A stretch of DNA of 64,000 nucleotides from Neptunomonas concharum (lineage in GTDB: Bacteria; Pseudomonadota; Gammaproteobacteria; Pseudomonadales; Balneatricaceae). The notes below the pieces were generated by a model. The model was given only the letters and a program-made list of their open reading frames with translations, was not told the DNA's origin and searched no databases. Shown here piece after piece: positions 1 through 64,000 of this stretch. The stretch lies in the NCBI RefSeq assembly GCF_008630635.1, contig NZ_CP043869.1, positions 1,798,001 to 1,862,000 of the forward strand. Direction: 5' to 3'. Positions within the stretch are counted from its first letter, which is position 1, and every line of letters starts with the position of its first letter. Made by a program: the position numbers and the translations under genes.

Positions 1-15
1 TATGAGGATATGATA

Positions 16-435
16 ATGCGAACATTTGACCTTACACCACTTTACCGTTCAGCCATTGGTTTTGATCGACTTGCCAATATGATTGATTCAGCTAACCGTA
101 ATGAGCAACAACCTAGCTATCCTCCCTATAACATTGAATTATTGGGAGAAAATGCCTACAGAATCACCATGGCCATTGCAGGATTTTCTAAATCAGAACT
201 GGAGATTCAGTCTGAAGAAGGTAATCTGACGATTAAGGGCGCAAAAGAAGCCGATACAACAGAGCGCACTTATCTGTACCAAGGCATTGCTGCCCGGAAC
301 TTTGAGCGTAGATTTCAACTAGCGGACCATGTCAAAGTCGTTAAAGCCACTATAGAAAATGGCCTGCTACATGTTGACCTCGTCAGGGAGATTCCTGAAG
401 CGATGAAACCGCGTCAGATCGAAATTACAGATTAA
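16..435 (+). CDS. ibpA: Small heat-shock protein, IbpA/Hsp20 family
   Basis: ATP-independent holdase chaperone that binds unfolding proteins in the cytoplasm and hands them to DnaK/ClpB. The N-terminus ([19 protein letters not shown]) and the [19 protein letters not shown] block are close to E. coli IbpA/IbpB. The alpha-crystallin domain spans about residues 35-125 and an IEI-type C-terminal anchor (QIEITD) is present. An ATG two codons upstream is open, but ATG at 16 is preferred because it matches the family start and has GAGG eight bases upstream. The upstream regulatory region, where a ROSE-type thermometer often sits, lies outside the window. Confidence 0.95.
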
Positions 436-447
436 TCTCGACCTCTA

Positions 448-472
448 AGTAGGGAAGCAGCGCTTCCCTACT
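448..472. terminator. Hairpin between convergent genes
   Basis: Perfect 11-bp inverted repeat (AGTAGGGAAGC, loop AGC) between the Hsp20 stop and the RND pump stop, with a short T-run 5-10 bases further on. It probably serves as a terminator for the heat-shock gene and perhaps for both converging genes. Confidence 0.6.
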
Positions 473-481
473 ACATCCTTT

Positions 482-3400
482 TTAAGCGCCAACCGCCCCC
501 TTTTTGAAATACCGATCACCTAGCACCAACATACAAGGTGTGATGAACAAGGTAAGCAAAGTGGCAAAGGCTAAACCTCCCGCAATGGTACTGGCAAGTT
601 GCACCCACATTTGAGATGACGGCGCGTCCAAAGCAATTTTACGCCCGATAAAATCTAAATTGAGTCCATATGCCATGGGAATAAGCCCTGACACTGTGGT
701 TACAGCCGTCAGTAGTACAGGGCGCAGGCGCTCTCTTCCTGTCATAAAGGCTGCATCCAATGACGCTATCCCTTCTGCTCTTTTCTTATTAAAAGCATCT
801 ATCAAAATAATATTGTTGTTTACCACAATCCCTGCCAGAGCAATAACACCGATCCCTCCCATGACGATACCAAAGGGCTGGTTCGTCAAAAATAACCCAA
901 GCAGCACCCCAGCTGTAGAGAAAAGAATGGCACTGAGCACTAAAACACTCTGATAAAAGCTATTAAACTGAGTAACCAAAATAAGCAGCATAATAAATAA
1001 TGCAACGATGAACGCCTTGATCAGAAAAGCCATGCTGTCTTTCTGGTCGGCATCTTCACCTTTAAAGTTAAACTCAACCCCTTGCGGGAAAGCGGTTTCG
1101 CTAATACGAGCCTGTAAGGCCTTAAGTTGGTTGTCGACCAATAGTCCCTCTTGAATATCGGATCGGATAGATATGACCTGTCGTCCATCAACTCGCTTGA
1201 TTCTTGAAACTTTGGGGGATGGTGAAACTTCCACAAAATTACTGACAGGCACCATGCCTTGGGCTGTTTTAATTCTTAACTGCTCTAATTGCTGTAGGGT
1301 TCTATGCTCTTTCGGAAAACGGGCACGAATATCCACCTCGTCATCGCTGTAATCCGGCCGGTATTGTGCAAGATTGATCCCAGCGGTGATTAGCTGGACA
1401 GCGTTCCCAATAGATATAATATCAGCACCGTAACGGGCAGCCTCTTGTCGGTTTACCGCCAAGGTCCACTCGATACCGGGCAAAGACCGGTCATCTTCGA
1501 TGCTAATAAAGCCCTTGATATCCCTCATAAGCCCTAGGAGCTGATCGGCTGAACTGATCAGATCGGACTGAGAGACACCACCAATCTCTATTTCAATGGG
1601 TTTACCGCCTGCCGGCCCATCCTCCTCCTCGATAACCTCTAAATATAAGCCAGGTATACCCTTAATTTTTTGCGCCAAGATAGAGAGTATGTGGTTTGCT
1701 GGCGCACGCTGGTGCCACTCTTCCAAGCGAAATTGCAAAACACCAATAATATCCTCCTTTCCTTCGCCATCTGGCTGAGCAAACGACCGAGCGTACACCG
1801 CTCCCAAGCCAGCCACACCTGTAATTCTCTTTTCAACCTCTTTTAAATAGTTATCCTTCTCGACAACCGATAGATCACCGCGGGCGTGAACCTGAACCAT
1901 TGCCGTTTCTGGCTCTGTTTCAGGGAAAAAAGTGATACCAGCACCATAGCTGCCGTAAACGATGTATACCAAAACCATCATGCCACATGTTGTTGCTATG
2001 GTTTTTACAGGATGTTTTAAGAAGAAGCTTAGCAACTGTGCGTAAAGATTAGCGCCTTTACTTGGCGTTGGGGCCTCCACTTTTTTAGCAGATTTAAATC
2101 CCGTGCGATTAAACAGATATCCCACTACAGGTAAAAAAACCAGAGCCATGGCTAGAGAGGCTAATAGACATAAAACCACCGTGATAGGTAAGTATTTCAT
2201 GAACTCACCCACTGTGCCGGGCCAAAATGCCAAAGGTATAAAGACAGCCAGTGTTGTAAAGGTCGATGCAATGATAGGCCAAGCCATTTGCTGTGCAGCA
2301 TGGGTGAAAGCGACTTGACCAGTATCACCTGCTCGCATCTGTTTCTCAGCCATTTCTACAATCACAATAGCACCATCAACCAACATGCCAACAACCAGAA
2401 TCAAACTGAACAAAACAACAATATTGAGGGTGATACCCAACAAGTAGATACACAAAAGGCCCATCAAGAAAGACCCCGGTATGGCCAGCCCTACCAAGAG
2501 TGAAGAGCGTACCCCTAAGAAAGCAATGATGATAATCATCACGATCAACATAGCACTGAGGATATTATTAAGCAGATCCCACAACAGGGTACTTATCTGG
2601 GCAGATTGATCGAGAATATAACTGACCTGAACACTGGCAGGCATCAGCGTTTTAGCAATCTTAACGACAGCCTGTACTTGGGCCACAGTCTCTATAATAT
2701 TGGCCCCTGAGCGCTTTGATATCTCAAGCGAAATAGCTGGCGCGCCATCCACCCGAGCAAAGCCATCAGGATCTTTAAATGTATTGCGCAGTGTTGCAAC
2801 ATCAGAAAAGGTGACGACAGTCGACCCACTCACTTTAATCGGCAGTTGCAAGAGGTCATCTAGCTTTTCAATGACACCGGGGACTTTTAAATTTAATCGT
2901 CCAATACCTGTATCCAAAGCCCCAGCGGCGATCAACAGGTTATTTCGGCTGATGATATCCAAAACCTGAGCATAGTCGAGTTCATAAGCATCCAGCAAAA
3001 GCGGATCAATCGCCACTTCTAATACCTCTTCCCGATCCCCACCTATCTCAACGGACAACACATTAGGCAAGGCCGTAATTTCCCGCTTGAGTTGGCGGGC
3101 AATACCAATTAACTCCCTCTCATCAATCGGTGCCGAGATACTTAATGTCATCACCGGAAAAAGCGCCGTATTAATTTCGTTCACCACGGGGCTTTCGGTG
3201 CTTCTGGGAAGTTGAGATTTGGCTTGTTCCACCTGAGTTCTCACATCCTGTAAAGCCTGCTTGGCATCAAAACCCGCTTCAAACTCCAAGGTAACAGAGG
3301 CATACCCTTGGGTTGCAGATGCCGTCATCTCTTTAACCCCTTTAATGCTTCTTAACGCTTTTTCCATAGGCTTTATCAAAAGGCGCTCGGCATCTTCCGG

Positions 3401-3559
3401 CGAGATTCCATCATGAACCATCGAGACGTAAATAAATGGGATAGCGATTTCCGGATCAGACTCTTTGGGAATGGAAATAAAGGCTGAAACGCCAGAGACC
3501 AGCAAGAATAATAAAAGTAGCAGCACCATACGGCTGCGTTCCATCAAGAAAGTGATCAC
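482..3559 (-). CDS. RND efflux permease (AcrB/HAE family)
   Basis: Inner-membrane proton/drug antiporter forming the pump of a tripartite RND system. Its 1025 residues match the family length. TM1 is near residues 9-29 and a TM2-TM6 bundle lies around 330-480. The TM4 relay motif reads GMLVDGAIVIVE near residue 395, so only one acidic residue is present where AcrB has two. The second TM bundle (about 845-1015) contains GIVVNNNIILID. It starts at GTG with an AGGAG site and overlaps the stop of the adaptor gene by four bases, so the two are translationally coupled. Substrate is unknown. No outer-membrane channel gene is adjacent, so a TolC-like protein from elsewhere is presumably used. Confidence 0.93.
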   Translation of the reverse strand: MITFLMERSRMVLLLLLFLLVSGVSAFISIPKESDPEIAIPFIYVSMVHDGISPEDAERLLIKPMEKALRSIKGVKEMTASATQGYASVTLEFEAGFDAKQALQDVRTQVEQAKSQLPRSTESPVVNEINTALFPVMTLSISAPIDERELIGIARQLKREITALPNVLSVEIGGDREEVLEVAIDPLLLDAYELDYAQVLDIISRNNLLIAAGALDTGIGRLNLKVPGVIEKLDDLLQLPIKVSGSTVVTFSDVATLRNTFKDPDGFARVDGAPAISLEISKRSGANIIETVAQVQAVVKIAKTLMPASVQVSYILDQSAQISTLLWDLLNNILSAMLIVMIIIIAFLGVRSSLLVGLAIPGSFLMGLLCIYLLGITLNIVVLFSLILVVGMLVDGAIVIVEMAEKQMRAGDTGQVAFTHAAQQMAWPIIASTFTTLAVFIPLAFWPGTVGEFMKYLPITVVLCLLASLAMALVFLPVVGYLFNRTGFKSAKKVEAPTPSKGANLYAQLLSFFLKHPVKTIATTCGMMVLVYIVYGSYGAGITFFPETEPETAMVQVHARGDLSVVEKDNYLKEVEKRITGVAGLGAVYARSFAQPDGEGKEDIIGVLQFRLEEWHQRAPANHILSILAQKIKGIPGLYLEVIEEEDGPAGGKPIEIEIGGVSQSDLISSADQLLGLMRDIKGFISIEDDRSLPGIEWTLAVNRQEAARYGADIISIGNAVQLITAGINLAQYRPDYSDDEVDIRARFPKEHRTLQQLEQLRIKTAQGMVPVSNFVEVSPSPKVSRIKRVDGRQVISIRSDIQEGLLVDNQLKALQARISETAFPQGVEFNFKGEDADQKDSMAFLIKAFIVALFIMLLILVTQFNSFYQSVLVLSAILFSTAGVLLGLFLTNQPFGIVMGGIGVIALAGIVVNNNIILIDAFNKKRAEGIASLDAAFMTGRERLRPVLLTAVTTVSGLIPMAYGLNLDFIGRKIALDAPSSQMWVQLASTIAGGLAFATLLTLFITPCMLVLGDRYFKKGAVGA

Positions 3560-4662
3560 AACGCTTGCTCCTGCTCCTGCCCAGCGGTAACAGCAATTAG
3601 CCTTTTTACAGAGCTCGCATCAATCTGATCACCCTCTTGATAAAAGCCTTGCCCATGAGTGATTAAAGAGACCGACTCTGGTAGGCCAGACACCCAAAAG
3701 CCGCTTGTTTCATGGCGAATGATAGATACAGGGAATACCTTCACGCGGTTATCACTATTCAGGGCTTTAACATATAGCTCCCCTTGATAGTCCAAATTTA
3801 GTAACGCCGGTGACACAAGGTGTGCTTGGTGACTCTCGATTGGTAGTTCTACACGTGCACTCAAACCTAACCAAGGTTTTTGATCCGGATTTGAAACCTG
3901 AACCTCAACTCTAAAGCTGCGGGTTTCCTTATCAGCTAAATGCGCGATGTATGAGACAGTACCTGTCAACGCCTCGCCGGTAACCAAACGGGCAGTGACT
4001 CTTTGGCCTGATTTGATGGCGGCTAAGTGATGCTGGGACACCTGCACACTGATGCGTACTTGGCTGTCATCTACCAAAACAGCCACACTATCTCCGCGAT
4101 CAACAAAGTCACCCAACTCCAGCGGCCTTTGGTCTAGAACTCCTGCGAAGGGGGCTTTAATCTGAGTATTGCTGATATCTTCTTTAATCTGAGCCAATGA
4201 TGCTTCTGACTCAGCAACAAGCGCTTCATGACTAAGGACATTCGTTTTAGCACGCAATCCTTTTTGTTGCAGCTTAACATTAGCCAACCAATCACTTTTG
4301 CGCTGACGCAGCTCCGCTTCTGCCTGCTTCAAGCGAGCTTTGCGATCATTCATCGCTAACTGAACTAATGTCTCATCCGTTTTTACACGCTGACTACGCG
4401 AAGCAGGTATGCCAACCACCTTACCAGCCGTCTCTGCCTTAATTGTTACCGTTCGATGAGGCTCTACATGTCCTGCTAATACCAATGTTTTTTCAATAGT
4501 TTGTGCATGGGAAACACGCGTTTGGATGATCACATCCTCATGGCGATCATGTTTACTGAGAACATCATTCTCTACAGGTCGACTTGATTGAACATTCCCC
4601 GTAAAAATCCAGAAACAGGCCAATATAAGCAGCCCTAATGCAATCTGCTTTGAGCGATCCAC
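3556..4662 (-). CDS. RND periplasmic adaptor (membrane fusion protein)
   Basis: HlyD/AcrA-type subunit linking the RND permease to an outer-membrane channel. One N-terminal membrane anchor (about residues 8-25) is followed by a lipoyl half-motif (AGHVEPHRTVTIKAETAGKV), an alpha-helical hairpin (about 105-165), the second lipoyl half (IKAPFAGVLDQRPLELGDFV) and beta-barrel domains. No lipobox Cys is seen, so it is anchored by the helix rather than by lipid. The GTG start at 4662 has a GAGG site six bases upstream. It is first of the adaptor-pump pair and overlaps the permease start. Confidence 0.92.
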   Translation of the reverse strand: MDRSKQIALGLLILACFWIFTGNVQSSRPVENDVLSKHDRHEDVIIQTRVSHAQTIEKTLVLAGHVEPHRTVTIKAETAGKVVGIPASRSQRVKTDETLVQLAMNDRKARLKQAEAELRQRKSDWLANVKLQQKGLRAKTNVLSHEALVAESEASLAQIKEDISNTQIKAPFAGVLDQRPLELGDFVDRGDSVAVLVDDSQVRISVQVSQHHLAAIKSGQRVTARLVTGEALTGTVSYIAHLADKETRSFRVEVQVSNPDQKPWLGLSARVELPIESHQAHLVSPALLNLDYQGELYVKALNSDNRVKVFPVSIIRHETSGFWVSGLPESVSLITHGQGFYQEGDQIDASSVKRLIAVTAGQEQEQAL

Positions 4663-4687
4663 TTTCTACCTCATGCGTTACAAATAG

Positions 4688-4709
4688 AAAAAGGGCCCAT
4701 AGGCCCTTT
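4688..4709 (-). terminator. Intrinsic terminator after the MipA/OmpV gene
   Basis: On the minus strand, AAAGGGCC and GGCCCTTT form an 8-bp stem followed by five T's, just downstream of the MipA/OmpV stop. It separates that gene from the efflux pair, or attenuates readthrough into it. Confidence 0.75.
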
Positions 4710-4723
4710 GAGTATGGGAAGAC

Positions 4724-5470
4724 TTAAAAAGTGTATGCGACACCTAACGTTGTTGACCAAGTATTGTCACGCTCTACGATCGGAGACTTTTCAATCTCGC
4801 TACCCAACCAGGTATAGTTAGCCGAATGGAAAAGGCTCCAGCTGTCAGTGACAGGCACCATCACGTTATAGCCAACATAAGGTGCGACCGTTGCATCACC
4901 TTTATAAGCAGCACGCGTTGCAGTTGCTTCTTTAGCGCGCACACCGTAGTAATAATCGACGTAATCTTTCGTTAAGAAACTAACACCCACTGTCGGAGAA
5001 AAAATAGCCATACCGCCTACATCAATAGCATGGCTATAACTCATATCAGCAAAGAATCCTTTATAAGCACCAGCCACATCATGTAGTAAAGATGCACTGA
5101 ACTCCCCTGCTTCACCCAAGCGATATACTGCGGTAACACCCATATCGACACTGATGTCTCTGTCATCCATGCCTGCAAAGTATTTAGAGTCCTTACTCTT
5201 AAAATCTGAACCTACCGATGATAATGTCGCGTATACACTGAGCGGTGTCTCATCACTGCCGATAAAACGGTAATGCGCGCCCGTAGAACCAACTGAGAAA
5301 TTCTCACCTTCATACTCAACAAAAATTAAAGGATCACTGTTGTCTTTATAGCCTTTATAGGGTGACTTAAAAGAAACACCGCCGGCCCCAATGGTGAAAT
5401 CACCTGCATTAACAACAAAGCTTGAACCCAATAGTAAACAGGTGGCAGCAATTAAAGACGTGTTTTTCAT
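4724..5470 (-). CDS. MipA/OmpV family outer-membrane protein
   Basis: Predicted outer-membrane beta-barrel of 248 residues, the usual size for MipA/OmpV proteins. It has a Sec signal peptide (about residues 1-22, ending VVNAG), a GxGGVSFKSPYKGYKD opening typical of the family, alternating amphipathic strands and a terminal Phe after TTLGVAYTF, as expected for BAM recognition. MipA was described as an MltA-interacting scaffold in E. coli; relatives are often two-component targets tied to membrane-peptide or antibiotic stress. The sensor and regulator genes lie immediately upstream on the same strand, which fits a target role here. That regulatory link is inference. Confidence 0.88.
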   Translation of the reverse strand: MKNTSLIAATCLLLGSSFVVNAGDFTIGAGGVSFKSPYKGYKDNSDPLIFVEYEGENFSVGSTGAHYRFIGSDETPLSVYATLSSVGSDFKSKDSKYFAGMDDRDISVDMGVTAVYRLGEAGEFSASLLHDVAGAYKGFFADMSYSHAIDVGGMAIFSPTVGVSFLTKDYVDYYYGVRAKEATATRAAYKGDATVAPYVGYNVMVPVTDSWSLFHSANYTWLGSEIEKSPIVERDNTWSTTLGVAYTF

Positions 5471-5563
5471 GTAATTAGCCTCATCAATATGTGATTTGAA
5501 TAAGGCTATTATTTAGATGTAACACCCCTGACAATAGTGAGAGTGTGTATTGAAATGTATGAC

Positions 5564-6871
5564 TTATGTCTGCGTTCTGTCTGGGAGTGGTAGATACAAC
5601 GAAAAGCGTGCTCCACCGATAGGCGCACTAGAGACCGTCACTCTTCCTTGATGGATATCCATGATCTCCTTTACGATGGACAAACCTAAGCCGTGCCCAC
5701 CGGTATCTCGGGCTCTTGCGACATCTAAACGCTCAAACGGCTCAAAGATACGTTCATGCTCGCTCAGCGGTACCCCTTGCCCATCATCATCAACACAAAT
5801 GACCAAATAACCATCTTCAATCAGTGCATGTAGTTCTATCTGGGTATAGGCATGAATATCAGCATTACGGACTAAATTACTTAATGCCCTTAATAAAAGA
5901 CGAGGGTCAAACTTTAACGCTATCGAAGGGCATTCAATAACGGCTAGTTCCTTTAAACAACTACGCTGCAAAAGGGGCTGTTGTTGTTTTAGCCACTGTG
6001 CTACATCCTGCGATTCAAACGCTGCAATAGTGCCCGACCTTTGCATTTTCGCATAGCTTAATAACTCTTCGACAAGCTGATCCAGCTCTGCCAAATCCTC
6101 TTCCATACCGGCCAGAAAAGGCTGTTGTGCAGGCGCTACAAGATCTTCTTCCAACATCGTTAGCTGGCAACGTAAGCGAAAGATAGGGGTTCGCAACTCA
6201 TGGGCAACGGCATTAGTTAAGCGCTTATGGCTGGCAATTAGAAGTTCAATCCGCTCGGCCATTGAATTAAATGAACGATTTAACCCCCCCACTCGATGCT
6301 TACTGGCCATGGGCGCACGAGCCGAAAAGTCACCATTAGCGATAGCTGTAGCCGATGTCTCCAACATTTTCAGCTTGCGCTGCAAGAGATAAGTCCAAGC
6401 AGCCAGAGCTAACGCTGTAACAATAAAAAAGCCCCAAAAAGCCGTTATATCAACCAGTTTTTGAATCTTAACAAAATCAGAATTCGGGTCATCATGGGAT
6501 TTATATATCTTATCGTTGACACTTAGCCAAAAGTACATAGCTTCACCATCATCCCCCTCCAGCTCACCCCAAAAAGGCCCTGAACTTTTTAACGCCTTAA
6601 TTTCAGGTTGATTAAGTGTTTCTGGAGAGGCCAATACAGTCAGCACTTGGTTTTCAAGCTCGGCAGTGCGATACATAGCCTTCTCCATTGCCTCCTCACC
6701 AGCCAGTTGATAAATCTCTTCAAACAGCTTCGTATAGCTTGTTACTTTACGCCGGACTTCCTCTTGAAACGCGTCCTTGAACACCTTTTCAGCCGTAAGA
6801 TCTAAAAGAAGAATAAAACCAAATAATGCCGCAATGACACCAATATAGAGCGTAATAAAAAGACGAGCCAT
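5564..6871 (-). CDS. Sensor histidine kinase, RstB-like
   Basis: Membrane-bound kinase of 435 residues. TM1 covers about residues 5-25, a periplasmic sensor of about 115 residues follows, TM2 is at about 142-162 and HAMP at about 165-215. The phospho-acceptor His224 lies in AVAHELRTP. N-box (LSNLVRNADIHA), G1 (VDDDGQGVP) and G2 (GGHGLGLSIVKEI) motifs of the HATPase domain are intact. The pattern resembles RstB/CpxA-type envelope kinases; the ligand is unknown. It lies about 95 bases downstream of its response regulator on the same strand and precedes the MipA/OmpV gene, suggesting an envelope-stress module. Confidence 0.92.
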   Translation of the reverse strand: MARLFITLYIGVIAALFGFILLLDLTAEKVFKDAFQEEVRRKVTSYTKLFEEIYQLAGEEAMEKAMYRTAELENQVLTVLASPETLNQPEIKALKSSGPFWGELEGDDGEAMYFWLSVNDKIYKSHDDPNSDFVKIQKLVDITAFWGFFIVTALALAAWTYLLQRKLKMLETSATAIANGDFSARAPMASKHRVGGLNRSFNSMAERIELLIASHKRLTNAVAHELRTPIFRLRCQLTMLEEDLVAPAQQPFLAGMEEDLAELDQLVEELLSYAKMQRSGTIAAFESQDVAQWLKQQQPLLQRSCLKELAVIECPSIALKFDPRLLLRALSNLVRNADIHAYTQIELHALIEDGYLVICVDDDGQGVPLSEHERIFEPFERLDVARARDTGGHGLGLSIVKEIMDIHQGRVTVSSAPIGGARFSLYLPLPDRTQT

Positions 6872-6965
6872 AAGTGAGCTATCCCATTAGTGAGCGAGTA
6901 CCTTTCTCATTCTGGCACAAGAAATCACTCAGCTTCACCTGTTGGTATGTATGGAAATGTATGGG

Positions 6966-7697
6966 CTAATCCCACTGGTTTGAGACAAACATATAGCCCT
7001 TGCCGCGCACGGTAATAATACGGCTAGGCAAAGCGGAGTCATCTCCTAGTTTCTTACGTAAAATCGCAATTTTATTATCGATGGTTCGGTCAACACCGTC
7101 ATAATCAATCCCGCGGGTAGTTTTAACTAAAATCTCCCGTGATAGCGCCTCATCCCGATGGCTGGCCAACAACCATAACAAGTCAAACTCCCCCGGAGTT
7201 AAACTAACGCGCTGTTCATCAAGATGGCATACCTGAGTGAGCTGATTAAGGGACAAGCCACCTAACTGCAACTGATGGTCGTCTTGAGTTTGCAACGCCT
7301 CCGTTTGTCCAAAACCCGCATCATGAGAAACGCCTAGCTGACGACGCAACAGCATACGAATTCGTGCCAATAAAACCCTCGGTTGCAAAGGCTTACAGAC
7401 AAAATCATCAGCCCCCATCTCCAATGCAGCCACCTGATCCATATCATCATCACTGGCGGTAAGGATAAGAATCTTTCCCTCAAATACGCCCCTGACCTCA
7501 CGACATACACTCAAACCATCCATCCCTGGCAACATTAAGTCCAAGATCAATAGATCAGGGTTAGCATCAGATAGCAAAGACAACGCTTCATCTCCCCGAT
7601 GCCCCACAGCCACCTCAAAACCATGACGAGTAAGATACATACTCAGTAGCTGGGTAAGTTTTTCATCATCTTCAATGAGCAGGATTTTTTCTGACAT
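6966..7697 (-). CDS. OmpR/PhoB-type response regulator, RstA-like
   Basis: Receiver domain (residues 3-115) with acidic pocket EDD at 9-11, phospho-acceptor Asp53 in ILDLMLPGMDG and the conserved Lys in VCKPLQP. A winged-helix C-terminus with LSLTPGEFDLLWLLA and RTIDNKIAILRKKLGDD is followed by the VRGKGYMF wing. Length (243) is normal. It sits upstream of the kinase on the minus strand, and its own start faces the PHP-glycosyltransferase gene across 145 bases that should hold divergent promoters. Likely targets are this operon, the OmpV gene and the RND pump; this is inferred from position only. Confidence 0.93.
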   Translation of the reverse strand: MSEKILLIEDDEKLTQLLSMYLTRHGFEVAVGHRGDEALSLLSDANPDLLILDLMLPGMDGLSVCREVRGVFEGKILILTASDDDMDQVAALEMGADDFVCKPLQPRVLLARIRMLLRRQLGVSHDAGFGQTEALQTQDDHQLQLGGLSLNQLTQVCHLDEQRVSLTPGEFDLLWLLASHRDEALSREILVKTTRGIDYDGVDRTIDNKIAILRKKLGDDSALPSRIITVRGKGYMFVSNQWD

Positions 7698-7842
7698 CTT
7701 CGAGGCGGCCTAGATAGCGGTTACACAGAGATAATACCTAAGGCGAAGATCATAACGGCAAATTTTAGTAAATCACACCCTTACACGCCTTCGCGGTAAA
7801 AATACCCATGTTGTCATATTTCCTACAACTACGCGCGTTAGG

Positions 7843-10533
7843 ATGCCGTTATTCGATGCACCACTGACACTCAAGCCGAAGAAACCCAAGCCAATGATAA
7901 AAACGTCTGATTTTTTCCGCCAAATACGTCAAGAATATGATGGTTTTCTGCGGTCACAGCAACAACGCTTCCCTAGTGAAGAAACCCTAAAAATCGACCT
8001 GCATTGTCATGATTACAACAGTGATGTACCCGATGAATTATGGGGACGACTGTTAAACCTCCCCGAAACCTGGCTGCCCACAGAACAGCTCGCACAAACA
8101 CTGAGCAGAAATGGCGCCGACGTTATCACCGTTACCAACCACAATAACGCACGCTCTTGCTGGGCATTAAAGGACAAAGGCGAAGATATATTAGTGGGCA
8201 CAGAGTTTACCTGTCACTTTCCTGACTCCACCCTGAGTATTCATGTATTAACCTACGGCTTTACACCGACGCAGGAACAACAACTCAACACCTTGCGCCA
8301 TGACATCTTCGATTTTGTACGCTTTACCCGCCTGCACAACTTAGTCACAGTATTACCGCACCCGCTGTTTTTCTACACTCACGACCAAAAGCCCGACCTT
8401 AGCATACTGGAAAAATTTGCTGTGCTGTTCCAGCGCTTTGAAGTGTTAAACGGGCAACGGGGCTACTGGCAAAACCTGCTAACGCTGAGATGGGTAGAAA
8501 GCTTAACCCCAGAGCGAATCGATTATTACGCAAAAAAACACCAGCTCGACCCCTTTGAATTTTGTGAGAATCCCTATCAAAAATCGATGACAGGTGGATC
8601 AGATGACCACAACGGTATCTTTGCCGGGCGCACAGGCACACTGGTGCATATCCCTGATCTAGCCAACCGCCTGAAACATACCTCACGTGCAACACTGGTG
8701 CTAGACGCCATCCGCGAAGGCCGCACCACCCCCTATGGCGAGTTAGGAGAAGAAGAAAAACTCACGGTGACCTTTCTCGATTATTTCTCGCAAGTTGCCA
8801 TCCACATGCAAGACCCCGGCTTACTACGCATGATGCTGCACAAAGGCAGCCTACAAGATAAGCTGATGTGTCTTGGCGTAAGCAACGCCATGCAGGAACT
8901 CAAACGTCATAAATATACGCTCACCTTCCTTAAAACCTTCCATGAATCACTCTCTGGCACCAAACCTGCTTTACTGACCAGTTTAGGTGTCAGCAAAGAG
9001 TTTAAACCTGCGCTCAAGGTGATCAAACAGATAGCCAAAACACAACGTAAACACCCTGAACGCTTCTTAGAGACCATTCGCGAGGCGATACCTGAGCTTT
9101 ATCAGGTCGTTACCCACATCTTTTTTGACCGGCTCAATCAACATCTGGAAAAAATGGACAAAGGCCATCTAGCCGAACTCACCACCGATGAACTGGTACG
9201 CCGCTTTGAAATCCCTACCCAATTCCGTGCTCTGTTTAGCGCAGAAAAGAGCGTAGCACCCAAAGATATTACCCAGCTCAACCTATCAAAAATGCTGGAT
9301 GAATTGACGTTTCCTGCACTGGCATCAGGCGTCGTCATGGGAGCCGCCTTTACTGCCAGCCAAGTGATTTATAACAACCGTGAGTTCCTAAACGAACTGG
9401 CCGATACCCTAGGCAAAGCGCAGCACCCGCAAAAAGCCTTATGGCTAACCGATACCTTTGCAGACCACAACGGTGTTTCCTCCGTACTCCAAAGCACCCT
9501 GATAGAGATACAAAACCACGACTACCCCATTGATATACTCACCTGCCACCCCGACCTAGCACCCCAAGATCATCTGGTTGTTGTGCGCCCTGTCTCCAGC
9601 TTTAAAGTCCAAAGCTTAGGCCAGCAAGCCTTTTATATCCCTGATATACTCGAACTACAGCGGATATTTGAACAAGGCGGCTATGACCGTATTATCTGCT
9701 CAACCGAACTACTCATGGGCGCGATAGCCCTCTATCTAAAAAAAGCCTTCTCTGTGCCCGCATACTTCTTTATGCATACCGACTGGATGGAGTTTATCCA
9801 GCGCACCACCCAGTTAAACCACCACGAATCTGATCGCATACGCCGTTTATTACGCGCATTCTACGCCCAATTTGAAGGCATCTTCACCCTGAATAAAGAA
9901 CATCAAGCCTGGCTGACCAGCCCAGAAATGGACCTCCCCGAATCAAACGTAAAACTCACCCAACATTGGGCCGACAACGTATTTACCGAACAAAAACCGG
10001 ATCTACTCACCCTAAACCGCCACCCAATACTGCTCTACGTAGGCCGCTTAAGCGAAGAAAAAGGCGTATACGACTTAATCGATGTATACCAAACCGTTAA
10101 GCGGAACAACCCACAAGCAGAACTCTGGTTTGCAGGCACCGGCCCCGCCGAAGTACAGCTAAAAGCTCAACTACCCGACGCTCAATTTTTAGGCTGGGTC
10201 GACAAAAAAGACCTACCCGCACTCTATCAAAAAACCGACCTGCTCTTGCTACCCTCACGCTTTGATACCTTTGGCTGTGTCGTACTCGAAGCGCTAAGCT
10301 GCGGCCTGCCAGTCGTTGCTTACAACTGCAAAGGCCCTAAAGACATCATCGAGCATAACGTTAGCGGCTATCTGGTAGACAATAGCGAAGCGATGGCCAG
10401 CACCATCAACCAGCATCTACAAAACACAGACAAGCACCAATCGATGAGACAAGCCGCCTACGGCCAAAGCCAAACCTACAGCAGCGAACGCATCATGCAC
10501 ACCCTTATGGCCGATATGAAGCTGACAATATGA
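7843..10533 (+). CDS. PHP-domain / GT4 glycosyltransferase fusion
   Basis: An 896-residue two-part protein. The N-terminal part (about 50-300) is a PHP-type metal-dependent phosphoesterase domain: DLHCHD (His54, His56), TVTNHNN, GTEFTCH, LPHPLFF and GGSDDHNG supply the expected His/Asp/Glu metal ligands. The C-terminal part (about 540-896) is a group-1 glycosyltransferase: LYVGRLSEEKG near residue 727 and an E-x7-E-like stretch FGCVVLEALSCGLPVVAY near 810 fit a GT-B nucleotide-sugar enzyme. The middle is helical and unrecognised. Neither signal peptide nor membrane helix is evident. The start is uncertain: ATG at 7843 has AGG almost touching it, and an in-frame ATG at 7894 is possible. Acceptor and role are unknown, perhaps glycolipid or surface glycan. 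Confidence 0.85.
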   Translation: MPLFDAPLTLKPKKPKPMIKTSDFFRQIRQEYDGFLRSQQQRFPSEETLKIDLHCHDYNSDVPDELWGRLLNLPETWLPTEQLAQTLSRNGADVITVTNHNNARSCWALKDKGEDILVGTEFTCHFPDSTLSIHVLTYGFTPTQEQQLNTLRHDIFDFVRFTRLHNLVTVLPHPLFFYTHDQKPDLSILEKFAVLFQRFEVLNGQRGYWQNLLTLRWVESLTPERIDYYAKKHQLDPFEFCENPYQKSMTGGSDDHNGIFAGRTGTLVHIPDLANRLKHTSRATLVLDAIREGRTTPYGELGEEEKLTVTFLDYFSQVAIHMQDPGLLRMMLHKGSLQDKLMCLGVSNAMQELKRHKYTLTFLKTFHESLSGTKPALLTSLGVSKEFKPALKVIKQIAKTQRKHPERFLETIREAIPELYQVVTHIFFDRLNQHLEKMDKGHLAELTTDELVRRFEIPTQFRALFSAEKSVAPKDITQLNLSKMLDELTFPALASGVVMGAAFTASQVIYNNREFLNELADTLGKAQHPQKALWLTDTFADHNGVSSVLQSTLIEIQNHDYPIDILTCHPDLAPQDHLVVVRPVSSFKVQSLGQQAFYIPDILELQRIFEQGGYDRIICSTELLMGAIALYLKKAFSVPAYFFMHTDWMEFIQRTTQLNHHESDRIRRLLRAFYAQFEGIFTLNKEHQAWLTSPEMDLPESNVKLTQHWADNVFTEQKPDLLTLNRHPILLYVGRLSEEKGVYDLIDVYQTVKRNNPQAELWFAGTGPAEVQLKAQLPDAQFLGWVDKKDLPALYQKTDLLLLPSRFDTFGCVVLEALSCGLPVVAYNCKGPKDIIEHNVSGYLVDNSEAMASTINQHLQNTDKHQSMRQAAYGQSQTYSSERIMHTLMADMKLTI

Positions 10534-10671
10534 TTGCCACCTTTTAGTAGAAGGCGGCTTGCAAACACGCCAGAAGTGGGTTAAATCAGTTAGTTAGAAT
10601 CATGAATGACAGGCCTATAGACGCCAGTAGATTGGATTCGCATATAGGGTTGTTATGTTTTGGGTAAGTGA

Positions 10672-11520
10672 ATGAGAAAATTCAAATGTTATTGGTTATT
10701 GAACTCTGTCCAATCTACTATCAAAGACGAGCATATTTGTGGTTACCATGTGTGCGATAGTTCACAGATTGTAAACGAGAGAAGCTCACTAGGGGCTGAT
10801 GGAAGACGATTCTTTGACGTGTTGCAACAATCTACTGGGCTTTACAATCATTCGTTATGGGTATTTAGGGACGATGAATTTCAAAGCCAGGAAGAAGCAA
10901 ATTCATTTAGTGATATATTCAGGGTCGTTGCTGAATCGTACTACAATTTTGGGGCGTCATCCTCAGGATTAATAATTGTAGATTCGAACTCAAATGAGAT
11001 TATTACAATACAACCTCCTCAAGTAGAAGCTTACCAATCAATAAAACTCGATACTGTTAACGAAGATGATCTGACACGAATTTTCAAGTTGTCAGAAAAG
11101 TTACGCTCGATCAACAGAGAAAAGACTAACTGTTTTTTTTCAATTCTTGACTACCTAAGAGATATCAGAGCATCTCCCTCATTTGTTGGTGAATTAGCAT
11201 TATGGTCGTTTGTAGAACATTATTGGGCTCAAAACCGAAGCGGGAATACCGATATCTATAAAAGTCTAAAGTCGCTCTTAGAAGAAGTTTATATAGATAA
11301 GCAGGATAGGAAAGATTTTAACTTACTTGTAAGAAGTGTAGGACACGATTTGGGAAAATCATATAATGAACATATCCTCCGAAATATACTAGCTCATGGA
11401 AAGCATATGACATTGAAAGAAAACTGGACTGAAAATAACTGGAATAACTTCAACAAGGTTCATGAGCAATTGCTTTCAATAGTGCTAATTGGTATCGAAA
11501 AGAGAATATACGCAGCATGA
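10672..11520 (+). CDS. Unknown protein with HEPN-type R-x4-H motif
   Basis: No family recognised over the full 282 residues. The A+T-rich codon use differs from flanking core genes. The C-terminal third is helical and contains ILRNILAHGK (Arg237, His242), the R-x4-H signature of HEPN RNase/Abi domains, preceded by helices (FFSILDYLRDI, GELALWSFVEHYW) of the kind seen in ApeA-like HEPN proteins. The N-terminal half looks alpha/beta and may be a sensor. There is no operon partner. Function as a ribonuclease or abortive-infection factor is inference from one motif. Confidence 0.6.
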   Translation: MRKFKCYWLLNSVQSTIKDEHICGYHVCDSSQIVNERSSLGADGRRFFDVLQQSTGLYNHSLWVFRDDEFQSQEEANSFSDIFRVVAESYYNFGASSSGLIIVDSNSNEIITIQPPQVEAYQSIKLDTVNEDDLTRIFKLSEKLRSINREKTNCFFSILDYLRDIRASPSFVGELALWSFVEHYWAQNRSGNTDIYKSLKSLLEEVYIDKQDRKDFNLLVRSVGHDLGKSYNEHILRNILAHGKHMTLKENWTENNWNNFNKVHEQLLSIVLIGIEKRIYAA

Positions 11521-12274
11521 GTACCAATTTAATCGAATCGTAGAGTTTCTGAACGATATTAGACTGTTCAAGCCAAAGCAAAACCATGGTGAAATCTAAC
11601 TTAGCCATTGAGGGCTATTTATGTTTTTTTAAGATTGGGGCTTGGCGAAATATTTGGTATAGCTATACAAGAGTTATATAATCTCTATCACAGATATCAT
11701 TATTTTCCCCAAAAGAATCAGTATGAGGTAATGACTTGCTTGTCAACCTACCAGATCGATAGGCGCTATCATCTGAAATTGCAGCATAAATGCCTGATGT
11801 AGCGTCGATTACTGGAGTTCGTGGCTTTGTTACATAACCAAGACGAAGGTCACAACGGTAACCACTAGACTTACTAACGAGAGCAATAGGTCTTGGCCTT
11901 TGTAGCCACGATCAGTTAAACTTCAGCAAAAGGACTTTACTCTACAGGATGCAACGGATGGCACACCTCAAACACTATTACAACCACCAACAAACTCAAA
12001 TAATCCCTCTACCTCTTTCAAATAAGGCATCAATAACCTTACCGCAAAAAAGGAGTACCGCTCGCCTAACGGATAACTCATATGTAAGGGTTAACTATCT
12101 ATAATCACGTAGGTGAGAGCATCCATGGAAAAATATAAATACATGATATAACCGCAACAAATTTATTAGTTTAATTTTTATATTTACCCTTAAAGAATTA
12201 AATGGACGCTGCGATTATAGCTCGCATAAGCATAAAGCATTACACAAGTTATAAATCAATACAGGAAGTAAAAC
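11521..12274 (+). other. 754-base intergenic A+T-rich stretch
   Basis: No convincing gene. A 64-codon plus-strand frame at 11608-11802 has no Shine-Dalgarno site and low-complexity composition. On the minus strand a stop-free stretch of about 83 codons (11663-11911) has protein-like composition but no usable start codon, so it may be a decayed gene or chance. The last 120 bases before 12275 are very A+T rich and likely contain the promoter of the carbonic anhydrase gene. Confidence 0.5.
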
Positions 12275-13135
12275 ATGAATTCAAGAATTCTTTTTATTTT
12301 AACCGTAGCGGCATGTACGCCACTCAGTATAGCCGCCAAAGAAGCCCATTCTGAAGCTCCCGTTTTGGTAGCTGATAGCATCATAGCTCAGCAGCGCCAA
12401 GCACTGGCGGAAGCCACCAAGGGAAAAGGTTTTGGGCCCCAATCACCACGGGATATCAATCAGGTTAGCGGTACAAATGCGCGGTCTTTTAATCAAGCAC
12501 CGCCTTATACTGAAATGAATTTATGTGATATCCACTTCCATAAAAATGCTGAGCATAAAGGCGGGGAATTCACCCTATATGCGGGAAATGGTGATGGCCA
12601 AGGGTATGGAAGTGGTTATCGATATTCGGGGACGTTGTCAGAGGCTGAGCTGACTCCAACGGATTATGAAATTTGCCCAAGTAAGCATGGTAGCCTGAAG
12701 CCAGGTGATACAATAGAACTTCATTATGTCCACTCATCCACTCAGGCAGTGCCTGGACCAACGCTGGGTACATGCCTAAGTGAGGCAATCGCAAATCCCC
12801 AATTACGCGTAGAGGCTCAGGTCTTTGTCTTGGTAAATGACAGTGACGCTAGTGATTTTTCAGACCTGACAAAACACGGCCTTAAAAACGGATACCACCA
12901 AGCTCTCAATATTCCTTCCGATACTGGGACACCGATACAATACGAGGGATCCACCACCGGTCCTTCTTACAACACGAAAGGCTCACCCTTTCAAGTTAGC
13001 TGGAGTGTTCGTCCCAAAGTAGCTAAGGTGAATGCAGCATCCGTCGGAAAATGGTGCGAAGGTAATGAGTTTAAAGAAGATCACGCACACGGCGTAAGAA
13101 ACCTTGTAGTTAACCCAGATCTTCTATCAAGATAA
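12275..13135 (+). CDS. Delta-class carbonic anhydrase, exported
   Basis: Predicted periplasmic CO2 hydratase. The signal peptide (about 1-21, ending SIAAK) precedes a mature domain with the blocks recalled from bacterial delta-class enzymes: KGFGPQSPRDI, NLCDIHFHKNAEHKGGEF (histidines suited to Zn binding), HYVHSS and NEDHAHGVRNLVVNP near the C-terminus (here KEDHAHGVRN). Paired cysteines (Cys in NLCDI, EICPSK, GTCLSE, KWCEG) suggest disulfides, as expected for an exported protein. Length 286 is as expected. It stands alone, with an AGGAAG site before the ATG. The delta class was first described in diatoms; bacterial members are known but less studied. Confidence 0.87.
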   Translation: MNSRILFILTVAACTPLSIAAKEAHSEAPVLVADSIIAQQRQALAEATKGKGFGPQSPRDINQVSGTNARSFNQAPPYTEMNLCDIHFHKNAEHKGGEFTLYAGNGDGQGYGSGYRYSGTLSEAELTPTDYEICPSKHGSLKPGDTIELHYVHSSTQAVPGPTLGTCLSEAIANPQLRVEAQVFVLVNDSDASDFSDLTKHGLKNGYHQALNIPSDTGTPIQYEGSTTGPSYNTKGSPFQVSWSVRPKVAKVNAASVGKWCEGNEFKEDHAHGVRNLVVNPDLLSR

Positions 13136-13298
13136 TAACTTTATCCTACGGGGTATAACAGATGATACAAACTATCAGCAAGCTAAAACATGCCCTTTGG
13201 GTTAGGCATAAACTAAGAACGAAGAAGAGCTGTATATATGAGGATTTTTATACATTGATACCCAAACTAAAGGTTCATTATAGAAAAAGGAGAATAGC

Positions 13299-14015
13299 TT
13301 GAAAAACTTGCTTCCTATACTATTAGTATTTTTTTCGACTTATGTTGAAGCAAATATCGACTTTAGAAATCCTATTAGGAACTATATAAATATTAAAGAG
13401 TCTTGGAATATATTCTATGAAGAAGACATGCAAAAAACAGACCCTGAACTAACTAAAAACTCATTAATCAAACTACAAGATATACTTAAAAAAGTTGAAA
13501 AAAACCTACCTAAACATTCCATTAAAAAACTTAAAAGATTAAAAATCTTTCTATTATGGGGAGAAAAATCCCCAAAAGGAGGGTTAAATAGTGGGATGAG
13601 ATATGTTAGACAAGGTGAAACGATAACACGGCTACATTATGATGCAAGATGGGAAAATTCTATAGTAATCTATAGTGCTGAAAACTTAATGTATTTAACA
13701 GAAATGTGGGCAAAAAAGGCTATAGTTCATGAACTGGCACATGCGTGGCACATTATGCACTGGCCTGAAAAACATAGAGCTATAGTAACACCTTGGAAAC
13801 ATGCTAAAGAGAAAAATTTATATAGAAATGTAAGAGACTACAAAAATAGAATAAAGCCTGAAGCATATGCGCTTAAGAACAACCTAGAGTACTTTGCCGA
13901 ATTATCAGCGATGTACTTTGTTGGTGGTGATTATTTTCCTTACGAACGAAGAAAATTAACCAAATACGATCCTGAAGGAGTAAAAATGGTTAAGGAACTA
14001 TGGAACGTTAGATAG
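13299..14015 (+). CDS. Exported HExxH zinc metallopeptidase-like protein
   Basis: Family not recognised. A short signal peptide (residues 1-18, VEA cleavage) is followed by a lysine-rich helical region and a gluzincin-like catalytic site: AIVHELAHAWH (HELAH at 144-148) with downstream EYFAELSAMYF, where Glu197 or Glu201 could be the third zinc ligand. This arrangement resembles small secreted zinc peptidases of unknown substrate. The TTG start at 13299 is chosen because AAAGGAGA lies 6-8 bases upstream. Very A+T-rich codon use unlike the neighbours suggests acquisition by transfer. No immunity or partner gene is adjacent. Confidence 0.72.
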   Translation: MKNLLPILLVFFSTYVEANIDFRNPIRNYINIKESWNIFYEEDMQKTDPELTKNSLIKLQDILKKVEKNLPKHSIKKLKRLKIFLLWGEKSPKGGLNSGMRYVRQGETITRLHYDARWENSIVIYSAENLMYLTEMWAKKAIVHELAHAWHIMHWPEKHRAIVTPWKHAKEKNLYRNVRDYKNRIKPEAYALKNNLEYFAELSAMYFVGGDYFPYERRKLTKYDPEGVKMVKELWNVR

Positions 14016-14264
14016 CATAATACAGAGTTCACTAACTGGATTACTAAGAATGTTTCTAGCTGCGTTATTTGATACAGAAAGCCGGTTCTGTTGCACTAGA
14101 TCTTTCCATATTTCCCTCCACTCTGCTAAGCCTAGTGCGTAGTAGAGCGGAGTTTCATCTATTCTTATGCTACTTATTAAATTTCAGTATTGTTTCAACC
14201 AAAATTACCAACAGGATACAAGGCATATATGACTAGTTTATTTTTTAATAATAGGACCTTTACC

Positions 14265-14786
14265 CTACCTCAGTAAACCTAACTTTGATTCCAGCCGAGT
14301 TAACAGCGCAGCGCTATCGATAGCGTCATCATTTAACCCCTCTAGTAGTGTCATAAAATACACATCCATTATTAGATCAGCATATAAGCGCTGCTCTTCG
14401 TTGTTGTTGACTAGGAGTGACTTAAATGCATTGAGTTGTGGATCAAGAGATTGGCTTTGCCATAGCAATGCTTTAAACAGTGCTTTACTAAACTCCCTTT
14501 GGGATAGATAGAATGGGTAGAGCGCATGGGCGTAATGGAGTAGCCGCTCGGTGGGGCTTGTACTTTGATCGGATTGGCTGGCTTGCTGCAGCAACGTAGC
14601 CAGCTTGCCTTCTAAACCGGCTTTAAGAAGATCCAGTTTATTGGGAAAATGACTAAACACCGTACCTGTCGCCACCTGTGCGTGAGCCGCTATATCACGG
14701 GTAGTGGTTTGCTCGTAACCTTTTTCTGTAAATAGCTGCCAAGCAGTACCGAGTATTTTTGCCTTAGTTTGCGCGCGTTTGGTCAC
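14265..14786 (-). CDS. TetR-family transcriptional regulator
   Basis: One-component repressor of 173 residues. The N-terminal helix-turn-helix (about 8-55: AKILGTAWQLFTEKGYEQTTTRDIAAHA, then VATGTVFSHFPNKLDLL) is canonical; the C-terminal ligand domain is unclassified. It starts at GTG with CAGGAG upstream. It is divergent from the DUF2867 gene, and a 12-bp palindrome lies in the shared 129-base region inside that gene's promoter, so local control is likely. The inducer is not predictable. Confidence 0.9.
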   Translation of the reverse strand: MTKRAQTKAKILGTAWQLFTEKGYEQTTTRDIAAHAQVATGTVFSHFPNKLDLLKAGLEGKLATLLQQASQSDQSTSPTERLLHYAHALYPFYLSQREFSKALFKALLWQSQSLDPQLNAFKSLLVNNNEEQRLYADLIMDVYFMTLLEGLNDDAIDSAALLTRLESKLGLLR

Positions 14787-14848
14787 GTTTTTACTCCTGA
14801 ATCACATACACCATTAAATCAATTTTGTTATGGCGTTAAAAGATTAAG

Positions 14849-14877
14849 TTGAAAATTGAGCGCGCTCATTTTATGAT
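14849..14877 (+). promoter_or_regulatory. Sigma-70-like promoter of the DUF2867 gene
   Basis: TTGAAA (14849-14854) and TATGAT (14872-14877) are separated by exactly 17 bases, about 40 bases before the DUF2867 ATG. The palindrome TGAGCGCGCTCA fills the spacer. Confidence 0.65.
14857..14868. promoter_or_regulatory. Palindromic operator candidate for the TetR regulator
   Basis: TGAGCGCGCTCA is a perfect 12-bp palindrome with A/T-rich flanks, centred between the -35 and -10 elements in the tetR/DUF2867 divergent region. Location and symmetry are those expected for a TetR dimer blocking RNA polymerase. Confidence 0.65.
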
Positions 14878-14915
14878 GCGATTCCCTAATACAACACTAC
14901 CTCAGGAGAGCTAAA

Positions 14916-15413
14916 ATGGTATCGGAAATGGTGTTCCCGCCAGAAACCAAAATTAATGGCAAAGAGTCAGCATCCCATTATCGAGACGCCTTTAGGGTAA
15001 TAGTTAATAAACCAGAGCTCGAAGCAAGAGAGGTTTATCACAGCATCTTTGGCTTTTTACCAAAGCCCGTACAGCTCGCCTTAGCGTTGCGCAACGCGAT
15101 TGTTAAGCATTTGGGTTTTGCGGTAAGTAATACTGAAATGAGCCTCCCGCTCGAAGAGATAGCCATAGGGAAAAAAGCCGGATTTCTTACGATAGAGCAC
15201 GTCGACCCATCAGAAATTGTGTGTAGTGCGTATGAGCCTAATATGGATATGTGGCTATCCGTTTTAAAACTATCAGATCAAGAGTTTGCGGTTTCGACGT
15301 TAGTTAATTTAAAAACAAAAACGGGTAAGGTCTATATGACCATTATCAAGCCATTTCATAAGTTGATTGCTAAATACTGTATTAAACAAGCACTTAAAGC
15401 GGGCCGCATATAA
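14916..15413 (+). CDS. DUF2867-family protein
   Basis: A 165-residue protein recognised as DUF2867-like from its overall pattern (a DAFRV opening, FG(F)LPKPVQLALALRNAIVKHLG, and a C-terminal VYMTIIKPFHKLI block). Function is unknown; no signal peptide is seen. CAGGAG lies seven bases before the ATG. It is expressed from the promoter carrying the TetR-type palindrome and is divergent from that regulator, so it is probably induced by the regulator's ligand. It converges on the end of the cobalamin operon. Confidence 0.75.
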   Translation: MVSEMVFPPETKINGKESASHYRDAFRVIVNKPELEAREVYHSIFGFLPKPVQLALALRNAIVKHLGFAVSNTEMSLPLEEIAIGKKAGFLTIEHVDPSEIVCSAYEPNMDMWLSVLKLSDQEFAVSTLVNLKTKTGKVYMTIIKPFHKLIAKYCIKQALKAGRI

Positions 15414-15429
15414 CGGGTAGATCAATCAT

Positions 15430-16173
15430 TTACACGCTAAACGCCGCTACGGTTATCACCGTTAGTTCAACCATCGCAATCAGTGCGCCTGCTGTGTCGC
15501 CTGTTGTGCCTCCTAAGCGGGTAAGCATCGCTCGTCGCGCAAGATAGACAACTAACAGAACAGCCAAGATAATGAATGGCGCGAGTACCACACTTATAAT
15601 GCATACCCCCACTACCAGCCACTGTAGAGGTTTAATAGGCATATGGGAGATCATATGAGCAACGATGCCTTTGTCCCTCACGTAAGGGGTTGTAGCTAAT
15701 AAGCCAATGGCAGCGGTCCTTGCCAATGCGGGAGCAATCATCAGAGGGAGGAGTAGTTGATGATCGACCACCACGATGAGCGCAGCCCCCATCAAAAATA
15801 GGTATAAGATCAGCACAATAGCGCCTGTCGCACCAATGCAGGGGTCTTTCATAATACGTAAGCTTTTGGCTCGATCCCCTAAACCGCCCATCAAACCATC
15901 GCTACTATCTGCCAAACCGTCGAGGTGTAGCCCTCCTGTAATCACTACCCAGATAACCAACAGCATCGCTGCCATAAGCGGTGCCGAGGATATTAGATTC
16001 AACTGTAATAACAGCGCCAAACCAGCGCCCATACATAACCCAACCAATGGATAAAAGAGTAACGAGGCCGCTTGCACGTATTGGCTGGGATAGCGCTTAA
16101 AACGCACAGGAAGAATAGTAAGGAACTGTACCGCCACCAAAAACGCTTGTAGCGTTTGGCTGATTCTATTCAT
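15430..16173 (-). CDS. cobS: Adenosylcobinamide-GDP ribazoletransferase
   Basis: Inner-membrane cobalamin synthase joining adenosylcobinamide-GDP with alpha-ribazole (phosphate). The family motif GGLHLDGLADSSDGLMGG (about residues 80-97) supplies the acidic Mg-binding residues, and several hydrophobic helices surround it. Length 247 is normal. It is the last gene of the B12 operon, overlapping the phosphatase gene by eight bases. Confidence 0.95.
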   Translation of the reverse strand: MNRISQTLQAFLVAVQFLTILPVRFKRYPSQYVQAASLLFYPLVGLCMGAGLALLLQLNLISSAPLMAAMLLVIWVVITGGLHLDGLADSSDGLMGGLGDRAKSLRIMKDPCIGATGAIVLILYLFLMGAALIVVVDHQLLLPLMIAPALARTAAIGLLATTPYVRDKGIVAHMISHMPIKPLQWLVVGVCIISVVLAPFIILAVLLVVYLARRAMLTRLGGTTGDTAGALIAMVELTVITVAAFSV

Positions 16174-16726
16174 GGGTGGGTATCCTGAAGGTTTGGATTT
16201 TCCCGTGAGGCGAATTCATCGAGGCCATCTCTGATGCGGGTTTGGATTCTGTAATACATTGCAATGCTTTAATCACCCCACCATGAGTGATGAGCAAAAC
16301 CTTTGTATAGCCGCTTTGCTGAAGCTCCGCGATAAAGGCCTGAACACGGGCAAAAAATAGTGGCAATGGTTCCCCATTCGGGGGTGGGTATTGAATCGGA
16401 TCTTCCCAAAAGCGAGCTAAAGCATCAGGAGCTTCTAGATAGATTTCTGCTGCGGTTTTGCCATCCCAATCCCCAAAATCGTATTCCTGAATACGCGACT
16501 CTAAGGTGAGCAAAGTATCTGAACACCACTGCTGGGCAAAGCTATGACAGCGGATTAAGAGGGATGAGTAAACGGCATCATAGTCAGTAGGTGCTCTGAA
16601 CTTTAGAGCACTTTGCATTTGTAGCCACCCTGTTTCACTTAAGGGAGGGTCAGTTTTACCTAGGTAGCGTTGGCCAAATTCCGTTTCGCCGTGGCGTAAT
16701 GCGTCGATCACCAGAGCGTTGTTCAT
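16166..16726 (-). CDS. cobC: Alpha-ribazole phosphatase-like histidine phosphatase
   Basis: Histidine-phosphatase superfamily enzyme with the phospho-His motif ALRHGETEFGQRYLGKTDPP written here as LRHGETEFG near residue 11, a second catalytic His in LLITHGGVIKAL, and a conserved Glu. In the B12 operon it should dephosphorylate alpha-ribazole-5'-phosphate or adenosylcobalamin-5'-phosphate. An upstream ATG (16777) would run into cobT, while ATG at 16726 has AGAGGAG eight bases before it and is preferred. Confidence 0.9.
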   Translation of the reverse strand: MNNALVIDALRHGETEFGQRYLGKTDPPLSETGWLQMQSALKFRAPTDYDAVYSSLLIRCHSFAQQWCSDTLLTLESRIQEYDFGDWDGKTAAEIYLEAPDALARFWEDPIQYPPPNGEPLPLFFARVQAFIAELQQSGYTKVLLITHGGVIKALQCITESKPASEMASMNSPHGKIQTFRIPTHE

Positions 16727-16745
16727 GGGCTGACTCCTCTTTACC

Positions 16746-17813
16746 TCACTCGCTTTCTGATACAGCGGCCTCTGCAAAGGTCGCCATCTGGTTGTGCAAT
16801 TGGCAAGCTAATCTGATCAATGGCACAGCTGCCGCTGCCCCACTACCCTCGCCCAGTCGCATACCTAGCGCTAATAAAGGCTGTTGGTGGAAAGCGCTGA
16901 GTAATTTGCCGTACGCAGGCTCCGCTGAGTAGTGGGATAATATCAGCCACCCCTCTACATTAGAATTGATTCGACATGCCACCAGCGCCGCAACCGAAGC
17001 GATAAAACCATCCACTAAACATGGAAGTCCTTCTTGGGCACAGGCGATATAGGCACCACAAAGGGCTGCTATCTCAAAGCCGCCTAATCGGCGCAGGGCC
17101 TCTAAAGGCGTTTCAAGATAAGGGCGATGGAACTGTAGCGCTTTGTCGATCACGGCAGCTTTGTGATTCACGCCGTCGGCACTAAGCCCCGTACCCGGCC
17201 CTGTGGCGTCTGCTGAGCTAATATCCAATAGATAAGCGAGCAATGCGCTGGCCGAAGTGGTGTTACCAATGCCCATCTCCCCGCCAATAAACAGATCTGT
17301 ATTGGGCTTGAGGGTTTGGATACGGGTTCTACCCGCAGCTAACGCAGTGGCAAGTTGCTCATGAGTCATGGCTGGCTGATCCACAAAATTAGCGGTCTGT
17401 GCTGCAATAGGCTGGTAGGTTACGCCGTTTAAGTGCTCTGTTGGAGTAATCGTCCCCAAGTTACAGACGTCGAGAGATGCGCCTAAAAAGCGTGCAGCTA
17501 CGTTAATAGCAGCTCCCCCTCTGGCAAAGTTCTTCACCATTTCGGTGGTAACAATTTGCGGAAACGCCGAAACACCCTCCGCAGTCACACCGTGGTCAGC
17601 GGCAAAAACGGTAATATGCACACGCTCTGCCTGGGGTTGATCGGTGGCCTGCATCGCTGCCATCTGTACCGCAATCGCTTCTAACTTACCCAACGCGCCG
17701 ACAGGTTTGGTTAATTGACCTTGGCGTTCTAGTGCTTGTGTGTGGTGATCTTCACTTAAGGCTTTAGCCGGTAGAGCCAACCATTCAAAAGAGGTTATGT
17801 TCGTCGGATTCAT
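16746..17813 (-). CDS. cobT: Nicotinate-nucleotide--dimethylbenzimidazole phosphoribosyltransferase
   Basis: Activates the lower-ligand base to alpha-ribazole-5'-phosphate for nucleotide loop assembly. Family motifs are visible: [43 protein letters not shown] and, near the C-terminus, [16 protein letters not shown] with the catalytic Glu. Length 355 is typical. The start overlaps the cobU stop by four bases. Confidence 0.97.
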
Positions 17814-18343
17814 AAATTATTGACTCTTGGTTTGATGGGTACAGGTATGCCCGCCACCATCAGAATGACTTCATCGGCGATTTCTGCCAGTGATTGATGT
17901 AACCATCCAGCTTCGTCTACATAGCGACGTGTCAATTCACCCATCGGCACAACACCAAGGCCGGTTTCGTTACTCACCAGAATAATCTCAGTATCAGGTT
18001 GTGCTTGCAGGCGTTGCAGCGTCGCCAATAAATCACTTCTAGACTCAGCGATATTCTCCCCTTCACATAGAAGATTGGTGACCCATAGCGTCAAGCAATC
18101 CACTAAAATACAATAAGTTAGGAGATTGTTATCAGATAATACCTCACCTAAATGAATCGGCACTTCCCGTGTCTGCCACTTAGGAGGGCGGGATTGTCGG
18201 TGATGCTCTATTCTAGCTTGCATCTCCGTATCCTGCGCTTTCGCTGTGGCCACATAGCAAACAGGTTTTTGCGATGCGCTGGCAATCTGTTCGGCATAAC
18301 GGCTTTTGCCTGAACGTGCTCCACCTAGAATCAGCCGAATCAT
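17810..18343 (-). CDS. cobU: Adenosylcobinamide kinase / guanylyltransferase
   Basis: Bifunctional enzyme that phosphorylates adenosylcobinamide and transfers GMP to give adenosylcobinamide-GDP. The P-loop [15 protein letters not shown] is at residues 7-21; [12 protein letters not shown] and [11 protein letters not shown] follow in the order seen in CobU/CobP. Length 177 is normal. It overlaps cbiP upstream and cobT downstream by four bases each, indicating tight coupling. Confidence 0.96.
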
Positions 18344-19830
18344 CTTGCAGTCTCCGGCTGAAAAAGTGACATCAAGGTATCGATATCCATATGCGCTTCT
18401 AACGTATCGGCGAGACGGTCTAAGGCCTCTAAACGATGTGTTCGGTAATCAAACTCAGGAGGTTCTGCTTCATAGCCTGTCCAAGCCAACAACTGCTCTA
18501 TAACGGCGGTGGATTCAAATAAGCCGTGCAGATAGGTGCCAGCTACCTGTCTATCATGAGATATAGCGCCATCATATTCGCCCTCGGAAAAAGCGATTAA
18601 GGGGTGCTGTAAAGCCTCACCGCTTGATAGGCCACAGTGAATCTCATAACCGAACACCTCGGCTGCCTCTCCTTCTGTAAAACGAAGACTTCCCATTCTT
18701 TGAGTAAGCTGCTTTTCTGGATAAAGCACAGTTGTCATATCTAGCAAACCTAACCCCGATGAGTCACCGGCGATCCCCTCTATGCCATCAGGGTCCTGAA
18801 TAGACACCCCTAGCATCTGGAAACCGCCACAGATACCCAGTAGCTTGCCACCGTATCTTAAGTGTCGCGTTATCGCTTGATTCCATCCTTGAGCCTGCAT
18901 CCATGACAAATCGCTACGCACCGACTTAGAGCCTGGCAGAATAATCAGATCAGCTGACGGGATCTTTTGATCAGGGCCAATAAACTGAAGGTCAATACAG
19001 GGATGTAGCCGTAATGGATCAAAATCGGTATGGTTACTGATATGCGGGAACACTGGCACAATCACCTTAAGCGTCGACTGCGCATCGGTTATGATTTGCT
19101 CGACAGAAACCGCATCCTCAGCCTCAAGATGAAAACCATGCAGATAAGGCAAAACGCCTAAGACCGGCTTACCTGTGCGCTCTTCGAGCCAATCTAAACC
19201 ACTTTGCAGAAGAGCGATATCACCACGGAAACGGTTAATCACAAAGCCTTTTACCCGTTGCTGCTCAGAGTCCGATAACAGTAAAAGGGTGCCAACTAGA
19301 TGGGCAAATACGCCACCCTTGTCAATATCAGCAATAATAATCACAGGGCAATCCACTGCCTCCGCGAACCCCATATTGGCAATATCGTTTTCTCTGAGGT
19401 TAATTTCAGCGGGTGAGCCAGCGCCTTCCACAATGACATAGTCATACTGCGCCTCAAGACGCTGATGGGAATCCAACACCGCTTCCATCGCCACACGCTT
19501 GTAATCATGATAGGCAGCGGCTTCCATATTAGTGATTGCCCGGCCTTGTATGATGACCTGCGCGCCGGTGTCACTATTGGGCTTAAGCAGAATGGGGTTC
19601 ATATCCGTATGCGGCTCAAGATCACAGGCCAGTGCTTGTACAGCTTGCGCTCGACCTATCTCACCGCCATCTTGTGTGACAGCGCTGTTCAGGGCCATAT
19701 TTTGCGGCTTAAAAGGTACCACTCTTGCGCCTTTTCGCCATAGTACGCGGCAGATGCCTGCTACTAAGGTGCTTTTGCCTGCATCAGAGGTGGTGCCTTG
19801 GACCATTAAGGTTTGCTGTTGGTTATTCAT
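18340..19830 (-). CDS. cbiP: Cobyric acid synthase
   Basis: Glutamine-dependent amidase of corrin side chains b, d, e and g (CobQ/CbiP). The N-terminal dethiobiotin-synthetase-like ATPase has [17 protein letters not shown]; the C-terminal class-I glutaminase domain has the nucleophile Cys in [10 protein letters not shown] (about residue 338) and the catalytic His in YLHGLFES. Its 496 residues match the family. It overlaps the downstream and upstream genes by four bases, within the B12 operon. Confidence 0.97.
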
Positions 19831-20861
19831 TTCACGCTCGCTACATTCGGTATACTTAACGCTGATAATGCCGTGTCTAATCTCTGCCAGTCGGCTTCTT
19901 GTGCTGGTAAGCCAATCCGCAGTGCTGCAGGCTGCTCAAATAAGCGAACCAAAATACCTCGTTGGGCTAAATATTCGTACACTGTTCGGGCTTGTTGATA
20001 AGGGATGTAGCAATATAGGCCACCGTTGTGCACGTTGTAGCCCTTATTTTGTAACAAACTTTGCAATCGTGTACTGGCAGTTTTGATCTTTTGGCAAGTG
20101 TCAGCTTGCCAGCACCTATCCTGCAATGCATGAATTCCGGCCCAAACCGTAGGGCCAGATAGATACCAGAGCGATTGCTTAGCCTCAATTTGCGCCAGTA
20201 GTTCAGAGGTACTCCAGATAAAGCCCAAGCGTATACCCGCTAGCCCAAAAAATTTACCAACTGAGCGCAGTACTATTAAACCATCAAGCGGCTCAGGCGT
20301 TATCAGCGAAGGCTCGCCATCTGCTAGTAGCGGCTCGATAAACGCTTCATCAACAATCAGCCAGCCCCCTCTTTTGGCTAAGCGTTGGTGCCAATCTCTT
20401 AACTGAGTAAGGTCTATCTGCTCTGCGGTAGGGTTGTTAGGTCGTACGACCACCAAGACATCATACTGTTCGAGATCCAGCTCAATCGCTTCTTGAGTCA
20501 GCTCTAGCACGTGATGACCATGTCGAGACCACTGATAGGCGTACTCCTGATAGGTCGGGGATAGAATCGCCACTTTTGATGTTGGCCGTAAAAGGGGTAA
20601 CGTCTCGATAAAAAACTGACTTCCCGGTGCCGCCAAGAGTGACTGCGAGCCATAATAATCATATGCAACACATAGCAGCGCTCGATATTGATGGTCAGGC
20701 AAACATTGCCAAGCCGTTACAGGCAACGGTGGCACGGGATAGCTAAAGGGGCTAATCCCCGTTGATAGATCCAGCCACTCTTCTTCAGGTATCCCAAAAT
20801 AGGCAGCGGCGTCTAATACCCGACCTCCATGTGCAGGAGCGCTCATCATGCTTGTAGCCAT
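19827..20861 (-). CDS. cobD: Threonine-phosphate decarboxylase (PLP enzyme)
   Basis: Class-I-fold PLP enzyme making (R)-1-amino-2-propanol phosphate, the linker for cobinamide. [13 protein letters not shown] and [14 protein letters not shown] mark the N-terminus; the PLP-binding Lys lies in [16 protein letters not shown]. An ATG at 20897 is open, but ATG at 20861 is chosen because GGAGGG lies about seven bases upstream; it overlaps the 3' end of cbiB by 16 bases. Length from this start is 344, normal for the family. The same enzyme is called CobC in Pseudomonas nomenclature. Confidence 0.93.
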
Positions 20862-21754
20862 ACAAAACCCTCCGTACACCACAAGATCACCACCCAAAGC
20901 GCTAGCGTTTTGCTAACCAATCGCAATGCGTGTCGAATATCCTGAGTAACCGGCGGCTCCCCCGCCCCAAAATAAGGTTTATCCTGCCATTGGCCTTGGT
21001 AGCGGGTTGCACCACCCAATAGCACACCTAATGTTCCAGCTCCGCTAGTCATCACCGGGCCTCCGTTAGGGCTTGCCAGTAAGTGGGCTTGGTTTTGCCA
21101 ACAGCTCAATGCTTGTCGAGTGTGCCCCAGTAGCGCAAAAGAGAGTGCGGTTAAACGTGCAGGGACGAAGTTCAAGAGGTCATCAAGCTGAGCAGTAAAG
21201 CGGCCAAAATCGTTAAAACGCAGATTACGATACCCCCACATGGCATCCAGTGTATTAACAAAACGATAGAAAAGAGCACCCGCTCCACCCAATAGCACAA
21301 ACCAAAACAGCGCAGCAAACACCGCATCATTGCCATTTTCTAACGTGGACTCGACGGCTGAAACTTCAATATTGAGGGCTTCTTTATCACGGCTCACAAC
21401 ACGACTGGTTAAGGTGCGAGCCACCTCTTGATCACCCGCGTCTAAGGCTGTTGCGATAGGCTGTATATGATCATATAGACTACGATGCCCGACCGAAAAC
21501 CAGAGTAACAACAGATCGCCCAGCCAACTCCACGAATAAGGCTGATAGATGTACCAGAGCAAGGGTAAGGGCACGGCAAGTATCAGCAGCGCTACCAGTC
21601 CTTTACTTTTACGCCATCTAGGTGAACCCGAGTTCAGAGAGGACTCAAGCTTTCCTGCCACAATGCCAAAGCCCACCAAAGGGTGGAACCGCTGTGGTTC
21701 GCCGGTTAGCCAGTCGAGTATAATTGCTCCGCTCACCACCGCCGACAATATCAT
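20846..21754 (-). CDS. cbiB: Adenosylcobinamide-phosphate synthase
   Basis: Polytopic inner-membrane enzyme joining adenosylcobyric acid to aminopropanol (phosphate). The N-terminus ILDWLTGEPQRFHPLVGFG is the family hallmark, and GNDAVFAALFWFVLLGGAGALFYR and WGYRNLRFNDFGRFTAQLDD follow. A C-terminal hydrophobic helix ends the protein. Its 302 residues are normal. It sits between cbiA and cobD with overlapping ends. Confidence 0.95.
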   Translation of the reverse strand: MILSAVVSGAIILDWLTGEPQRFHPLVGFGIVAGKLESSLNSGSPRWRKSKGLVALLILAVPLPLLWYIYQPYSWSWLGDLLLLWFSVGHRSLYDHIQPIATALDAGDQEVARTLTSRVVSRDKEALNIEVSAVESTLENGNDAVFAALFWFVLLGGAGALFYRFVNTLDAMWGYRNLRFNDFGRFTAQLDDLLNFVPARLTALSFALLGHTRQALSCWQNQAHLLASPNGGPVMTSGAGTLGVLLGGATRYQGQWQDKPYFGAGEPPVTQDIRHALRLVSKTLALWVVILWCTEGFVWLQA

Positions 21755-23073
21755 CAGGGTTTAAACAGAGCAGCCGTCGCCGCTAGCGATGATGGGAAAT
21801 AATGATGGATATAACTCGCATAGAGCCGATCTTTTCGATACACCGCTTCCGCTGTCTGCTTGCCGTTGGGACACACGCCTCTAAGGGCAACGGTTTCATT
21901 TTCATCGGCTTCGAGTACGGAGTGGTGGAAGGTATGCCCCCTTAATGTCCCTTCTTCGAGTGTGACCGACTGAAACGCCAGCGCCGATAAACGCGATTGC
22001 ATATAGGCATCGGCAGCTAAAGCACCGACTAAGGAGTATCGCTGCTTGTTTTTATCAGTTAAAGAGCGGCAAAGGTACAACATTCCACCACATTCAGCGA
22101 CCAGCGGCTTTTGCGCCGCTACATGTGTTCGAATCGCCGCTAACAGCGCAACATTGTCTGAAAGCGTCTTAAGGTATAACTCTGGGTACCCTCCCGGCAG
22201 ATAGAGCGCGTCTACATCCTCTAACGAGGTGCTGCACAGGGGCGAGAAAAAGACCAGTTGTGCACCCAAATTGAGCAGCGCCCGTAAATTAGCTGGGTAG
22301 ATAAAAGAAAAGGCTTCATCTCTGGCGACACCGATACGTACGCCTTTTAATGGTTGCTGTGCGACAAGATGCTGATCCTCTTCGTTAGTTTGACTTGCCG
22401 TCAATGAGAACAAACTGGTGGCAGGTAGGTGTGATCCTGCCGTTTGCTCTATCATCGCCGCCGCGGCATTCAGTCGCTGATCTAGGTCGGTAATTTCACT
22501 GCTCTGTAGTAATCCCAAATGCCGGGACGGCAAGACAACTTCTTCGCTTCGTTGGATAGCGCCATACCATGGAATGTCATTAGGCAAGGCATCACTTAAC
22601 ATCTCAGCATGGCGCTCACTGCCTACTCTATTCGCTAATACGCCTGCAAAGTTAAGGTCGGGCCGATAATTGACAAGCCCATAGGCGATGGCTGCAAAAG
22701 TTTGCGCCATAGCAGATGCATCAATCACCGCCAAAATAGGAATACCAAAGCGCTGCGCCAAGTCTGCACTGCAAGGCTCCCCATCAAACAGCCCCATCAC
22801 ACCCTCAATTAGCAGAATATCTGCACTTTGCGCTGCTTCTGCTAATAAGCGTCGACAAGCCTCTTCTCCCACCATCCAAAGATCAAGATTCTCAACGGGG
22901 AAACCGGAAGCAACTTCTAAAATTTTAGGATCGAGAAAGTCGGGGCCGGTTTTAAACACTCTGACTCGCATCCCCCTTAGAGTATAGAGACGAGCTAGCG
23001 CAGCTGTAACCGTTGTTTTACCTTGCCCGGATGCGGGCGCACTGATGAATAGCGCAGGCCTGGAGATTTGCAT
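21754..23073 (-). CDS. cobB: Cobyrinic acid a,c-diamide synthase
   Basis: ATP- and glutamine-dependent amidase (CobB/CbiA). The ATPase half begins SAPASGQGKTTVTAALARLY with EGVMGLFDG further on; the glutaminase half has the catalytic Cys in VAECGGMLYLC and a His in YIHHYFPS. Length 439 is typical. Its presence with cbiP and cobO means the cell makes corrinoids beyond simple salvage; corrin-ring genes are not in this window. Confidence 0.96.
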   Translation of the reverse strand: MQISRPALFISAPASGQGKTTVTAALARLYTLRGMRVRVFKTGPDFLDPKILEVASGFPVENLDLWMVGEEACRRLLAEAAQSADILLIEGVMGLFDGEPCSADLAQRFGIPILAVIDASAMAQTFAAIAYGLVNYRPDLNFAGVLANRVGSERHAEMLSDALPNDIPWYGAIQRSEEVVLPSRHLGLLQSSEITDLDQRLNAAAAMIEQTAGSHLPATSLFSLTASQTNEEDQHLVAQQPLKGVRIGVARDEAFSFIYPANLRALLNLGAQLVFFSPLCSTSLEDVDALYLPGGYPELYLKTLSDNVALLAAIRTHVAAQKPLVAECGGMLYLCRSLTDKNKQRYSLVGALAADAYMQSRLSALAFQSVTLEEGTLRGHTFHHSVLEADENETVALRGVCPNGKQTAEAVYRKDRLYASYIHHYFPSSLAATAALFKP

Positions 23074-23696
23074 TACAGCTCGACACCCTTTTGCGCTCTA
23101 ATTCCAGCCTGAAAAGCATGTTTAACCACTTGCATTTCGGTAACAGTATCAGCGATTTCAACCAAAGGTTTGGGTGCACCTCGGCCGGTAATCACCACAT
23201 GCTGATTTATCGGGCGGTTCTCCACCGCACGAATTACCTCATCTATATCAACATAGTTCAGCTTAATGGCAATATTCAGCTCATCTAACACCACCAAAGT
23301 GACCGACTCATCCTCTAAAAAGTGCTTTGCTTGTGCCCACGCTTTCTGGGCCGCTGCAATGTCTTTCTCCTTATCCTGAGTTTCCCAGGTAAACCCCTCA
23401 CCCATGACATGATAATCCACCTCAGGAAAGCGACGAAAAAAAGCCTCTTCTCCGGTACTAAATGAGCCTTTTATAAACTGCACCACGCCCACATTAAAAC
23501 CATGGCCGAGTGCCCTTGCTACCATGCCAAAAGCCGAGCTGCTTTTACCTTTACCATTACCGGTCAGAACAAGGCACACACCCTTATCCTGATCCGCTTT
23601 GGCAACTTTTTCGTCAATAAGCGTTTTTTTACGTTGCATCCGTGCTTTATGGCGCGCTTCCTTTTGTTGCTCCTCTGTCAGATTTGCGTCTGTCAT
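23073..23696 (-). CDS. cobO: Cob(I)yrinic acid a,c-diamide adenosyltransferase
   Basis: CobO/BtuR/CobA-type corrinoid adenosyltransferase adding the upper 5'-deoxyadenosyl ligand. The P-loop variant VLTGNGKGKSSSAFGMVARALGHG is recognisable (split here: GNGKGKSSSAFG at about residues 46-57), as are VQFIKGSFSTGE and LDELNIAIKLNYVD. Length 207 is normal. The start lies two bases from the btuM stop, and the stop is one base into cobB. Confidence 0.96.
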   Translation of the reverse strand: MTDANLTEEQQKEARHKARMQRKKTLIDEKVAKADQDKGVCLVLTGNGKGKSSSAFGMVARALGHGFNVGVVQFIKGSFSTGEEAFFRRFPEVDYHVMGEGFTWETQDKEKDIAAAQKAWAQAKHFLEDESVTLVVLDELNIAIKLNYVDIDEVIRAVENRPINQHVVITGRGAPKPLVEIADTVTEMQVVKHAFQAGIRAQKGVEL

Positions 23697-23698
23697 CG

Positions 23699-24265
23699 TT
23701 AAGCCCTTTTCTGGAGAGTAATTGCACGACCAAACATCATCTGCAAAGCATAAGCTATCGCGATATAGAAGCTGATACCTTCAAGCTGTCTGGGCGTGTA
23801 TTTAACGAGCCGTTCGATAAACTCCATTAAGGTAGGCTCAGCAAAGCGGCCAGAGAAGTAGTAAAAACTACCGCTGGATATCACCTGACAAACCAAAGCC
23901 CCCACTAGTACGCAAGCAGCTAAGCGAAAGATCGTGTGCCATTGCAACTGGTGCAGGCGCGCATAAAAACGACCTGCCCCCCACAGCGCAGCATACGCAG
24001 GCACTAACATCACATAAGCAGGGCTGATACAAAAGTTACTGACACCTCCCCAAGTAACGGCGGCAAAGTCCAGCAAAAAGGCTTCCAATAAAAGCAGCGG
24101 AAGACTCCAAAGCGGCTTTAGGTAAACACCCGCTAAAAAGAACACTGCCCACGAGGCACTCGGCAGATGATCAATCGACGCAAAGTGATGACCACGAGTT
24201 ACCGCCATCAGCAGGATTAAAGCAAGGCCGATCCATGCTTGGGATTTAGATTGTAGTGTCAGCAT
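23699..24265 (-). CDS. btuM: BtuM-like cobalamin transporter (solitary ECF S-component fold)
   Basis: Membrane protein of 188 residues with five to six hydrophobic helices. It is placed between btuB and cobO in the riboswitch operon. Features fitting BtuM are the size, an N-terminal GHHFASIDHLPSASWAVFFLAG loop (given in part: LPSASWAVFFLAG), and a single conserved-looking Cys79 in SNFCISP. In Thiobacillus denitrificans BtuM a Cys at about position 80 ligates cobalt and supports decyanation. No ECF ATPase genes are nearby, as expected for solitary BtuM. The identification rests on context and remembered motifs, so a different B12-linked membrane protein remains possible. Confidence 0.72.
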   Translation of the reverse strand: MLTLQSKSQAWIGLALILLMAVTRGHHFASIDHLPSASWAVFFLAGVYLKPLWSLPLLLLEAFLLDFAAVTWGGVSNFCISPAYVMLVPAYAALWGAGRFYARLHQLQWHTIFRLAACVLVGALVCQVISSGSFYYFSGRFAEPTLMEFIERLVKYTPRQLEGISFYIAIAYALQMMFGRAITLQKRA

Positions 24266-24294
24266 CTTCTGATTCTCCTGTTAGCTATCGAATA

Positions 24295-26094
24295 TCAACG
24301 TGGCTGATAAGCCAGCGTTAACAGGAACTCAGTACCTGGCTGATTGTAACCCTTCACTGTTTGATAGCCTTTATCTAACAGGTTTGCCACCTTAGCCTTA
24401 ACCAACCATTCTGGTGTCAATTGATATGCAGCACGCAGATCAACTGTACCGAAACCACCTAAGTGGTCAGTATTGGCATTACTGGTGTAACGGCGATTCT
24501 CAGCATGCAGGGTTGCACCAAATGAGAATGCTCCCAATTGGCGATCAACATTTAAATTCAGGATCTGGCTGGCACGACGCTGTAAACGATTACCTTTATT
24601 GATACCTGAAGAGACTTCGGGATCTAACAGAGCAACGTTACCGCTGAATAACCAGTCATTAAGTTGGTAGCCTGCTTCCAACTCGAGCCCGCGAATACGC
24701 GCCTCATTAACATTGGACGGCGTCCAATTGCCACCTGCATCAGGAGTCCATGCAATCATGTTATCAAAGCGGGTCTGATACAGTGCCGCTTGCCAGTTGA
24801 CCTGTGCATATTCACCTTTAAGACTCAATTCAAAAGTATCTGACTCTTCAGGCACTAGGTCAGGATTACCGCCGTATGGGTAGTAAAGATCATTAAAGGA
24901 TGGGGCTTTAAAAGCGGTCGCATAACTCGCTGCAAAGCGGATGCGGTCATTGAGAGGGATTCCCCATGCGACGCCACCTGTGGTGTGAGTACCGAACTGC
25001 TCGTTATCATCCGCGCGCAAGCTGAACTCAACATCTGAGGAGCCAGCCATTAACATATATTGCGCAAAGATCGCCTTATTAAGACGAGAGTCTTCTGCAT
25101 AATCGTTACTGGATTCCACTTTATCTCTTTGCAGATCGACCCCAGCAACCAACAGATTACTGCCTAAGTGGATATCATTTTGTAGAGAGATGCTATCGCG
25201 CTGGGTATTAAATGCGCTGGAGAAAACGCCATTGCTGCTGTTTTTGGTTTTATCCCAGCTCCGACCTGCTGTGACATTCAGTGCCCAGTTATCGGTCAAA
25301 CTGACCAAGCCTCGAACACCCAATACTTTGCTAAGAGCGTCTGCTTGGTTAGTCCAACCATCATACTCGTTGTCGGAATCTGTCATGCTAAAGAAGGTTT
25401 CAACCTGATGACCGCCTTCCAGATAAGTACCTACACGAAAATGTGCCCCTTGATTTTTGTAGCCATCCTTATCGTCATCATCACCTATTTTTGCATCAAA
25501 ACCATCGGTAGAAACCGCTGAAGCACCTAAGCTATACCACAGTGTTTCGTTGCCGCCACGGACATTAAGGTTGGCAGATCGCGTTTGATCACTACCGGCC
25601 GAAACACTAAGTGATGGTGTAAATTTCTTTGCGCCTTTGCGGGTAAAGATCTGGATTACACCGCCTGCGGCATCGGAGCCATATAAAGAGGAGCGCGGAC
25701 CACGTACGATCTCGATACGTTCAACTTGGCTCAAGTTAAGCTCCTCAAAAGCAACTTGTCCCAGCGTAGCCGAACCAACACGTATACCATCGATCAAGAC
25801 CAAAAGATCTTTCGCTGCGGTGCCTCGCAGATAAACGCCTGTACTTTTGCCTAGCCCACCAGCATTGGTAATCGAGACGCCGGGGGTTTTTTGAATGACT
25901 TCCGCTACAGTCGTAGCTTGCGAGCGTTCGATATCTTGCCGATCAATTACAGTAACTGAGGCCAGGGTTTCGTCAACGGTTTGTGCAGAGCGAGCCGCCG
26001 TAACAACGATCTCTTTGATCGCCTCTTGTTGAGCTGAGGCCAATGTAGAGTAGCAACATAGCGTTGCCAAAATAGAATGGGAAAAGGTTTTCAT
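24295..26094 (-). CDS. btuB: TonB-dependent vitamin B12 outer-membrane receptor
   Basis: Outer-membrane corrinoid importer. Signal peptide residues 1-21 (ending ASAQ) precede a TonB-box-like EAIKEIVVTAAR, a plug domain (TVAEVIQKTPGVSITNAGG, IDGIRVGSATLGQ, VERIEIVRGPRSSLYGSDA, GVIQIFTRK) and a 22-strand barrel ending in FLLTLAYQPR. Length 599 is close to E. coli BtuB (614 with signal). It is the first gene of the operon and directly follows a cobalamin riboswitch, which confirms the substrate class. Confidence 0.95.
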   Translation of the reverse strand: MKTFSHSILATLCCYSTLASAQQEAIKEIVVTAARSAQTVDETLASVTVIDRQDIERSQATTVAEVIQKTPGVSITNAGGLGKSTGVYLRGTAAKDLLVLIDGIRVGSATLGQVAFEELNLSQVERIEIVRGPRSSLYGSDAAGGVIQIFTRKGAKKFTPSLSVSAGSDQTRSANLNVRGGNETLWYSLGASAVSTDGFDAKIGDDDDKDGYKNQGAHFRVGTYLEGGHQVETFFSMTDSDNEYDGWTNQADALSKVLGVRGLVSLTDNWALNVTAGRSWDKTKNSSNGVFSSAFNTQRDSISLQNDIHLGSNLLVAGVDLQRDKVESSNDYAEDSRLNKAIFAQYMLMAGSSDVEFSLRADDNEQFGTHTTGGVAWGIPLNDRIRFAASYATAFKAPSFNDLYYPYGGNPDLVPEESDTFELSLKGEYAQVNWQAALYQTRFDNMIAWTPDAGGNWTPSNVNEARIRGLELEAGYQLNDWLFSGNVALLDPEVSSGINKGNRLQRRASQILNLNVDRQLGAFSFGATLHAENRRYTSNANTDHLGGFGTVDLRAAYQLTPEWLVKAKVANLLDKGYQTVKGYNQPGTEFLLTLAYQPR

Positions 26095-26229
26095 TTATAG
26101 GGGTTCCTGCACGCGCCCGCCGCACGTCTAATTAAAATTAAACGGCACATACATGAGACACAGAACAGGGAAAGGCCAGCCGAAAGACTGACTAAATGAC
26201 CGCCGCTCCGATAGCCCACCGCTATGCCG

Positions 26230-26440
26230 ACTTCACGCTTAAGGCCGGTCTCCGGACTTACGAGCTGAGTTATTGAACTCCAGCATGCTCACCTTCCCAT
26301 GAACGGGTCACAGTGGCGTTTGAGGATGCTTTACTCGTCTACCGTTGCGGGGGCAGTGTTGGCATTGCAGTGTGCTTTACACTTTGCTCACCAACTTCCC
26401 GTTTAAAACTTACTATTACAGTAAGCTACCAAAAGCCGTT
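26230..26440 (-). ncRNA. Cobalamin (B12) riboswitch in the btuB leader
   Basis: Read on the minus strand, the leader holds the adenosylcobalamin riboswitch hallmarks in order: AACGGGAA followed by GGTG, then the TGCCCCCGCAAC core, and at the 3' side the B12 box AAGTCCGGAGACCGGCC (26243-26259). It ends about 140 bases before the btuB ATG. Binding of adenosylcobalamin should repress translation or transcription of the whole downstream B12 operon. Confidence 0.95.
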
Positions 26441-26575
26441 GCATTCTAGGTGCCTGGCTAGGCAGGGTCAACATGAATTCACTTGAATAATATTCGCAGG
26501 AAACATTAATCACGCTCATCTAAACAGTATTCAGCGTTAATCGCCGCTCTCCTTAGATGAGCATCGCTATGCAGC

Positions 26576-28219
26576 CTAGTTAGGTACTTGCTCGCGGATA
26601 AGTTTCTTATTGATTTTACCCACACTGGTTTTGGGGATATCCGCCACAATGCTAATTCGCTCTGGGATCGCCCACTTAGCTATCTCACCGCTATCTACAT
26701 ATTGCTGTAAATGCTGTTTAATAACGACTTCATCAACCTGAGCACCCTCGGCGGGTACAATCATCGCAAATGGACGCTCACCCCACTGTTCATCAGGTAC
26801 ACCAACAACCGCCACTTGAGATACCACTTCACTCTGGCTGATATAGTTTTCTAACGCGAGGGATGAAATCCACTCGCCACCCGTTTTAATCACATCTTTG
26901 ATACGGTCTTTGATCACCAACGTGCCATCAGGTGAGATAGATGCCACATCTCCCGTATGTAACCAACCGCCCTGCCACAGCTCTGCGCCTTTTTCAGGCT
27001 CTTTATAATAACCTTGGGTCAACCAAGGTGCCCGAACGACCACTTCCCCCATGGCTTCACCATCTTGCGAGACTTCATTTCCAGCAGGATCGACAATCTT
27101 CAGATCCACCAGCCCCACAGGCACACCGGTTTTTATACGGCGTGGCATCTGATCCAACATCGGTTGCGCTAGTTCATCATCATGCATGTAGGTAGCCGTC
27201 AGTAATGGGCACGTTTCTGACATACCGTAGGCGGTATAAAAGAGAATGCCACGCTCTGCCATATGATTTGCCATACCTAAGGTTGGTGCACTTCCGCCAG
27301 TCAACATCTTCCAGCCGCTTAAATCAGCCGTTTTAGCCGCCTCACAACCAAGAATCATCTGCAACACCGTCGGCACACCGTGGGAGAACGTCACCTTCTC
27401 TTTTTCAAACAGCTGCACCAATTTATTAGGCTCATAACGTCCCGGATATACTTGTTTGATACCCATCATTGTTGCCACATAAGGCACGCCCCATGCATGG
27501 ACATGGAACATTGGCGTCATAGGCATGTAAACATCGTCCGAACGCAGTAACGGTTGACCTTTATAGCACCCTAACGTTGCAGCCATATTCAGCGTGTGTA
27601 GAACCAATTGGCGATGGGAGAAATAAACACCTTTAGGGTTACCGGTTGTACCTGTCGTATAAAAGGTCGTGGCTACCGAGTTCTCATCAAAATCCGGAAA
27701 ATCGTATTGATCTGATGCCGCCGCTAACAGCGCTTCGTATTCACCCAATACCGGTAAAGCCGTACTAGCCGGTTGCGTATCATCAGACAACTGAATGTAA
27801 CCACGAATACTTGGCACCTTGCCTTGTAATTGCTCGGCTAACACTAAAAAGTCATCATGCACCAAAACCAAGTTATCCTCGGCATGATCCATGGTATAGA
27901 CAATTTGCTCGGGACTTAGACGAATATTAACATGATGTATCACGGCACCTATCATAGGGACTGCAAAATACGCCTCTAGATAGCGGTGGCTATCCCAATC
28001 CATCACAGCAACCGTATCACCCGGACCTATTCCTGACTCCGTTAAGAGATTCGCCAGTTTACAGATACGTTGGTAAAGGGTGCGGTAATCGTAACGAATG
28101 ACATCACTGTATACGATCTCATTATCAGGCTCATAACGCTTCCCTGAAAGCAGCAAACTTTTAATCAGTAGCGGGTATGAGTGCGCACCTTCTGCGGGAG
28201 GTAGTATTTTTGTTTTCAT
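26576..28219 (-). CDS. Fatty acyl-CoA ligase (AlkK-type AMP-forming)
   Basis: ANL-superfamily ligase of 547 residues activating a carboxylic acid through an acyl-AMP to the CoA thioester. The P-loop TTFYTTGTTGNPKGVYFSH (core TTGTTGNPKG), TAYGMSETCPLL, GWLHTGDVASISPDG and IKDRIKDVIKTGGEWISS motifs are intact, with the catalytic Lys in KTSVGKINKK. The spectrum looks like medium- or long-chain fatty acids. It is monocistronic. A decayed relative of its 5' end is present at 33.6 kb. The inverted repeat GCTCATCTAA / TTAGATGAGC at 26514-26562 lies just past its stop. Confidence 0.9.
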   Translation of the reverse strand: MKTKILPPAEGAHSYPLLIKSLLLSGKRYEPDNEIVYSDVIRYDYRTLYQRICKLANLLTESGIGPGDTVAVMDWDSHRYLEAYFAVPMIGAVIHHVNIRLSPEQIVYTMDHAEDNLVLVHDDFLVLAEQLQGKVPSIRGYIQLSDDTQPASTALPVLGEYEALLAAASDQYDFPDFDENSVATTFYTTGTTGNPKGVYFSHRQLVLHTLNMAATLGCYKGQPLLRSDDVYMPMTPMFHVHAWGVPYVATMMGIKQVYPGRYEPNKLVQLFEKEKVTFSHGVPTVLQMILGCEAAKTADLSGWKMLTGGSAPTLGMANHMAERGILFYTAYGMSETCPLLTATYMHDDELAQPMLDQMPRRIKTGVPVGLVDLKIVDPAGNEVSQDGEAMGEVVVRAPWLTQGYYKEPEKGAELWQGGWLHTGDVASISPDGTLVIKDRIKDVIKTGGEWISSLALENYISQSEVVSQVAVVGVPDEQWGERPFAMIVPAEGAQVDEVVIKQHLQQYVDSGEIAKWAIPERISIVADIPKTSVGKINKKLIREQVPN

Positions 28220-28519
28220 GTTCCATGGCCTGTTTTTGTTATTGTGCAGGTAAGCATGACCTGAAGGGTCACCATCCTCTAAGTAAACTCCCTCATTCTG
28301 GCGGCTTTTTCAATCAATGCACAATAACAAATATGTGCAGAACAGTAACAAAAGGCGTCAAGCTAATATTAGAGCCGCATTGATAACCTCTGCGTTATAT
28401 CTGCTATTTATTAGATAAGACCGAAGTTATCTACTAGATTAAAACTAGGATTGATAATCGATGATGTATGACGGATACGGACGCCATACATAAACCAGCT
28501 TAATTCGCTCGTTACGAAC
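28220..28519. other. 300-base intergenic region
   Basis: Divergent control region between the acyl-CoA ligase and the truncated chemoreceptor. No homologous coding remnant for a chemoreceptor first membrane helix was found in any frame just before 28520. The segment 28380-28470 is A+T rich. No confident promoter is assigned. Confidence 0.4.
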
Positions 28520-30154
28520 ATGGACAATATGTCTAAGATTCGTTACCAGTCTTATCAGACGGCTGATGAGTTACGGCAAAGCTCCGATGATTTAACACGC
28601 TTAGGACGAACTTATGTTGTTACGGGGGATGATAAATATGAAAAAATGTATATGGACATACTTGCCATTCGAAATGGCGATAAACCTCGCCCCGAAAATT
28701 ACCACTCAATATATTGGGACTTGGTACTAAACTACGGTGATAAACCAAAGCCTGATGGAGAGGCAATTGCACTCAAAACCACCATGGAAGAACTAGGCTT
28801 TTCGGCTGAAGAGTTTGAATTTTTAGCTCAAGCACAGGCTAACTCCGATGGGCTGGTCAATATGGAAGTTAAGGCTATGAATGCAGCCAAGGGCATCTAC
28901 CCAAATTCAAGTGGTAAATACGAAGTCAGAGGAGATCCTGACTCTAACATGGCTATAGCGCTTCTACACAGTAACGAGTATCACAGCGAGAAAGCGAAAA
29001 TCATGAAGCCTATAGATGAGTTCTTCGTGAAACTTGAGCACAGAACACAGGATCAATTGGACAAAGCAACTGAAGCAGTAAAGAACTATGTGTTGCTTGG
29101 TAGTATTCTCATGATTTTAGTACTGCTTACCGCTGTCGCAGGCTATTTTATTGTTGCACGAATGATAACAGCGCCTATTCTTGATATTTCAAAGGTACTA
29201 GGCGATATTGATCATAGCCATGACCTTTCTATTAGATTACCTTCAGAGAGCAAAAATGAAGTGGGCTCCATCAGTACGGCTATTAACAATTTGCTGGAGC
29301 AATATCGCCAAACGATTCAAAAAATTCTCTCAGTCAATACAGAAATATTTGAAATCGCTGGCAATATAAAAAGCGTCAGTTCAACTAGCTCCAAAATGTC
29401 CTCTCAACAAAACGATGAGTTATTGATGGCTGCCACGGCCATGGAGGAGATGACAACCGCTTTAGCCAGTGTTTCCGAAAGCACTTGTCAGGCTGAGAGT
29501 CATGCGGGTCAGAGCGAGCATGAAGCTAACTCTGGACTGGAAGTCTTTAACAAAACCCAACACGAGTTCGAAATACTGGATAACGAGTTTCAGCAGACAA
29601 CCTCAATCATTGCCGAACTAGCCAATGAAAGTAATAACGTTAGTAACGTATTAGAGGTTATCAAAGCCATAGCTGAACAAACTAACCTACTCGCATTGAA
29701 TGCAGCCATAGAAGCAGCCAGAGCCGGAGAGCAAGGCCGAGGATTTGCGGTTGTTGCTGACGAAGTCAGATCTTTAGCACAAAGAACACAGGAGTCTACG
29801 GTAGAAATTGAGTCTATGATCTCTGCCTTGCAAGACAAGGCACACTTATCTACCCGCACAATTCAAAGCAGCACACTTAAGATGAAAGGCACCCGACAAA
29901 ACATAGAGACAGCTGGCGATGCACTAAGAGCTATTCAATTGTCGGTAACTGACATACATAAACTACACACAACGGTGGCTTCAGCAACAGAAGAACAACT
30001 GTGTGTGAGCAATGAGATCAGTGAGAACATTAGTAAGATCAAGTTATTATCAGTCAATATCGAGGAGAGCGTATCTGATTTGACGCCGCTGGCTGAGCAG
30101 ATGCTACGTAATACAAATGATCTAAAAGGTAGTGTTGAGCACTTTAAAACTTAA
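28520..30154 (+). CDS. Methyl-accepting chemotaxis protein lacking TM1
   Basis: The signalling half is normal: one membrane helix (about 189-213), HAMP (about 214-268) and an MCP domain with the hairpin tip [43 protein letters not shown] (core [19 protein letters not shown]). The N-terminal about 185 residues look like the periplasmic ligand domain of receptors that begin with a membrane helix, but no helix precedes it. The frame is open only to a stop at 28469 and encodes nothing hydrophobic there. No good Shine-Dalgarno site is seen. Without TM1 the sensor domain would not be exported normally, so this is either a 5'-truncated pseudogene or an altered receptor. Confidence 0.8.
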
Positions 30155-30181
30155 AGAAAGACACTCTGTTTCAATGTCCAA

Positions 30182-30202
30182 ACCACCTCCTATGGAGGTG
30201 GT
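30182..30202 (+). promoter_or_regulatory. Hairpin sequestering a Shine-Dalgarno site
   Basis: ACCACCTCC and GGAGGTGGT form a perfect 9-bp stem with a TAT loop. The right arm is a near-ideal Shine-Dalgarno sequence whose GGAGG ends 11 bases before the ATG at 30210. There is no T-run after it, so it is not an ordinary terminator. Confidence 0.5.
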
Positions 30203-30209
30203 GATCGCT

Positions 30210-30398
30210 ATGACCTTAGAGATCATGCACTTTATTCTTTTAGGTAGAATAATCATTCACAACAGCAATAAACACTGCCAGCTAAACGACATTACTCCTG
30301 AACTGCTGAAACAAGAAACACTGCATTTAGGCATCCGTGAAGAAGACAGCGAGCTTGAGTACCTACAAGCCTTTGTAAACTTCGCCAAGCAACACTGA
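30210..30398 (+). CDS. Small hypothetical protein (62 aa)
   Basis: Not recognised. The frame is open from 30132, overlapping the chemoreceptor end, with possible ATGs at 30174 and 30210. The latter is preferred because GGAGGTG precedes it. The product starts with a hydrophobic stretch (TLEIMHFILLGRIII) and continues into an acidic helical tail (REEDSELEYLQAFVNFAKQH). It directly follows the MCP gene. Translation may be controlled by the hairpin at 30182-30202. It could still be a chance frame. Confidence 0.45.
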   Translation: MTLEIMHFILLGRIIIHNSNKHCQLNDITPELLKQETLHLGIREEDSELEYLQAFVNFAKQH

Positions 30399-30408
30399 GG
30401 GGTAAGGT

Positions 30409-30879
30409 TTAGACCATATCCACCGTTAATGGCAAACCAGTAAAATCTGCAAACTGCTGGGCAATGTACTTGGCATGTGAGGGGTAGCGTATATTGCTTA
30501 AGGCGACCTGCTCGCCGTTTTCACACACCATAACAATTTGATAAGGCAAGTTTTTAGCGCCTCGGCTTATCAAGCGAAAGCCTAACACCTCGTTTAAGTC
30601 ATAAGTGCGGTTAAAAATCGGATAGAGACTAGAGGCTTTCAGTACAATTTTGCGAGCATCAAGATCAAACCTAACTCGGTAACCAGCAAAGGTTGCATGC
30701 CATCCCAATGTGGTAATTAAACCAATCGCCCAAAATGGCAAACCGCCGGGGCTTGCAGCAAAATAGATATTCAACACGCCTACCAACAAAATAATGACAC
30801 CCAGCCCACTGAGTAGGACATGCGAAAGCAGATATTGCCGATAGGTGGCGCGCTTGGGTGAGTGCACTTTCAAGATCAT
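30409..30879 (-). CDS. Small inner-membrane protein of unknown function (156 aa)
   Basis: Two predicted membrane helices (about residues 20-42 and 47-66) are followed by a soluble C-terminal part of about 85 residues (FDLDARKIVLKASSLYPIFNRTYDL, core IVLKASSLYPIF) that looks like a small beta-rich domain. No family was recognised. GGAG lies seven bases before the ATG, and the start overlaps the stop of the 238-residue upstream gene by four bases, so the two are coupled and probably work together. Confidence 0.65.
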   Translation of the reverse strand: MILKVHSPKRATYRQYLLSHVLLSGLGVIILLVGVLNIYFAASPGGLPFWAIGLITTLGWHATFAGYRVRFDLDARKIVLKASSLYPIFNRTYDLNEVLGFRLISRGAKNLPYQIVMVCENGEQVALSNIRYPSHAKYIAQQFADFTGLPLTVDMV

Positions 30880-31592
30880 AACAACACTCCATACTCTACC
30901 AGTGCCGCCAGCACACAGAATACGGGGATAGGCAGAGCAAGCTTTAACAGCGCACCACGCGACCAGATAGGAACCACTAAACCGAGTTCAGACATCGGCG
31001 TTTCTGCAACGTCTACCGGTGTGTTTGCAGGCACTGATTTAGCAGTAACAGAGGGTGTATCTTCGGCCTGCCAAGGATGCTTATTGGGCCAATCGCTGAC
31101 TTGCTCAAGCGCTACCACACGAAATTGCTGCTGCAGGTAAGCCATTAACGCCTGCGCATCACTGGGCTGGTCAAACACATACAGCTGGTTCAACAGGCCT
31201 ACTTGCAACCGGCGATTATTGTCAATTCGGGTTAGCAGGACCTCTACGGTATCTGCGCGCTGTGTATCGCCCCGCTGTGGAGCACGCCACCAAGCAGAGC
31301 GCTGCACAAGCACCCGATTGGTTGCCCGATCAAACACCAGCCGATGCGACTGGCAGAACAGATATAGTCCCACCGCTGCGCTGATCATCGCCAGCACACG
31401 GTAAAAAGTAGCCTCACTCCCTTCTAACATCACACCTAGCACCAGCGCTTGAGCACATAAAAACAGCACAAATGCACCGCCCAGCTTAATCATCATGCCC
31501 TTTTTAGTATGTAGGCTGATGCCAGAGCCATCAGCCATAGGGCGCAGCAGTTTTTTCACCTTTGCGGGCAAAGCTTGGTAGTTTGTGTTCAT
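30876..31592 (-). CDS. Inner-membrane protein of unknown function (238 aa)
   Basis: Not recognised. Two hydrophobic helices lie at about 34-52 and 64-82, then a soluble middle that resembles the beta-rich domain of its downstream partner (RLVFDRATNRVLVQRSAWW compared with VRFDLDARKIVLKAS), and a third helix at the C-terminus (about 214-234). AAGGAAT immediately precedes the ATG region. The shared FD-x-R/D-x-x-V-L motif suggests the two coupled genes are distant paralogues, which is inference. Confidence 0.65.
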   Translation of the reverse strand: MNTNYQALPAKVKKLLRPMADGSGISLHTKKGMMIKLGGAFVLFLCAQALVLGVMLEGSEATFYRVLAMISAAVGLYLFCQSHRLVFDRATNRVLVQRSAWWRAPQRGDTQRADTVEVLLTRIDNNRRLQVGLLNQLYVFDQPSDAQALMAYLQQQFRVVALEQVSDWPNKHPWQAEDTPSVTAKSVPANTPVDVAETPMSELGLVVPIWSRGALLKLALPIPVFCVLAALVEYGVLL

Positions 31593-31782
31593 ATTCCTTC
31601 AAATTCAGCGAGTTACCTTAAAAGCCCATGATACACGTCAAGACAGCTGGACTAAAGCCGAGCGGAGGCTGGTAGGCCTAGTGAGGTGGACGCTTAGCAG
31701 AGCGCCCCACTCTCATACCATTGACAGTAAGGCTCATTTTAAATCAAACAAGCTCACCAAAACGATGAGGACTGCCATCAAA

Positions 31783-32883
31783 TCAGTGTTTCAACTCAAC
31801 CGACTCAATCCACCGGTAACCAAGAGCCCCTGACTTTTGTGACACATAAACTTTATCTCCTGACGAAGCTCCTACGTATATACTTGAGTCAACACGAATA
31901 GATCTTTGAGTGCCCTCATTGAGCCAATCCTCAGTATACAAATAGTAACTAGTTGCACGCCTCCTACTACTAGATGATCTTTTATCGAAAACAGATACTT
32001 CAAAAATTTTCGGTTCAGCCGTATCAAAGTCAGCATTATAATCTTTGAGCTCAAAAAAACTGGTAGCAAAACAGCCAAAACCTCCGATTAATAACGCCTC
32101 CAATAACACCAGATGTCTTCGAGAGCTGCGCCGCAACAGCAATAAAACACTCCCTATCAACATTGCTAGCAGTAAAGAACCTAATAAAAGCGCATCATAA
32201 AAAAGCGTAGCCTCATCAATGAGTACAGATGAATCAAACGCCACTAGGCGCTCAAACTGATAATAGCCGAAGATTCCTAAAGCTGAGCTTATGCCCAAAA
32301 GAGCTGCAGCTTTGTAAGTGAAAGGATCCGTCCATGAAGCGTCCTTTTTGTCAGGGATACTCTCTATTTCATTAGACAGCTTATTCAATAGTGGAACAAC
32401 TTTAGGTACTAGCGCTTGTATGTCATGCTCATCAAACACACTATAGGTCGTAAATTTTATCCAAAGAAGACCAGAATTATGTCGTATTTCCTTAACATAA
32501 AAGGTGTATTGATTAACAGCCGAATAAATATCTAGAACGAGCGGTATGATTTTTTCTTTTTCGGCGAGTTGGCGATGCAGCTGTTCGTTATCTGACATGA
32601 TAAATACAAGATCATCAAACTTACGATCACCCACCTGAAACTCAACAATAAGACCTAAATATTTACAAAGACGATCAAACCAAACCTCTCTTTTAAGACG
32701 ATAATCGTAACCATTTTTAGAATCTATCCCTATCAAAAGGACATTACTGTATGCAATTTTATAGTCTATATTTTTATAGAACCTATACTCTCCCTCCCAA
32801 GCAACATCCAAGTTTTTATAGATTTTATAGGCCGAATATACAACTAAAGAAATTATTCCGAATAAAAACCACATATGCCACAT
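31783..32883 (-). CDS. Unknown membrane protein with central helix pair
   Basis: No family recognised. An N-terminal helix (FLFGIISLVVYSAYKIY) precedes a soluble domain of about 170 residues. Three further hydrophobic segments follow (ALLGISSALGIFGYY, ALLLGSLLLAMLIGSVLLLL, LLEALLIGGFGCFATSFF), then a hydrophilic beta-rich C-terminus ending GYRWIESVELKH. The frame opens at TTG 32925; ATG at 32883 or 32874 is more likely. It lies in the A+T-rich accessory stretch. The C-terminal third resembles DUF3592-like small modules (YYLYTEDW, VYVSQKSG) only vaguely. Confidence 0.6.
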   Translation of the reverse strand: MWHMWFLFGIISLVVYSAYKIYKNLDVAWEGEYRFYKNIDYKIAYSNVLLIGIDSKNGYDYRLKREVWFDRLCKYLGLIVEFQVGDRKFDDLVFIMSDNEQLHRQLAEKEKIIPLVLDIYSAVNQYTFYVKEIRHNSGLLWIKFTTYSVFDEHDIQALVPKVVPLLNKLSNEIESIPDKKDASWTDPFTYKAAALLGISSALGIFGYYQFERLVAFDSSVLIDEATLFYDALLLGSLLLAMLIGSVLLLLRRSSRRHLVLLEALLIGGFGCFATSFFELKDYNADFDTAEPKIFEVSVFDKRSSSSRRRATSYYLYTEDWLNEGTQRSIRVDSSIYVGASSGDKVYVSQKSGALGYRWIESVELKH

Positions 32884-33122
32884 TCCATTGCAACGTAAAA
32901 AACATAAAATACAATCAATAAACAAGCATTTATCAGCGCTCGGGGGGGCAGAAAGGGGTTAACCACTTGGAGACGGCTGTTAGAAGGAAGGAATTGTGCT
33001 TTACTCCCAATCGCTACGAAAGGAGCCTTAGCTCCTGTTACGACATCTACCACTTTTAAACGGTCTTCCCACATTTGCATATAGAGGGTTGTGCTAAATT
33101 TCGCTAAAAGGTGTTTTAGCAT
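32853..33122 (-). CDS. Small ORF, possible N-terminal remnant of a larger gene
   Basis: An 89-residue frame with a good Shine-Dalgarno site (AGGGAG, seven bases before ATG). The first 67 residues look like a folded-protein N-terminus (MLKHLLAKFSTTLYMQMWED, LKVVDVVTGAKAPFVAIG, NPFLPPRALI), faintly like the opening of MreB-type actin homologues. The tail then turns hydrophobic and the frame runs into the next gene. This suggests a truncated gene, or an independent small membrane protein overlapping the downstream start. Confidence 0.4.
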   Translation of the reverse strand: MLKHLLAKFSTTLYMQMWEDRLKVVDVVTGAKAPFVAIGSKAQFLPSNSRLQVVNPFLPPRALINACLLIVFYVFYVAMECGICGFYSE

Positions 33123-33791
33123 CGATTCACTCCCTGAACATTCTCACCGCACGTATTATAGTGTATTCATTCGTTCAAACACATAAGACACTTTATTAAT
33201 GTAACGCAACTACAAAGATTGGACCTCTGCAGCTTCTGTGATTGAGCAAAAGCCCTAGCCCACAGGAAGGCAAAGGATGAATCCGAAAACAGTGCAAAAG
33301 GCGGCCAACCTCATCGTTAACAAAGACAGTAAAACAAGCACTTCACATTAAAAAGCTTTGCTAACATTTTGAAAAAATTACATTAACTATTTTTTCTCTT
33401 AGATACAGCCCCTTTCTGTGGGTCGTATCCCAAAACAGCAAGGTAAAAGAACACCGTAAATCCTGCTAATACAACAACAGTGAAGTCACATTCAGCTGCC
33501 CATATAAACTAAAGCGAATAAGTTCAACTGCATGAGAAAATGGGCTAACACATTGGCTAACCCGAAAATACGCTCGTTCAACGTCCGGTAGTTGTAGCGC
33601 ATCACATCGCTGTAGACGATTTCGCGGATTCGAGAATACGTGTTTTCATCTTAAGACCTGTCTGTTGTTTTTATAATGTCTACTAAAAAGCCTTCCTGTG
33701 ATGCTCTCCCAGAATAGGTATATCCACCTATTTCGACACGTTTTAGGTGATTCAGCAATTACATTTTTGTTCAAACAGGTAACACTTTTGC
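33123..33791. other. 669-base intergenic region with a decayed ligase fragment
   Basis: No intact gene. Positions 33535-33649 carry a recognisable minus-strand fragment of an acyl-CoA ligase 5' end (annotated separately). The rest (33123-33530 and 33650-33791) shows frequent stops on both strands and no recognised element. Confidence 0.55.
33535..33649 (-). pseudogene. Decayed 5' fragment of an AlkK-type acyl-CoA ligase
   Basis: From ATG at 33649 the minus strand encodes MKTRIL, matching MKTKIL at the start of the ligase at 28219. After an internal loss of about 25 codons and a frame change it encodes EIVYSDVMRYNYRTL, matching EIVYSDVIRYDYRTL, then RIFGLANVLA against RICKLANLLT. Homology ends near 33535. 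Bases differ at many third positions, so this is an old paralogue rather than a recent copy. Confidence 0.8.
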
Positions 33792-34640
33792 TCAGCGCCC
33801 TCGCGCTCGAATAGCAAAGATGCCCGCGCAACTGATCAGCACAATACCAATACAAGTATGCAACGCTGGGGTTTCGGCAAATAACCACCACCCCAGTAAG
33901 GCTGCAAACACTACTGAGCCATAGGTAAAGGCACCTAACTGCCCAGCCGGTGCAAAACTGTAACCTTTGCTAAGCAGCAGCTGGGCCAGCGTAGAGGTGC
34001 CCGCCAATAGCGCCAACCACATCAGCTGGGTAGAGTCGGGCGTCATCCACACCCTGAGTGCAGGAATGGCTGCCAGCAAGGTGCTGAACAGCGCAAAGTA
34101 AAATACGATGCGTTGTGGACTTTCGCTGCCACTCATACGCCGAATCGTTACTTTGGCTAGCCCACCCAGCGCCGCCCCAAAGATCGCAATCAGGACAGCC
34201 ATATTCAGACTGCCCTCTTGCGGATTCAACACGGCATACACACCGATAAAGCCCACAAAAATCGCCAGTAGCGTACGGAGCCCTAAGCGCTCGGATAGCC
34301 AGAAATAGCCGATTAATGGCATAAAGAAAGGTGCAGTTTGTTTTAACAACGCAGCCATCGCCAATGGCAGATGTGCCCACGAATAGTACAAACAGCTCAT
34401 GGCGGTTACACCTACCGCTGCCCGCATAAAGTGGAAACGCAATAGATCTGTTTTAATGCCTTGCACGCCTACCCGCATTAACCAAGGCAGCAAAATTACA
34501 AGCCCCAATAGATTGCGGAAAAAGACGATACTCTCCGTAGGTAATTCCGTCGCGATTTGTTTAATCACCGTCCCTGAAAGTACTAAAAAAAGCTCGGACA
34601 GTAGGATCAACAAAGCGCCTTTGATCAAATTTTCTTGCAT
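33792..34640 (-). CDS. DMT-superfamily transporter (EamA, RhaT/YdcZ-like)
   Basis: Polytopic inner-membrane protein with two EamA repeats and about ten helices; the second repeat begins LNMAVLIAIFGAALGGLAKV and ends near WWLFAETPALHTCIGIVLI. About 282 residues, normal for the family. Substrate is unknown (metabolite or amino-acid export is common). The frame opens at ATG 34658, but that codon lies inside the terminator hairpin of the upstream protease gene, so ATG at 34640 (MQENLIKG) is preferred. Confidence 0.88.
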   Translation of the reverse strand: MQENLIKGALLILLSELFLVLSGTVIKQIATELPTESIVFFRNLLGLVILLPWLMRVGVQGIKTDLLRFHFMRAAVGVTAMSCLYYSWAHLPLAMAALLKQTAPFFMPLIGYFWLSERLGLRTLLAIFVGFIGVYAVLNPQEGSLNMAVLIAIFGAALGGLAKVTIRRMSGSESPQRIVFYFALFSTLLAAIPALRVWMTPDSTQLMWLALLAGTSTLAQLLLSKGYSFAPAGQLGAFTYGSVVFAALLGWWLFAETPALHTCIGIVLISCAGIFAIRARGR

Positions 34641-34644
34641 CGAT

Positions 34645-34671
34645 AAAAAAGCACCCATAGTGGGTGCTTTT
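34645..34671 (-). terminator. Intrinsic terminator after the M16 protease gene
   Basis: AGCACCC / GGGTGCT stem with a five-base loop, flanked by A- and T-runs, about 20 bases past the protease stop. On the minus strand the stem is followed by six T's. It overlaps the first possible start codon of the DMT transporter. Confidence 0.8.
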
Positions 34672-34690
34672 CACTCCTTAAGCTAACGGA

Positions 34691-37606
34691 TTACAGGCTG
34701 ATAACCTCGAACTGGTCTTTCAGTGCTTGAGCTTTCTCAACACTGGTGACTGCCGCAATACTGGCGTTCTCGGGTAGCAAGTAGTGCTTAGCAACCGTTT
34801 TTAGGTCATCCAAAGTGACAGCCAAAATGCGCTGACGGAACTGCTGGCGCTGCTCAGCCGTTCGACCAAACAATGCGCTGTGATAAGCGCCTTTCGCTTC
34901 GCCTGCTGGCGAGCCTGGCTTATCAATCGAGCTGACAACACCAAGAATCGCTTCTTCTAATTTGGCAGGGTCATGCTCGGTTTCCAGCAGCCAGTCGATT
35001 GAACGGTCGAAATCCTCTAAGGTTTCTCCCAAGCGAGGATCACGGTAGGAGAAGAAACGGAATACTGCCTCACCGCTATCCTGCCCTGCTCCTGATCCAT
35101 AGGCGCCACCTTTTTCGCGGATGGCTCGATGCAGATAACCGTTACGTAAGAAATCCCCGAGCACGGTTAAAGCGGCTGCATCTTCATGATCGACCGGCAC
35201 GGTCGGGTAGGCTTTCGCACAAAAGCTCACTTGTGTGCTGGTCGTCCAAAGCTGACGTACCGATTCGCGCGTAGGCGCTAAGCTCATTGGGCTAATCGAT
35301 GCTGACGGCGCATCCACCCAGCGTTGTTGTAACGCTTCAAGTAATGCCTGCTTCTGTTCTGGTTCAGCAATCAAAAGGAAACGGCGCGGAGCTTGTTTCA
35401 GTTTGTTATGAATACCTTTTAGGATATCCGATACTTTGCTTAAGCCTTCATCGCTACTGACTTGCTTATCAAGCTCTTTTATAAACTTGATACTCTCCAA
35501 GCCACGAGTCATATGAGCCAATTTACCGCTAGGACTCAGCCCTGCAGCCGCCGCCATAATGGCTAGGCTATGTCCCTGTCCTGTGATGCTCTGCTCTTTG
35601 CGGCTACGGCTTTGTGAGATAATTTCCCGAATACGTTTAACTTCATCAAAGCGAGCATCATTCAAGGTTTCGTACAGCAGATCCGTTAAGGCTGACTCAT
35701 TACGTAACAATGCTTTACCTGAGATCACAAAATAGCCAGCGACATTTTGCTCATCATCCGTAGCCCCTCTAACCGTGGTATAGGCATGAATACCACCTGA
35801 GACTTGCACATGATATTGCTGGTTTTCCTGATAGCTACGCTCACCACATCCAAGCTCTGTCATACAGTGACTAAACAACGGCATTAAGCGCTGCTCATCC
35901 TCCGTTAGCTCAGGAAGGTCAATTACCACTTGCTGGTACAATAAGCCATTCGTCCCTTGACCAAACCAGTCAACGGTCTGAGCAGCAATCTGACTGATTT
36001 CACTCTCAGGGATATGCATAGTGGCAGGTACATCCTGCAAAGTCACTTTCGGCAGAATAGATTCATCATCTTCTTGCAGCTGGCGCGCTTCTAATGCTGC
36101 GGTTTGTTCAATAATCGCTTGCTGCTCTGCTTCACTGAGTGATTGGTGAATCGCTTCCAGTCGGGCTTTTTCATCCAGCTCTTTGCGTTTCTCCATGTCA
36201 CTATCTGGGCGCAAGGTTAAGCGAACATAGTGGGAGTTCTCCAATAGCAACGCTTTGATCATGGAAGGGATGAAATCAGGGTCTTTGACCTCTTGACGTA
36301 GCTCTTCTAGCACCGGATCCAGATTCAACAACGCAATCGGGTCACCGCGGTGGATCGCGGATGATATTGACGCCATGATCAGACTCAGCCCATAAGGATA
36401 ACCATCCCCACTAATCTCACGCTGCCCTAACTCTAACTGGTGCAACTGGGCATCGATCATATCTTGAGGAATACCCTCTTCTGCAACACGCTGTAGTGTA
36501 TCTAGCACAAGGTTCTCAAACGCCATCGCTTTATCAGGCTCGCTGCCTTCCAATCCACACATAAAGGACATCTGGCGGTTAGAATCTTCTAAGCCACATA
36601 AAGGCGACGGGGCAGCTCCCAAGTCGGAAGATTCCAATGCAAAACGCAAAGGCGAAGCACTGTTATCTAGTAAAACACGAGAAAGTAAGTGCGCTTTAAG
36701 CTGCTCTTTCAGATCAATAGAGTGACCTAGCAACCACGCCATAACATGATGGGTTTTCCCCGTGGTGTCTTCTTCTGTTAGCGCATAAGCTTCTTCAACT
36801 CGTACCGGTGCGAAATAACGCTTTTCATCAGGCACTTCGATGTGGACATCCAGCTTTTCAAAACGTGAGAGCGCTTGAGCTTCGAACCTTTCTTGCAAGG
36901 TATCCGCCGGAATATTCCCAAAAGTCATAAAAACTGCATTGCTCGGATGGTAATGGCTACGGTAGAACGCTAGTAGATCGTCATAGCTCAGATCCGTTAT
37001 TGCATCAGGATCACCGCCACTATTAAAGTGGTATGTAACCGTCGGGAAGAGGTGCTTTGTCACTGTTTGCCACAAGGTAGAAACTGGGGAACTCATCGCC
37101 CCTTTCATTTCATTAAGTACTACCCCTTTATAAACCAGCGACGAATTCGGATTATTGGCCTCTTCAAACTCCACGCGATGGCCTTCTTGGGCAAAGTCCA
37201 ACGGATCCAATCGCGAGAAAAATGTTGCATCCAAATACACGTCAAGCAAATTAAAGAAGTCTTTGCTGTTCTGGCTGGCAAATGGGTACGCTGTCCAGTC
37301 TGAACTGGTAAAGGCATTCATAAAGGTATTAAGCGAGCGACGCGTCATCATGAAAAATGGATCGCGTACTGGATAGCGTTCACTACCGCACAGAGCCGTA
37401 TGTTCAAGGATATGCGCTACGCCGGTTGAATCCATCGGCACCGTACGAAACGCCACAAGAAAGACGTTTTCGTCTTGATCGGCTGCGATATGGTAATGCA
37501 TAGCGCCGGTCTCTTTATGGCGATATTCAGCCACATCGATGTTCAACGACTCAATCGTTTCTACCCTGATAAATTCAAAACTAGCGTGGCATGGGGTTGA
37601 AGACAT
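34691..37606 (-). CDS. PreP-like M16C peptidase (presequence protease family)
   Basis: Large insulinase-superfamily zinc peptidase with the inverted motif HILEH (HxxEH at residues 65-69 from the chosen start) in AHILEHTALCGSERYPVRDP and four homologous domains over about 970 residues, as in PreP/Cym1. It probably degrades peptides in the cytoplasm; no signal peptide is visible from ATG 37606. Upstream in-frame codons at 37633 and 37690 exist, but MSSTPCHASFEF fits the family start and AAAGGA lies about 12 bases before it. It is monocistronic and followed by a clear terminator. Confidence 0.92.
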   Translation of the reverse strand: MSSTPCHASFEFIRVETIESLNIDVAEYRHKETGAMHYHIAADQDENVFLVAFRTVPMDSTGVAHILEHTALCGSERYPVRDPFFMMTRRSLNTFMNAFTSSDWTAYPFASQNSKDFFNLLDVYLDATFFSRLDPLDFAQEGHRVEFEEANNPNSSLVYKGVVLNEMKGAMSSPVSTLWQTVTKHLFPTVTYHFNSGGDPDAITDLSYDDLLAFYRSHYHPSNAVFMTFGNIPADTLQERFEAQALSRFEKLDVHIEVPDEKRYFAPVRVEEAYALTEEDTTGKTHHVMAWLLGHSIDLKEQLKAHLLSRVLLDNSASPLRFALESSDLGAAPSPLCGLEDSNRQMSFMCGLEGSEPDKAMAFENLVLDTLQRVAEEGIPQDMIDAQLHQLELGQREISGDGYPYGLSLIMASISSAIHRGDPIALLNLDPVLEELRQEVKDPDFIPSMIKALLLENSHYVRLTLRPDSDMEKRKELDEKARLEAIHQSLSEAEQQAIIEQTAALEARQLQEDDESILPKVTLQDVPATMHIPESEISQIAAQTVDWFGQGTNGLLYQQVVIDLPELTEDEQRLMPLFSHCMTELGCGERSYQENQQYHVQVSGGIHAYTTVRGATDDEQNVAGYFVISGKALLRNESALTDLLYETLNDARFDEVKRIREIISQSRSRKEQSITGQGHSLAIMAAAAGLSPSGKLAHMTRGLESIKFIKELDKQVSSDEGLSKVSDILKGIHNKLKQAPRRFLLIAEPEQKQALLEALQQRWVDAPSASISPMSLAPTRESVRQLWTTSTQVSFCAKAYPTVPVDHEDAAALTVLGDFLRNGYLHRAIREKGGAYGSGAGQDSGEAVFRFFSYRDPRLGETLEDFDRSIDWLLETEHDPAKLEEAILGVVSSIDKPGSPAGEAKGAYHSALFGRTAEQRQQFRQRILAVTLDDLKTVAKHYLLPENASIAAVTSVEKAQALKDQFEVISL

Positions 37607-37849
37607 ATTTGCTCTGATTCCTTTTGTCGTCATTACTCTGTCACAAGGTGTGTACAGAATATTATTGAAGCATACGTGAATTGTAACCACTTAATGAGCA
37701 GATGCGTATCCAAAATCTTCATTATGCATCTGCGTTATTGAAAGTCACTCACCTTTATATATTGACGCAGATCAATTTTAAGGTGTGTTTTTTTGACCGA
37801 AAAGTCATTAAAAATCTTACGTTTATTTAGGTTTAATATTTTTTAGTAT

Positions 37850-37873
37850 TTTTTTGTGCAACGCACAAAAAAA
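37850..37873. promoter_or_regulatory. Inverted repeat upstream of the phasin promoter
   Basis: TTTTTTGTGC-AAC-GCACAAAAAA is a perfect 10-bp inverted repeat ending four bases before the -35 box. Its core TGC-N3-GCA is shared with the repeat at 37915-37929, so both are candidate sites for one regulator. Confidence 0.6.
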
Positions 37874-37876
37874 GCA

Positions 37877-37905
37877 TTGACAGATCATTTTATGAACACT
37901 ATATT
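37877..37905 (+). promoter_or_regulatory. Consensus-like sigma-70 promoter of the phasin gene
   Basis: TTGACA (37877-37882), a 17-base spacer and TATATT (37900-37905). The -35 is perfect and the -10 is one mismatch from TATAAT. It lies about 62 bases before the phasin ATG, giving a leader of about 50 bases. Confidence 0.8.
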
Positions 37906-37914
37906 AACCCCAAA

Positions 37915-37929
37915 TGTTGCGATGCAACA
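37915..37929. promoter_or_regulatory. Inverted repeat near the phasin transcription start
   Basis: TGTTGC-GAT-GCAACA is a perfect 6-bp inverted repeat starting ten bases after the -10 box, so it should cover or closely follow the start of transcription. The TGC-N3-GCA core matches the upstream repeat and resembles the CTGC-N3-4-GCAG element reported for the PHB regulator PhaR. Confidence 0.6.
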
Positions 37930-37967
37930 AAGCATTGAATTAACAGCTGCTGACCGAGGACGTTAAA

Positions 37968-38420
37968 ATGTACGAAGATATGATGAAAGATATGCAGGAC
38001 AAAATGAAGCCAGTTACTGATATGGCTGAAGTTAACAAGTCTACTGCTGAAAAGCTAATTGCCCTACAGTCTGAGTACCTGACTGACCTATTCAACTCTG
38101 GCTTGGCTCAAATGAAAGCCCTGACAGAAGTTAAAGAGCCAAAAGCGGCAATGGAACTTCAGATCAAATACTTTAAAGATCTGGAAGCTAAGTTGACTAA
38201 CGTTGCTGAAAAAGAGATCGCTACTCTGACAGCGGCTAAAGAACAGTTAACTGAAATCGTTGAAAAAAGCGTTTCTGAATTAGCTGAAGCACCTGCGCTA
38301 ACTGAAATGACTAAATTCATGCAGTCTACTCAAGAGAAAATTGAAGAGGCTACTAAAGCTTTCACGCCAGAAGCTGCTAAGCCTGCTGCTAAACCAGCAC
38401 GCAAAACAACTGCTGCGTAA
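37968..38420 (+). CDS. phaP: Phasin family protein (PHA granule-associated)
   Basis: Small amphipathic helical protein coating polyhydroxyalkanoate granules. The pattern MADVNKSTAEKLIALQSEYLTD (here TDMAEVNKSTAEKLIALQ) and a mid-protein helical repeat are typical of phasin_2 proteins. An Ala/Lys/Pro-rich tail (AAKPAAKPARKTTAA) resembles DNA- or granule-binding C-termini. Length 150 is normal. A strong promoter with two inverted repeats precedes it, fitting high, regulated expression. No PHA synthase is nearby. Confidence 0.9.
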   Translation: MYEDMMKDMQDKMKPVTDMAEVNKSTAEKLIALQSEYLTDLFNSGLAQMKALTEVKEPKAAMELQIKYFKDLEAKLTNVAEKEIATLTAAKEQLTEIVEKSVSELAEAPALTEMTKFMQSTQEKIEEATKAFTPEAAKPAAKPARKTTAA

Positions 38421-38509
38421 TCGAGCGCTCTGTTAAGGAGGCGTCTCCTGCCTCCTTACTCTCTACTCTGGTTTAGTCGTATCTGTAGTCCTAAACCAAA
38501 GTTTCTTTT

Positions 38510-38532
38510 GGCCACACTCTGTGTGGCTTTTT
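38510..38532 (+). terminator. Intrinsic terminator after the phasin gene
   Basis: GCCACAC-TCT-GTGTGGC stem followed by TTTTTT, about 90 bases past the phasin stop and just before the converging UbiH-family stop. A weaker hairpin (AAGGAGGC / GCCTCCTT) lies closer to the stop at about 38437-38459. Confidence 0.85.
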
Positions 38533-38536
38533 TACA

Positions 38537-39748
38537 TCACTCTTTTGCCAATTTAGGCAACTTACCCTCAAGCCCCATAGCAAACGCCATGACTTTGTTT
38601 TTAGCAGGCGTCACTTTACCCGCCAGCCCTAAGCCAATGTTTCGAATGATTTTTAAGGGCAAAATATCATTACTAAATACTCGATAAAACAAATCCATAC
38701 TCTGCATCATGACAAAGTTATGCTGACGACGCTGTTGCTCATATCTTTTTAAGGTTTCCAATGAGGTGATCGATCGGCCCTCAACCATAGCATCTGCTAA
38801 CACTTCAGCTAGTGTTGCGGCATCCAATAAGCCAATGTTAACGCCTTGCCCGGCCAACGGATGGATCATATGTGCAGCATCACCAATGAGTGCAACCCCT
38901 TCTTTTACATAAGCTTGAGCATGCTGGCGACGCAGCGGAAAGCTCCCCCGCTCCAGTAAGCTTTCGATCCGGCCTAACGTATCAGGAAACGTCGCAACTA
39001 ATTCAGACATAAAGGCTTGGTCATCTAGCGCGTTCAAGCGCTTTATCTCACTGGGAGTGTTATACCATACCAAAGAGGCTCGATTACCCGTCAGCGGGAG
39101 AAACGCCAAAGGGCCTGTTGGCGTAAATTGCTGCCAAGTAATATCTTGCTGCGGGTAATGGGTAATAACAGAAGCTACTAAGGCATGTTGCTCATAGTCC
39201 CAACCATGAACACCCATGCCTACCGATTGCCTAACTTTAGAGTACCCGCCATCGGCAGCCACCAACAGTCTTGCAACTAATTGGCGACCATTATCCAGCT
39301 CGATCAGAGTAGAGCCTGGAGAAAAATCGATATTTTTCGTCATGGCAGGTGTGATTAGCTCGATATTATCTAGGTTTCGAAGGGAATCGAGCAAAGCTAA
39401 TTGGATTACCCGATTTTCAACGATATACCCAAGATGGTCATAGTTAATCTGCTGCGAATCAAAAAGTGTTGCTGCGCTTTCTTCACTAAATTCCCACACC
39501 TTCATACGGCGATAAGGACAGCAGCGACGTTGCTTTATGCCTTCCCAAGCACCGATCGCTTTTAAGATTCTTTCAGAAGCCACACTTAAAGCTGATACCC
39601 GCAAATCATGTTCTTCATCCGGGCAAATCTCTTGGGGTAGACGACTCTCAATCACAGCAACACTTAGTCCACTGCTGCCGAGTGCAGCAGCAAGCGCACT
39701 GCCAACCATGCCTCCACCAACAATTACCACATCATAACAAGACTGCAT
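38537..39748 (-). CDS. UbiH/UbiF/VisC-family FAD monooxygenase
   Basis: Flavoprotein hydroxylase of ubiquinone biosynthesis or a related quinone ring modification. Rossmann FAD motif DVVIVGGGMVGSALAAALG at the N-terminus, the mid-protein VAADGGYSKVRQSVG (DG motif) and GDAAHMIHPLAGQGVNIGLLDA (GD motif) are intact. About 403 residues from the preferred ATG 39748 (the frame opens 19 codons earlier), whose upstream bases contain GAGAG. Which ring position it hydroxylates cannot be told from sequence alone. Confidence 0.9.
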   Translation of the reverse strand: MQSCYDVVIVGGGMVGSALAAALGSSGLSVAVIESRLPQEICPDEEHDLRVSALSVASERILKAIGAWEGIKQRRCCPYRRMKVWEFSEESAATLFDSQQINYDHLGYIVENRVIQLALLDSLRNLDNIELITPAMTKNIDFSPGSTLIELDNGRQLVARLLVAADGGYSKVRQSVGMGVHGWDYEQHALVASVITHYPQQDITWQQFTPTGPLAFLPLTGNRASLVWYNTPSEIKRLNALDDQAFMSELVATFPDTLGRIESLLERGSFPLRRQHAQAYVKEGVALIGDAAHMIHPLAGQGVNIGLLDAATLAEVLADAMVEGRSITSLETLKRYEQQRRQHNFVMMQSMDLFYRVFSNDILPLKIIRNIGLGLAGKVTPAKNKVMAFAMGLEGKLPKLAKE

Positions 39749-39975
39749 ATCCACTCTCTTCGCATATTTTGCTGCATTATAACGGAGTTGCGTAAAGTTA
39801 CCCACTCAATCACCAGCTGACACATATGTCATACACATGACACAATTATCAGACAAATTTTCTCTTAATAGGCTTTTTAGTGCAGCAATCAACTATATTT
39901 TCTTATAAATATTAGCAACTTCTTATTTAAGGCATGAAATTTGCTGTTTGCAAAGCAAACAAGAAAGAGGTTTGT

Positions 39976-41313
39976 ATGATCAATAAAGAAAAAAGGCCTA
40001 TGAAAAAAACACTAACCCGACGCGCATTTTTAAAGAGTTCTGTCGTTGCGGCTGCAGCGGTTTCTGTAAGCCAAACAGCGCAGGCGACCCAGCTTTCTAC
40101 TAACGCACACATTGTGGTAATCGGTGCCGGAGCTGGCGGACTTGCTGTCTCCCATCTGCTCAATAAGCTATTAAGCGGCCACTCGCTGACCATCATTGAT
40201 AAAAAGATGGAGCATCATTACCAACCAGGCTTTACGCTTGTCGCTTCGGGTGTGTACAAAAGCCCCAATAAAGTGATCTCTAACAACAAAGATCACATGC
40301 CGGATAATGCAAAATGGATACAAGATAACGTCGTGTCTTTTAACCCCGACAAGAATCAACTTATCCTCAGCAAAGGCGATACTGTCAGTTACGACTTTCT
40401 AATCATCGCACCCGGATGCCAACTCAATTACCAGGATATTGAAGGGCTGGATATATCCCGTATCGGTATCAACGGTATCGGCAGTGTCTATGCAGGCCCT
40501 CAAGGCGCTGCAGCAACGTGGGCTGCGATACAGACCTTTATTAAAGAAGGTGGCAAGGGTGTATTCACTCGCCCTAACACCGATATGAAGTGTGCTGGCG
40601 CTCCCATGAAAGTTACAAACCTAACTGAGCATCATGCGCAGCTCATCAATAATCGCCAAAATATTCAGGTGGATTATTTTGCTCATGACAATACACTCTT
40701 CAGTGTACCGGCGTTTGACCAAGAACTTAAAAAGCGGTGGCAACGTCGTAACATCATGCCTCACTATTCTCACGTGCTAAGTGGTATCAATATGGATGCC
40801 CGCAAAGCGACTTTTGACACCCCCGATGGCTCAGTCACGGCCGATTACGATTTTATCCATGTCGTGCCCCCCATGAGTGCACCGGATGCCATCCGAGAAA
40901 GCGAATTAGCTCAAGAAAGCTATAGCGGCTGGCTAGATGTCGACAAATATACACTTCAACATAAAACCTATCCCAATGTCTTTGGCATCGGTGACGTAGT
41001 TGGCACACCCATCGGCAAAACAGCGGCAAGCGCGAAAACCCAAGCTCCTATCGTTGCCTATAACCTTACTGCGGTCATTGCAGGTAAAACACCTTATGAA
41101 CAGTGGAATGGTTATACTTCATGCCCAATGATCCTAGGCATTGGAAAGGTTCTGCTGTGGGAGTTTGGCTATGAGAAAGTACCTACACCAACGTTCCCTG
41201 GCGACCCCAATACAGAGCGCTGGCTCTGGTGGCGAATGGAAACCGACCTACTAGGCCCTCTCTATACAGCAATGATTAACGGTCAACTCCCTGAGTTTGC
41301 TCTGCGGGGCTAA
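39976..41313 (+). CDS. sqr: Tat-exported SQR-type FAD oxidoreductase
   Basis: Sulfide:quinone oxidoreductase-like flavoprotein. A twin-arginine signal (LTRRAFLKSSVVAAAA, processing near AQA) precedes a Rossmann motif (VVIGAGAGGLAVSHLL) and SQR-like features: PGFTLVASG, the Cys in APGCQLNYQ, the Cys in MKCAGAPMKV and YTSCPMIL, plus FGIGDVVGTPIGKTAASA. Two of these cysteines would form the redox disulfide. The ATG at 39976 is chosen because AAAGAGG lies six bases before it. It would act at the periplasmic face, passing sulfide electrons to quinone; flavocytochrome c-type function is the main alternative. Confidence 0.85.
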   Translation: MINKEKRPMKKTLTRRAFLKSSVVAAAAVSVSQTAQATQLSTNAHIVVIGAGAGGLAVSHLLNKLLSGHSLTIIDKKMEHHYQPGFTLVASGVYKSPNKVISNNKDHMPDNAKWIQDNVVSFNPDKNQLILSKGDTVSYDFLIIAPGCQLNYQDIEGLDISRIGINGIGSVYAGPQGAAATWAAIQTFIKEGGKGVFTRPNTDMKCAGAPMKVTNLTEHHAQLINNRQNIQVDYFAHDNTLFSVPAFDQELKKRWQRRNIMPHYSHVLSGINMDARKATFDTPDGSVTADYDFIHVVPPMSAPDAIRESELAQESYSGWLDVDKYTLQHKTYPNVFGIGDVVGTPIGKTAASAKTQAPIVAYNLTAVIAGKTPYEQWNGYTSCPMILGIGKVLLWEFGYEKVPTPTFPGDPNTERWLWWRMETDLLGPLYTAMINGQLPEFALRG

Positions 41314-41349
41314 ACGACTCCTTTTAAAGTTACTCCACTCCGGAAGCTT

Positions 41350-41375
41350 CCCTCGGCTCTGCCGAGGGCTTTTTG
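41350..41375 (+). terminator. Intrinsic terminator after the SQR-type gene
   Basis: CCCTCGGC-TCT-GCCGAGGG perfect 8-bp stem followed by C and TTTTT, about 35 bases past the stop. Confidence 0.9.
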
Positions 41376-41457
41376 TTCAGGTTCTGTGCTTCTATGGATG
41401 CTTACAATCCCGACCAAGACAGGTTACATTGTTGTCAGCTTCTTATTGGAGACCTTT

Positions 41458-41928
41458 ATGCACCCCTCATTACGTTTTCTATTTTTTTGCTTATCTTTTT
41501 TCATATTATCAGCCTGCTCAACACTGAAACCGCTAGACTTTGAAGACCCAAGCGTTACCGTCAACTCCGTTCGCGTTATACCCAGTGAAGGGGTAGCACC
41601 ACAGTTTGAGATCAGTTTACATATCATCAATCCTAACAGCATCTCATTACCGCTTAAGGGAGTCGCTTACAGTGTGAGCGTTGAAGATAAAAAAATACTT
41701 ACTGGGGTCTCGAATAAACTACCGGTTATTGAGGCTTATGGCGAAGGGGATATCACCTTAAAAGCAAGTGCTAACCTTTTGAATAGCATAAGATTAATTA
41801 CTTCGCTTATGCAGAAAAACTCAGATAAATTGACATATACCTTAGATGCCAAGTTGGACCTTGGAACGCTCACACCGGATATCAGGATCAGCGAAAAAGG
41901 AGAGATCACGCTCACCCCGCCAAGATAA
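41458..41928 (+). CDS. LEA14-like (LEA_2/WHy domain) lipoprotein
   Basis: Lipoprotein signal with lipobox LSAC at about residues 17-20, followed by one LEA_2/WHy-type beta-sandwich domain (VNSVRVIPSEGVAPQFEISL, then IINPNSISLPLKGVAYSVSV; NPN motif typical of this fold). About 156 residues. Stress-related or envelope-structural roles are usual for the family. The frame opens upstream at 41386, but ATG 41458 has TTGGAG seven bases before it and begins the signal peptide. No Asp at +2 is seen, so outer-membrane sorting is expected. Confidence 0.85.
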   Translation: MHPSLRFLFFCLSFFILSACSTLKPLDFEDPSVTVNSVRVIPSEGVAPQFEISLHIINPNSISLPLKGVAYSVSVEDKKILTGVSNKLPVIEAYGEGDITLKASANLLNSIRLITSLMQKNSDKLTYTLDAKLDLGTLTPDIRISEKGEITLTPPR

Positions 41929-41942
41929 CCTGCTGATTAACG

Positions 41943-41959
41943 AGGGGGAATAACCCCCT
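41943..41959. terminator. Short G/C hairpin between convergent genes
   Basis: AGGGGG / CCCCCT stem with a five-base loop between the LEA14-like and ygiD stops. No long T-run follows on either strand, so termination is plausible but weakly supported. Confidence 0.4.
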
Positions 41960-41966
41960 TCAGATA

Positions 41967-42722
41967 CTAGAACTGATAACAAGCCATACCCAGATTTCCA
42001 TAAGTATAGCTGTCATAAACTAGTCGTCCCGGGCAACCTTGACCTGCCGCCGCGGCCACCAACAAAGGGGTTAGGTGTTCTAATGTTGGATGGGCTCTAA
42101 AAAGTAATGGCTCTGCAGTCATCAACTCTTGAAGCTTCTGCGTTCCCCCATGTTCAACAGCGGTAGTTAAATGTTGTGTAAATGTCTTAGCCCACGCTTC
42201 AGTGACCCCCTGCCTATTCAGGTCTCTTAGATTATGCACACTCCCACCCGAACAAAGGACCATGATACCCTCTTTCCGTAGAGTCCCTAAGAAGTCCCCC
42301 AAGGCGATGCAATTGTCCCACTGATCAGGTAACGAGATAGCGATAATGGGGACATTTGCATCCGGATAGATCACTTTTAATGGAACCCATGCCCCATGGT
42401 CTAAGCCTCGATTAAAGGTACACTGCACGGCAACCCCTAAATTCGCCAATCTCGACTTAAGATGGTTTGCCAGTATGCTATCTCCTTTGGCGGGATAATT
42501 AGTCTGGTAAAGTTCATCCGCAAATCCAGAGAAGTCATATATAAGATCATATTCTGCTTGGCTCGCTATCTTCACCGTGGTGGAAACCCAATGAGCCGAA
42601 ACAACGACAACCGCTTTCGGAGCAGGATGTGCCAATCCAAAGTCACGAAAGAAGGTTAATATAGAATCATCACTAATAAGTAAGTCCGGTGCGCCATGAC
42701 TAACAAAAATAGAGGGCTGCAT
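41967..42722 (-). CDS. ygiD: YgiD-type extradiol (4,5-DOPA) dioxygenase family protein
   Basis: LigB-superfamily non-haem metal enzyme of about 251 residues. The motif PSIFVSHGAPDLL at the N-terminus, VVSAHWVS, FNRGLDHGAWVPL and SGGSVHNLRDL supply the metal-binding histidines. E. coli YgiD opens the ring of L-DOPA in vitro; the natural substrate is uncertain. The ATG at 42722 (GAGG nine bases upstream) is preferred over the TTG at 42737. It is divergent from a LysR regulator, the usual arrangement for an inducible pair. Confidence 0.9.
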   Translation of the reverse strand: MQPSIFVSHGAPDLLISDDSILTFFRDFGLAHPAPKAVVVVSAHWVSTTVKIASQAEYDLIYDFSGFADELYQTNYPAKGDSILANHLKSRLANLGVAVQCTFNRGLDHGAWVPLKVIYPDANVPIIAISLPDQWDNCIALGDFLGTLRKEGIMVLCSGGSVHNLRDLNRQGVTEAWAKTFTQHLTTAVEHGGTQKLQELMTAEPLLFRAHPTLEHLTPLLVAAAAGQGCPGRLVYDSYTYGNLGMACYQF

Positions 42723-42825
42723 TATTAGATACCTCAATCATTAAATATGTGCTTAGTATCTTTGGCATTACTTCAAAGAACAATCTCCTGTATTATTTAA
42801 ATACTGTATACATAATGTTGACAAT

Positions 42826-43713
42826 ATGGATAAGCTAACCTGCATACGCACATTCATTGCCGTTGTCGAAGCGGGTACCTTTACCTCCGCTGCAAAATCC
42901 TGTGGAATATCCAAAGCACTGGTAAGCAAATATGTCAGCGCTTTAGAAAACGATCTGAACGCCCGCCTACTCCAACGAACTACTCGCCAAGTAACCATCA
43001 CCGATAGTGGAGCACTCTATTACCAACGCTGTAAAACCCTTATCCAAGATCTAGATGATCTGGATAACTCCCTTAAGGACGCGCAAGAAAACCTACGAGG
43101 CTTGTTAAAGATTAGCGCGCCTGTCTCATTTACAGAGATAAAACTTATGCCAGTCTTCCAGCAGTTTCTAATAGATCACCCTCTGATTAGAATCCAGTTA
43201 GATGTATCTGATCACTTTGTAAACTTATTGGACGAGCAAGCTGATATCGCCATTCGAATAGGCCAGCTAGAGGACTCTTCTTTAGTGATGAGAAAGCTCA
43301 CACAGATTGAATTGATTCTTTGCGCCAGCCCTGACTATCTAAAAATACACGGAATACCGAATCATCCCGATAAATTGACAGAGCATACCTGCTTTTTTGA
43401 TAGTAACAGCAGGGATGAAAAACGTTGGTCATTCATGCTCGACGGAAGAAAGCACACTGTTACCCCTAAGTGCCAATTAGAGATCAATAGTGCACGGGCT
43501 ATCCGCGAATTACTCGTTAGCCACCAAGGTATTAGCATGCTACCTTCATTTGTCATAGATAAAGACATAGAAGAGGGACGCTTGGTCCCCCTTTTAGAAA
43601 CGTTTCAAAATCCGCCTTTGGGTGTTTACGCTGTATATCAGCACAAGAAACACCTTCCCGCCAAAATCCGCTTACTCATCGACACACTCGCTGACAGCTT
43701 TGCCAACGAGTAG
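42826..43713 (+). CDS. LysR-type transcriptional regulator
   Basis: A 295-residue LTTR. The winged HTH is at residues 2-60 (MDKLTCIRTFIAVVEAGTFT, ISKALVSKYVSALENDL) and the inducer-binding domain from about 90. The opening DKLTCIRTFIAVVEAGSF-type pattern belongs to the CrgA/AaeR-like branch. Divergent from ygiD with 103 bases between the starts, so it probably regulates that gene and itself. Inducer is unknown, perhaps an aromatic. Confidence 0.93.
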   Translation: MDKLTCIRTFIAVVEAGTFTSAAKSCGISKALVSKYVSALENDLNARLLQRTTRQVTITDSGALYYQRCKTLIQDLDDLDNSLKDAQENLRGLLKISAPVSFTEIKLMPVFQQFLIDHPLIRIQLDVSDHFVNLLDEQADIAIRIGQLEDSSLVMRKLTQIELILCASPDYLKIHGIPNHPDKLTEHTCFFDSNSRDEKRWSFMLDGRKHTVTPKCQLEINSARAIRELLVSHQGISMLPSFVIDKDIEEGRLVPLLETFQNPPLGVYAVYQHKKHLPAKIRLLIDTLADSFANE

Positions 43714-43736
43714 TCTCCCATTGCTTCGGAGAAAGG

Positions 43737-45947
43737 CTATTTAGCACGCTTCTTGACACTTTTCTGGCGTGTTTGTTTGGATGATTTAGCCGCTGCTTTC
43801 TTACGTGCTAACGCGGTCGGTCTGTTAGACATCGAAGGTTTGGCAGCTCGTTGCGCTACAGGAGCGGTTTTGGCAGGTGCAGGTTTAGAAAATTTCTTCT
43901 TCTCTTCAGCAGGTACTAATTGCCACTCAGCACTCCCAATCAGATCGTCACGCCCCATCTCCTGAAGCACCTTTCTCAGCTTTGGCCAATTATCCTGATC
44001 ATGGTAACGCAGGAGTGCTTTTTGGGTACGGCGCTGTTCAAGGTCTCGAGGGATATAGAGTTTTTCACTCTTATAGCTGACTTTTTTAAGCGGGTTGCGC
44101 CCAGAGTGATACATCGCCGTCGCGAGTGCCATCGGTGAAGGATAGAAAGTTTGTACCTGATCCACTCGGAACTTATGTTCTTTTAACCAACGAGCAAGAT
44201 TAAGCATATCTTCATCTTCACAGCCAGGGTGTGCCGCGATAAAGTAAGGTATCAGATATTGCTTTTTACCGGCTTCTTTAGAGTATTTATCAAACATTTT
44301 CTTGAAGCGGTCATAGGTTCCCATACCCGGCTTCATCATTTTTGATAATGTTCCCTCTTCACTGTGCTCAGGTGCTATTTTCAGATAACCACCAACGTGA
44401 TGAGTCACCAGCTCTTTAACATATTCAGGATCTTCAACCGCTAAGTCATAGCGAAGGCCAGAGGCAATGGCAACAGTGTGTACACCTTCCAACTTACGCG
44501 CCTTACGGTATAACTGGGTCGTCTCACTATGATCAGTTTTCAGGTTCTGACAAATGACCGGATAAACGCAGGATAGCTTGCGGCAAGACGCTTGTATTTC
44601 AGGGTCATTACAGTTCAGGTGGTACATATTCGATGTTGGCCCACCTAAATCAGAAATCATACCAGTGAAGCCTGGAACTTTATCGCGTATCTCTTCGATC
44701 TCTTTAATAACCGACTCTTGGGAACGGCTCTGGATGATGCGACCTTCATGCTCAGTAATCGAACAAAACGTGCAACCACCAAAACAGCCACGCATGATAT
44801 TTACCGAAAAACGGATCATATCATAGGCTGGGATCTTCTTATTGCCATAGCGAGGATGCGGTATACGTTGATATGGCAACCCAAAAACAGCATCCATCTC
44901 CGGTGTATCTAACGGAATGGGAGGCGGATTTGCCCAAATTTCCTTTTTACCATCCCTCTGCACTAAAGCTTTTGCATTATGAGGGTTAGATTCCAAATGC
45001 AGAATACGTGAAGCATGAGCATAAAGAACAGGGTCTTTTGCTACCCGCTCATAAGCGGGTAGCCGGATGTAAGTACGATTCCCATCCAAACGCTGCTTGC
45101 CTTTGAGTGGCTCTGGAATAATGCGAATCGGTTGAACTGCGTTAGGGTCAGCCTTCGCTTTATCTTCAGCGCACTTAGCAGGCTCTGGAATATATTCGTA
45201 GGGGTTAACAATTTTATCAATATGGCCCGGCCAATCCACTCGGGTTGAATCGACTTCGACATAGCCATCAGGCAACTGCTCGCGTACAACCACTGTACCG
45301 CGAAGGTCAATAATCGAACGGATAGATTCACCCAGAGCAAGCCTGTGAGTTAGATCAACAATAGCCCGCTCAGCATTCCCGTAAAGCAGAATATCAGCGC
45401 CAGAATCTAATAAAACAGAGCGTCGAACTTTATTGCTCCAATAATCATACTGAGCTATGCGCCTTAAGCTTGCCTCAATACCACCAATAACAATCGGCAC
45501 ATCCTTATAAAGCTCCCGACAACGCTGTGAGTAAACAATGACAGCACGGTCTGGACGTTTCCCTTCCTCACCATCAGCGGTATAAGCATCATCATGTCTA
45601 ACTCGAAGATCAGCCGTATAACGGTTAATCATAGAGTCCATATTACCAGCCGTTACCCCAAAGTAGAGATTAGGCTTACCTAACTCCGAGAAGTCTGCTG
45701 TTGAACGCCAATCAGGCTGAGCAATGATACCTACACGAAATCCCTGAGCTTCAAGAACTCGCCCCATTACAGCCATGCCAAAACTGGGGTGATCTACGTA
45801 CGCATCACCCGTGATCAAAATCACATCACAGCTATCCCAGCCGAGTTGATCCATCTCCTCGCGCGTAGTCGGAAGAAAAGGAGCCGTGCCATAGCACTCG
45901 GCCCAATAAGGGGTATAAGAAAACAGATTGGGGGCAGTTCTGATCAT
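43737..45947 (-). CDS. ygiQ: YgiQ-family radical SAM protein
   Basis: Large radical SAM enzyme of uncharacterised function. An N-terminal UPF0313 domain (about 40-330) precedes the radical SAM cluster motif [17 protein letters not shown] (CxxxCxxC), and a C-terminal DUF3362-like part ends in a Lys/Ala-rich tail ([14 protein letters not shown]). About 736 residues, typical. The frame opens at a GTG at 45956; ATG 45947 (MIRTAPNLF) is more likely. Confidence 0.93.
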
Positions 45948-46033
45948 GGATAACACTAGCTGGTTAGTTAACCTGCTATTCTCCCAGAAACCGACCGAGC
46001 GGCCTAGTCAATAAGCCGCAAATACAATGAAAT

Positions 46034-46474
46034 TTATTTGAGAACTAGCAAAGTTTGCTCGTTTTCCGCGGAAATCAGGGAAATAACCCCGCTTTTAGAG
46101 GGGTTATGGCGAACTTCCAATGGTTCCTCCAAGGCAAGCAAAAGCAACTGCTCCTGACTCATTGCCGGTCCTGCGCACAGTTTACGCGTCGTTGCTAGAG
46201 GTCCGATTGTCAGTTTTGTACCTGATAATTCATACCGGCCCATAAATCGGTTACACCCAGCAAATCCTGATAACTTGCCTTGAGGCTCAAAGTGAATGGA
46301 CAAGCTCGTAGACGCCATAACAGGACGACCAGCGATAGCTTGAATGGACCAATCAGAACCCGCCAAGACCGATGAAGATACCGGTTCTGCCACCGGATTA
46401 GTCTCACCTTTGTGCATGGGCTGGCAGCCAAGCAACAATGAAGTTGATAACGATATGAGAACTGTCCTTAGCAT
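46034..46474 (-). CDS. META-domain lipoprotein (HslJ-like)
   Basis: Signal peptide with lipobox LLGC (Cys at about residue 16) followed by one META domain: WSIQAIAGRPV, LSIHFEPQGKLSGFAGCNRFMGRYEL and LTIGPLATTRKLCAGPAMSQEQ are the family blocks (quoted in parts). HslJ-type proteins are linked to heat or novobiocin tolerance. The ATG at 46474 (AGGA eight bases upstream) is favoured over the one at 46483. Confidence 0.9.
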   Translation of the reverse strand: MLRTVLISLSTSLLLGCQPMHKGETNPVAEPVSSSVLAGSDWSIQAIAGRPVMASTSLSIHFEPQGKLSGFAGCNRFMGRYELSGTKLTIGPLATTRKLCAGPAMSQEQLLLLALEEPLEVRHNPSKSGVISLISAENEQTLLVLK

Positions 46475-46634
46475 AGGGAACATCCTGTCTTGTTAAAGGT
46501 TAGAGACAATATAGAACATATAAAAATTAAAACAATAAACCTTTGGGTTTGAGTGGATATTTTTAGTTTATTTTTTGCTATACACCCGCTGGACTTTAAT
46601 CTGATTAAACCTATTACTACCTTCTCTCAAAGAT

Positions 46635-46665
46635 AAAAAAGGCGGCTTATTTCAAAGCCGCCTTT
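46635..46665 (-). terminator. Intrinsic terminator after fabV
   Basis: AAAGGCGGCTT / AAGCCGCCTTT forms an 11-bp stem with a six-base loop, about 30 bases past the fabV stop; the minus strand continues into a run of T's. Confidence 0.88.
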
Positions 46666-46696
46666 AAATCACTGATACCTACTGTACTCGGTAATA

Positions 46697-47893
46697 TTAC
46701 GACAGCTCTATAACGTCAAACTCAACGAGCGGGCTAACATCTGCATCGTAATCAACACCGTCGACACCAAAGCCAAACAGCTTAAGGAACTCCGCTTTGT
46801 AGTATGCATAATCTGTTTTTTCAAAGAGATTATCCGTAGTGATCTCTTTCCACAGCGCCTTACACTCGTCCTGGATATCGTCACGCAGCTCCCAGTCATC
46901 CATACGGAAGCGGTTACCTTCATCAATCAAACCGCTATCGCCATAAAGGCCTGTACGGAAGAGCCGATCAATTTGCTCCATACATCCTTCATGTACGCCT
47001 TGTTCCTTCATAATCTTAAATACCATAGAAAGGTATAAAGGCATCACCGGAATAGCAGAGCTGGCTTGAGTAACAACAGACTTCAACACCCCAACATTCG
47101 CTTGACCACCTTGGGTGGACAAGGTGTTGTTCAATGCGTTAGCAGCACGATCTAAATCTTGCTTCGCTTTGCCTAATGCTCCATCCCAATAGATCGGCCA
47201 AGTAATTTCTGTGCCGATGTAACTGTATGCAACGGTTTTGCAGCCTTGTGCCAAAACACCCGCTTCATTCAGTGCGTTAATCCAAAGCTCCCAATCTTCG
47301 CCGCCCATAACCGTGACCGTGTTGGCAATTTCTTCTTCTGTTGCGGGCTCTACTTCAGCTTCGATAATGACATCTTTATTGGTATCGATAGCCGTCGAAC
47401 GGTAAGGTTCACCAATTGGTTTTAATGCAGAACGTACCACTTCACCGGTATCTGGCATCTTACGAACAGGAGATGCTAAAGAATAAATAACTAAATCAAC
47501 CTGTCCTAAATCTTCCTTAATCAGATCAATTACTTTCTGTTTAGCTTCATGGGAAAAAGCATCGCCATTGATGCTTTTCGCATATAAACCAGCTTTGTGA
47601 GCCTCCTGCTCAAACGCAGCTGAGTTATACCAACCGGCCGTACCCGTTTTCTTTTCAGTACCCGGTTTTTCAAAGAAGACCCCGATCGTTGCCGCTTCTG
47701 AGCCAAAAGCAGCAGCAATACGTGAAGATAGGCCATAACCACTGGATGCTCCTACCACCAAAACCTTTTTAGGGCCGTTTTCAATCTGGCCATTTTTTTG
47801 AACATAGTTAATTTGCTCACGAACATTTTGAGCGCAACCGGTAGGGTGTGTTGTGGTACAAATAAAACCACGAATTTTCGGAGTGATGATCAT
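46697..47893 (-). CDS. fabV: Trans-2-enoyl-ACP reductase FabV
   Basis: NADH-dependent enoyl-ACP reductase completing the elongation cycle of type II fatty-acid synthesis; triclosan-resistant alternative to FabI. The start [20 protein letters not shown] matches FabV, with [21 protein letters not shown] as the nucleotide-binding loop and the Tyr-x8-Lys active site in [10 protein letters not shown]. 398 residues from ATG 47893; the frame opens four codons earlier. It is monocistronic with its own terminator. Confidence 0.96.
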
Positions 47894-47970
47894 GGTTGAT
47901 AACAATCTCTATCAATTTATTGGAAATAATCTGGCCTGTACCTTACCCGATTTTCGATGCCTTTAATAGC

Positions 47971-47995
47971 AAAACACCCGCATAAGCGGGTGTTT
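47971..47995 (-). terminator. Intrinsic terminator after the acyl-CoA dehydrogenase gene
   Basis: AAACACCCGC / GCGGGTGTTT, a perfect 10-bp stem with a four-base loop, about 22 bases past the dehydrogenase stop; the minus strand ends in TTTT. Confidence 0.85.
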
Positions 47996-48016
47996 AGTAG
48001 GCGTTACACGAACTGA

Positions 48017-49810
48017 TTAATTGTACGAACTATCCAGATGCTCATCAGCAAATGCCATGATCGATGTGCTTCCGGCAGAAACCATTTGAGCATAGCTTAA
48101 ATAGCGCGGCAGGATCTGATCCATATAGAACAATGTGGTTAGCTGCTTGGACTCAAGGTAAGGATCCGTTTCACCTGCGGCTTGACTTTCCGCCGCGGCA
48201 AGCGCCGTTCTTAGCAACTCCCATCCTCCACATAATGTACCCATCATCATCAGATAGTTGTAAGCAACCGCACCTGAGAAATAAGGATTTTCTGCTGAGT
48301 CACCCAGCAATTGAGTCGTCGCCGTTTTAGCCGCTTGCAATGCAGCTTCTAACTGTTCCGCTGCAGTGACAAAGCGCGCAACACCTCTTGCTTGCGCAAT
48401 AACCTGTGAGATCTCTTCCATAACAGCCTGAGCCGCTTGCCCCTGATCCATCAATGTCTTACGACCTACCAAGTCCAGAGCCTGGATGCCGTTTGTACCT
48501 TCATAGATAGGTAAGATACGTGCATCACGGAAGTGCTGAGCAGCACCGGTTTCTTCGATAAAGCCCATGCCACCATGAACCTGTACACCCAAAGACGTTA
48601 CTTCTTGCGCCACTTCTGTACACCAGCCTTTTACGATAGGCGTTAAGTAAGCAGCACGGGCTTTTTCTGCAGCGGCCTGCACTTTATCATCCAGAGCATG
48701 TGCAAAGTCCAAACTAGCACACGCATCGTAGGCCAAAGCACGACCAGCCTCGGTTAAGGACTTCATGGTCATTAGCATACGGCGAACATCAGCGTGACGC
48801 AGAATAGGCCCCTCTTCATTAAAGCCTACCGCCTTGCCCTGAGTACGATCACCGGCATACCAAAATGCCTGCTGATAAGCGCGCTCAGAGATTGCAACAC
48901 CTTGCAAGCCAACCGCCAGACGAGCGTTATTCATCATCGTAAACATGCAAGCTAATCCTTTGCCTGGCTCACCGACAAGATAGCCTACAGCACCCTCTTT
49001 CTCGCCAAATGCCATCACACAGGTAGCGCTAGCATGGATACCTAGCTTATGCTCCAAAGAGGCAACCTGAACATCATTACGCTCACCCAGTTCACCATTC
49101 TCATTGACAAGGAATTTAGGGACCAAGAACAGCGAGATACCTCGCACACCTGGAGGTGCATCAGGAAGACGAGCCAACACCAAGTGGATGATGTTTTCTG
49201 CCATCTGGTGATCCCCCCATGTAATGAAGATCTTCTGCCCAGATATACGATAGTGATCACCTTCAAGCTCAGCTTTACTGCGTACAACGGACAGGTCGGA
49301 GCCTGCACCAGGCTCAGTCAGGTTCATTGTGCCTGTCCATTCGCCACTGATCATTTTTTCGAGATAGGTCTTCTTCAGCTCATCACTGCCGTTCAGGTAC
49401 AGGGCCTCAACAGCACCTTGGCTTAAAAGTGGGCATAATCCCCACGACATATTGGCTGACTGCCACATCTCCATGACAGGAATAGAGAGAGAATAAGGTA
49501 AGCCTTGGCCACCAAACTCAGGATCAAACTGTAGTGATCCCCAGCCGCCTTCCATGTACTGTTGATAAGCTTCTGCAAACCCATCAGGCGTAATGACATT
49601 ACCATCTTCCAATCGAACGCCCTGCTCATCGCCAACGGTATTTGTCGGCGCAATGACTTCTGCAGAAACACGACCTGCCTCTTCGAGAATTGCTGACACC
49701 ATGTCTGGCGTAGCATCTTCGAAGGTAGACAGCTCAGCGAGCTGCGGCATGCGAGATACGTTATTCAGAACAAACTGCATATCTTTAAGAGGCGCTTTAT
49801 AATCAGCCAT
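48017..49810 (-). CDS. Acyl-CoA dehydrogenase with extended C-terminus
   Basis: FAD-dependent first enzyme of beta-oxidation (597 residues, the longer class with an added C-terminal helical domain). GEWTGTMNLTEPGAGSDLS marks the FAD/substrate region, and the catalytic base is expected in RILPIYEGTNGIQALDLVGRK (Glu of YEGT, about residue 430). GMGFIEETG precedes it. It starts at ATG 49810 and is divergent from the MaoC hydratase gene across 181 bases containing TGGAATA repeats. Confidence 0.94.
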   Translation of the reverse strand: MADYKAPLKDMQFVLNNVSRMPQLAELSTFEDATPDMVSAILEEAGRVSAEVIAPTNTVGDEQGVRLEDGNVITPDGFAEAYQQYMEGGWGSLQFDPEFGGQGLPYSLSIPVMEMWQSANMSWGLCPLLSQGAVEALYLNGSDELKKTYLEKMISGEWTGTMNLTEPGAGSDLSVVRSKAELEGDHYRISGQKIFITWGDHQMAENIIHLVLARLPDAPPGVRGISLFLVPKFLVNENGELGERNDVQVASLEHKLGIHASATCVMAFGEKEGAVGYLVGEPGKGLACMFTMMNNARLAVGLQGVAISERAYQQAFWYAGDRTQGKAVGFNEEGPILRHADVRRMLMTMKSLTEAGRALAYDACASLDFAHALDDKVQAAAEKARAAYLTPIVKGWCTEVAQEVTSLGVQVHGGMGFIEETGAAQHFRDARILPIYEGTNGIQALDLVGRKTLMDQGQAAQAVMEEISQVIAQARGVARFVTAAEQLEAALQAAKTATTQLLGDSAENPYFSGAVAYNYLMMMGTLCGGWELLRTALAAAESQAAGETDPYLESKQLTTLFYMDQILPRYLSYAQMVSAGSTSIMAFADEHLDSSYN

Positions 49811-49935
49811 ATGTCATCATCTCTCTATAGTCTAATTAGGTGACCAATTGATGAGTGCGAGAGCCTCGCTCCCATCAGGGAATTCACTTATTCTATCACA
49901 ATATGTGGAATACCTAAGGTTTTCCCCTAATACTT

Positions 49936-49960
49936 TGGAATAGAATATAAACTTATTCCA
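49936..49960. promoter_or_regulatory. TGGAATA-N11-TATTCCA operator candidate
   Basis: A 7-bp inverted repeat with an 11-base spacer, 32 bases before the MaoC gene. A further TGGAATA copy occurs at about 49906-49912. It lies in the divergent region shared with the acyl-CoA dehydrogenase. The cognate regulator is unknown. Confidence 0.4.
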
Positions 49961-49991
49961 GCTAACTTGCTTTCAGTAGGAGACATTAAAT

Positions 49992-50429
49992 ATGCAAGAA
50001 TTGCACGGCTATTACCTTGAAGACCTTGAAGTCGGCATGAGCGCAACCTATGCAAAAACCATTTCCGAGTCGGATGTGTATATGTTTGCGGGTATCTCAG
50101 GGGACAACAACCCTGTCCATATCAACGATGAATACGCTAAAACCACACCCTTTAAGCAACGTATCGTCCACGGCATGTTCAGTGCAGCACTTATTTCTAC
50201 AGTTGCGGGCACACGCCTACCTGGGCCTGGTGCCATCTATATTGACCAACAGATCAAATTCAAAGCACCCGTGCACATTGGCGACACAGCGAAAGCTACG
50301 TTAACGGTCACAGAAATCGACGAAAAACGTCGTCGTGTCAAAGCCCAAACAGATGTACACGTTGGTGAAACGCTGGTAGCCACCGGCAACGCGACGTTTA
50401 TGGTAGATCGTCGCGAAGCGGCAGAGTAA
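49992..50429 (+). CDS. MaoC-family (R)-specific enoyl-CoA hydratase
   Basis: Hot-dog-fold hydratase of 145 residues. The hydratase-2 motif MFAGISGDNNPVHINDEYA contains the catalytic Asp and His; IVHGMFSAALIS follows. Similar single-domain enzymes (PhaJ) turn trans-2-enoyl-CoA into (R)-3-hydroxyacyl-CoA, feeding PHA synthesis from beta-oxidation, which fits the phasin and acyl-CoA dehydrogenase in this window. Its 3' end overlaps the convergent GGDEF gene by 32 bases. Confidence 0.87.
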   Translation: MQELHGYYLEDLEVGMSATYAKTISESDVYMFAGISGDNNPVHINDEYAKTTPFKQRIVHGMFSAALISTVAGTRLPGPGAIYIDQQIKFKAPVHIGDTAKATLTVTEIDEKRRRVKAQTDVHVGETLVATGNATFMVDRREAAE

Positions 50430-52386
50430 ACCTAGCACCTACGCTGGGATCGAGCTGATTATATAGGTTCGATTCCGGCGCCTCTTTAAACAAACTTCCC
50501 GTACAAATATAACAACCCAACCCTTGGAGTTTTTGCAGTTGCGTTTCACGGGTAACACCTTCTGCGATAACAACCAACCCCATACTTGTTGACATAGAAA
50601 GTGCAGCTCTGACGACAGAGTGAGAACTGGTTTCGATATCTTCTACTAGCTGCCGATCCAACTTGATGTGTGTAACAGGTACTTGCTGCAAGAGTGACAA
50701 AGATGACCGCCCTGCACCAAAGCCCTCAGCCAATAGATTAACACCTAGCTCTCGTAGCTGGTGTAACACAAAAAGGTCGGCTTTAGGGTCTGCCAAGTGT
50801 GCTTCATTTAGAGCGATAATGATCGACTCCGGCGAGCACTCAATGGTATTTAGTAGTTTTTTCAGTGACGCAACGAAGTTTCCACCAAATAACTGACTAG
50901 AAGATATACTTATAAGTAATTGGTAATTAAGGCCTTTCCTGTTAAATTTCATGAGACCTTGGCAGGATTGCTCCAGCCCCATAAAACCGATCAAGGCTGC
51001 CATTCCGCACTCCTTTGCTACCGGATAGAACTCATCAGCACTGATAACGCCAAGCTCTGCATTCGTCCATGTAAGTGCTGATTCATAAGCAACAATACCC
51101 TGCTGATAGGTATCGACCACTGGTGAAAAGTTGGCCGAAAACTCTTCATCACAAATAGCCTTTGAAAGCAGCTGCCTCATCCGATGGCGCCGGTTAACCT
51201 CATCAGACATCTGCTTAGAGAAGTAAATATATTGCGACTTACCACGCCCTTTTGCACTGTACATTGCGGCATCTGCGTGTCTCAATAGGTCATCAATAAT
51301 GAATCCGTCTTCAGGAAAGCGAACAATACCGACGCTAGCACTGATTTGCAGCTCGCCAAGCTCTTCTAGCATAAAGGGCTCGCATATAGCCTGCATCAGA
51401 TTTTTAGCCATACCGTCCAAGTCAGCATGATCGACAACCAAATCAGCAATCAAAAACTCATCGCCTCCCAGCCGTGCAATACAACTGGCCTCACTAAATC
51501 GAAAAGATAGACGTTCCGCTAAAATATTGAGGAGCCGATCTCCCTGATTGTGCCCATAGTAATCATTAATTGTCTTGAAGTTATCCAAATCAATAAAGAA
51601 AAGGCTAAACGCCGCACCCCGATCAATCATCTCCTCAAGGCGCTTCATTAATCCATAACGATTAGAAAGCTTAGTTAAGGGGTCGATCACAGCCAGCTGC
51701 CGATGCTCCAGCTCACGCTGCTTTCGCTCTGTCACATCATATTGGCGCAGGACAAACTGATTTCCATCCTTAGTTTGGTTAACGCGAATCTGTAAACCGT
51801 ACCAACGACTACCGTGCACCGTCGGCAAGTAGAGCTCTACTTCGTGCTCGCGAACTTCCAGAGCGGTCGACCAAACCTCATGCGCTTGATGCTCAGAAAA
51901 GAACAGATCCGCAAAGCGCATCTTCTTCTTTCCATAAATTTCAATAAACATGGGATTTGCACTTTTAAGATAACCATCGTTATCCCAAAGCGAGGCAATA
52001 GTTGTTGAAGAGTGGATGGAGAGCTCAGTTTCAAGAAGTTCTTTGGTGACCACGACCTGCGCCAACATCGCTACCCTGCCATCATTAAGCAAGATACCTG
52101 AGTAGTGACAATAGACCTCTTTTCTTTTTTGCTTAGGGAAAAGTGTCCACCACTGTGTATGCTCTTTGCCGTTACGAAACCCCTTTAAATCATTTTTTAA
52201 TAGGGTGTAGATCGCTTCAGACATATTCTCACTGAAATCACGGCTATATAACTCTGCAGCGGACTCAGCTTCCCAGAAGCTCATGGCCTGTTCATTTGCC
52301 CAATGAATACGAAACCGTTCTACATCATATACCCAAATGGGGTTTTGTAAGGCCTTGAGTGTGTCTAGTTCTTCTTCTTTTAACAC
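50398..52386 (-). CDS. PAS-GGDEF-degenerate EAL protein
   Basis: Predicted diguanylate cyclase of 662 residues without membrane helices. Two PAS-like regions (about 1-115 and 125-225) precede a GGDEF domain with intact active site (ARLGGDEFLIADL, about residue 312); the inhibitory I-site RxxD is absent. The EAL domain is degraded: the EAL motif reads ESA in YESALTW, the Asn of the NLS motif is Ser (ISISSSQL), and the DDFG loop is AEGFGAGRSS. It should therefore make c-di-GMP but not hydrolyse it. It starts at GTG and overlaps the MaoC gene at its 3' end. Confidence 0.9.
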   Translation of the reverse strand: MLKEEELDTLKALQNPIWVYDVERFRIHWANEQAMSFWEAESAAELYSRDFSENMSEAIYTLLKNDLKGFRNGKEHTQWWTLFPKQKRKEVYCHYSGILLNDGRVAMLAQVVVTKELLETELSIHSSTTIASLWDNDGYLKSANPMFIEIYGKKKMRFADLFFSEHQAHEVWSTALEVREHEVELYLPTVHGSRWYGLQIRVNQTKDGNQFVLRQYDVTERKQRELEHRQLAVIDPLTKLSNRYGLMKRLEEMIDRGAAFSLFFIDLDNFKTINDYYGHNQGDRLLNILAERLSFRFSEASCIARLGGDEFLIADLVVDHADLDGMAKNLMQAICEPFMLEELGELQISASVGIVRFPEDGFIIDDLLRHADAAMYSAKGRGKSQYIYFSKQMSDEVNRRHRMRQLLSKAICDEEFSANFSPVVDTYQQGIVAYESALTWTNAELGVISADEFYPVAKECGMAALIGFMGLEQSCQGLMKFNRKGLNYQLLISISSSQLFGGNFVASLKKLLNTIECSPESIIIALNEAHLADPKADLFVLHQLRELGVNLLAEGFGAGRSSLSLLQQVPVTHIKLDRQLVEDIETSSHSVVRAALSMSTSMGLVVIAEGVTRETQLQKLQGLGCYICTGSLFKEAPESNLYNQLDPSVGARFTLPLRDDLP

Positions 52387-52504
52387 AGCGTACTTCCCTC
52401 TCCTTCTCCATAAAGAACTTCGCCGTAAGTAGGACTATAACACTCACAAACGGGCGGCTGAACTAAATGTTCAAAAAAGCACACAAGTGTTTTATTTTGC
52501 AGAC

Positions 52505-52530
52505 AAAAAAAGCAGCCAAAAGGCTGCTTT
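52505..52530 (-). terminator. Intrinsic terminator after the acyl-CoA synthetase gene
   Basis: AAAGCAGCC / GGCTGCTTT, a 9-bp stem with a four-base loop followed on the minus strand by a run of seven T's, about 30 bases past the synthetase stop. Confidence 0.88.
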
Positions 52531-52560
52531 CGTAAGCGTTTAAACTTCCGGTTAGAAGAA

Positions 52561-54195
52561 TTAATCTTCGTTCGCTTGATCTCTCAGCAAGAATTTTTGG
52601 ATCTTCCCTGTAGACGTTTTTGGCAAATCACCAAAGACGATCTTCTTAGGTGCTTTGAAGTGGGCCATATTCTCTCTACAGAAAGCGATCACTTCTTCAG
52701 CGGTGATGGCCTCACCATCTTTTACCTTAACAAAGGCACAAGGCACCTCACCCCACTTTTCATCCTGCTTAGCAACAACAGCAGCTTCCATAATAGAGTG
52801 ATGGCGATACAAAACATCCTCAACTTCGATACTGGAGATGTTCTCACCCCCCGAGATGATGATGTCTTTTGAACGGTCTTTGATCTCAATGTAACCATCT
52901 GGATGCCACACCGCCAAATCACCAGAATGCAACCAGCCCCCTTCAAAGGTTTCATCGGTGGTCGATGGATTTTTCAAATACCCCTTCATCACCAAGTTAC
53001 CACGCATGAAGATCTCACCAATCGTAGTACCGTCCTGAGGGACAGGCTCAAGGGTTTCAGGATTAGCAATCATCAAGCCTTCCTGCATCGGCACTTTAAC
53101 CCCTTGACGAGATTTCAGACGCGCTTTTTCTTCGATGGACTTTTCATCCCACTCATCATGCCATGCACACACGACAGACGGGCCGTAAGTTTCGGTTAGA
53201 CCGTAGACATGAGTTACTTTAAAGCCCATCTCTTCCATTCCCTGGATAACAGAAGCAGGTGGCGCAGCGCCGGCAGTCATCACTTTGACTTCGTGGTTAA
53301 TATCAGCCTTCAGTTCATCAGGGGAGTTGTTCAACATGTTTAGAACGATCGGAGCGCCACAGAAGTGATTAACCTTCTCTTTGCGAATAGCATCATAAAT
53401 TTCATCTGCGCGTACATGCCTTAAGCACACACTAACGCCTGCGCTCGCAGCAATGCTCCAAGGGAAACACCAGCCGTTACAATGGAACATAGGCAATGTC
53501 CATAGGTATGACGGGTGCGCACCCATATTCCAAGAAATCAGGTTGCTTACCGCATTTAGATAAGCACCTCGGTGGTGATAAACCACACCTTTTGGATTAC
53601 CTGTCGTACCAGAAGTATAGTTCAGAGTGATCGCATCCCACTCATCTTCAGGTAAAGACCACTGGAAATCTTCATCGCCCTGAGCGATAAAAGCTTCGTA
53701 ATCCATCGTGCCGATCAGCTCACCGCCTTCGTAATAGAGATCATCGATATCGATAACCAGCGGCTTGTTTTGCACCATTTTAACTGCACGAGAAATCACT
53801 TCAGAAAACTCTCGATCCACAAAGAGAATCTTTGCTTCACCATGCTGCAAAATAAAAGCTAACGCTTCTGCATCAAGGCGAGTATTTAACGCGTTCAGCA
53901 CAGCCCCAACCATAGGCACACCAAAGTGCGCTTCAAAAATTTCTGGTATATTAGGCGCCATAAATGCAATCGTATCGCCTTTACCCACACCATTTTTGGC
54001 TAGCGCACTGGCTAGTTTAAGCGTTCGTTTGTAAGTTTCAGACCACGTACGTCGCGTATCTTGATGTACAACGGCTAAATGATCTGGATATACACTTGCA
54101 GCGCGCTGAATAAAAGATAATGGGCTGAGTGCCGCATAGTTAGCAGCGTTTTTATCCAAACCCATAACATAAGGATTGTGGTTATTATTTGTCAT
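52561..54195 (-). CDS. AMP-forming acyl-CoA synthetase (DmdB-like branch)
   Basis: ANL-superfamily ligase of 544 residues. Motifs: LNYTSGTTGNPKGVVYHHRG (core TSGTTGNPKG), THVYGLTETYGPSV, GWLHSGDLAVWHPDGY and DRSKDIIISGGENISS, with the catalytic Lys in KTSTGKIQKF. The MGLDKNAANYAALSPLSFI opening belongs to the branch including 3-methylmercaptopropionyl-CoA ligase (DmdB) and short or medium-chain ligases, so a role in DMSP or fatty-acid use is possible but unproven. It is divergent from the FixLJ-like genes, which may control it. Confidence 0.88.
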   Translation of the reverse strand: MTNNNHNPYVMGLDKNAANYAALSPLSFIQRAASVYPDHLAVVHQDTRRTWSETYKRTLKLASALAKNGVGKGDTIAFMAPNIPEIFEAHFGVPMVGAVLNALNTRLDAEALAFILQHGEAKILFVDREFSEVISRAVKMVQNKPLVIDIDDLYYEGGELIGTMDYEAFIAQGDEDFQWSLPEDEWDAITLNYTSGTTGNPKGVVYHHRGAYLNAVSNLISWNMGAHPSYLWTLPMFHCNGWCFPWSIAASAGVSVCLRHVRADEIYDAIRKEKVNHFCGAPIVLNMLNNSPDELKADINHEVKVMTAGAAPPASVIQGMEEMGFKVTHVYGLTETYGPSVVCAWHDEWDEKSIEEKARLKSRQGVKVPMQEGLMIANPETLEPVPQDGTTIGEIFMRGNLVMKGYLKNPSTTDETFEGGWLHSGDLAVWHPDGYIEIKDRSKDIIISGGENISSIEVEDVLYRHHSIMEAAVVAKQDEKWGEVPCAFVKVKDGEAITAEEVIAFCRENMAHFKAPKKIVFGDLPKTSTGKIQKFLLRDQANED

Positions 54196-54360
54196 TCTGT
54201 TCCCTTACTCACTGTTGAGTTGTTAAAGCGATAGGTCTTTGCCGACATCCAAACACAAAAATAAGCAAAAACCCTTACTCAGGTAATTATGATACGCAAT
54301 TTCCCTTATTACACAAGCTAGCCTAAAGTCATACTATATTTACCAGAACTGTATAAAGAA

Positions 54361-55899
54361 ATGCGCCAGAGATCACCCATGCCAGAACACCTAGAATTGG
54401 ACTTTGAAAAATGCCGCGAAGAAGCGGATAGGTATCGACTGCTAGCAGAGCAGTCTACCGATATGATCTCTCGCCACGCCGCTACATCCGATTGGACTTA
54501 TATTGACGTCAACCCTGCTGTCGAAAGGGTTTTAGGATACAGCGTTGAAGAAATCATAGGCGCAAAGGGTTACGACTTATTCCACCCAGAGGACGCCGAT
54601 AATTTACTTAAGCGGGCCGAAACCGTCAGATACCGCCGTGGAATGTACACCAACACCTATCGCTATCGGCATAAAGATGGGCATTATATTTGGCTAGAAA
54701 CGACCAGTAGAACGATACGTGACAGTCACGGCGATCCGGTTGAAATCATCTGCGTATCAAGGGATGTCACCGAGCGAGAAATGGCTCAGCAAGCAATCCG
54801 GCGCTTAGCGCGCGTAGTCGAAGCCTCCAGTGATATGATCATGTTCTGCAACCATGAATCGATGCAGCTAACCTACATGAATGAGTCAGCTTATCGCACT
54901 TTAGGCACCGAAAAAGAGAACCCGGTCGTCTTTTATTTGGATCAAATATTTGAAGAACACATTTTCAGCACTCTCGTACAAGACGCACTCAGCCATGCAG
55001 CGGAACACGGTATATGGTACGGCAGCGTACCCCTCAAAATGCCTGCCAACCATCATAGAATCGCAGAGATTCGAGAAGTCATTGCACACCGTAATCGTAC
55101 AGAAAACATGAAGGTTGAATACTACTCCATCATCGGCAGGGATATCACGTTAAAGCGCAAAGCCGAAGAGCAAGCTAAACGCCAACAGTTAGAGATGGCT
55201 CACATGTCGCGCCTGCTGTCAGTGGGAGAAATGGCGACAGGGCTGGCTCATGAAATCAACCAGCCCTTAGCCGCTATTTTAAATTATTGTCGCGGCAGCC
55301 TGAGAAGACTGGAAGAAGGTTCCAGTGAAGAAAACTTCGCGCAAATCAGCCACTCTATGCAACTGATCACTCGCCAGGCAAAACGAGCAGCTGATATCGT
55401 CAAGCGAATGCGCAGCTTTGTGAAGCGCACGGATTATCAACGAATAGAGTTTTCAGTCAACGAATCCTGTGTCGACGTAGCGGGTTTCTTGAATCAAGAA
55501 GCCGTCGATCATAACATCAGTTTTCAATTTGAATTAGATCCAACAGAGCCACGTTTGCTCGCCGACAAAATACAGATTGAGCAGGTGCTTTTAAATCTGG
55601 TTCGCAATGCAATCGAGGCTTATAGCGAATGCAAAAAAACCAAGAGGCCCGTTACCATCTCAACCAAGCATGCAAATGGCTATATTGACATCTCGGTCAA
55701 AGATGAGGGGAACGGTATCTCTAAGGAGGGGCTTGATACATTATTTGAGCCCTTTGTTACTTCAAAATCAACCGGCCTTGGAATGGGTCTTGCGATTTCA
55801 CAAACAATAATCGAAACCCATGGTGGACAGCTTTGGGCTGAAAGCGATGGCAGCTCCGGTACACAATTTCACTTTAAGGTTCCGGTAAGGGCAAACTAA
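54361..55899 (+). CDS. Double-PAS sensor histidine kinase (FixL-like)
   Basis: Soluble kinase of 512 residues with no membrane helices. PAS1 (about 16-130, RHKDGHYIWLETTSRTI, then a PAC segment), PAS2 (about 140-265), HisKA with His297 in ATGLAHEINQPLAAILNYCRG, and HATPase motifs NLVRNAIEAY, VKDEGNGIS and GLGMGLAISQTIIE. The HEINQPL type is the FixL/TodS-like kinase class. Whether a PAS binds haem cannot be decided. ATG at 54361 or 54379 may start. Its TAATG overlaps the regulator start. Confidence 0.9.
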   Translation: MRQRSPMPEHLELDFEKCREEADRYRLLAEQSTDMISRHAATSDWTYIDVNPAVERVLGYSVEEIIGAKGYDLFHPEDADNLLKRAETVRYRRGMYTNTYRYRHKDGHYIWLETTSRTIRDSHGDPVEIICVSRDVTEREMAQQAIRRLARVVEASSDMIMFCNHESMQLTYMNESAYRTLGTEKENPVVFYLDQIFEEHIFSTLVQDALSHAAEHGIWYGSVPLKMPANHHRIAEIREVIAHRNRTENMKVEYYSIIGRDITLKRKAEEQAKRQQLEMAHMSRLLSVGEMATGLAHEINQPLAAILNYCRGSLRRLEEGSSEENFAQISHSMQLITRQAKRAADIVKRMRSFVKRTDYQRIEFSVNESCVDVAGFLNQEAVDHNISFQFELDPTEPRLLADKIQIEQVLLNLVRNAIEAYSECKKTKRPVTISTKHANGYIDISVKDEGNGISKEGLDTLFEPFVTSKSTGLGMGLAISQTIIETHGGQLWAESDGSSGTQFHFKVPVRAN

Positions 55900-56513
55900 T
55901 GACACAAAGAGCAAGTGGTACTGTATTTATCGTTGACGACGATAATGATTTTCGTGACTCAATGAAATGGCTTCTGGAATCAGATAATTTTCATGTCTCA
56001 GGCTTTGGATCTGCTCATGACTTTCTGGAGCGCTATAACGGTGAAATGGGCTGTATGTTACTGGACGTGCGTATGCCTGAGATTAACGGCTTAGCGCTTC
56101 AACAAATTATGAACGAGCGCGGCATAAAAGTGCCGATTATCGTTGTCAGCGGCCATGGTGATATTCCTATGGCGGTAAATGCCATGAAAAATGGCGCGCT
56201 GGATTTTATTGAAAAACCTTTTGATGATGAAGTCCTTCTACGTTTGGTCGAGCAAGGGTTGCAACGCGCTACAGAGATGTTCAAAGACAACAGTGCACTT
56301 GCGCAAACACGCAGCAATTATGATTCGTTGAGTAAACGAGAAAAAGAGGTTATGTCGCTGGTCGTCGGTGGTAATTCAAATCGCGAAATTGCTCACGAGC
56401 TAGGAATTAGTCCCAAAACTGTCGAAGTTCATCGTGCGCGTGTTATGAGTAAGATGCGGGCAGATAGCCTACCCGATCTAGTACAACAGGCTAATCGATT
56501 ACACGTAGCTTGA
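55899..56513 (+). CDS. FixJ/NarL-type response regulator
   Basis: Partner of the preceding kinase. Receiver with DDD at 13-15, phospho-acceptor Asp56 in LLDVRMPEINGL and Lys in IEKPFDDEVLL; C-terminal LuxR-type HTH (YDSLSKREKEVMSLVVGGNSNREIAHELGISPKTVEVHRARV, core NREIAHELGISPKTVEVH). 204 residues, normal. One-base overlap with the kinase gene. Likely targets are the divergent acyl-CoA synthetase and perhaps the downstream CoA operon, by position only. Its 3' end overlaps the convergent hydrolase gene by 23 bases. Confidence 0.93.
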   Translation: MTQRASGTVFIVDDDNDFRDSMKWLLESDNFHVSGFGSAHDFLERYNGEMGCMLLDVRMPEINGLALQQIMNERGIKVPIIVVSGHGDIPMAVNAMKNGALDFIEKPFDDEVLLRLVEQGLQRATEMFKDNSALAQTRSNYDSLSKREKEVMSLVVGGNSNREIAHELGISPKTVEVHRARVMSKMRADSLPDLVQQANRLHVA

Positions 56514-57291
56514 TAAAATCAGCAACCGCCGATACCAGCTTATCTCTTGCTTCGAAATGTGGCACATGTCCGCAGTCAGGCAGGAATAGCGGTTCGGCGT
56601 TCGCCCCAATACCGGAACAAATATCGGTCACTTGCTCTTTGACTCCATACTGGTCATCCTCACCTTGTATAATCAAAGCTGGGCACTGGATCGCAGGCAA
56701 CCAAGGCCGAAAATCCATTGGGTGCTTTCGCTCTCGTAACCATGTTTCATGCCATGCGCGAAACATGGTATCCGTTCGATCGCCTAAATAGCGGGCAAGG
56801 CGTTCCTTAAGATTTGTTGTTTTATAACGTTCAACAGCCTCGATGATTCCTGCTGTCGTGAGGTGGTCAATATAGATGTGAGCAGCTTCAGTGATGATGC
56901 CGCACACTTGATCGGGAATCGTTGCAGCGCCAATCAGTGCAATAGAGCCACCATCACTATGCCCCAGTAAAATCACTTGATTAAGACCTAGGCGATTAAG
57001 CAGTCGCGGTAACCATACCTCACCCTCCTCGATCAGGTAATCATCATCCCGAGGCAGCTCAATGGGCGTCGATAAACCGTAGCCTTGGCGCTCATATACC
57101 AAAACATCACAGCCCGTCTTTTCAGCCAGCTCCTCTGGAACATCTTTCCACATACGGATGGTGCCCAGCGCTTCGTGTAACAGAACCAATGTGGGCTTGC
57201 CTTCCACTTGGCTGTTGTGGCGCCCCATACGGATAGATATCTGCATATTATGGCCCAAATCAACCAAGCTATCTGTCCACTGTACGCTCAT
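56491..57291 (-). CDS. Alpha/beta hydrolase
   Basis: Serine hydrolase of 266 residues with nucleophile elbow LLGHSDGGSIAL (about residue 113), catalytic Asp near GEDDQYGVK and His in PDCGHVPHFEARDKL. The oxyanion-side LLHEALGTIRMWKDVPEELAE is the family opening. Ester or thioester substrate is unknown. It is last in the five-gene operon, starting four bases inside the thioesterase gene, which suggests a step in the same acid's catabolism. Confidence 0.9.
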   Translation of the reverse strand: MSVQWTDSLVDLGHNMQISIRMGRHNSQVEGKPTLVLLHEALGTIRMWKDVPEELAEKTGCDVLVYERQGYGLSTPIELPRDDDYLIEEGEVWLPRLLNRLGLNQVILLGHSDGGSIALIGAATIPDQVCGIITEAAHIYIDHLTTAGIIEAVERYKTTNLKERLARYLGDRTDTMFRAWHETWLRERKHPMDFRPWLPAIQCPALIIQGEDDQYGVKEQVTDICSGIGANAEPLFLPDCGHVPHFEARDKLVSAVADFIKLRVID

Positions 57292-57713
57292 GCTTTTGCC
57301 TCAGGAATTGAATAAGTCAAAGTAACATGAGCGACAGGGTCCTCCTCTCCTCTCGATAGGATATATACTTCGCCCACCCCCAAACGCTTACCCACTTTAA
57401 GGGTTTCAGCTCTTGCGATAATGTCAGCACTAGCACTGGGCTTGCGAAGAAAGTTAATATTTAAATTAATCGTGACAGCTAACGCCACAGGGCCTATGCG
57501 GCTCAAAAGTGCAGCATACATAGCGACATCCGCCAGCGCCATCATCGCAGGCCCTGAAACAGTTCCACCAGGGCGCAGATGTTGCTCATCAACGGGAAGA
57601 CGCATCTCCGCCCATCCATCTCCTAAAGCCTCTAACACGCCATACTTCTCACCTTGCGGAAACTGCTCTGCAAGGAAATCGCGCATCGCTTCAAAACTCA
57701 TTACTTGTGACAT
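57288..57713 (-). CDS. PaaI-family acyl-CoA thioesterase (first copy)
   Basis: Hot-dog thioesterase of 141 residues. HLRPGGTVSGPAMMALADVAMYAAL is the catalytic-helix motif (with Asp in LADVAMY in place of the commoner Asp/Glu), and VTINLNINFLRKP follows. It would release CoA from accumulating thioesters. Overlaps its neighbours by one and four bases, inside the operon with the CoA transferase and ligase. Confidence 0.87.
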   Translation of the reverse strand: MSQVMSFEAMRDFLAEQFPQGEKYGVLEALGDGWAEMRLPVDEQHLRPGGTVSGPAMMALADVAMYAALLSRIGPVALAVTINLNINFLRKPSASADIIARAETLKVGKRLGVGEVYILSRGEEDPVAHVTLTYSIPEAKA

Positions 57714-58150
57714 TATTGATCCTCTATTTGAGGCTTATTCATGACCGCAAGCGTAACTGTCGCTTTGGCCACTAGCCGCTGTTTCTTATTTTCATCTTCC
57801 GCAAAGACCTCGGATTCAGCCACAGTCAGAACCCTGCCGGGTTTAAGAACAGAGCTTTTACATACTAGCCGCTTACCTTTTGCAGCCCGTAACAAGTTGA
57901 TCTTAAACTCAGCAGTTAACACCATTTGATGATCGCCGATAAGAGTGACGGCCGCCGTACCTGCACAATGGTCCGCTAATGTCGCTTGAACACCCGCATG
58001 CACAAAACCATCTTGCTGCTGATGTTTCTCGGTTAATTCTATCGATGCATGGCAGATCCCTGATTCCAGTTGCTCCAGCTTACATCCTAAATCGGCAATA
58101 AAAGGGGCAACATCAAAAACACGCCGCGCCTCTGTGATAGACTTTTGCAT
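57713..58150 (-). CDS. PaaI-family acyl-CoA thioesterase (second copy)
   Basis: Hot-dog thioesterase of about 145 residues with the catalytic motif QQDGFVHAGVQATLADHCAGTAAVT (HAG and the LADHCAG helix), followed by EFKINLLRAAKGKRLVCKS. It differs clearly from the neighbouring copy, so the two are old paralogues with distinct substrate roles rather than a fresh duplication. ATG 58150 (GAAGAGG ten bases upstream) is favoured over a TTG at 58159 that would overlap the ligase stop. Confidence 0.87.
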   Translation of the reverse strand: MQKSITEARRVFDVAPFIADLGCKLEQLESGICHASIELTEKHQQQDGFVHAGVQATLADHCAGTAAVTLIGDHQMVLTAEFKINLLRAAKGKRLVCKSSVLKPGRVLTVAESEVFAEDENKKQRLVAKATVTLAVMNKPQIEDQ

Positions 58151-58155
58151 GCAGG

Positions 58156-59778
58156 TCAAACCTCTTCACGTGCTTGGTTACGAAGAATAAATCGTTGAAT
58201 TTTGCCACTCTGTGTTTTGGGCAATTCATCGACAAAGGCGATTTCCCGAGGGAATGCATGTGCAGACAAGCGCTCTCGTACGAGCTGCTTCAGTGCTTCC
58301 GCCAACTCAATCGTGGGGTCATATTCAGGCTTGATAACAACGTAGGCTTTAATGATAGCCCCGCGGGAAGAGTCCGGCTTACCAACCACTCCAGACTCAG
58401 CCACCGCAGGGTGCTCTAACAACGCGCTCTCGACGTCTGCAGGACCCACACGATAGCCTGCTGTGGAGATAATATCGTCATTACGACCCACAAAAGAGAA
58501 GCTGCCATCACCATGACTAACAGCCACATCACCGGTTAAGTAATACTTCCCTTTAAAAGGATTCTTCTCACCCCAGGTATACCCTTGAAAGAAAAATAAC
58601 GGAGAAGCATCCATATCAACGGCCAACTGCCCTATCCCACCTTCCGAGACCTCTTCAAAGTCTCGGTTTAAGGCAACTACACGATGCCCGGGCAAGGGCA
58701 ACCCCATTGACCCCACACTGTCATGCGCTAACGCATGATGATTACAACAGGTCATAGCGGTTTCAGTTTGCCCATACTGATCAATGACCGGACACCCTAA
58801 ACGCCGTTTTGCCCAATGAATGACTTCAGGGCTTAATGGCTCCCCTGCACTGTTCGCCACTCGCAATCCAAGTGATTCAGAGTCATCTAGTGCTTGGTCA
58901 TGGGCCATCAACAAACGGTACGCCGTCGGGGCAGCGGCAAGGTTGGTAATGTTATATTTTCGAATCATCTGATAAGTCGATTCTGGGGTAAAGCTATGTT
59001 CATTAAAGTGTGTTTTATTACCTAATAACATGGGGCCTACCACCGCATAGTAAAGCCCATAGGCCCAACCGGGATCGGCCACATTCCAATAGTTATCATC
59101 TACTCGTAAATCAATGGCATAGCGCATATAAACATAGAACGAGAGAATTGCGCGGGTCGGAACAGCAACCCCTTTCGCCTTTCCTACTGTGCCCGAGGTA
59201 AACATCTGTATAAAGGGCTCATCCGCTGTAAGACGAACAGGATCAAAGCTGGGCGATTGGGCCGCTAGTACTGATGAGAAATCATCATCCCCAGCCAACG
59301 CACCACTCACCGCCAGAACCGGAGGGCAACGCTTCACACCGCTGAGTTTGCTCCGATATACATGATCTGTGACAACTAACCGCGTGCTTGCCGTCACTAA
59401 CCGGTACTCTATAGCTCCTGAGCCATAGGCGGTAAATAATGGCTGATAAACGGCTCCCGCCTTGAAGGTACCTAAAATCACAACCATCAACTCGGGTGTT
59501 CTAGGCAAAAGGGCGGCAACACGATCGCCCCTACCAATACCTTTTGACGTTAGATAATTTGCAAATCGTGCGGAAGCCTCTTTTAACTCAGCAAAGGTCA
59601 TCTCTTGAGCAGGCCGCTCTATACCCTCGTACACTAAGCCGATCCGGCCAGAATCCGCCCAACGATCACAAATCTCCTCGCAGACATTGAACCCATCATT
59701 CAGGTTACCTACGAGTTGCTGCTCAACTTGGCTAGGAGTGAAACGATCATAGAACGTTTGATAGTCCGCTTCGCGCAT
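58156..59778 (-). CDS. AMP-forming acyl-CoA ligase (acetyl-CoA-synthetase-like)
   Basis: ANL-superfamily enzyme of about 540 residues. IQMFTSGTVGKAKGVAVPT is the P-loop (TSGTVGKAKG), INQYGQTE-type motif reads VIDQYGQTETAMTCCNHH, YYLTGDVAVSHGDG and GRNDDIISTAGYRVGP follow, with Lys in KTQSGKIQRF. The spread of motifs is closer to acetyl/propionyl or benzoate-type ligases than to long-chain ones. It sits in the operon between the CoA transferase and the thioesterases. ATG 59778 is chosen over 59787 for better ribosome-site spacing. Confidence 0.88.
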   Translation of the reverse strand: MREADYQTFYDRFTPSQVEQQLVGNLNDGFNVCEEICDRWADSGRIGLVYEGIERPAQEMTFAELKEASARFANYLTSKGIGRGDRVAALLPRTPELMVVILGTFKAGAVYQPLFTAYGSGAIEYRLVTASTRLVVTDHVYRSKLSGVKRCPPVLAVSGALAGDDDFSSVLAAQSPSFDPVRLTADEPFIQMFTSGTVGKAKGVAVPTRAILSFYVYMRYAIDLRVDDNYWNVADPGWAYGLYYAVVGPMLLGNKTHFNEHSFTPESTYQMIRKYNITNLAAAPTAYRLLMAHDQALDDSESLGLRVANSAGEPLSPEVIHWAKRRLGCPVIDQYGQTETAMTCCNHHALAHDSVGSMGLPLPGHRVVALNRDFEEVSEGGIGQLAVDMDASPLFFFQGYTWGEKNPFKGKYYLTGDVAVSHGDGSFSFVGRNDDIISTAGYRVGPADVESALLEHPAVAESGVVGKPDSSRGAIIKAYVVIKPEYDPTIELAEALKQLVRERLSAHAFPREIAFVDELPKTQSGKIQRFILRNQAREEV

Positions 59779-59837
59779 TAACATCATCTCTTCTTATTAT
59801 TATCGTTTAACGTATATTGCTCTTCTTTAATGGCGGG

Positions 59838-60977
59838 TTAGGAGAAAACCCCCTCTTGTGCAAAAGCATCAACCTCTTTCTGGCTATACCCAAGCGTTTT
59901 AAGTACGTTTTGTGTATCCTCTCCACACAAAGGGGCCTTGGACAGTGAGGCTGCGCTCATACCCTTAAGTAAAGGTGCAGGGCGAACCTGTTTGCCACCC
60001 TCAATATCAACAACCATACGTCTCTGCCTAGCATGGGGCATCTCTGCCGCTTCAGCCATGGTTAAAACAGGCTCCACACAGGCATCTACCTGTGAAAACT
60101 TATCAATCCAGTAGTCTTGCGGTTGGCTCATAAAAACGGCCTTTATAGCAGGCTTAATCTCCGCATCGCTCTTATCGAACCACTCTGGATGCCCGATCAC
60201 ATCAACCAATTGCTGACGGAATTGGGGCTCCAAACTACCCACCGCCATGTAACGCCCATCGGCGGTTTCATAATAATCATAAAGCCCCGAGCCATTTAGA
60301 AAATGGCCTTCAGGTGATATAGAGGGCTCACCATTGAGCACACCGGGCATCATCAAAGGCTGCAGCGCCAAACATTGATCCGACATCGCTATATCGATGT
60401 ACTGCCCCTCACCCGTTGATTGGCGCTGAATAACCGCAGCTAAAATAGCCATGACCGCCGGCTGAGACCCTGCTGCGACATCCGCAATTTGCACGCTATT
60501 TAATGCCAGCTCATTTTGCCGACCAGAGGAACCACTGATGCCACTCAACGCCAAATAGTTAATATCGTGGCCTGCACGATCCCGATAGGGGCCACTTTGC
60601 CCATACCCCGTAATAGAGCAATAAACTAATCGAGGATTGATTGCCCTGAGCTGCTCATACCCCAAGCCTAAACGGGCCATCACTCCGGGCCTGAATTGCT
60701 CAACAACAATATCGAATGTTTTTACCAGTTCATTGATAATCTCTAGGGCTGAAGCGTGTTTCAAATTTAAACCGATCGAGCGCTTGCCTCGATTGAGATA
60801 TTGAAACGCTGCCGACTGACCAGCAACTTTGGGCGGCATCTCCCTAACCAAATCGGGGCGAGATGGCGATTCTACGCGAAGCACATCCGCTCCCATATCA
60901 GCCATCAACATCGTGGCATACGGCCCTGGTAATAGCGTTGAAAAATCGAGGATCTTAAGGCCGCTCAGTGGTTGCAT
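59838..60977 (-). CDS. CaiB/BaiF-type (family III) CoA transferase
   Basis: A 379-residue intertwined-dimer CoA transferase that moves CoA between carboxylates through an Asp-linked intermediate; the catalytic Asp is in RAGHDINYLALSG (about residue 130). Family blocks LKILDFSTLLPGPYATMLMADMGADVLRVE (quoted in parts: LLPGPYATMLMADMGADV) and VEQFRPGVMARLGLGYEQL are present. First gene of the five-gene operon; likely uses an acyl-CoA made by the next gene. Confidence 0.93.
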   Translation of the reverse strand: MQPLSGLKILDFSTLLPGPYATMLMADMGADVLRVESPSRPDLVREMPPKVAGQSAAFQYLNRGKRSIGLNLKHASALEIINELVKTFDIVVEQFRPGVMARLGLGYEQLRAINPRLVYCSITGYGQSGPYRDRAGHDINYLALSGISGSSGRQNELALNSVQIADVAAGSQPAVMAILAAVIQRQSTGEGQYIDIAMSDQCLALQPLMMPGVLNGEPSISPEGHFLNGSGLYDYYETADGRYMAVGSLEPQFRQQLVDVIGHPEWFDKSDAEIKPAIKAVFMSQPQDYWIDKFSQVDACVEPVLTMAEAAEMPHARQRRMVVDIEGGKQVRPAPLLKGMSAASLSKAPLCGEDTQNVLKTLGYSQKEVDAFAQEGVFS

Positions 60978-61274
60978 CTACCTATCTCCTACCCCCATAC
61001 CTAACTGTAGGGGTTATTAGTATATACCCCTAATTTTATATCTTCATTTTACGTAAACGTAAAGAACAATTAATATATTCCCTTATACAGCTATAATAGC
61101 ACCCACAAAGTACTTAAAAATCAACGAATTATAATTTTTAGATCATATAAAAATTATTCAGATGATTTTTTTTATCTGCTTTTTTTGATAAAGCTCAATT
61201 TATTACAGATATGACATTGAACTCTGAGTCTCGGTCTGTACAATGCCCGACCAGACATCTCAGAGCCTATAAGA

Positions 61275-61754
61275 ATGAAAAAAATACTCATGAGTGCCTG
61301 CTTTTTAGGCCAAAAAGTTAGATATGACGGACAGGATAGTCTGTTGGAGCACCCGCTCATCCAACAATGGAAAGAAGAGGGACACATTGTTCCCTTTTGC
61401 CCCGAAGTTGCCGGTGGACTCCCTACCCCTCGCCATCCTGCAGAGATCACAACCCGCCACCCTGTTATGGTTGTTAACCTGATTGGTGAAGATGTAACGC
61501 CCCAATTCCTACAAGGCGCTGAGCTTGCCGTAGAAAAAGCGAAAGAAGTCGGTGCATGCTGTGCCTTGTTAAAAAGCCGCAGCCCTTCTTGCGGAAACCG
61601 CGAAACCTATAATGGTAACTTCGACGGTACTCTCGTACCCGGAAGTGGTGTGACTGCAGCAGAGCTTCAGCGCCATGGCATCCCCGTTTTCAATGAGCGA
61701 GAACTGGACCAATTGGTTGAATTTATGACCATGCAAGAAGCTGATGTTGCATAA
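61275..61754 (+). CDS. DUF523 family protein
   Basis: A 159-residue protein with the DUF523 pattern: ILMSACFLGQKVRYDG, PFCPEVAGGLPTPRHPAEI, CALLKSRSPSCGN and the cysteines in each, which may bind metal or be catalytic. Biochemical function is unknown. The ATG at 61275 has weak ribosome-site support (AGAGCC). It is followed by a small exported protein gene 48 bases later. Confidence 0.88.
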   Translation: MKKILMSACFLGQKVRYDGQDSLLEHPLIQQWKEEGHIVPFCPEVAGGLPTPRHPAEITTRHPVMVVNLIGEDVTPQFLQGAELAVEKAKEVGACCALLKSRSPSCGNRETYNGNFDGTLVPGSGVTAAELQRHGIPVFNERELDQLVEFMTMQEADVA

Positions 61755-61802
61755 TCATCAAGCTCAGTAATCAAGCCTCTCATATGTTAAAGGAGTGATC
61801 GT

Positions 61803-62345
61803 ATGAAAATGCTACCTCTTGCCTTATCTGTTACGTTGCTATCCCCTAACCTGTTTGCTTCTGTCGATAAAGACACCCAAGCGGCCTGTGAAGCAGCCGC
61901 TGAACTTGCTAAAGGTGATGACCTTAAAGCCGCTGTTGAAGAGGCGCGCTGGTGCTTGGAAGGTATTGAACAAACCTTGCAAAGTATGGATGCAGACCTG
62001 TTCACAAAAGAGATCAACGGCTGGAATCGTGGTGAAGTAACTACCAACAAAGCCATGGGCATGACCTTAACAGAAACCTCTTACACTAAAGAGGGATCAC
62101 ATATCCAAGTTTCTCTCAATACTGGTACAGGTGCTATTGGTAACGTGATGGCGCAAATGGGAATGATGCAAGGCGTTAAACGTGTGCGCCTGGGCAAACA
62201 CAAAGGTATTTTCACATCCGAAAACGAACTGGCCATCTCCTTTGATGGCGGTCGTCTGTTAACACTACAAGGCGATGGTGTAGACACTGAAACGTTAACG
62301 GAGTTTGCTAAAGCGCTCCCGCTTGACAAACTAAGCGGCCAATAA
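61803..62345 (+). CDS. Small exported protein of unknown function
   Basis: Not recognised. A signal peptide (residues 1-19, LFAS) precedes a helical region with two Cys (AACEAAAEL, RWCLEG) and a beta-rich region (GMTLTETSYTKEGSHIQVSL, GAIGNVMAQMGMM). 180 residues, predicted periplasmic. AAAGGAG lies seven bases before the ATG, and a terminator follows it. Confidence 0.7.
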   Translation: MKMLPLALSVTLLSPNLFASVDKDTQAACEAAAELAKGDDLKAAVEEARWCLEGIEQTLQSMDADLFTKEINGWNRGEVTTNKAMGMTLTETSYTKEGSHIQVSLNTGTGAIGNVMAQMGMMQGVKRVRLGKHKGIFTSENELAISFDGGRLLTLQGDGVDTETLTEFAKALPLDKLSGQ

Positions 62346-62362
62346 AGACCGCAACCGATCGA

Positions 62363-62390
62363 AGCCCAGCTCGTTATGCTGGGCTTTTTT
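62363..62390 (+). terminator. Intrinsic terminator after the small exported protein
   Basis: AGCCCAGC / GCTGGGCT stem with a seven-base loop followed by TTTTT, shortly past the stop and 12 bases before the convergent ycaO stop. Confidence 0.88.
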
Positions 62391-62401
62391 ATGACCAGAT
62401 A

Positions 62402-64000
62402 TTACGATTGCGCGGCAAGCTCTCTTGCTTTATGTAACTTTTTATAGCTATCAATCAAGCGCAAATGACGATCCAAACCTTCCAGCTTCATACTGGTTTG
62501 TGAAAGACCATAAAAGCGAACCTGCCCAGACACTGAGCCCACCACATGCTTCATGGTTTCAACACCAAACATGCGCTGCAAATTCGGGAGGTAATCTTCC
62601 AATGCTAACTCATCATCCAAAGTGATCTCTAAGACTGCATTGACAGCGCTGTAGAATAAACCACGTTCAACAGTGTTATCATTATATTGTAGGAAGTTTT
62701 CAACCAACTCCAGCGCCTCGTCGTACTGCTGCAAAGCCAGATAGATAAGGAGCTTAAGTTCTAGAATCGTTAGCTGTCCCCATACGGTGTTCTCATCAAA
62801 CTCGATACCAATTAGTGTCTTGATATCCGTATAGTTATCCAACTGGCTTTCTTCAAGGCGTTCGGCCAAGTCTGCCAGCGCCTCATCATCCAATGAGTGA
62901 ATATTGAGAATATCCTCTCGGTAATCCAGCGCTTTATTAGTGTTATCCCAGATAAGATCATCAACAGGGTACACTTCTGAATACCCCGGCACCAGAATTC
63001 GACAGGCAGTTGCACCAAGATCGGTATACACCGCCATATAAACTTCTTTATCCAACGCTTCAAGAATACCCATTAAATAAGCGGCTTCCTCTTCGTTGGT
63101 GCCAGTGAAGTCCCATTCACAGAATGCATAATCATGCTTATCACTAAAGAAGCGCCAAGATACTACGCCCGTAGAATCAATAAAGTGCTCTACAAAGTTG
63201 TTTGGCTCAGTTACCGCAAGGCTGTTAAAGGTCGGCTGCGGCAGGTCATTTAGGCCTTCAAAGCTACGCCCTTGCAGTAACTCGGTAAGGCTGCGCTCCA
63301 ATGCCACCTCAAAACTAGGATGCGCACCAAACGAAGCAAACACACCGCCTGTTCTCGGATTCATCAATGTAACGCACATCACTGGAAATTGACCACCCAA
63401 TGAAGCATCTTTCACCAGTACGGGAAAACCGTTCGCTTCTAAGCTTTTAATACCATCAAGAATACTGGGGTATTTCTCTAGAACGGCTAAAGGTACGTCT
63501 GGTAGTGCAATCTCCTCTTCGAGAATTTGCTTTTTAACAGCGCGCTCGAAAATTTCTGATAAGCACTGTACTTGCGCTTCGCAAAGGGTATTGCCTGCAC
63601 TCATGCCATTACTTAAAAATAAGTTTTCAATGAGATTAGATGGGAAATACACCACCTCATCATCTGACTGGCGTACAAACGGCAGTGAACAAATCCCCCG
63701 ATCAGCTCTACCGGAGTTAGTATCAATCAAATTGGAGCCGAAAAGCTCACCATCGGGATTATAAATCGACAGACAATATTCATCTAAAATCCCTTCTGGG
63801 AGCTCATCTTCCGGACCGGGCTGAAACCACTTTTCGTTGGGATAATGAACAAACTCGCTGTTAGCAATCTCTTCACCAAAATACTGATCATTGTAGAAAA
63901 AGTTACAGTTCAAGCGCTCAATAAACTCACCCAGCGCCGAGCATAAGGCACTCTCTTTAGTCGCCCCTTTACCGTTAGTAAAGCACATCGGCGACGCCGC
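62402..64000 (-). CDS. ycaO: YcaO protein (3' portion; 5' end outside window)
   Basis: YcaO-domain protein; in E. coli YcaO aids RimO-dependent beta-methylthiolation of ribosomal protein S12. The C-terminal 533 codons are present. CFTNGKGATKESALCSALGEFIERLNCNFF matches the ATP-binding core of E. coli YcaO (quoted in parts: FTNGKGATKESAL); DTNSGRADRGICSLPFVRQSD and SNGMSAGNTLCEAQVQCLSEIFERA follow, then a TPR-like C-terminal region. The frame stays open to 64000 with no plausible family start, so the gene continues past the edge. Confidence 0.93.
   Translation of the reverse strand, partial: AASPMCFTNGKGATKESALCSALGEFIERLNCNFFYNDQYFGEEIANSEFVHYPNEKWFQPGPEDELPEGILDEYCLSIYNPDGELFGSNLIDTNSGRADRGICSLPFVRQSDDEVVYFPSNLIENLFLSNGMSAGNTLCEAQVQCLSEIFERAVKKQILEEEIALPDVPLAVLEKYPSILDGIKSLEANGFPVLVKDASLGGQFPVMCVTLMNPRTGGVFASFGAHPSFEVALERSLTELLQGRSFEGLNDLPQPTFNSLAVTEPNNFVEHFIDSTGVVSWRFFSDKHDYAFCEWDFTGTNEEEAAYLMGILEALDKEVYMAVYTDLGATACRILVPGYSEVYPVDDLIWDNTNKALDYREDILNIHSLDDEALADLAERLEESQLDNYTDIKTLIGIEFDENTVWGQLTILELKLLIYLALQQYDEALELVENFLQYNDNTVERGLFYSAVNAVLEITLDDELALEDYLPNLQRMFGVETMKHVVGSVSGQVRFYGLSQTSMKLEGLDRHLRLIDSYKKLHKARELAAQS

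Follow-up and report, generated by a model that had tools for sequence, protein, structure and literature searches.

Location and composition of the orphan gene

The window analyzed here comprises 64,000 nucleotides of Neptunomonas concharum (contig NZ_CP043869.1, positions 1,798,001 to 1,862,000), and within it a single open reading frame, whose bounds are exactly those originally predicted, encodes an orphan protein of 282 amino acids (Table 1). The description of this gene as A+T-rich and foreign-looking in codon use was confirmed: its GC content is 0.362, its GC3 is 0.336 as compared with a mean of 0.454 (SD 0.037) for a hand-picked set of 27 other window ORFs, and its codon-adaptation score lies 1.94 SD under the mean of the same set. 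The motif that had drawn attention to the protein, ILRNILAHGK with its R-x4-H signature, is likewise present. R237 and H242 lie in the string HILRNILAHGKH, and R237-N-I-L-A-H242, with a G following H242, is the sole R-x4-6-H in the protein. The hairpin listed in Table 1, which is a consensus match only, begins 82 nt past the stop codon.

Table 1. Coordinates, within the window, of the orphan gene and associated features.
Feature	Coordinates	Strand	Basis
Orphan gene, 282-aa protein with HEPN-like motif	10672..11520	+	one ORF, exact bounds
N-terminal part (about residues 1-115), proposed sensor	10672..11016	+	alpha/beta in low-confidence model
C-terminal part (about residues 131-282), proposed HEPN-like RNase domain	11062..11517	+	all-helical in low-confidence models
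Codon for E182 (invariant), candidate for the acidic residue of helix 2	11215..11217	+	three-member alignment
R237-N-I-L-A-H242, R-x4-H motif	11380..11397	+	invariant in 3/3 members
Terminator-like hairpin and T-rich tail, 3' of the orphan gene	11602..11617	+	consensus match only
4.9-kb stretch between glycosyltransferase gene and cobS	10534..15429	.	the two genes adjacent in four congeners

The gene lies at the left end of the 4.9-kb stretch, which is bounded by an upstream glycosyltransferase gene ending at 10533 and by cobS (15430-16173, - strand) and which also carries a delta carbonic anhydrase-like gene together with genes for an HExxH protein, a TetR regulator and a DUF2867 protein. The glycosyltransferase end was compared in five congeners. 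In four of these (L040, L041, L042 and L044), a cobS match begins 9-15 nt past the glycosyltransferase match, and the 3.7-kb stretch from the fifth (L043) yielded no cobS; in two other congeners, the glycosyltransferase matches were partial and weak only. No homologue of the orphan gene was found in any of the seven other congeners searched. Because the two flanking genes are adjacent in four congeners and 4.9 kb apart here, the simplest reading of the comparison is that the stretch was inserted between them.

Several features of the stretch deserve a separate record. The delta carbonic anhydrase-like gene (12275-13135, + strand; PF10563, E 2e-81) has a 63% identical copy elsewhere in congener G004. 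A very A+T-rich 238-aa ORF at 13299-14015 (+ strand; GC 0.32) carries a metallopeptidase-like HELAH (HExxH) signature, and its Pfam matches all fall under the curated cut-offs. An 8-bp direct repeat, CGCATATA, is found near both ends of the stretch (10639-10646 and 15405-15412); about 0.1 such repeats would be expected by chance by our own estimate, and it could be a target-site duplication or a chance occurrence.

As the original prediction had it, no antitoxin gene is visible alongside the gene. The 754 nt that separate it from the next recognisable gene, the delta carbonic anhydrase-like gene starting at 12275, hold only a 64-aa TTG-start ORF at 11608 with a single Pfam match (E 0.17, far below the cut-off). 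A nucleotidyltransferase (MNT) gene was not found beside the orphan gene, whose neighbours are the glycosyltransferase gene, the 64-aa ORF and the carbonic anhydrase-like gene, and an Rfam search of window positions 10000-15000 gave no match at E up to 1.

Because the genome holds integron integrase remains, we also scanned for attC-like sites. The first remnant (L016; G000:C1:1556492-1557432, - strand) consists of two pieces, one above the curated cut-off (314 vs 265 bits), and the second (L018; G000:C1:1884630-1885090, + strand) of two pieces under it (147.8 bits), a level at which 14 of 14 control genomes also match. A simple home-made scan flagged no attC-like site in window positions 10000-14600, one in L017 and two in L018, and an integron cassette was not taken as the main reading of the gene. 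The two sites on the second remnant's stretch (L018:4851-4922 and 8885-8983) have a YjbR ORF and an IS110 transposase nearby. The same stretch contains a 269-aa ORF (L018:6061-6867, - strand) carrying R-SNMGDV-H (R-x6-H) close to its C-terminus and having neither a notable Pfam match nor a PADLOC match, possibly another HEPN/Abi-type protein. An integron-cassette HEPN protein has been described (PDB 3jrt; PMC3710099, in the portion available), and the present case resembles it as a possible HEPN protein in mobile DNA of a gammaproteobacterium with integrase remains; it differs in that the scan flagged no attC-like site alongside the orphan gene and that 3jrt was not matched in the PDB sequence search.

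A rare family with three known members

The family to which the protein belongs has three known members, the orphan protein included. The second, encoded by the Neptuniibacter halophilus plasmid pLMG25378 (NZ_AP027293.1), is 36.7% identical to the query across 98% of the query length, and the third lies on an Alteromonadaceae MAG contig (JABSOJ010000393.1), where it is split over two frames as sequenced. The C-terminal halves of the two relatives are 48% and 59% identical to that of the orphan protein and their N-terminal halves 27% and 36%. In scans that rely on short exact peptide matches, which distant relatives can escape, one record of the plasmid collection matched (the N. halophilus plasmid), and the genome contig collection yielded one locus with a two-row alignment as query and none with the single protein; the phage collection and, in five scans, the viral-contig collection gave none. 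A blastn search of plasmids with 10534-12270 gave no match. A literature search likewise found no mention of the N. halophilus relative's protein accession or locus tag or of the MAG contig accession.

Searches of whole genomes gave the same picture of rarity. Two of 193 relatives' genomes matched, and two of 116 at the family level, the own genome being counted each time and the other being the plasmid-bearing N. halophilus genome. Wider draws, which overlap and hence are not independent genome sets, matched 3 of 390 genomes at the order level (the own genome and two weak, partial matches), 2 of 369 at the class level (one weak; the C-terminal profile matched 1 of 369) and 4 of 398 at the phylum level (three weak), so that the sole convincing match in all three was the own genome. 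The weak partial matches (E 0.003-0.01; G141 and G398 at the order, G805 at the class, and G912, G1067 and G856 at the phylum level) were rejected, and inspection of the ORFs at weak-match loci L005, L048 and L049 showed none that resembles a relative.

A blastn comparison of the flanks of the three copies gave matches confined to the gene itself, and no neighbour common to the three loci was found, although the MAG contig offers little to compare, ending as it does 180 nt past the gene; its nearest long upstream ORF lies on the opposite strand and is amino-acid permease-like by eye. About 4 kb from the N. halophilus copy, and separated from it by an EAL gene and an ORF of 524 aa, is a five-gene operon (L006:2005-7936) that adjoins a WYL regulator; one of its products is an MksE protein (PF21980, E 3e-26) and another resembles JetC weakly (E 9.3e-5). 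These matches suggest that the operon may be a condensin-type (Wadjet-like) defence operon. The lack of a neighbour common to the three loci favours a stand-alone gene, in line with the earlier description of a single, orphan gene without a visible partner. Since the stretch is absent from four congeners, the gene is atypical in composition and one relative is plasmid-borne, the best reading of these comparisons is that the gene was horizontally acquired and is probably mobile.

The plasmid-borne copy also has a same-strand ORF of 148 aa located 95 nt downstream, which bears on the idea that the protein is a HEPN-like RNase without an anti-phage role, i.e., a stress or growth-control toxin, or one member of a toxin-antitoxin pair in which the antitoxin is supplied by an RNA or a distant gene or has been lost. 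HEPN domains do occur in toxin-antitoxin pairs and stress responses (PMC3710099, available portion). However, the 148-aa ORF has no Pfam match, nothing comparable was seen next to the other two copies, and the extra N-terminal half of the orphan protein is more easily understood as a built-in regulator than as part of a plain toxin. The same half, together with the absence of a nucleotidyltransferase gene alongside, sets the protein apart from HEPN/MNT (HepT/MntA) toxin-antitoxin systems, which it resembles in having an R-x4-6-H type motif. We therefore regard a toxin as improbable.

Conservation of the motif

In its bare form, the motif on which the original prediction was built proves nothing by itself, because R-x4-H is common by chance: it occurred in 41% of shuffles of the orphan protein, and 15 of the 27 other window ORFs contain it as well. 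R-[NDH]-x3-H occurred in 8% of the shuffles and in 6 of the 27 ORFs. The narrower pattern R-[ND]-x2-[AVIMLTSC]-H-G, composed after the query was seen, occurred in 0.16% of the shuffles and in only 1 of 121 six-frame ORFs of at least 100 aa from four stretches of the own genome (37,478 residues), namely the orphan gene; RNGVAHG is also found in an apparently unrelated protein at L048, among the weak genome matches.

Judged from the alignment of the three sequences, the real support for the motif is its conservation among the family members. R237, H242 and N238, the polar residue directly after R237, are invariant in all three, so that the finding named beforehand as fatal to the proposal, an Arg/His pair that varies among homologues, did not appear. 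These residues lie in LRNILAHGKH, itself invariant in 3/3 members; at 10 residues, it exceeds every other invariant run among the gap-free C-terminal columns, and 0.9% of column shuffles produced a run of at least 10. E182, located 55 residues ahead of R237, is also invariant in the three members and falls in a block (161-185) in which 19 of 25 columns are invariant.

These positions can be set against the published description of HEPN domains, in which the R-x4-6-H motif stands at the end of helix 3 of a four-helix bundle, the residue directly after R is polar (mostly N, D or H), helix 2 carries an acidic residue (typically Ex3[KR]), and inserts, some of them helical, are frequent between helices 2 and 3 (PMC3710099, available portion). 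The residue at E182+4 is A, R and A in the three members, so that Ex3[KR] is found in one of three, helix 2 being taken here from a low-confidence model.

Profile and structure comparisons

The profile search that had been proposed against HEPN and ApeA families did not bear out the assignment. Searches of Pfam (HEPN_Apea, PF18739, included), PADLOC and NCBIfam with the orphan protein returned no match at E <= 10, and PHROG gave five weak matches (E 0.029 or worse). A HEPN_Apea search of 75 genomes matched nowhere, controls included, so the sensitivity of this model is unchecked. Among PDB sequences, the single protein gave one match (E 0.35), and the four profile matches, all to yeast Rrp6 (E 0.03 to 0.9) and with the Arg placed on a gap, were taken as chance.

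We then compared the family with DUF4145, represented by an alignment of 28 sequences from 30 loci, with L077 (a weak own-genome match) and L066 (no open frame at the expected place) left out. The family C-terminal alignment scored 14.0 by hhalign in an 11-column match over the motif, whereas column shuffles, a control made for the orphan family only, gave a median of 10.9 and a best score of 18.55 (n=60), and the reversed alignment gave 9.9. The full-length alignment scored 16.7 with the motif outside the match. Tha-1, a proven single-gene HEPN RNase of 301 aa with the motif R265NSIMH270 (RNSIMHG; PMC11087260, available portion), scored 31.95 alone with its motif aligned. DUF4145 was accordingly rejected as the parent family, the score of 14.0 lying within the shuffles while Tha-1 reaches 31.95, and at the sequence level the family is not detectably HEPN by this comparison. 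The miss is weak evidence, because the query profile held three sequences (Neff 1.6) and was compared with one HEPN family. The Pfam miss is also weak evidence, because Tha-1 itself scores below the Pfam cut-offs (DUF4145 E 0.025, HepT-like E 0.029). Direct comparison with Tha-1, using the sequence from phage 80alpha that was picked by its 301-aa length and R265NSIMH270 string, remained at noise: hhalign gave 15.9 with the motifs not aligned, and pairwise scores against the C-terminal part of Tha-1 lay within shuffles for two of three members, the third reaching z 3.9 with the motifs unaligned.

The structure prediction that had also been proposed gave models of low confidence. A full-length AlphaFold model, built from three rows (the orphan protein and two MAG-copy pieces, with the Neptuniibacter sequence left out), reached a pLDDT of 54.7 and a pTM of 0.51, and the C-terminal part alone reached a pLDDT of 49.4. 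At this low confidence, the models suggest an alpha/beta N-terminal half, an all-helical C-terminal half and a motif at a helix end. The modelled C-terminal helices (pLDDT 54.7) span 131-146, 149-167, 173-184 (with E182), 193-206, 210-226, 233-241 and 254-281; R237 falls in helix 233-241 and H242 just past it, followed by a loop and the long last helix 254-281. The order of helices agrees with the published HEPN description, at confidence values (54.7 and 49.4) too low for this agreement to count as a test, and with both models so uncertain, a HEPN bundle cannot be told from another fold by them. Fold searches gave no usable match. Foldseek gave 0 of 75 matches against the PDB and 0 of 184 against a viral library at E <= 0.001, and the best VIA-align scores (Z 4.3 and 4.1) were among unrelated folds, with none at Z >= 5. 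Three HEPN entries stood low in the two VIA-align lists and were given no weight: 8pcw_B (Csm6'; Z 3.2, rmsd 3.6, 85 aligned), 8xdj_B (Z 2.8, rmsd 4.0, 71 aligned) and 8xeh_D (Z 2.4, rmsd 4.2, 68 aligned).

A different reading is that the C-terminal half is some other helical domain, in which RN-x2-A-HG is kept for structure or for binding a metal or a ligand, and that the protein has another role, for example in signalling or nucleotide metabolism. No profile library recognises the protein, the DUF4145 and Tha-1 comparisons are at noise whereas that of Tha-1 with DUF4145 is not, the models and fold searches are uninformative, and RNGVAHG also occurs in the apparently unrelated L048 protein. 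Against this, no invariant stretch is longer than the motif run, an N follows R and an invariant E stands 55 residues upstream as in Tha-1, and the helix order predicted by the low-confidence model matches the published HEPN description (PMC3710099, available portion). A non-HEPN domain is the less likely reading.

Discussion

Altogether, HEPN superfamily membership of the orphan protein is plausible, and its C-terminal half is probably HEPN-like. The points in favour of this reading are the R-N-x3-H residues that are invariant in 3/3 members inside the longest invariant run, the invariant E182 at a Tha-1-like spacing, and a modelled helix order as published; it is weakened by the lack of a profile match, by DUF4145 and Tha-1 comparisons at noise, by low-confidence models, by an Ex3[KR] in one of three members and by the occurrence of the fuller motif in the apparently unrelated L048 protein. 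With other HEPN proteins (Abi, ApeA, DUF4145, HepT; PMC3710099, available portion), the orphan protein shares the conserved R-x4-H, the N after R, the upstream invariant E, a probably helical context and a domain ahead of it at the N-terminus, as in AbiJ- and ApeA-type fusions, but unlike them it has no Pfam, NCBIfam or PADLOC match and its HEPN fold is not demonstrated. Of the original suggestion of a HEPN RNase with an N-terminal sensor, the conserved C-terminal R/N/H motif and the distinct N-terminal part are supported.

The closest known counterparts are Tha-1 and Tha-2, single-gene HEPN anti-phage RNases of staphylococcal prophages, of which Tha-1 is activated by a phage tail protein (PMC11087260, available portion). 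Tha-1 and the orphan protein are similar in size (301 and 282 aa), are stand-alone effectors, and have an unrecognised N-terminal part and a C-terminal half with R-N-x3-H-G near its end. E212 of Tha-1 lies 53 residues before R265, as E182 lies 55 residues before R237, and the alignment of Tha with DUF4145 suggests that E212 may be the equivalent of E182. The differences are that no sequence similarity that aligns the motifs was found, that HEPN profile similarity is seen in Tha-1 but not in the orphan family, and that Tha alone has a proven trigger and proven RNase activity.

We propose, at a probability of roughly 0.5, that the gene is a horizontally acquired single-gene effector of two domains, an N-terminal sensor and a divergent HEPN-like RNase, that arrests growth upon infection. 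The organization would be Tha-like, with the sensor preceding the RNase effector. The C-terminal half (about residues 131-282) would be a divergent, metal-independent RNase domain of the HEPN type, whose active site, formed by R237 and H242 together with N238 and probably E182, would lie at the cleft of a homodimer. The alpha/beta N-terminal half (about residues 1-115) would keep the RNase inactive until a trigger is sensed, most plausibly a phage component or an infection signal, whereupon cellular and phage RNA would be cut and growth would stop, as in abortive infection. We infer the HEPN fold, the RNase activity, the dimer, the role of the sensor, the trigger and the benefit, and the anti-phage role with them. 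That no relative turned up in the phage and viral-contig collections weighs against this explanation. A more specific proposal, that these proteins constitute the first family of a new single-gene defence system, i.e., a very rare plasmid- and island-borne HEPN RNase with a new N-terminal sensor that parallels Tha and arose independently, appears rather doubtful.

If the proposal is true, it would bring a new family, with perhaps a new trigger, and not a new principle, because Tha and other HEPN systems made of a single gene have been described before. It would add to the HEPN-like proteins a tiny family that Pfam, NCBIfam, PADLOC and PHROG do not recognise, together with a new N-terminal part as a candidate phage sensor, and it would mean that such effectors occur as very rare single genes that are missed by neighbourhood-based searches.
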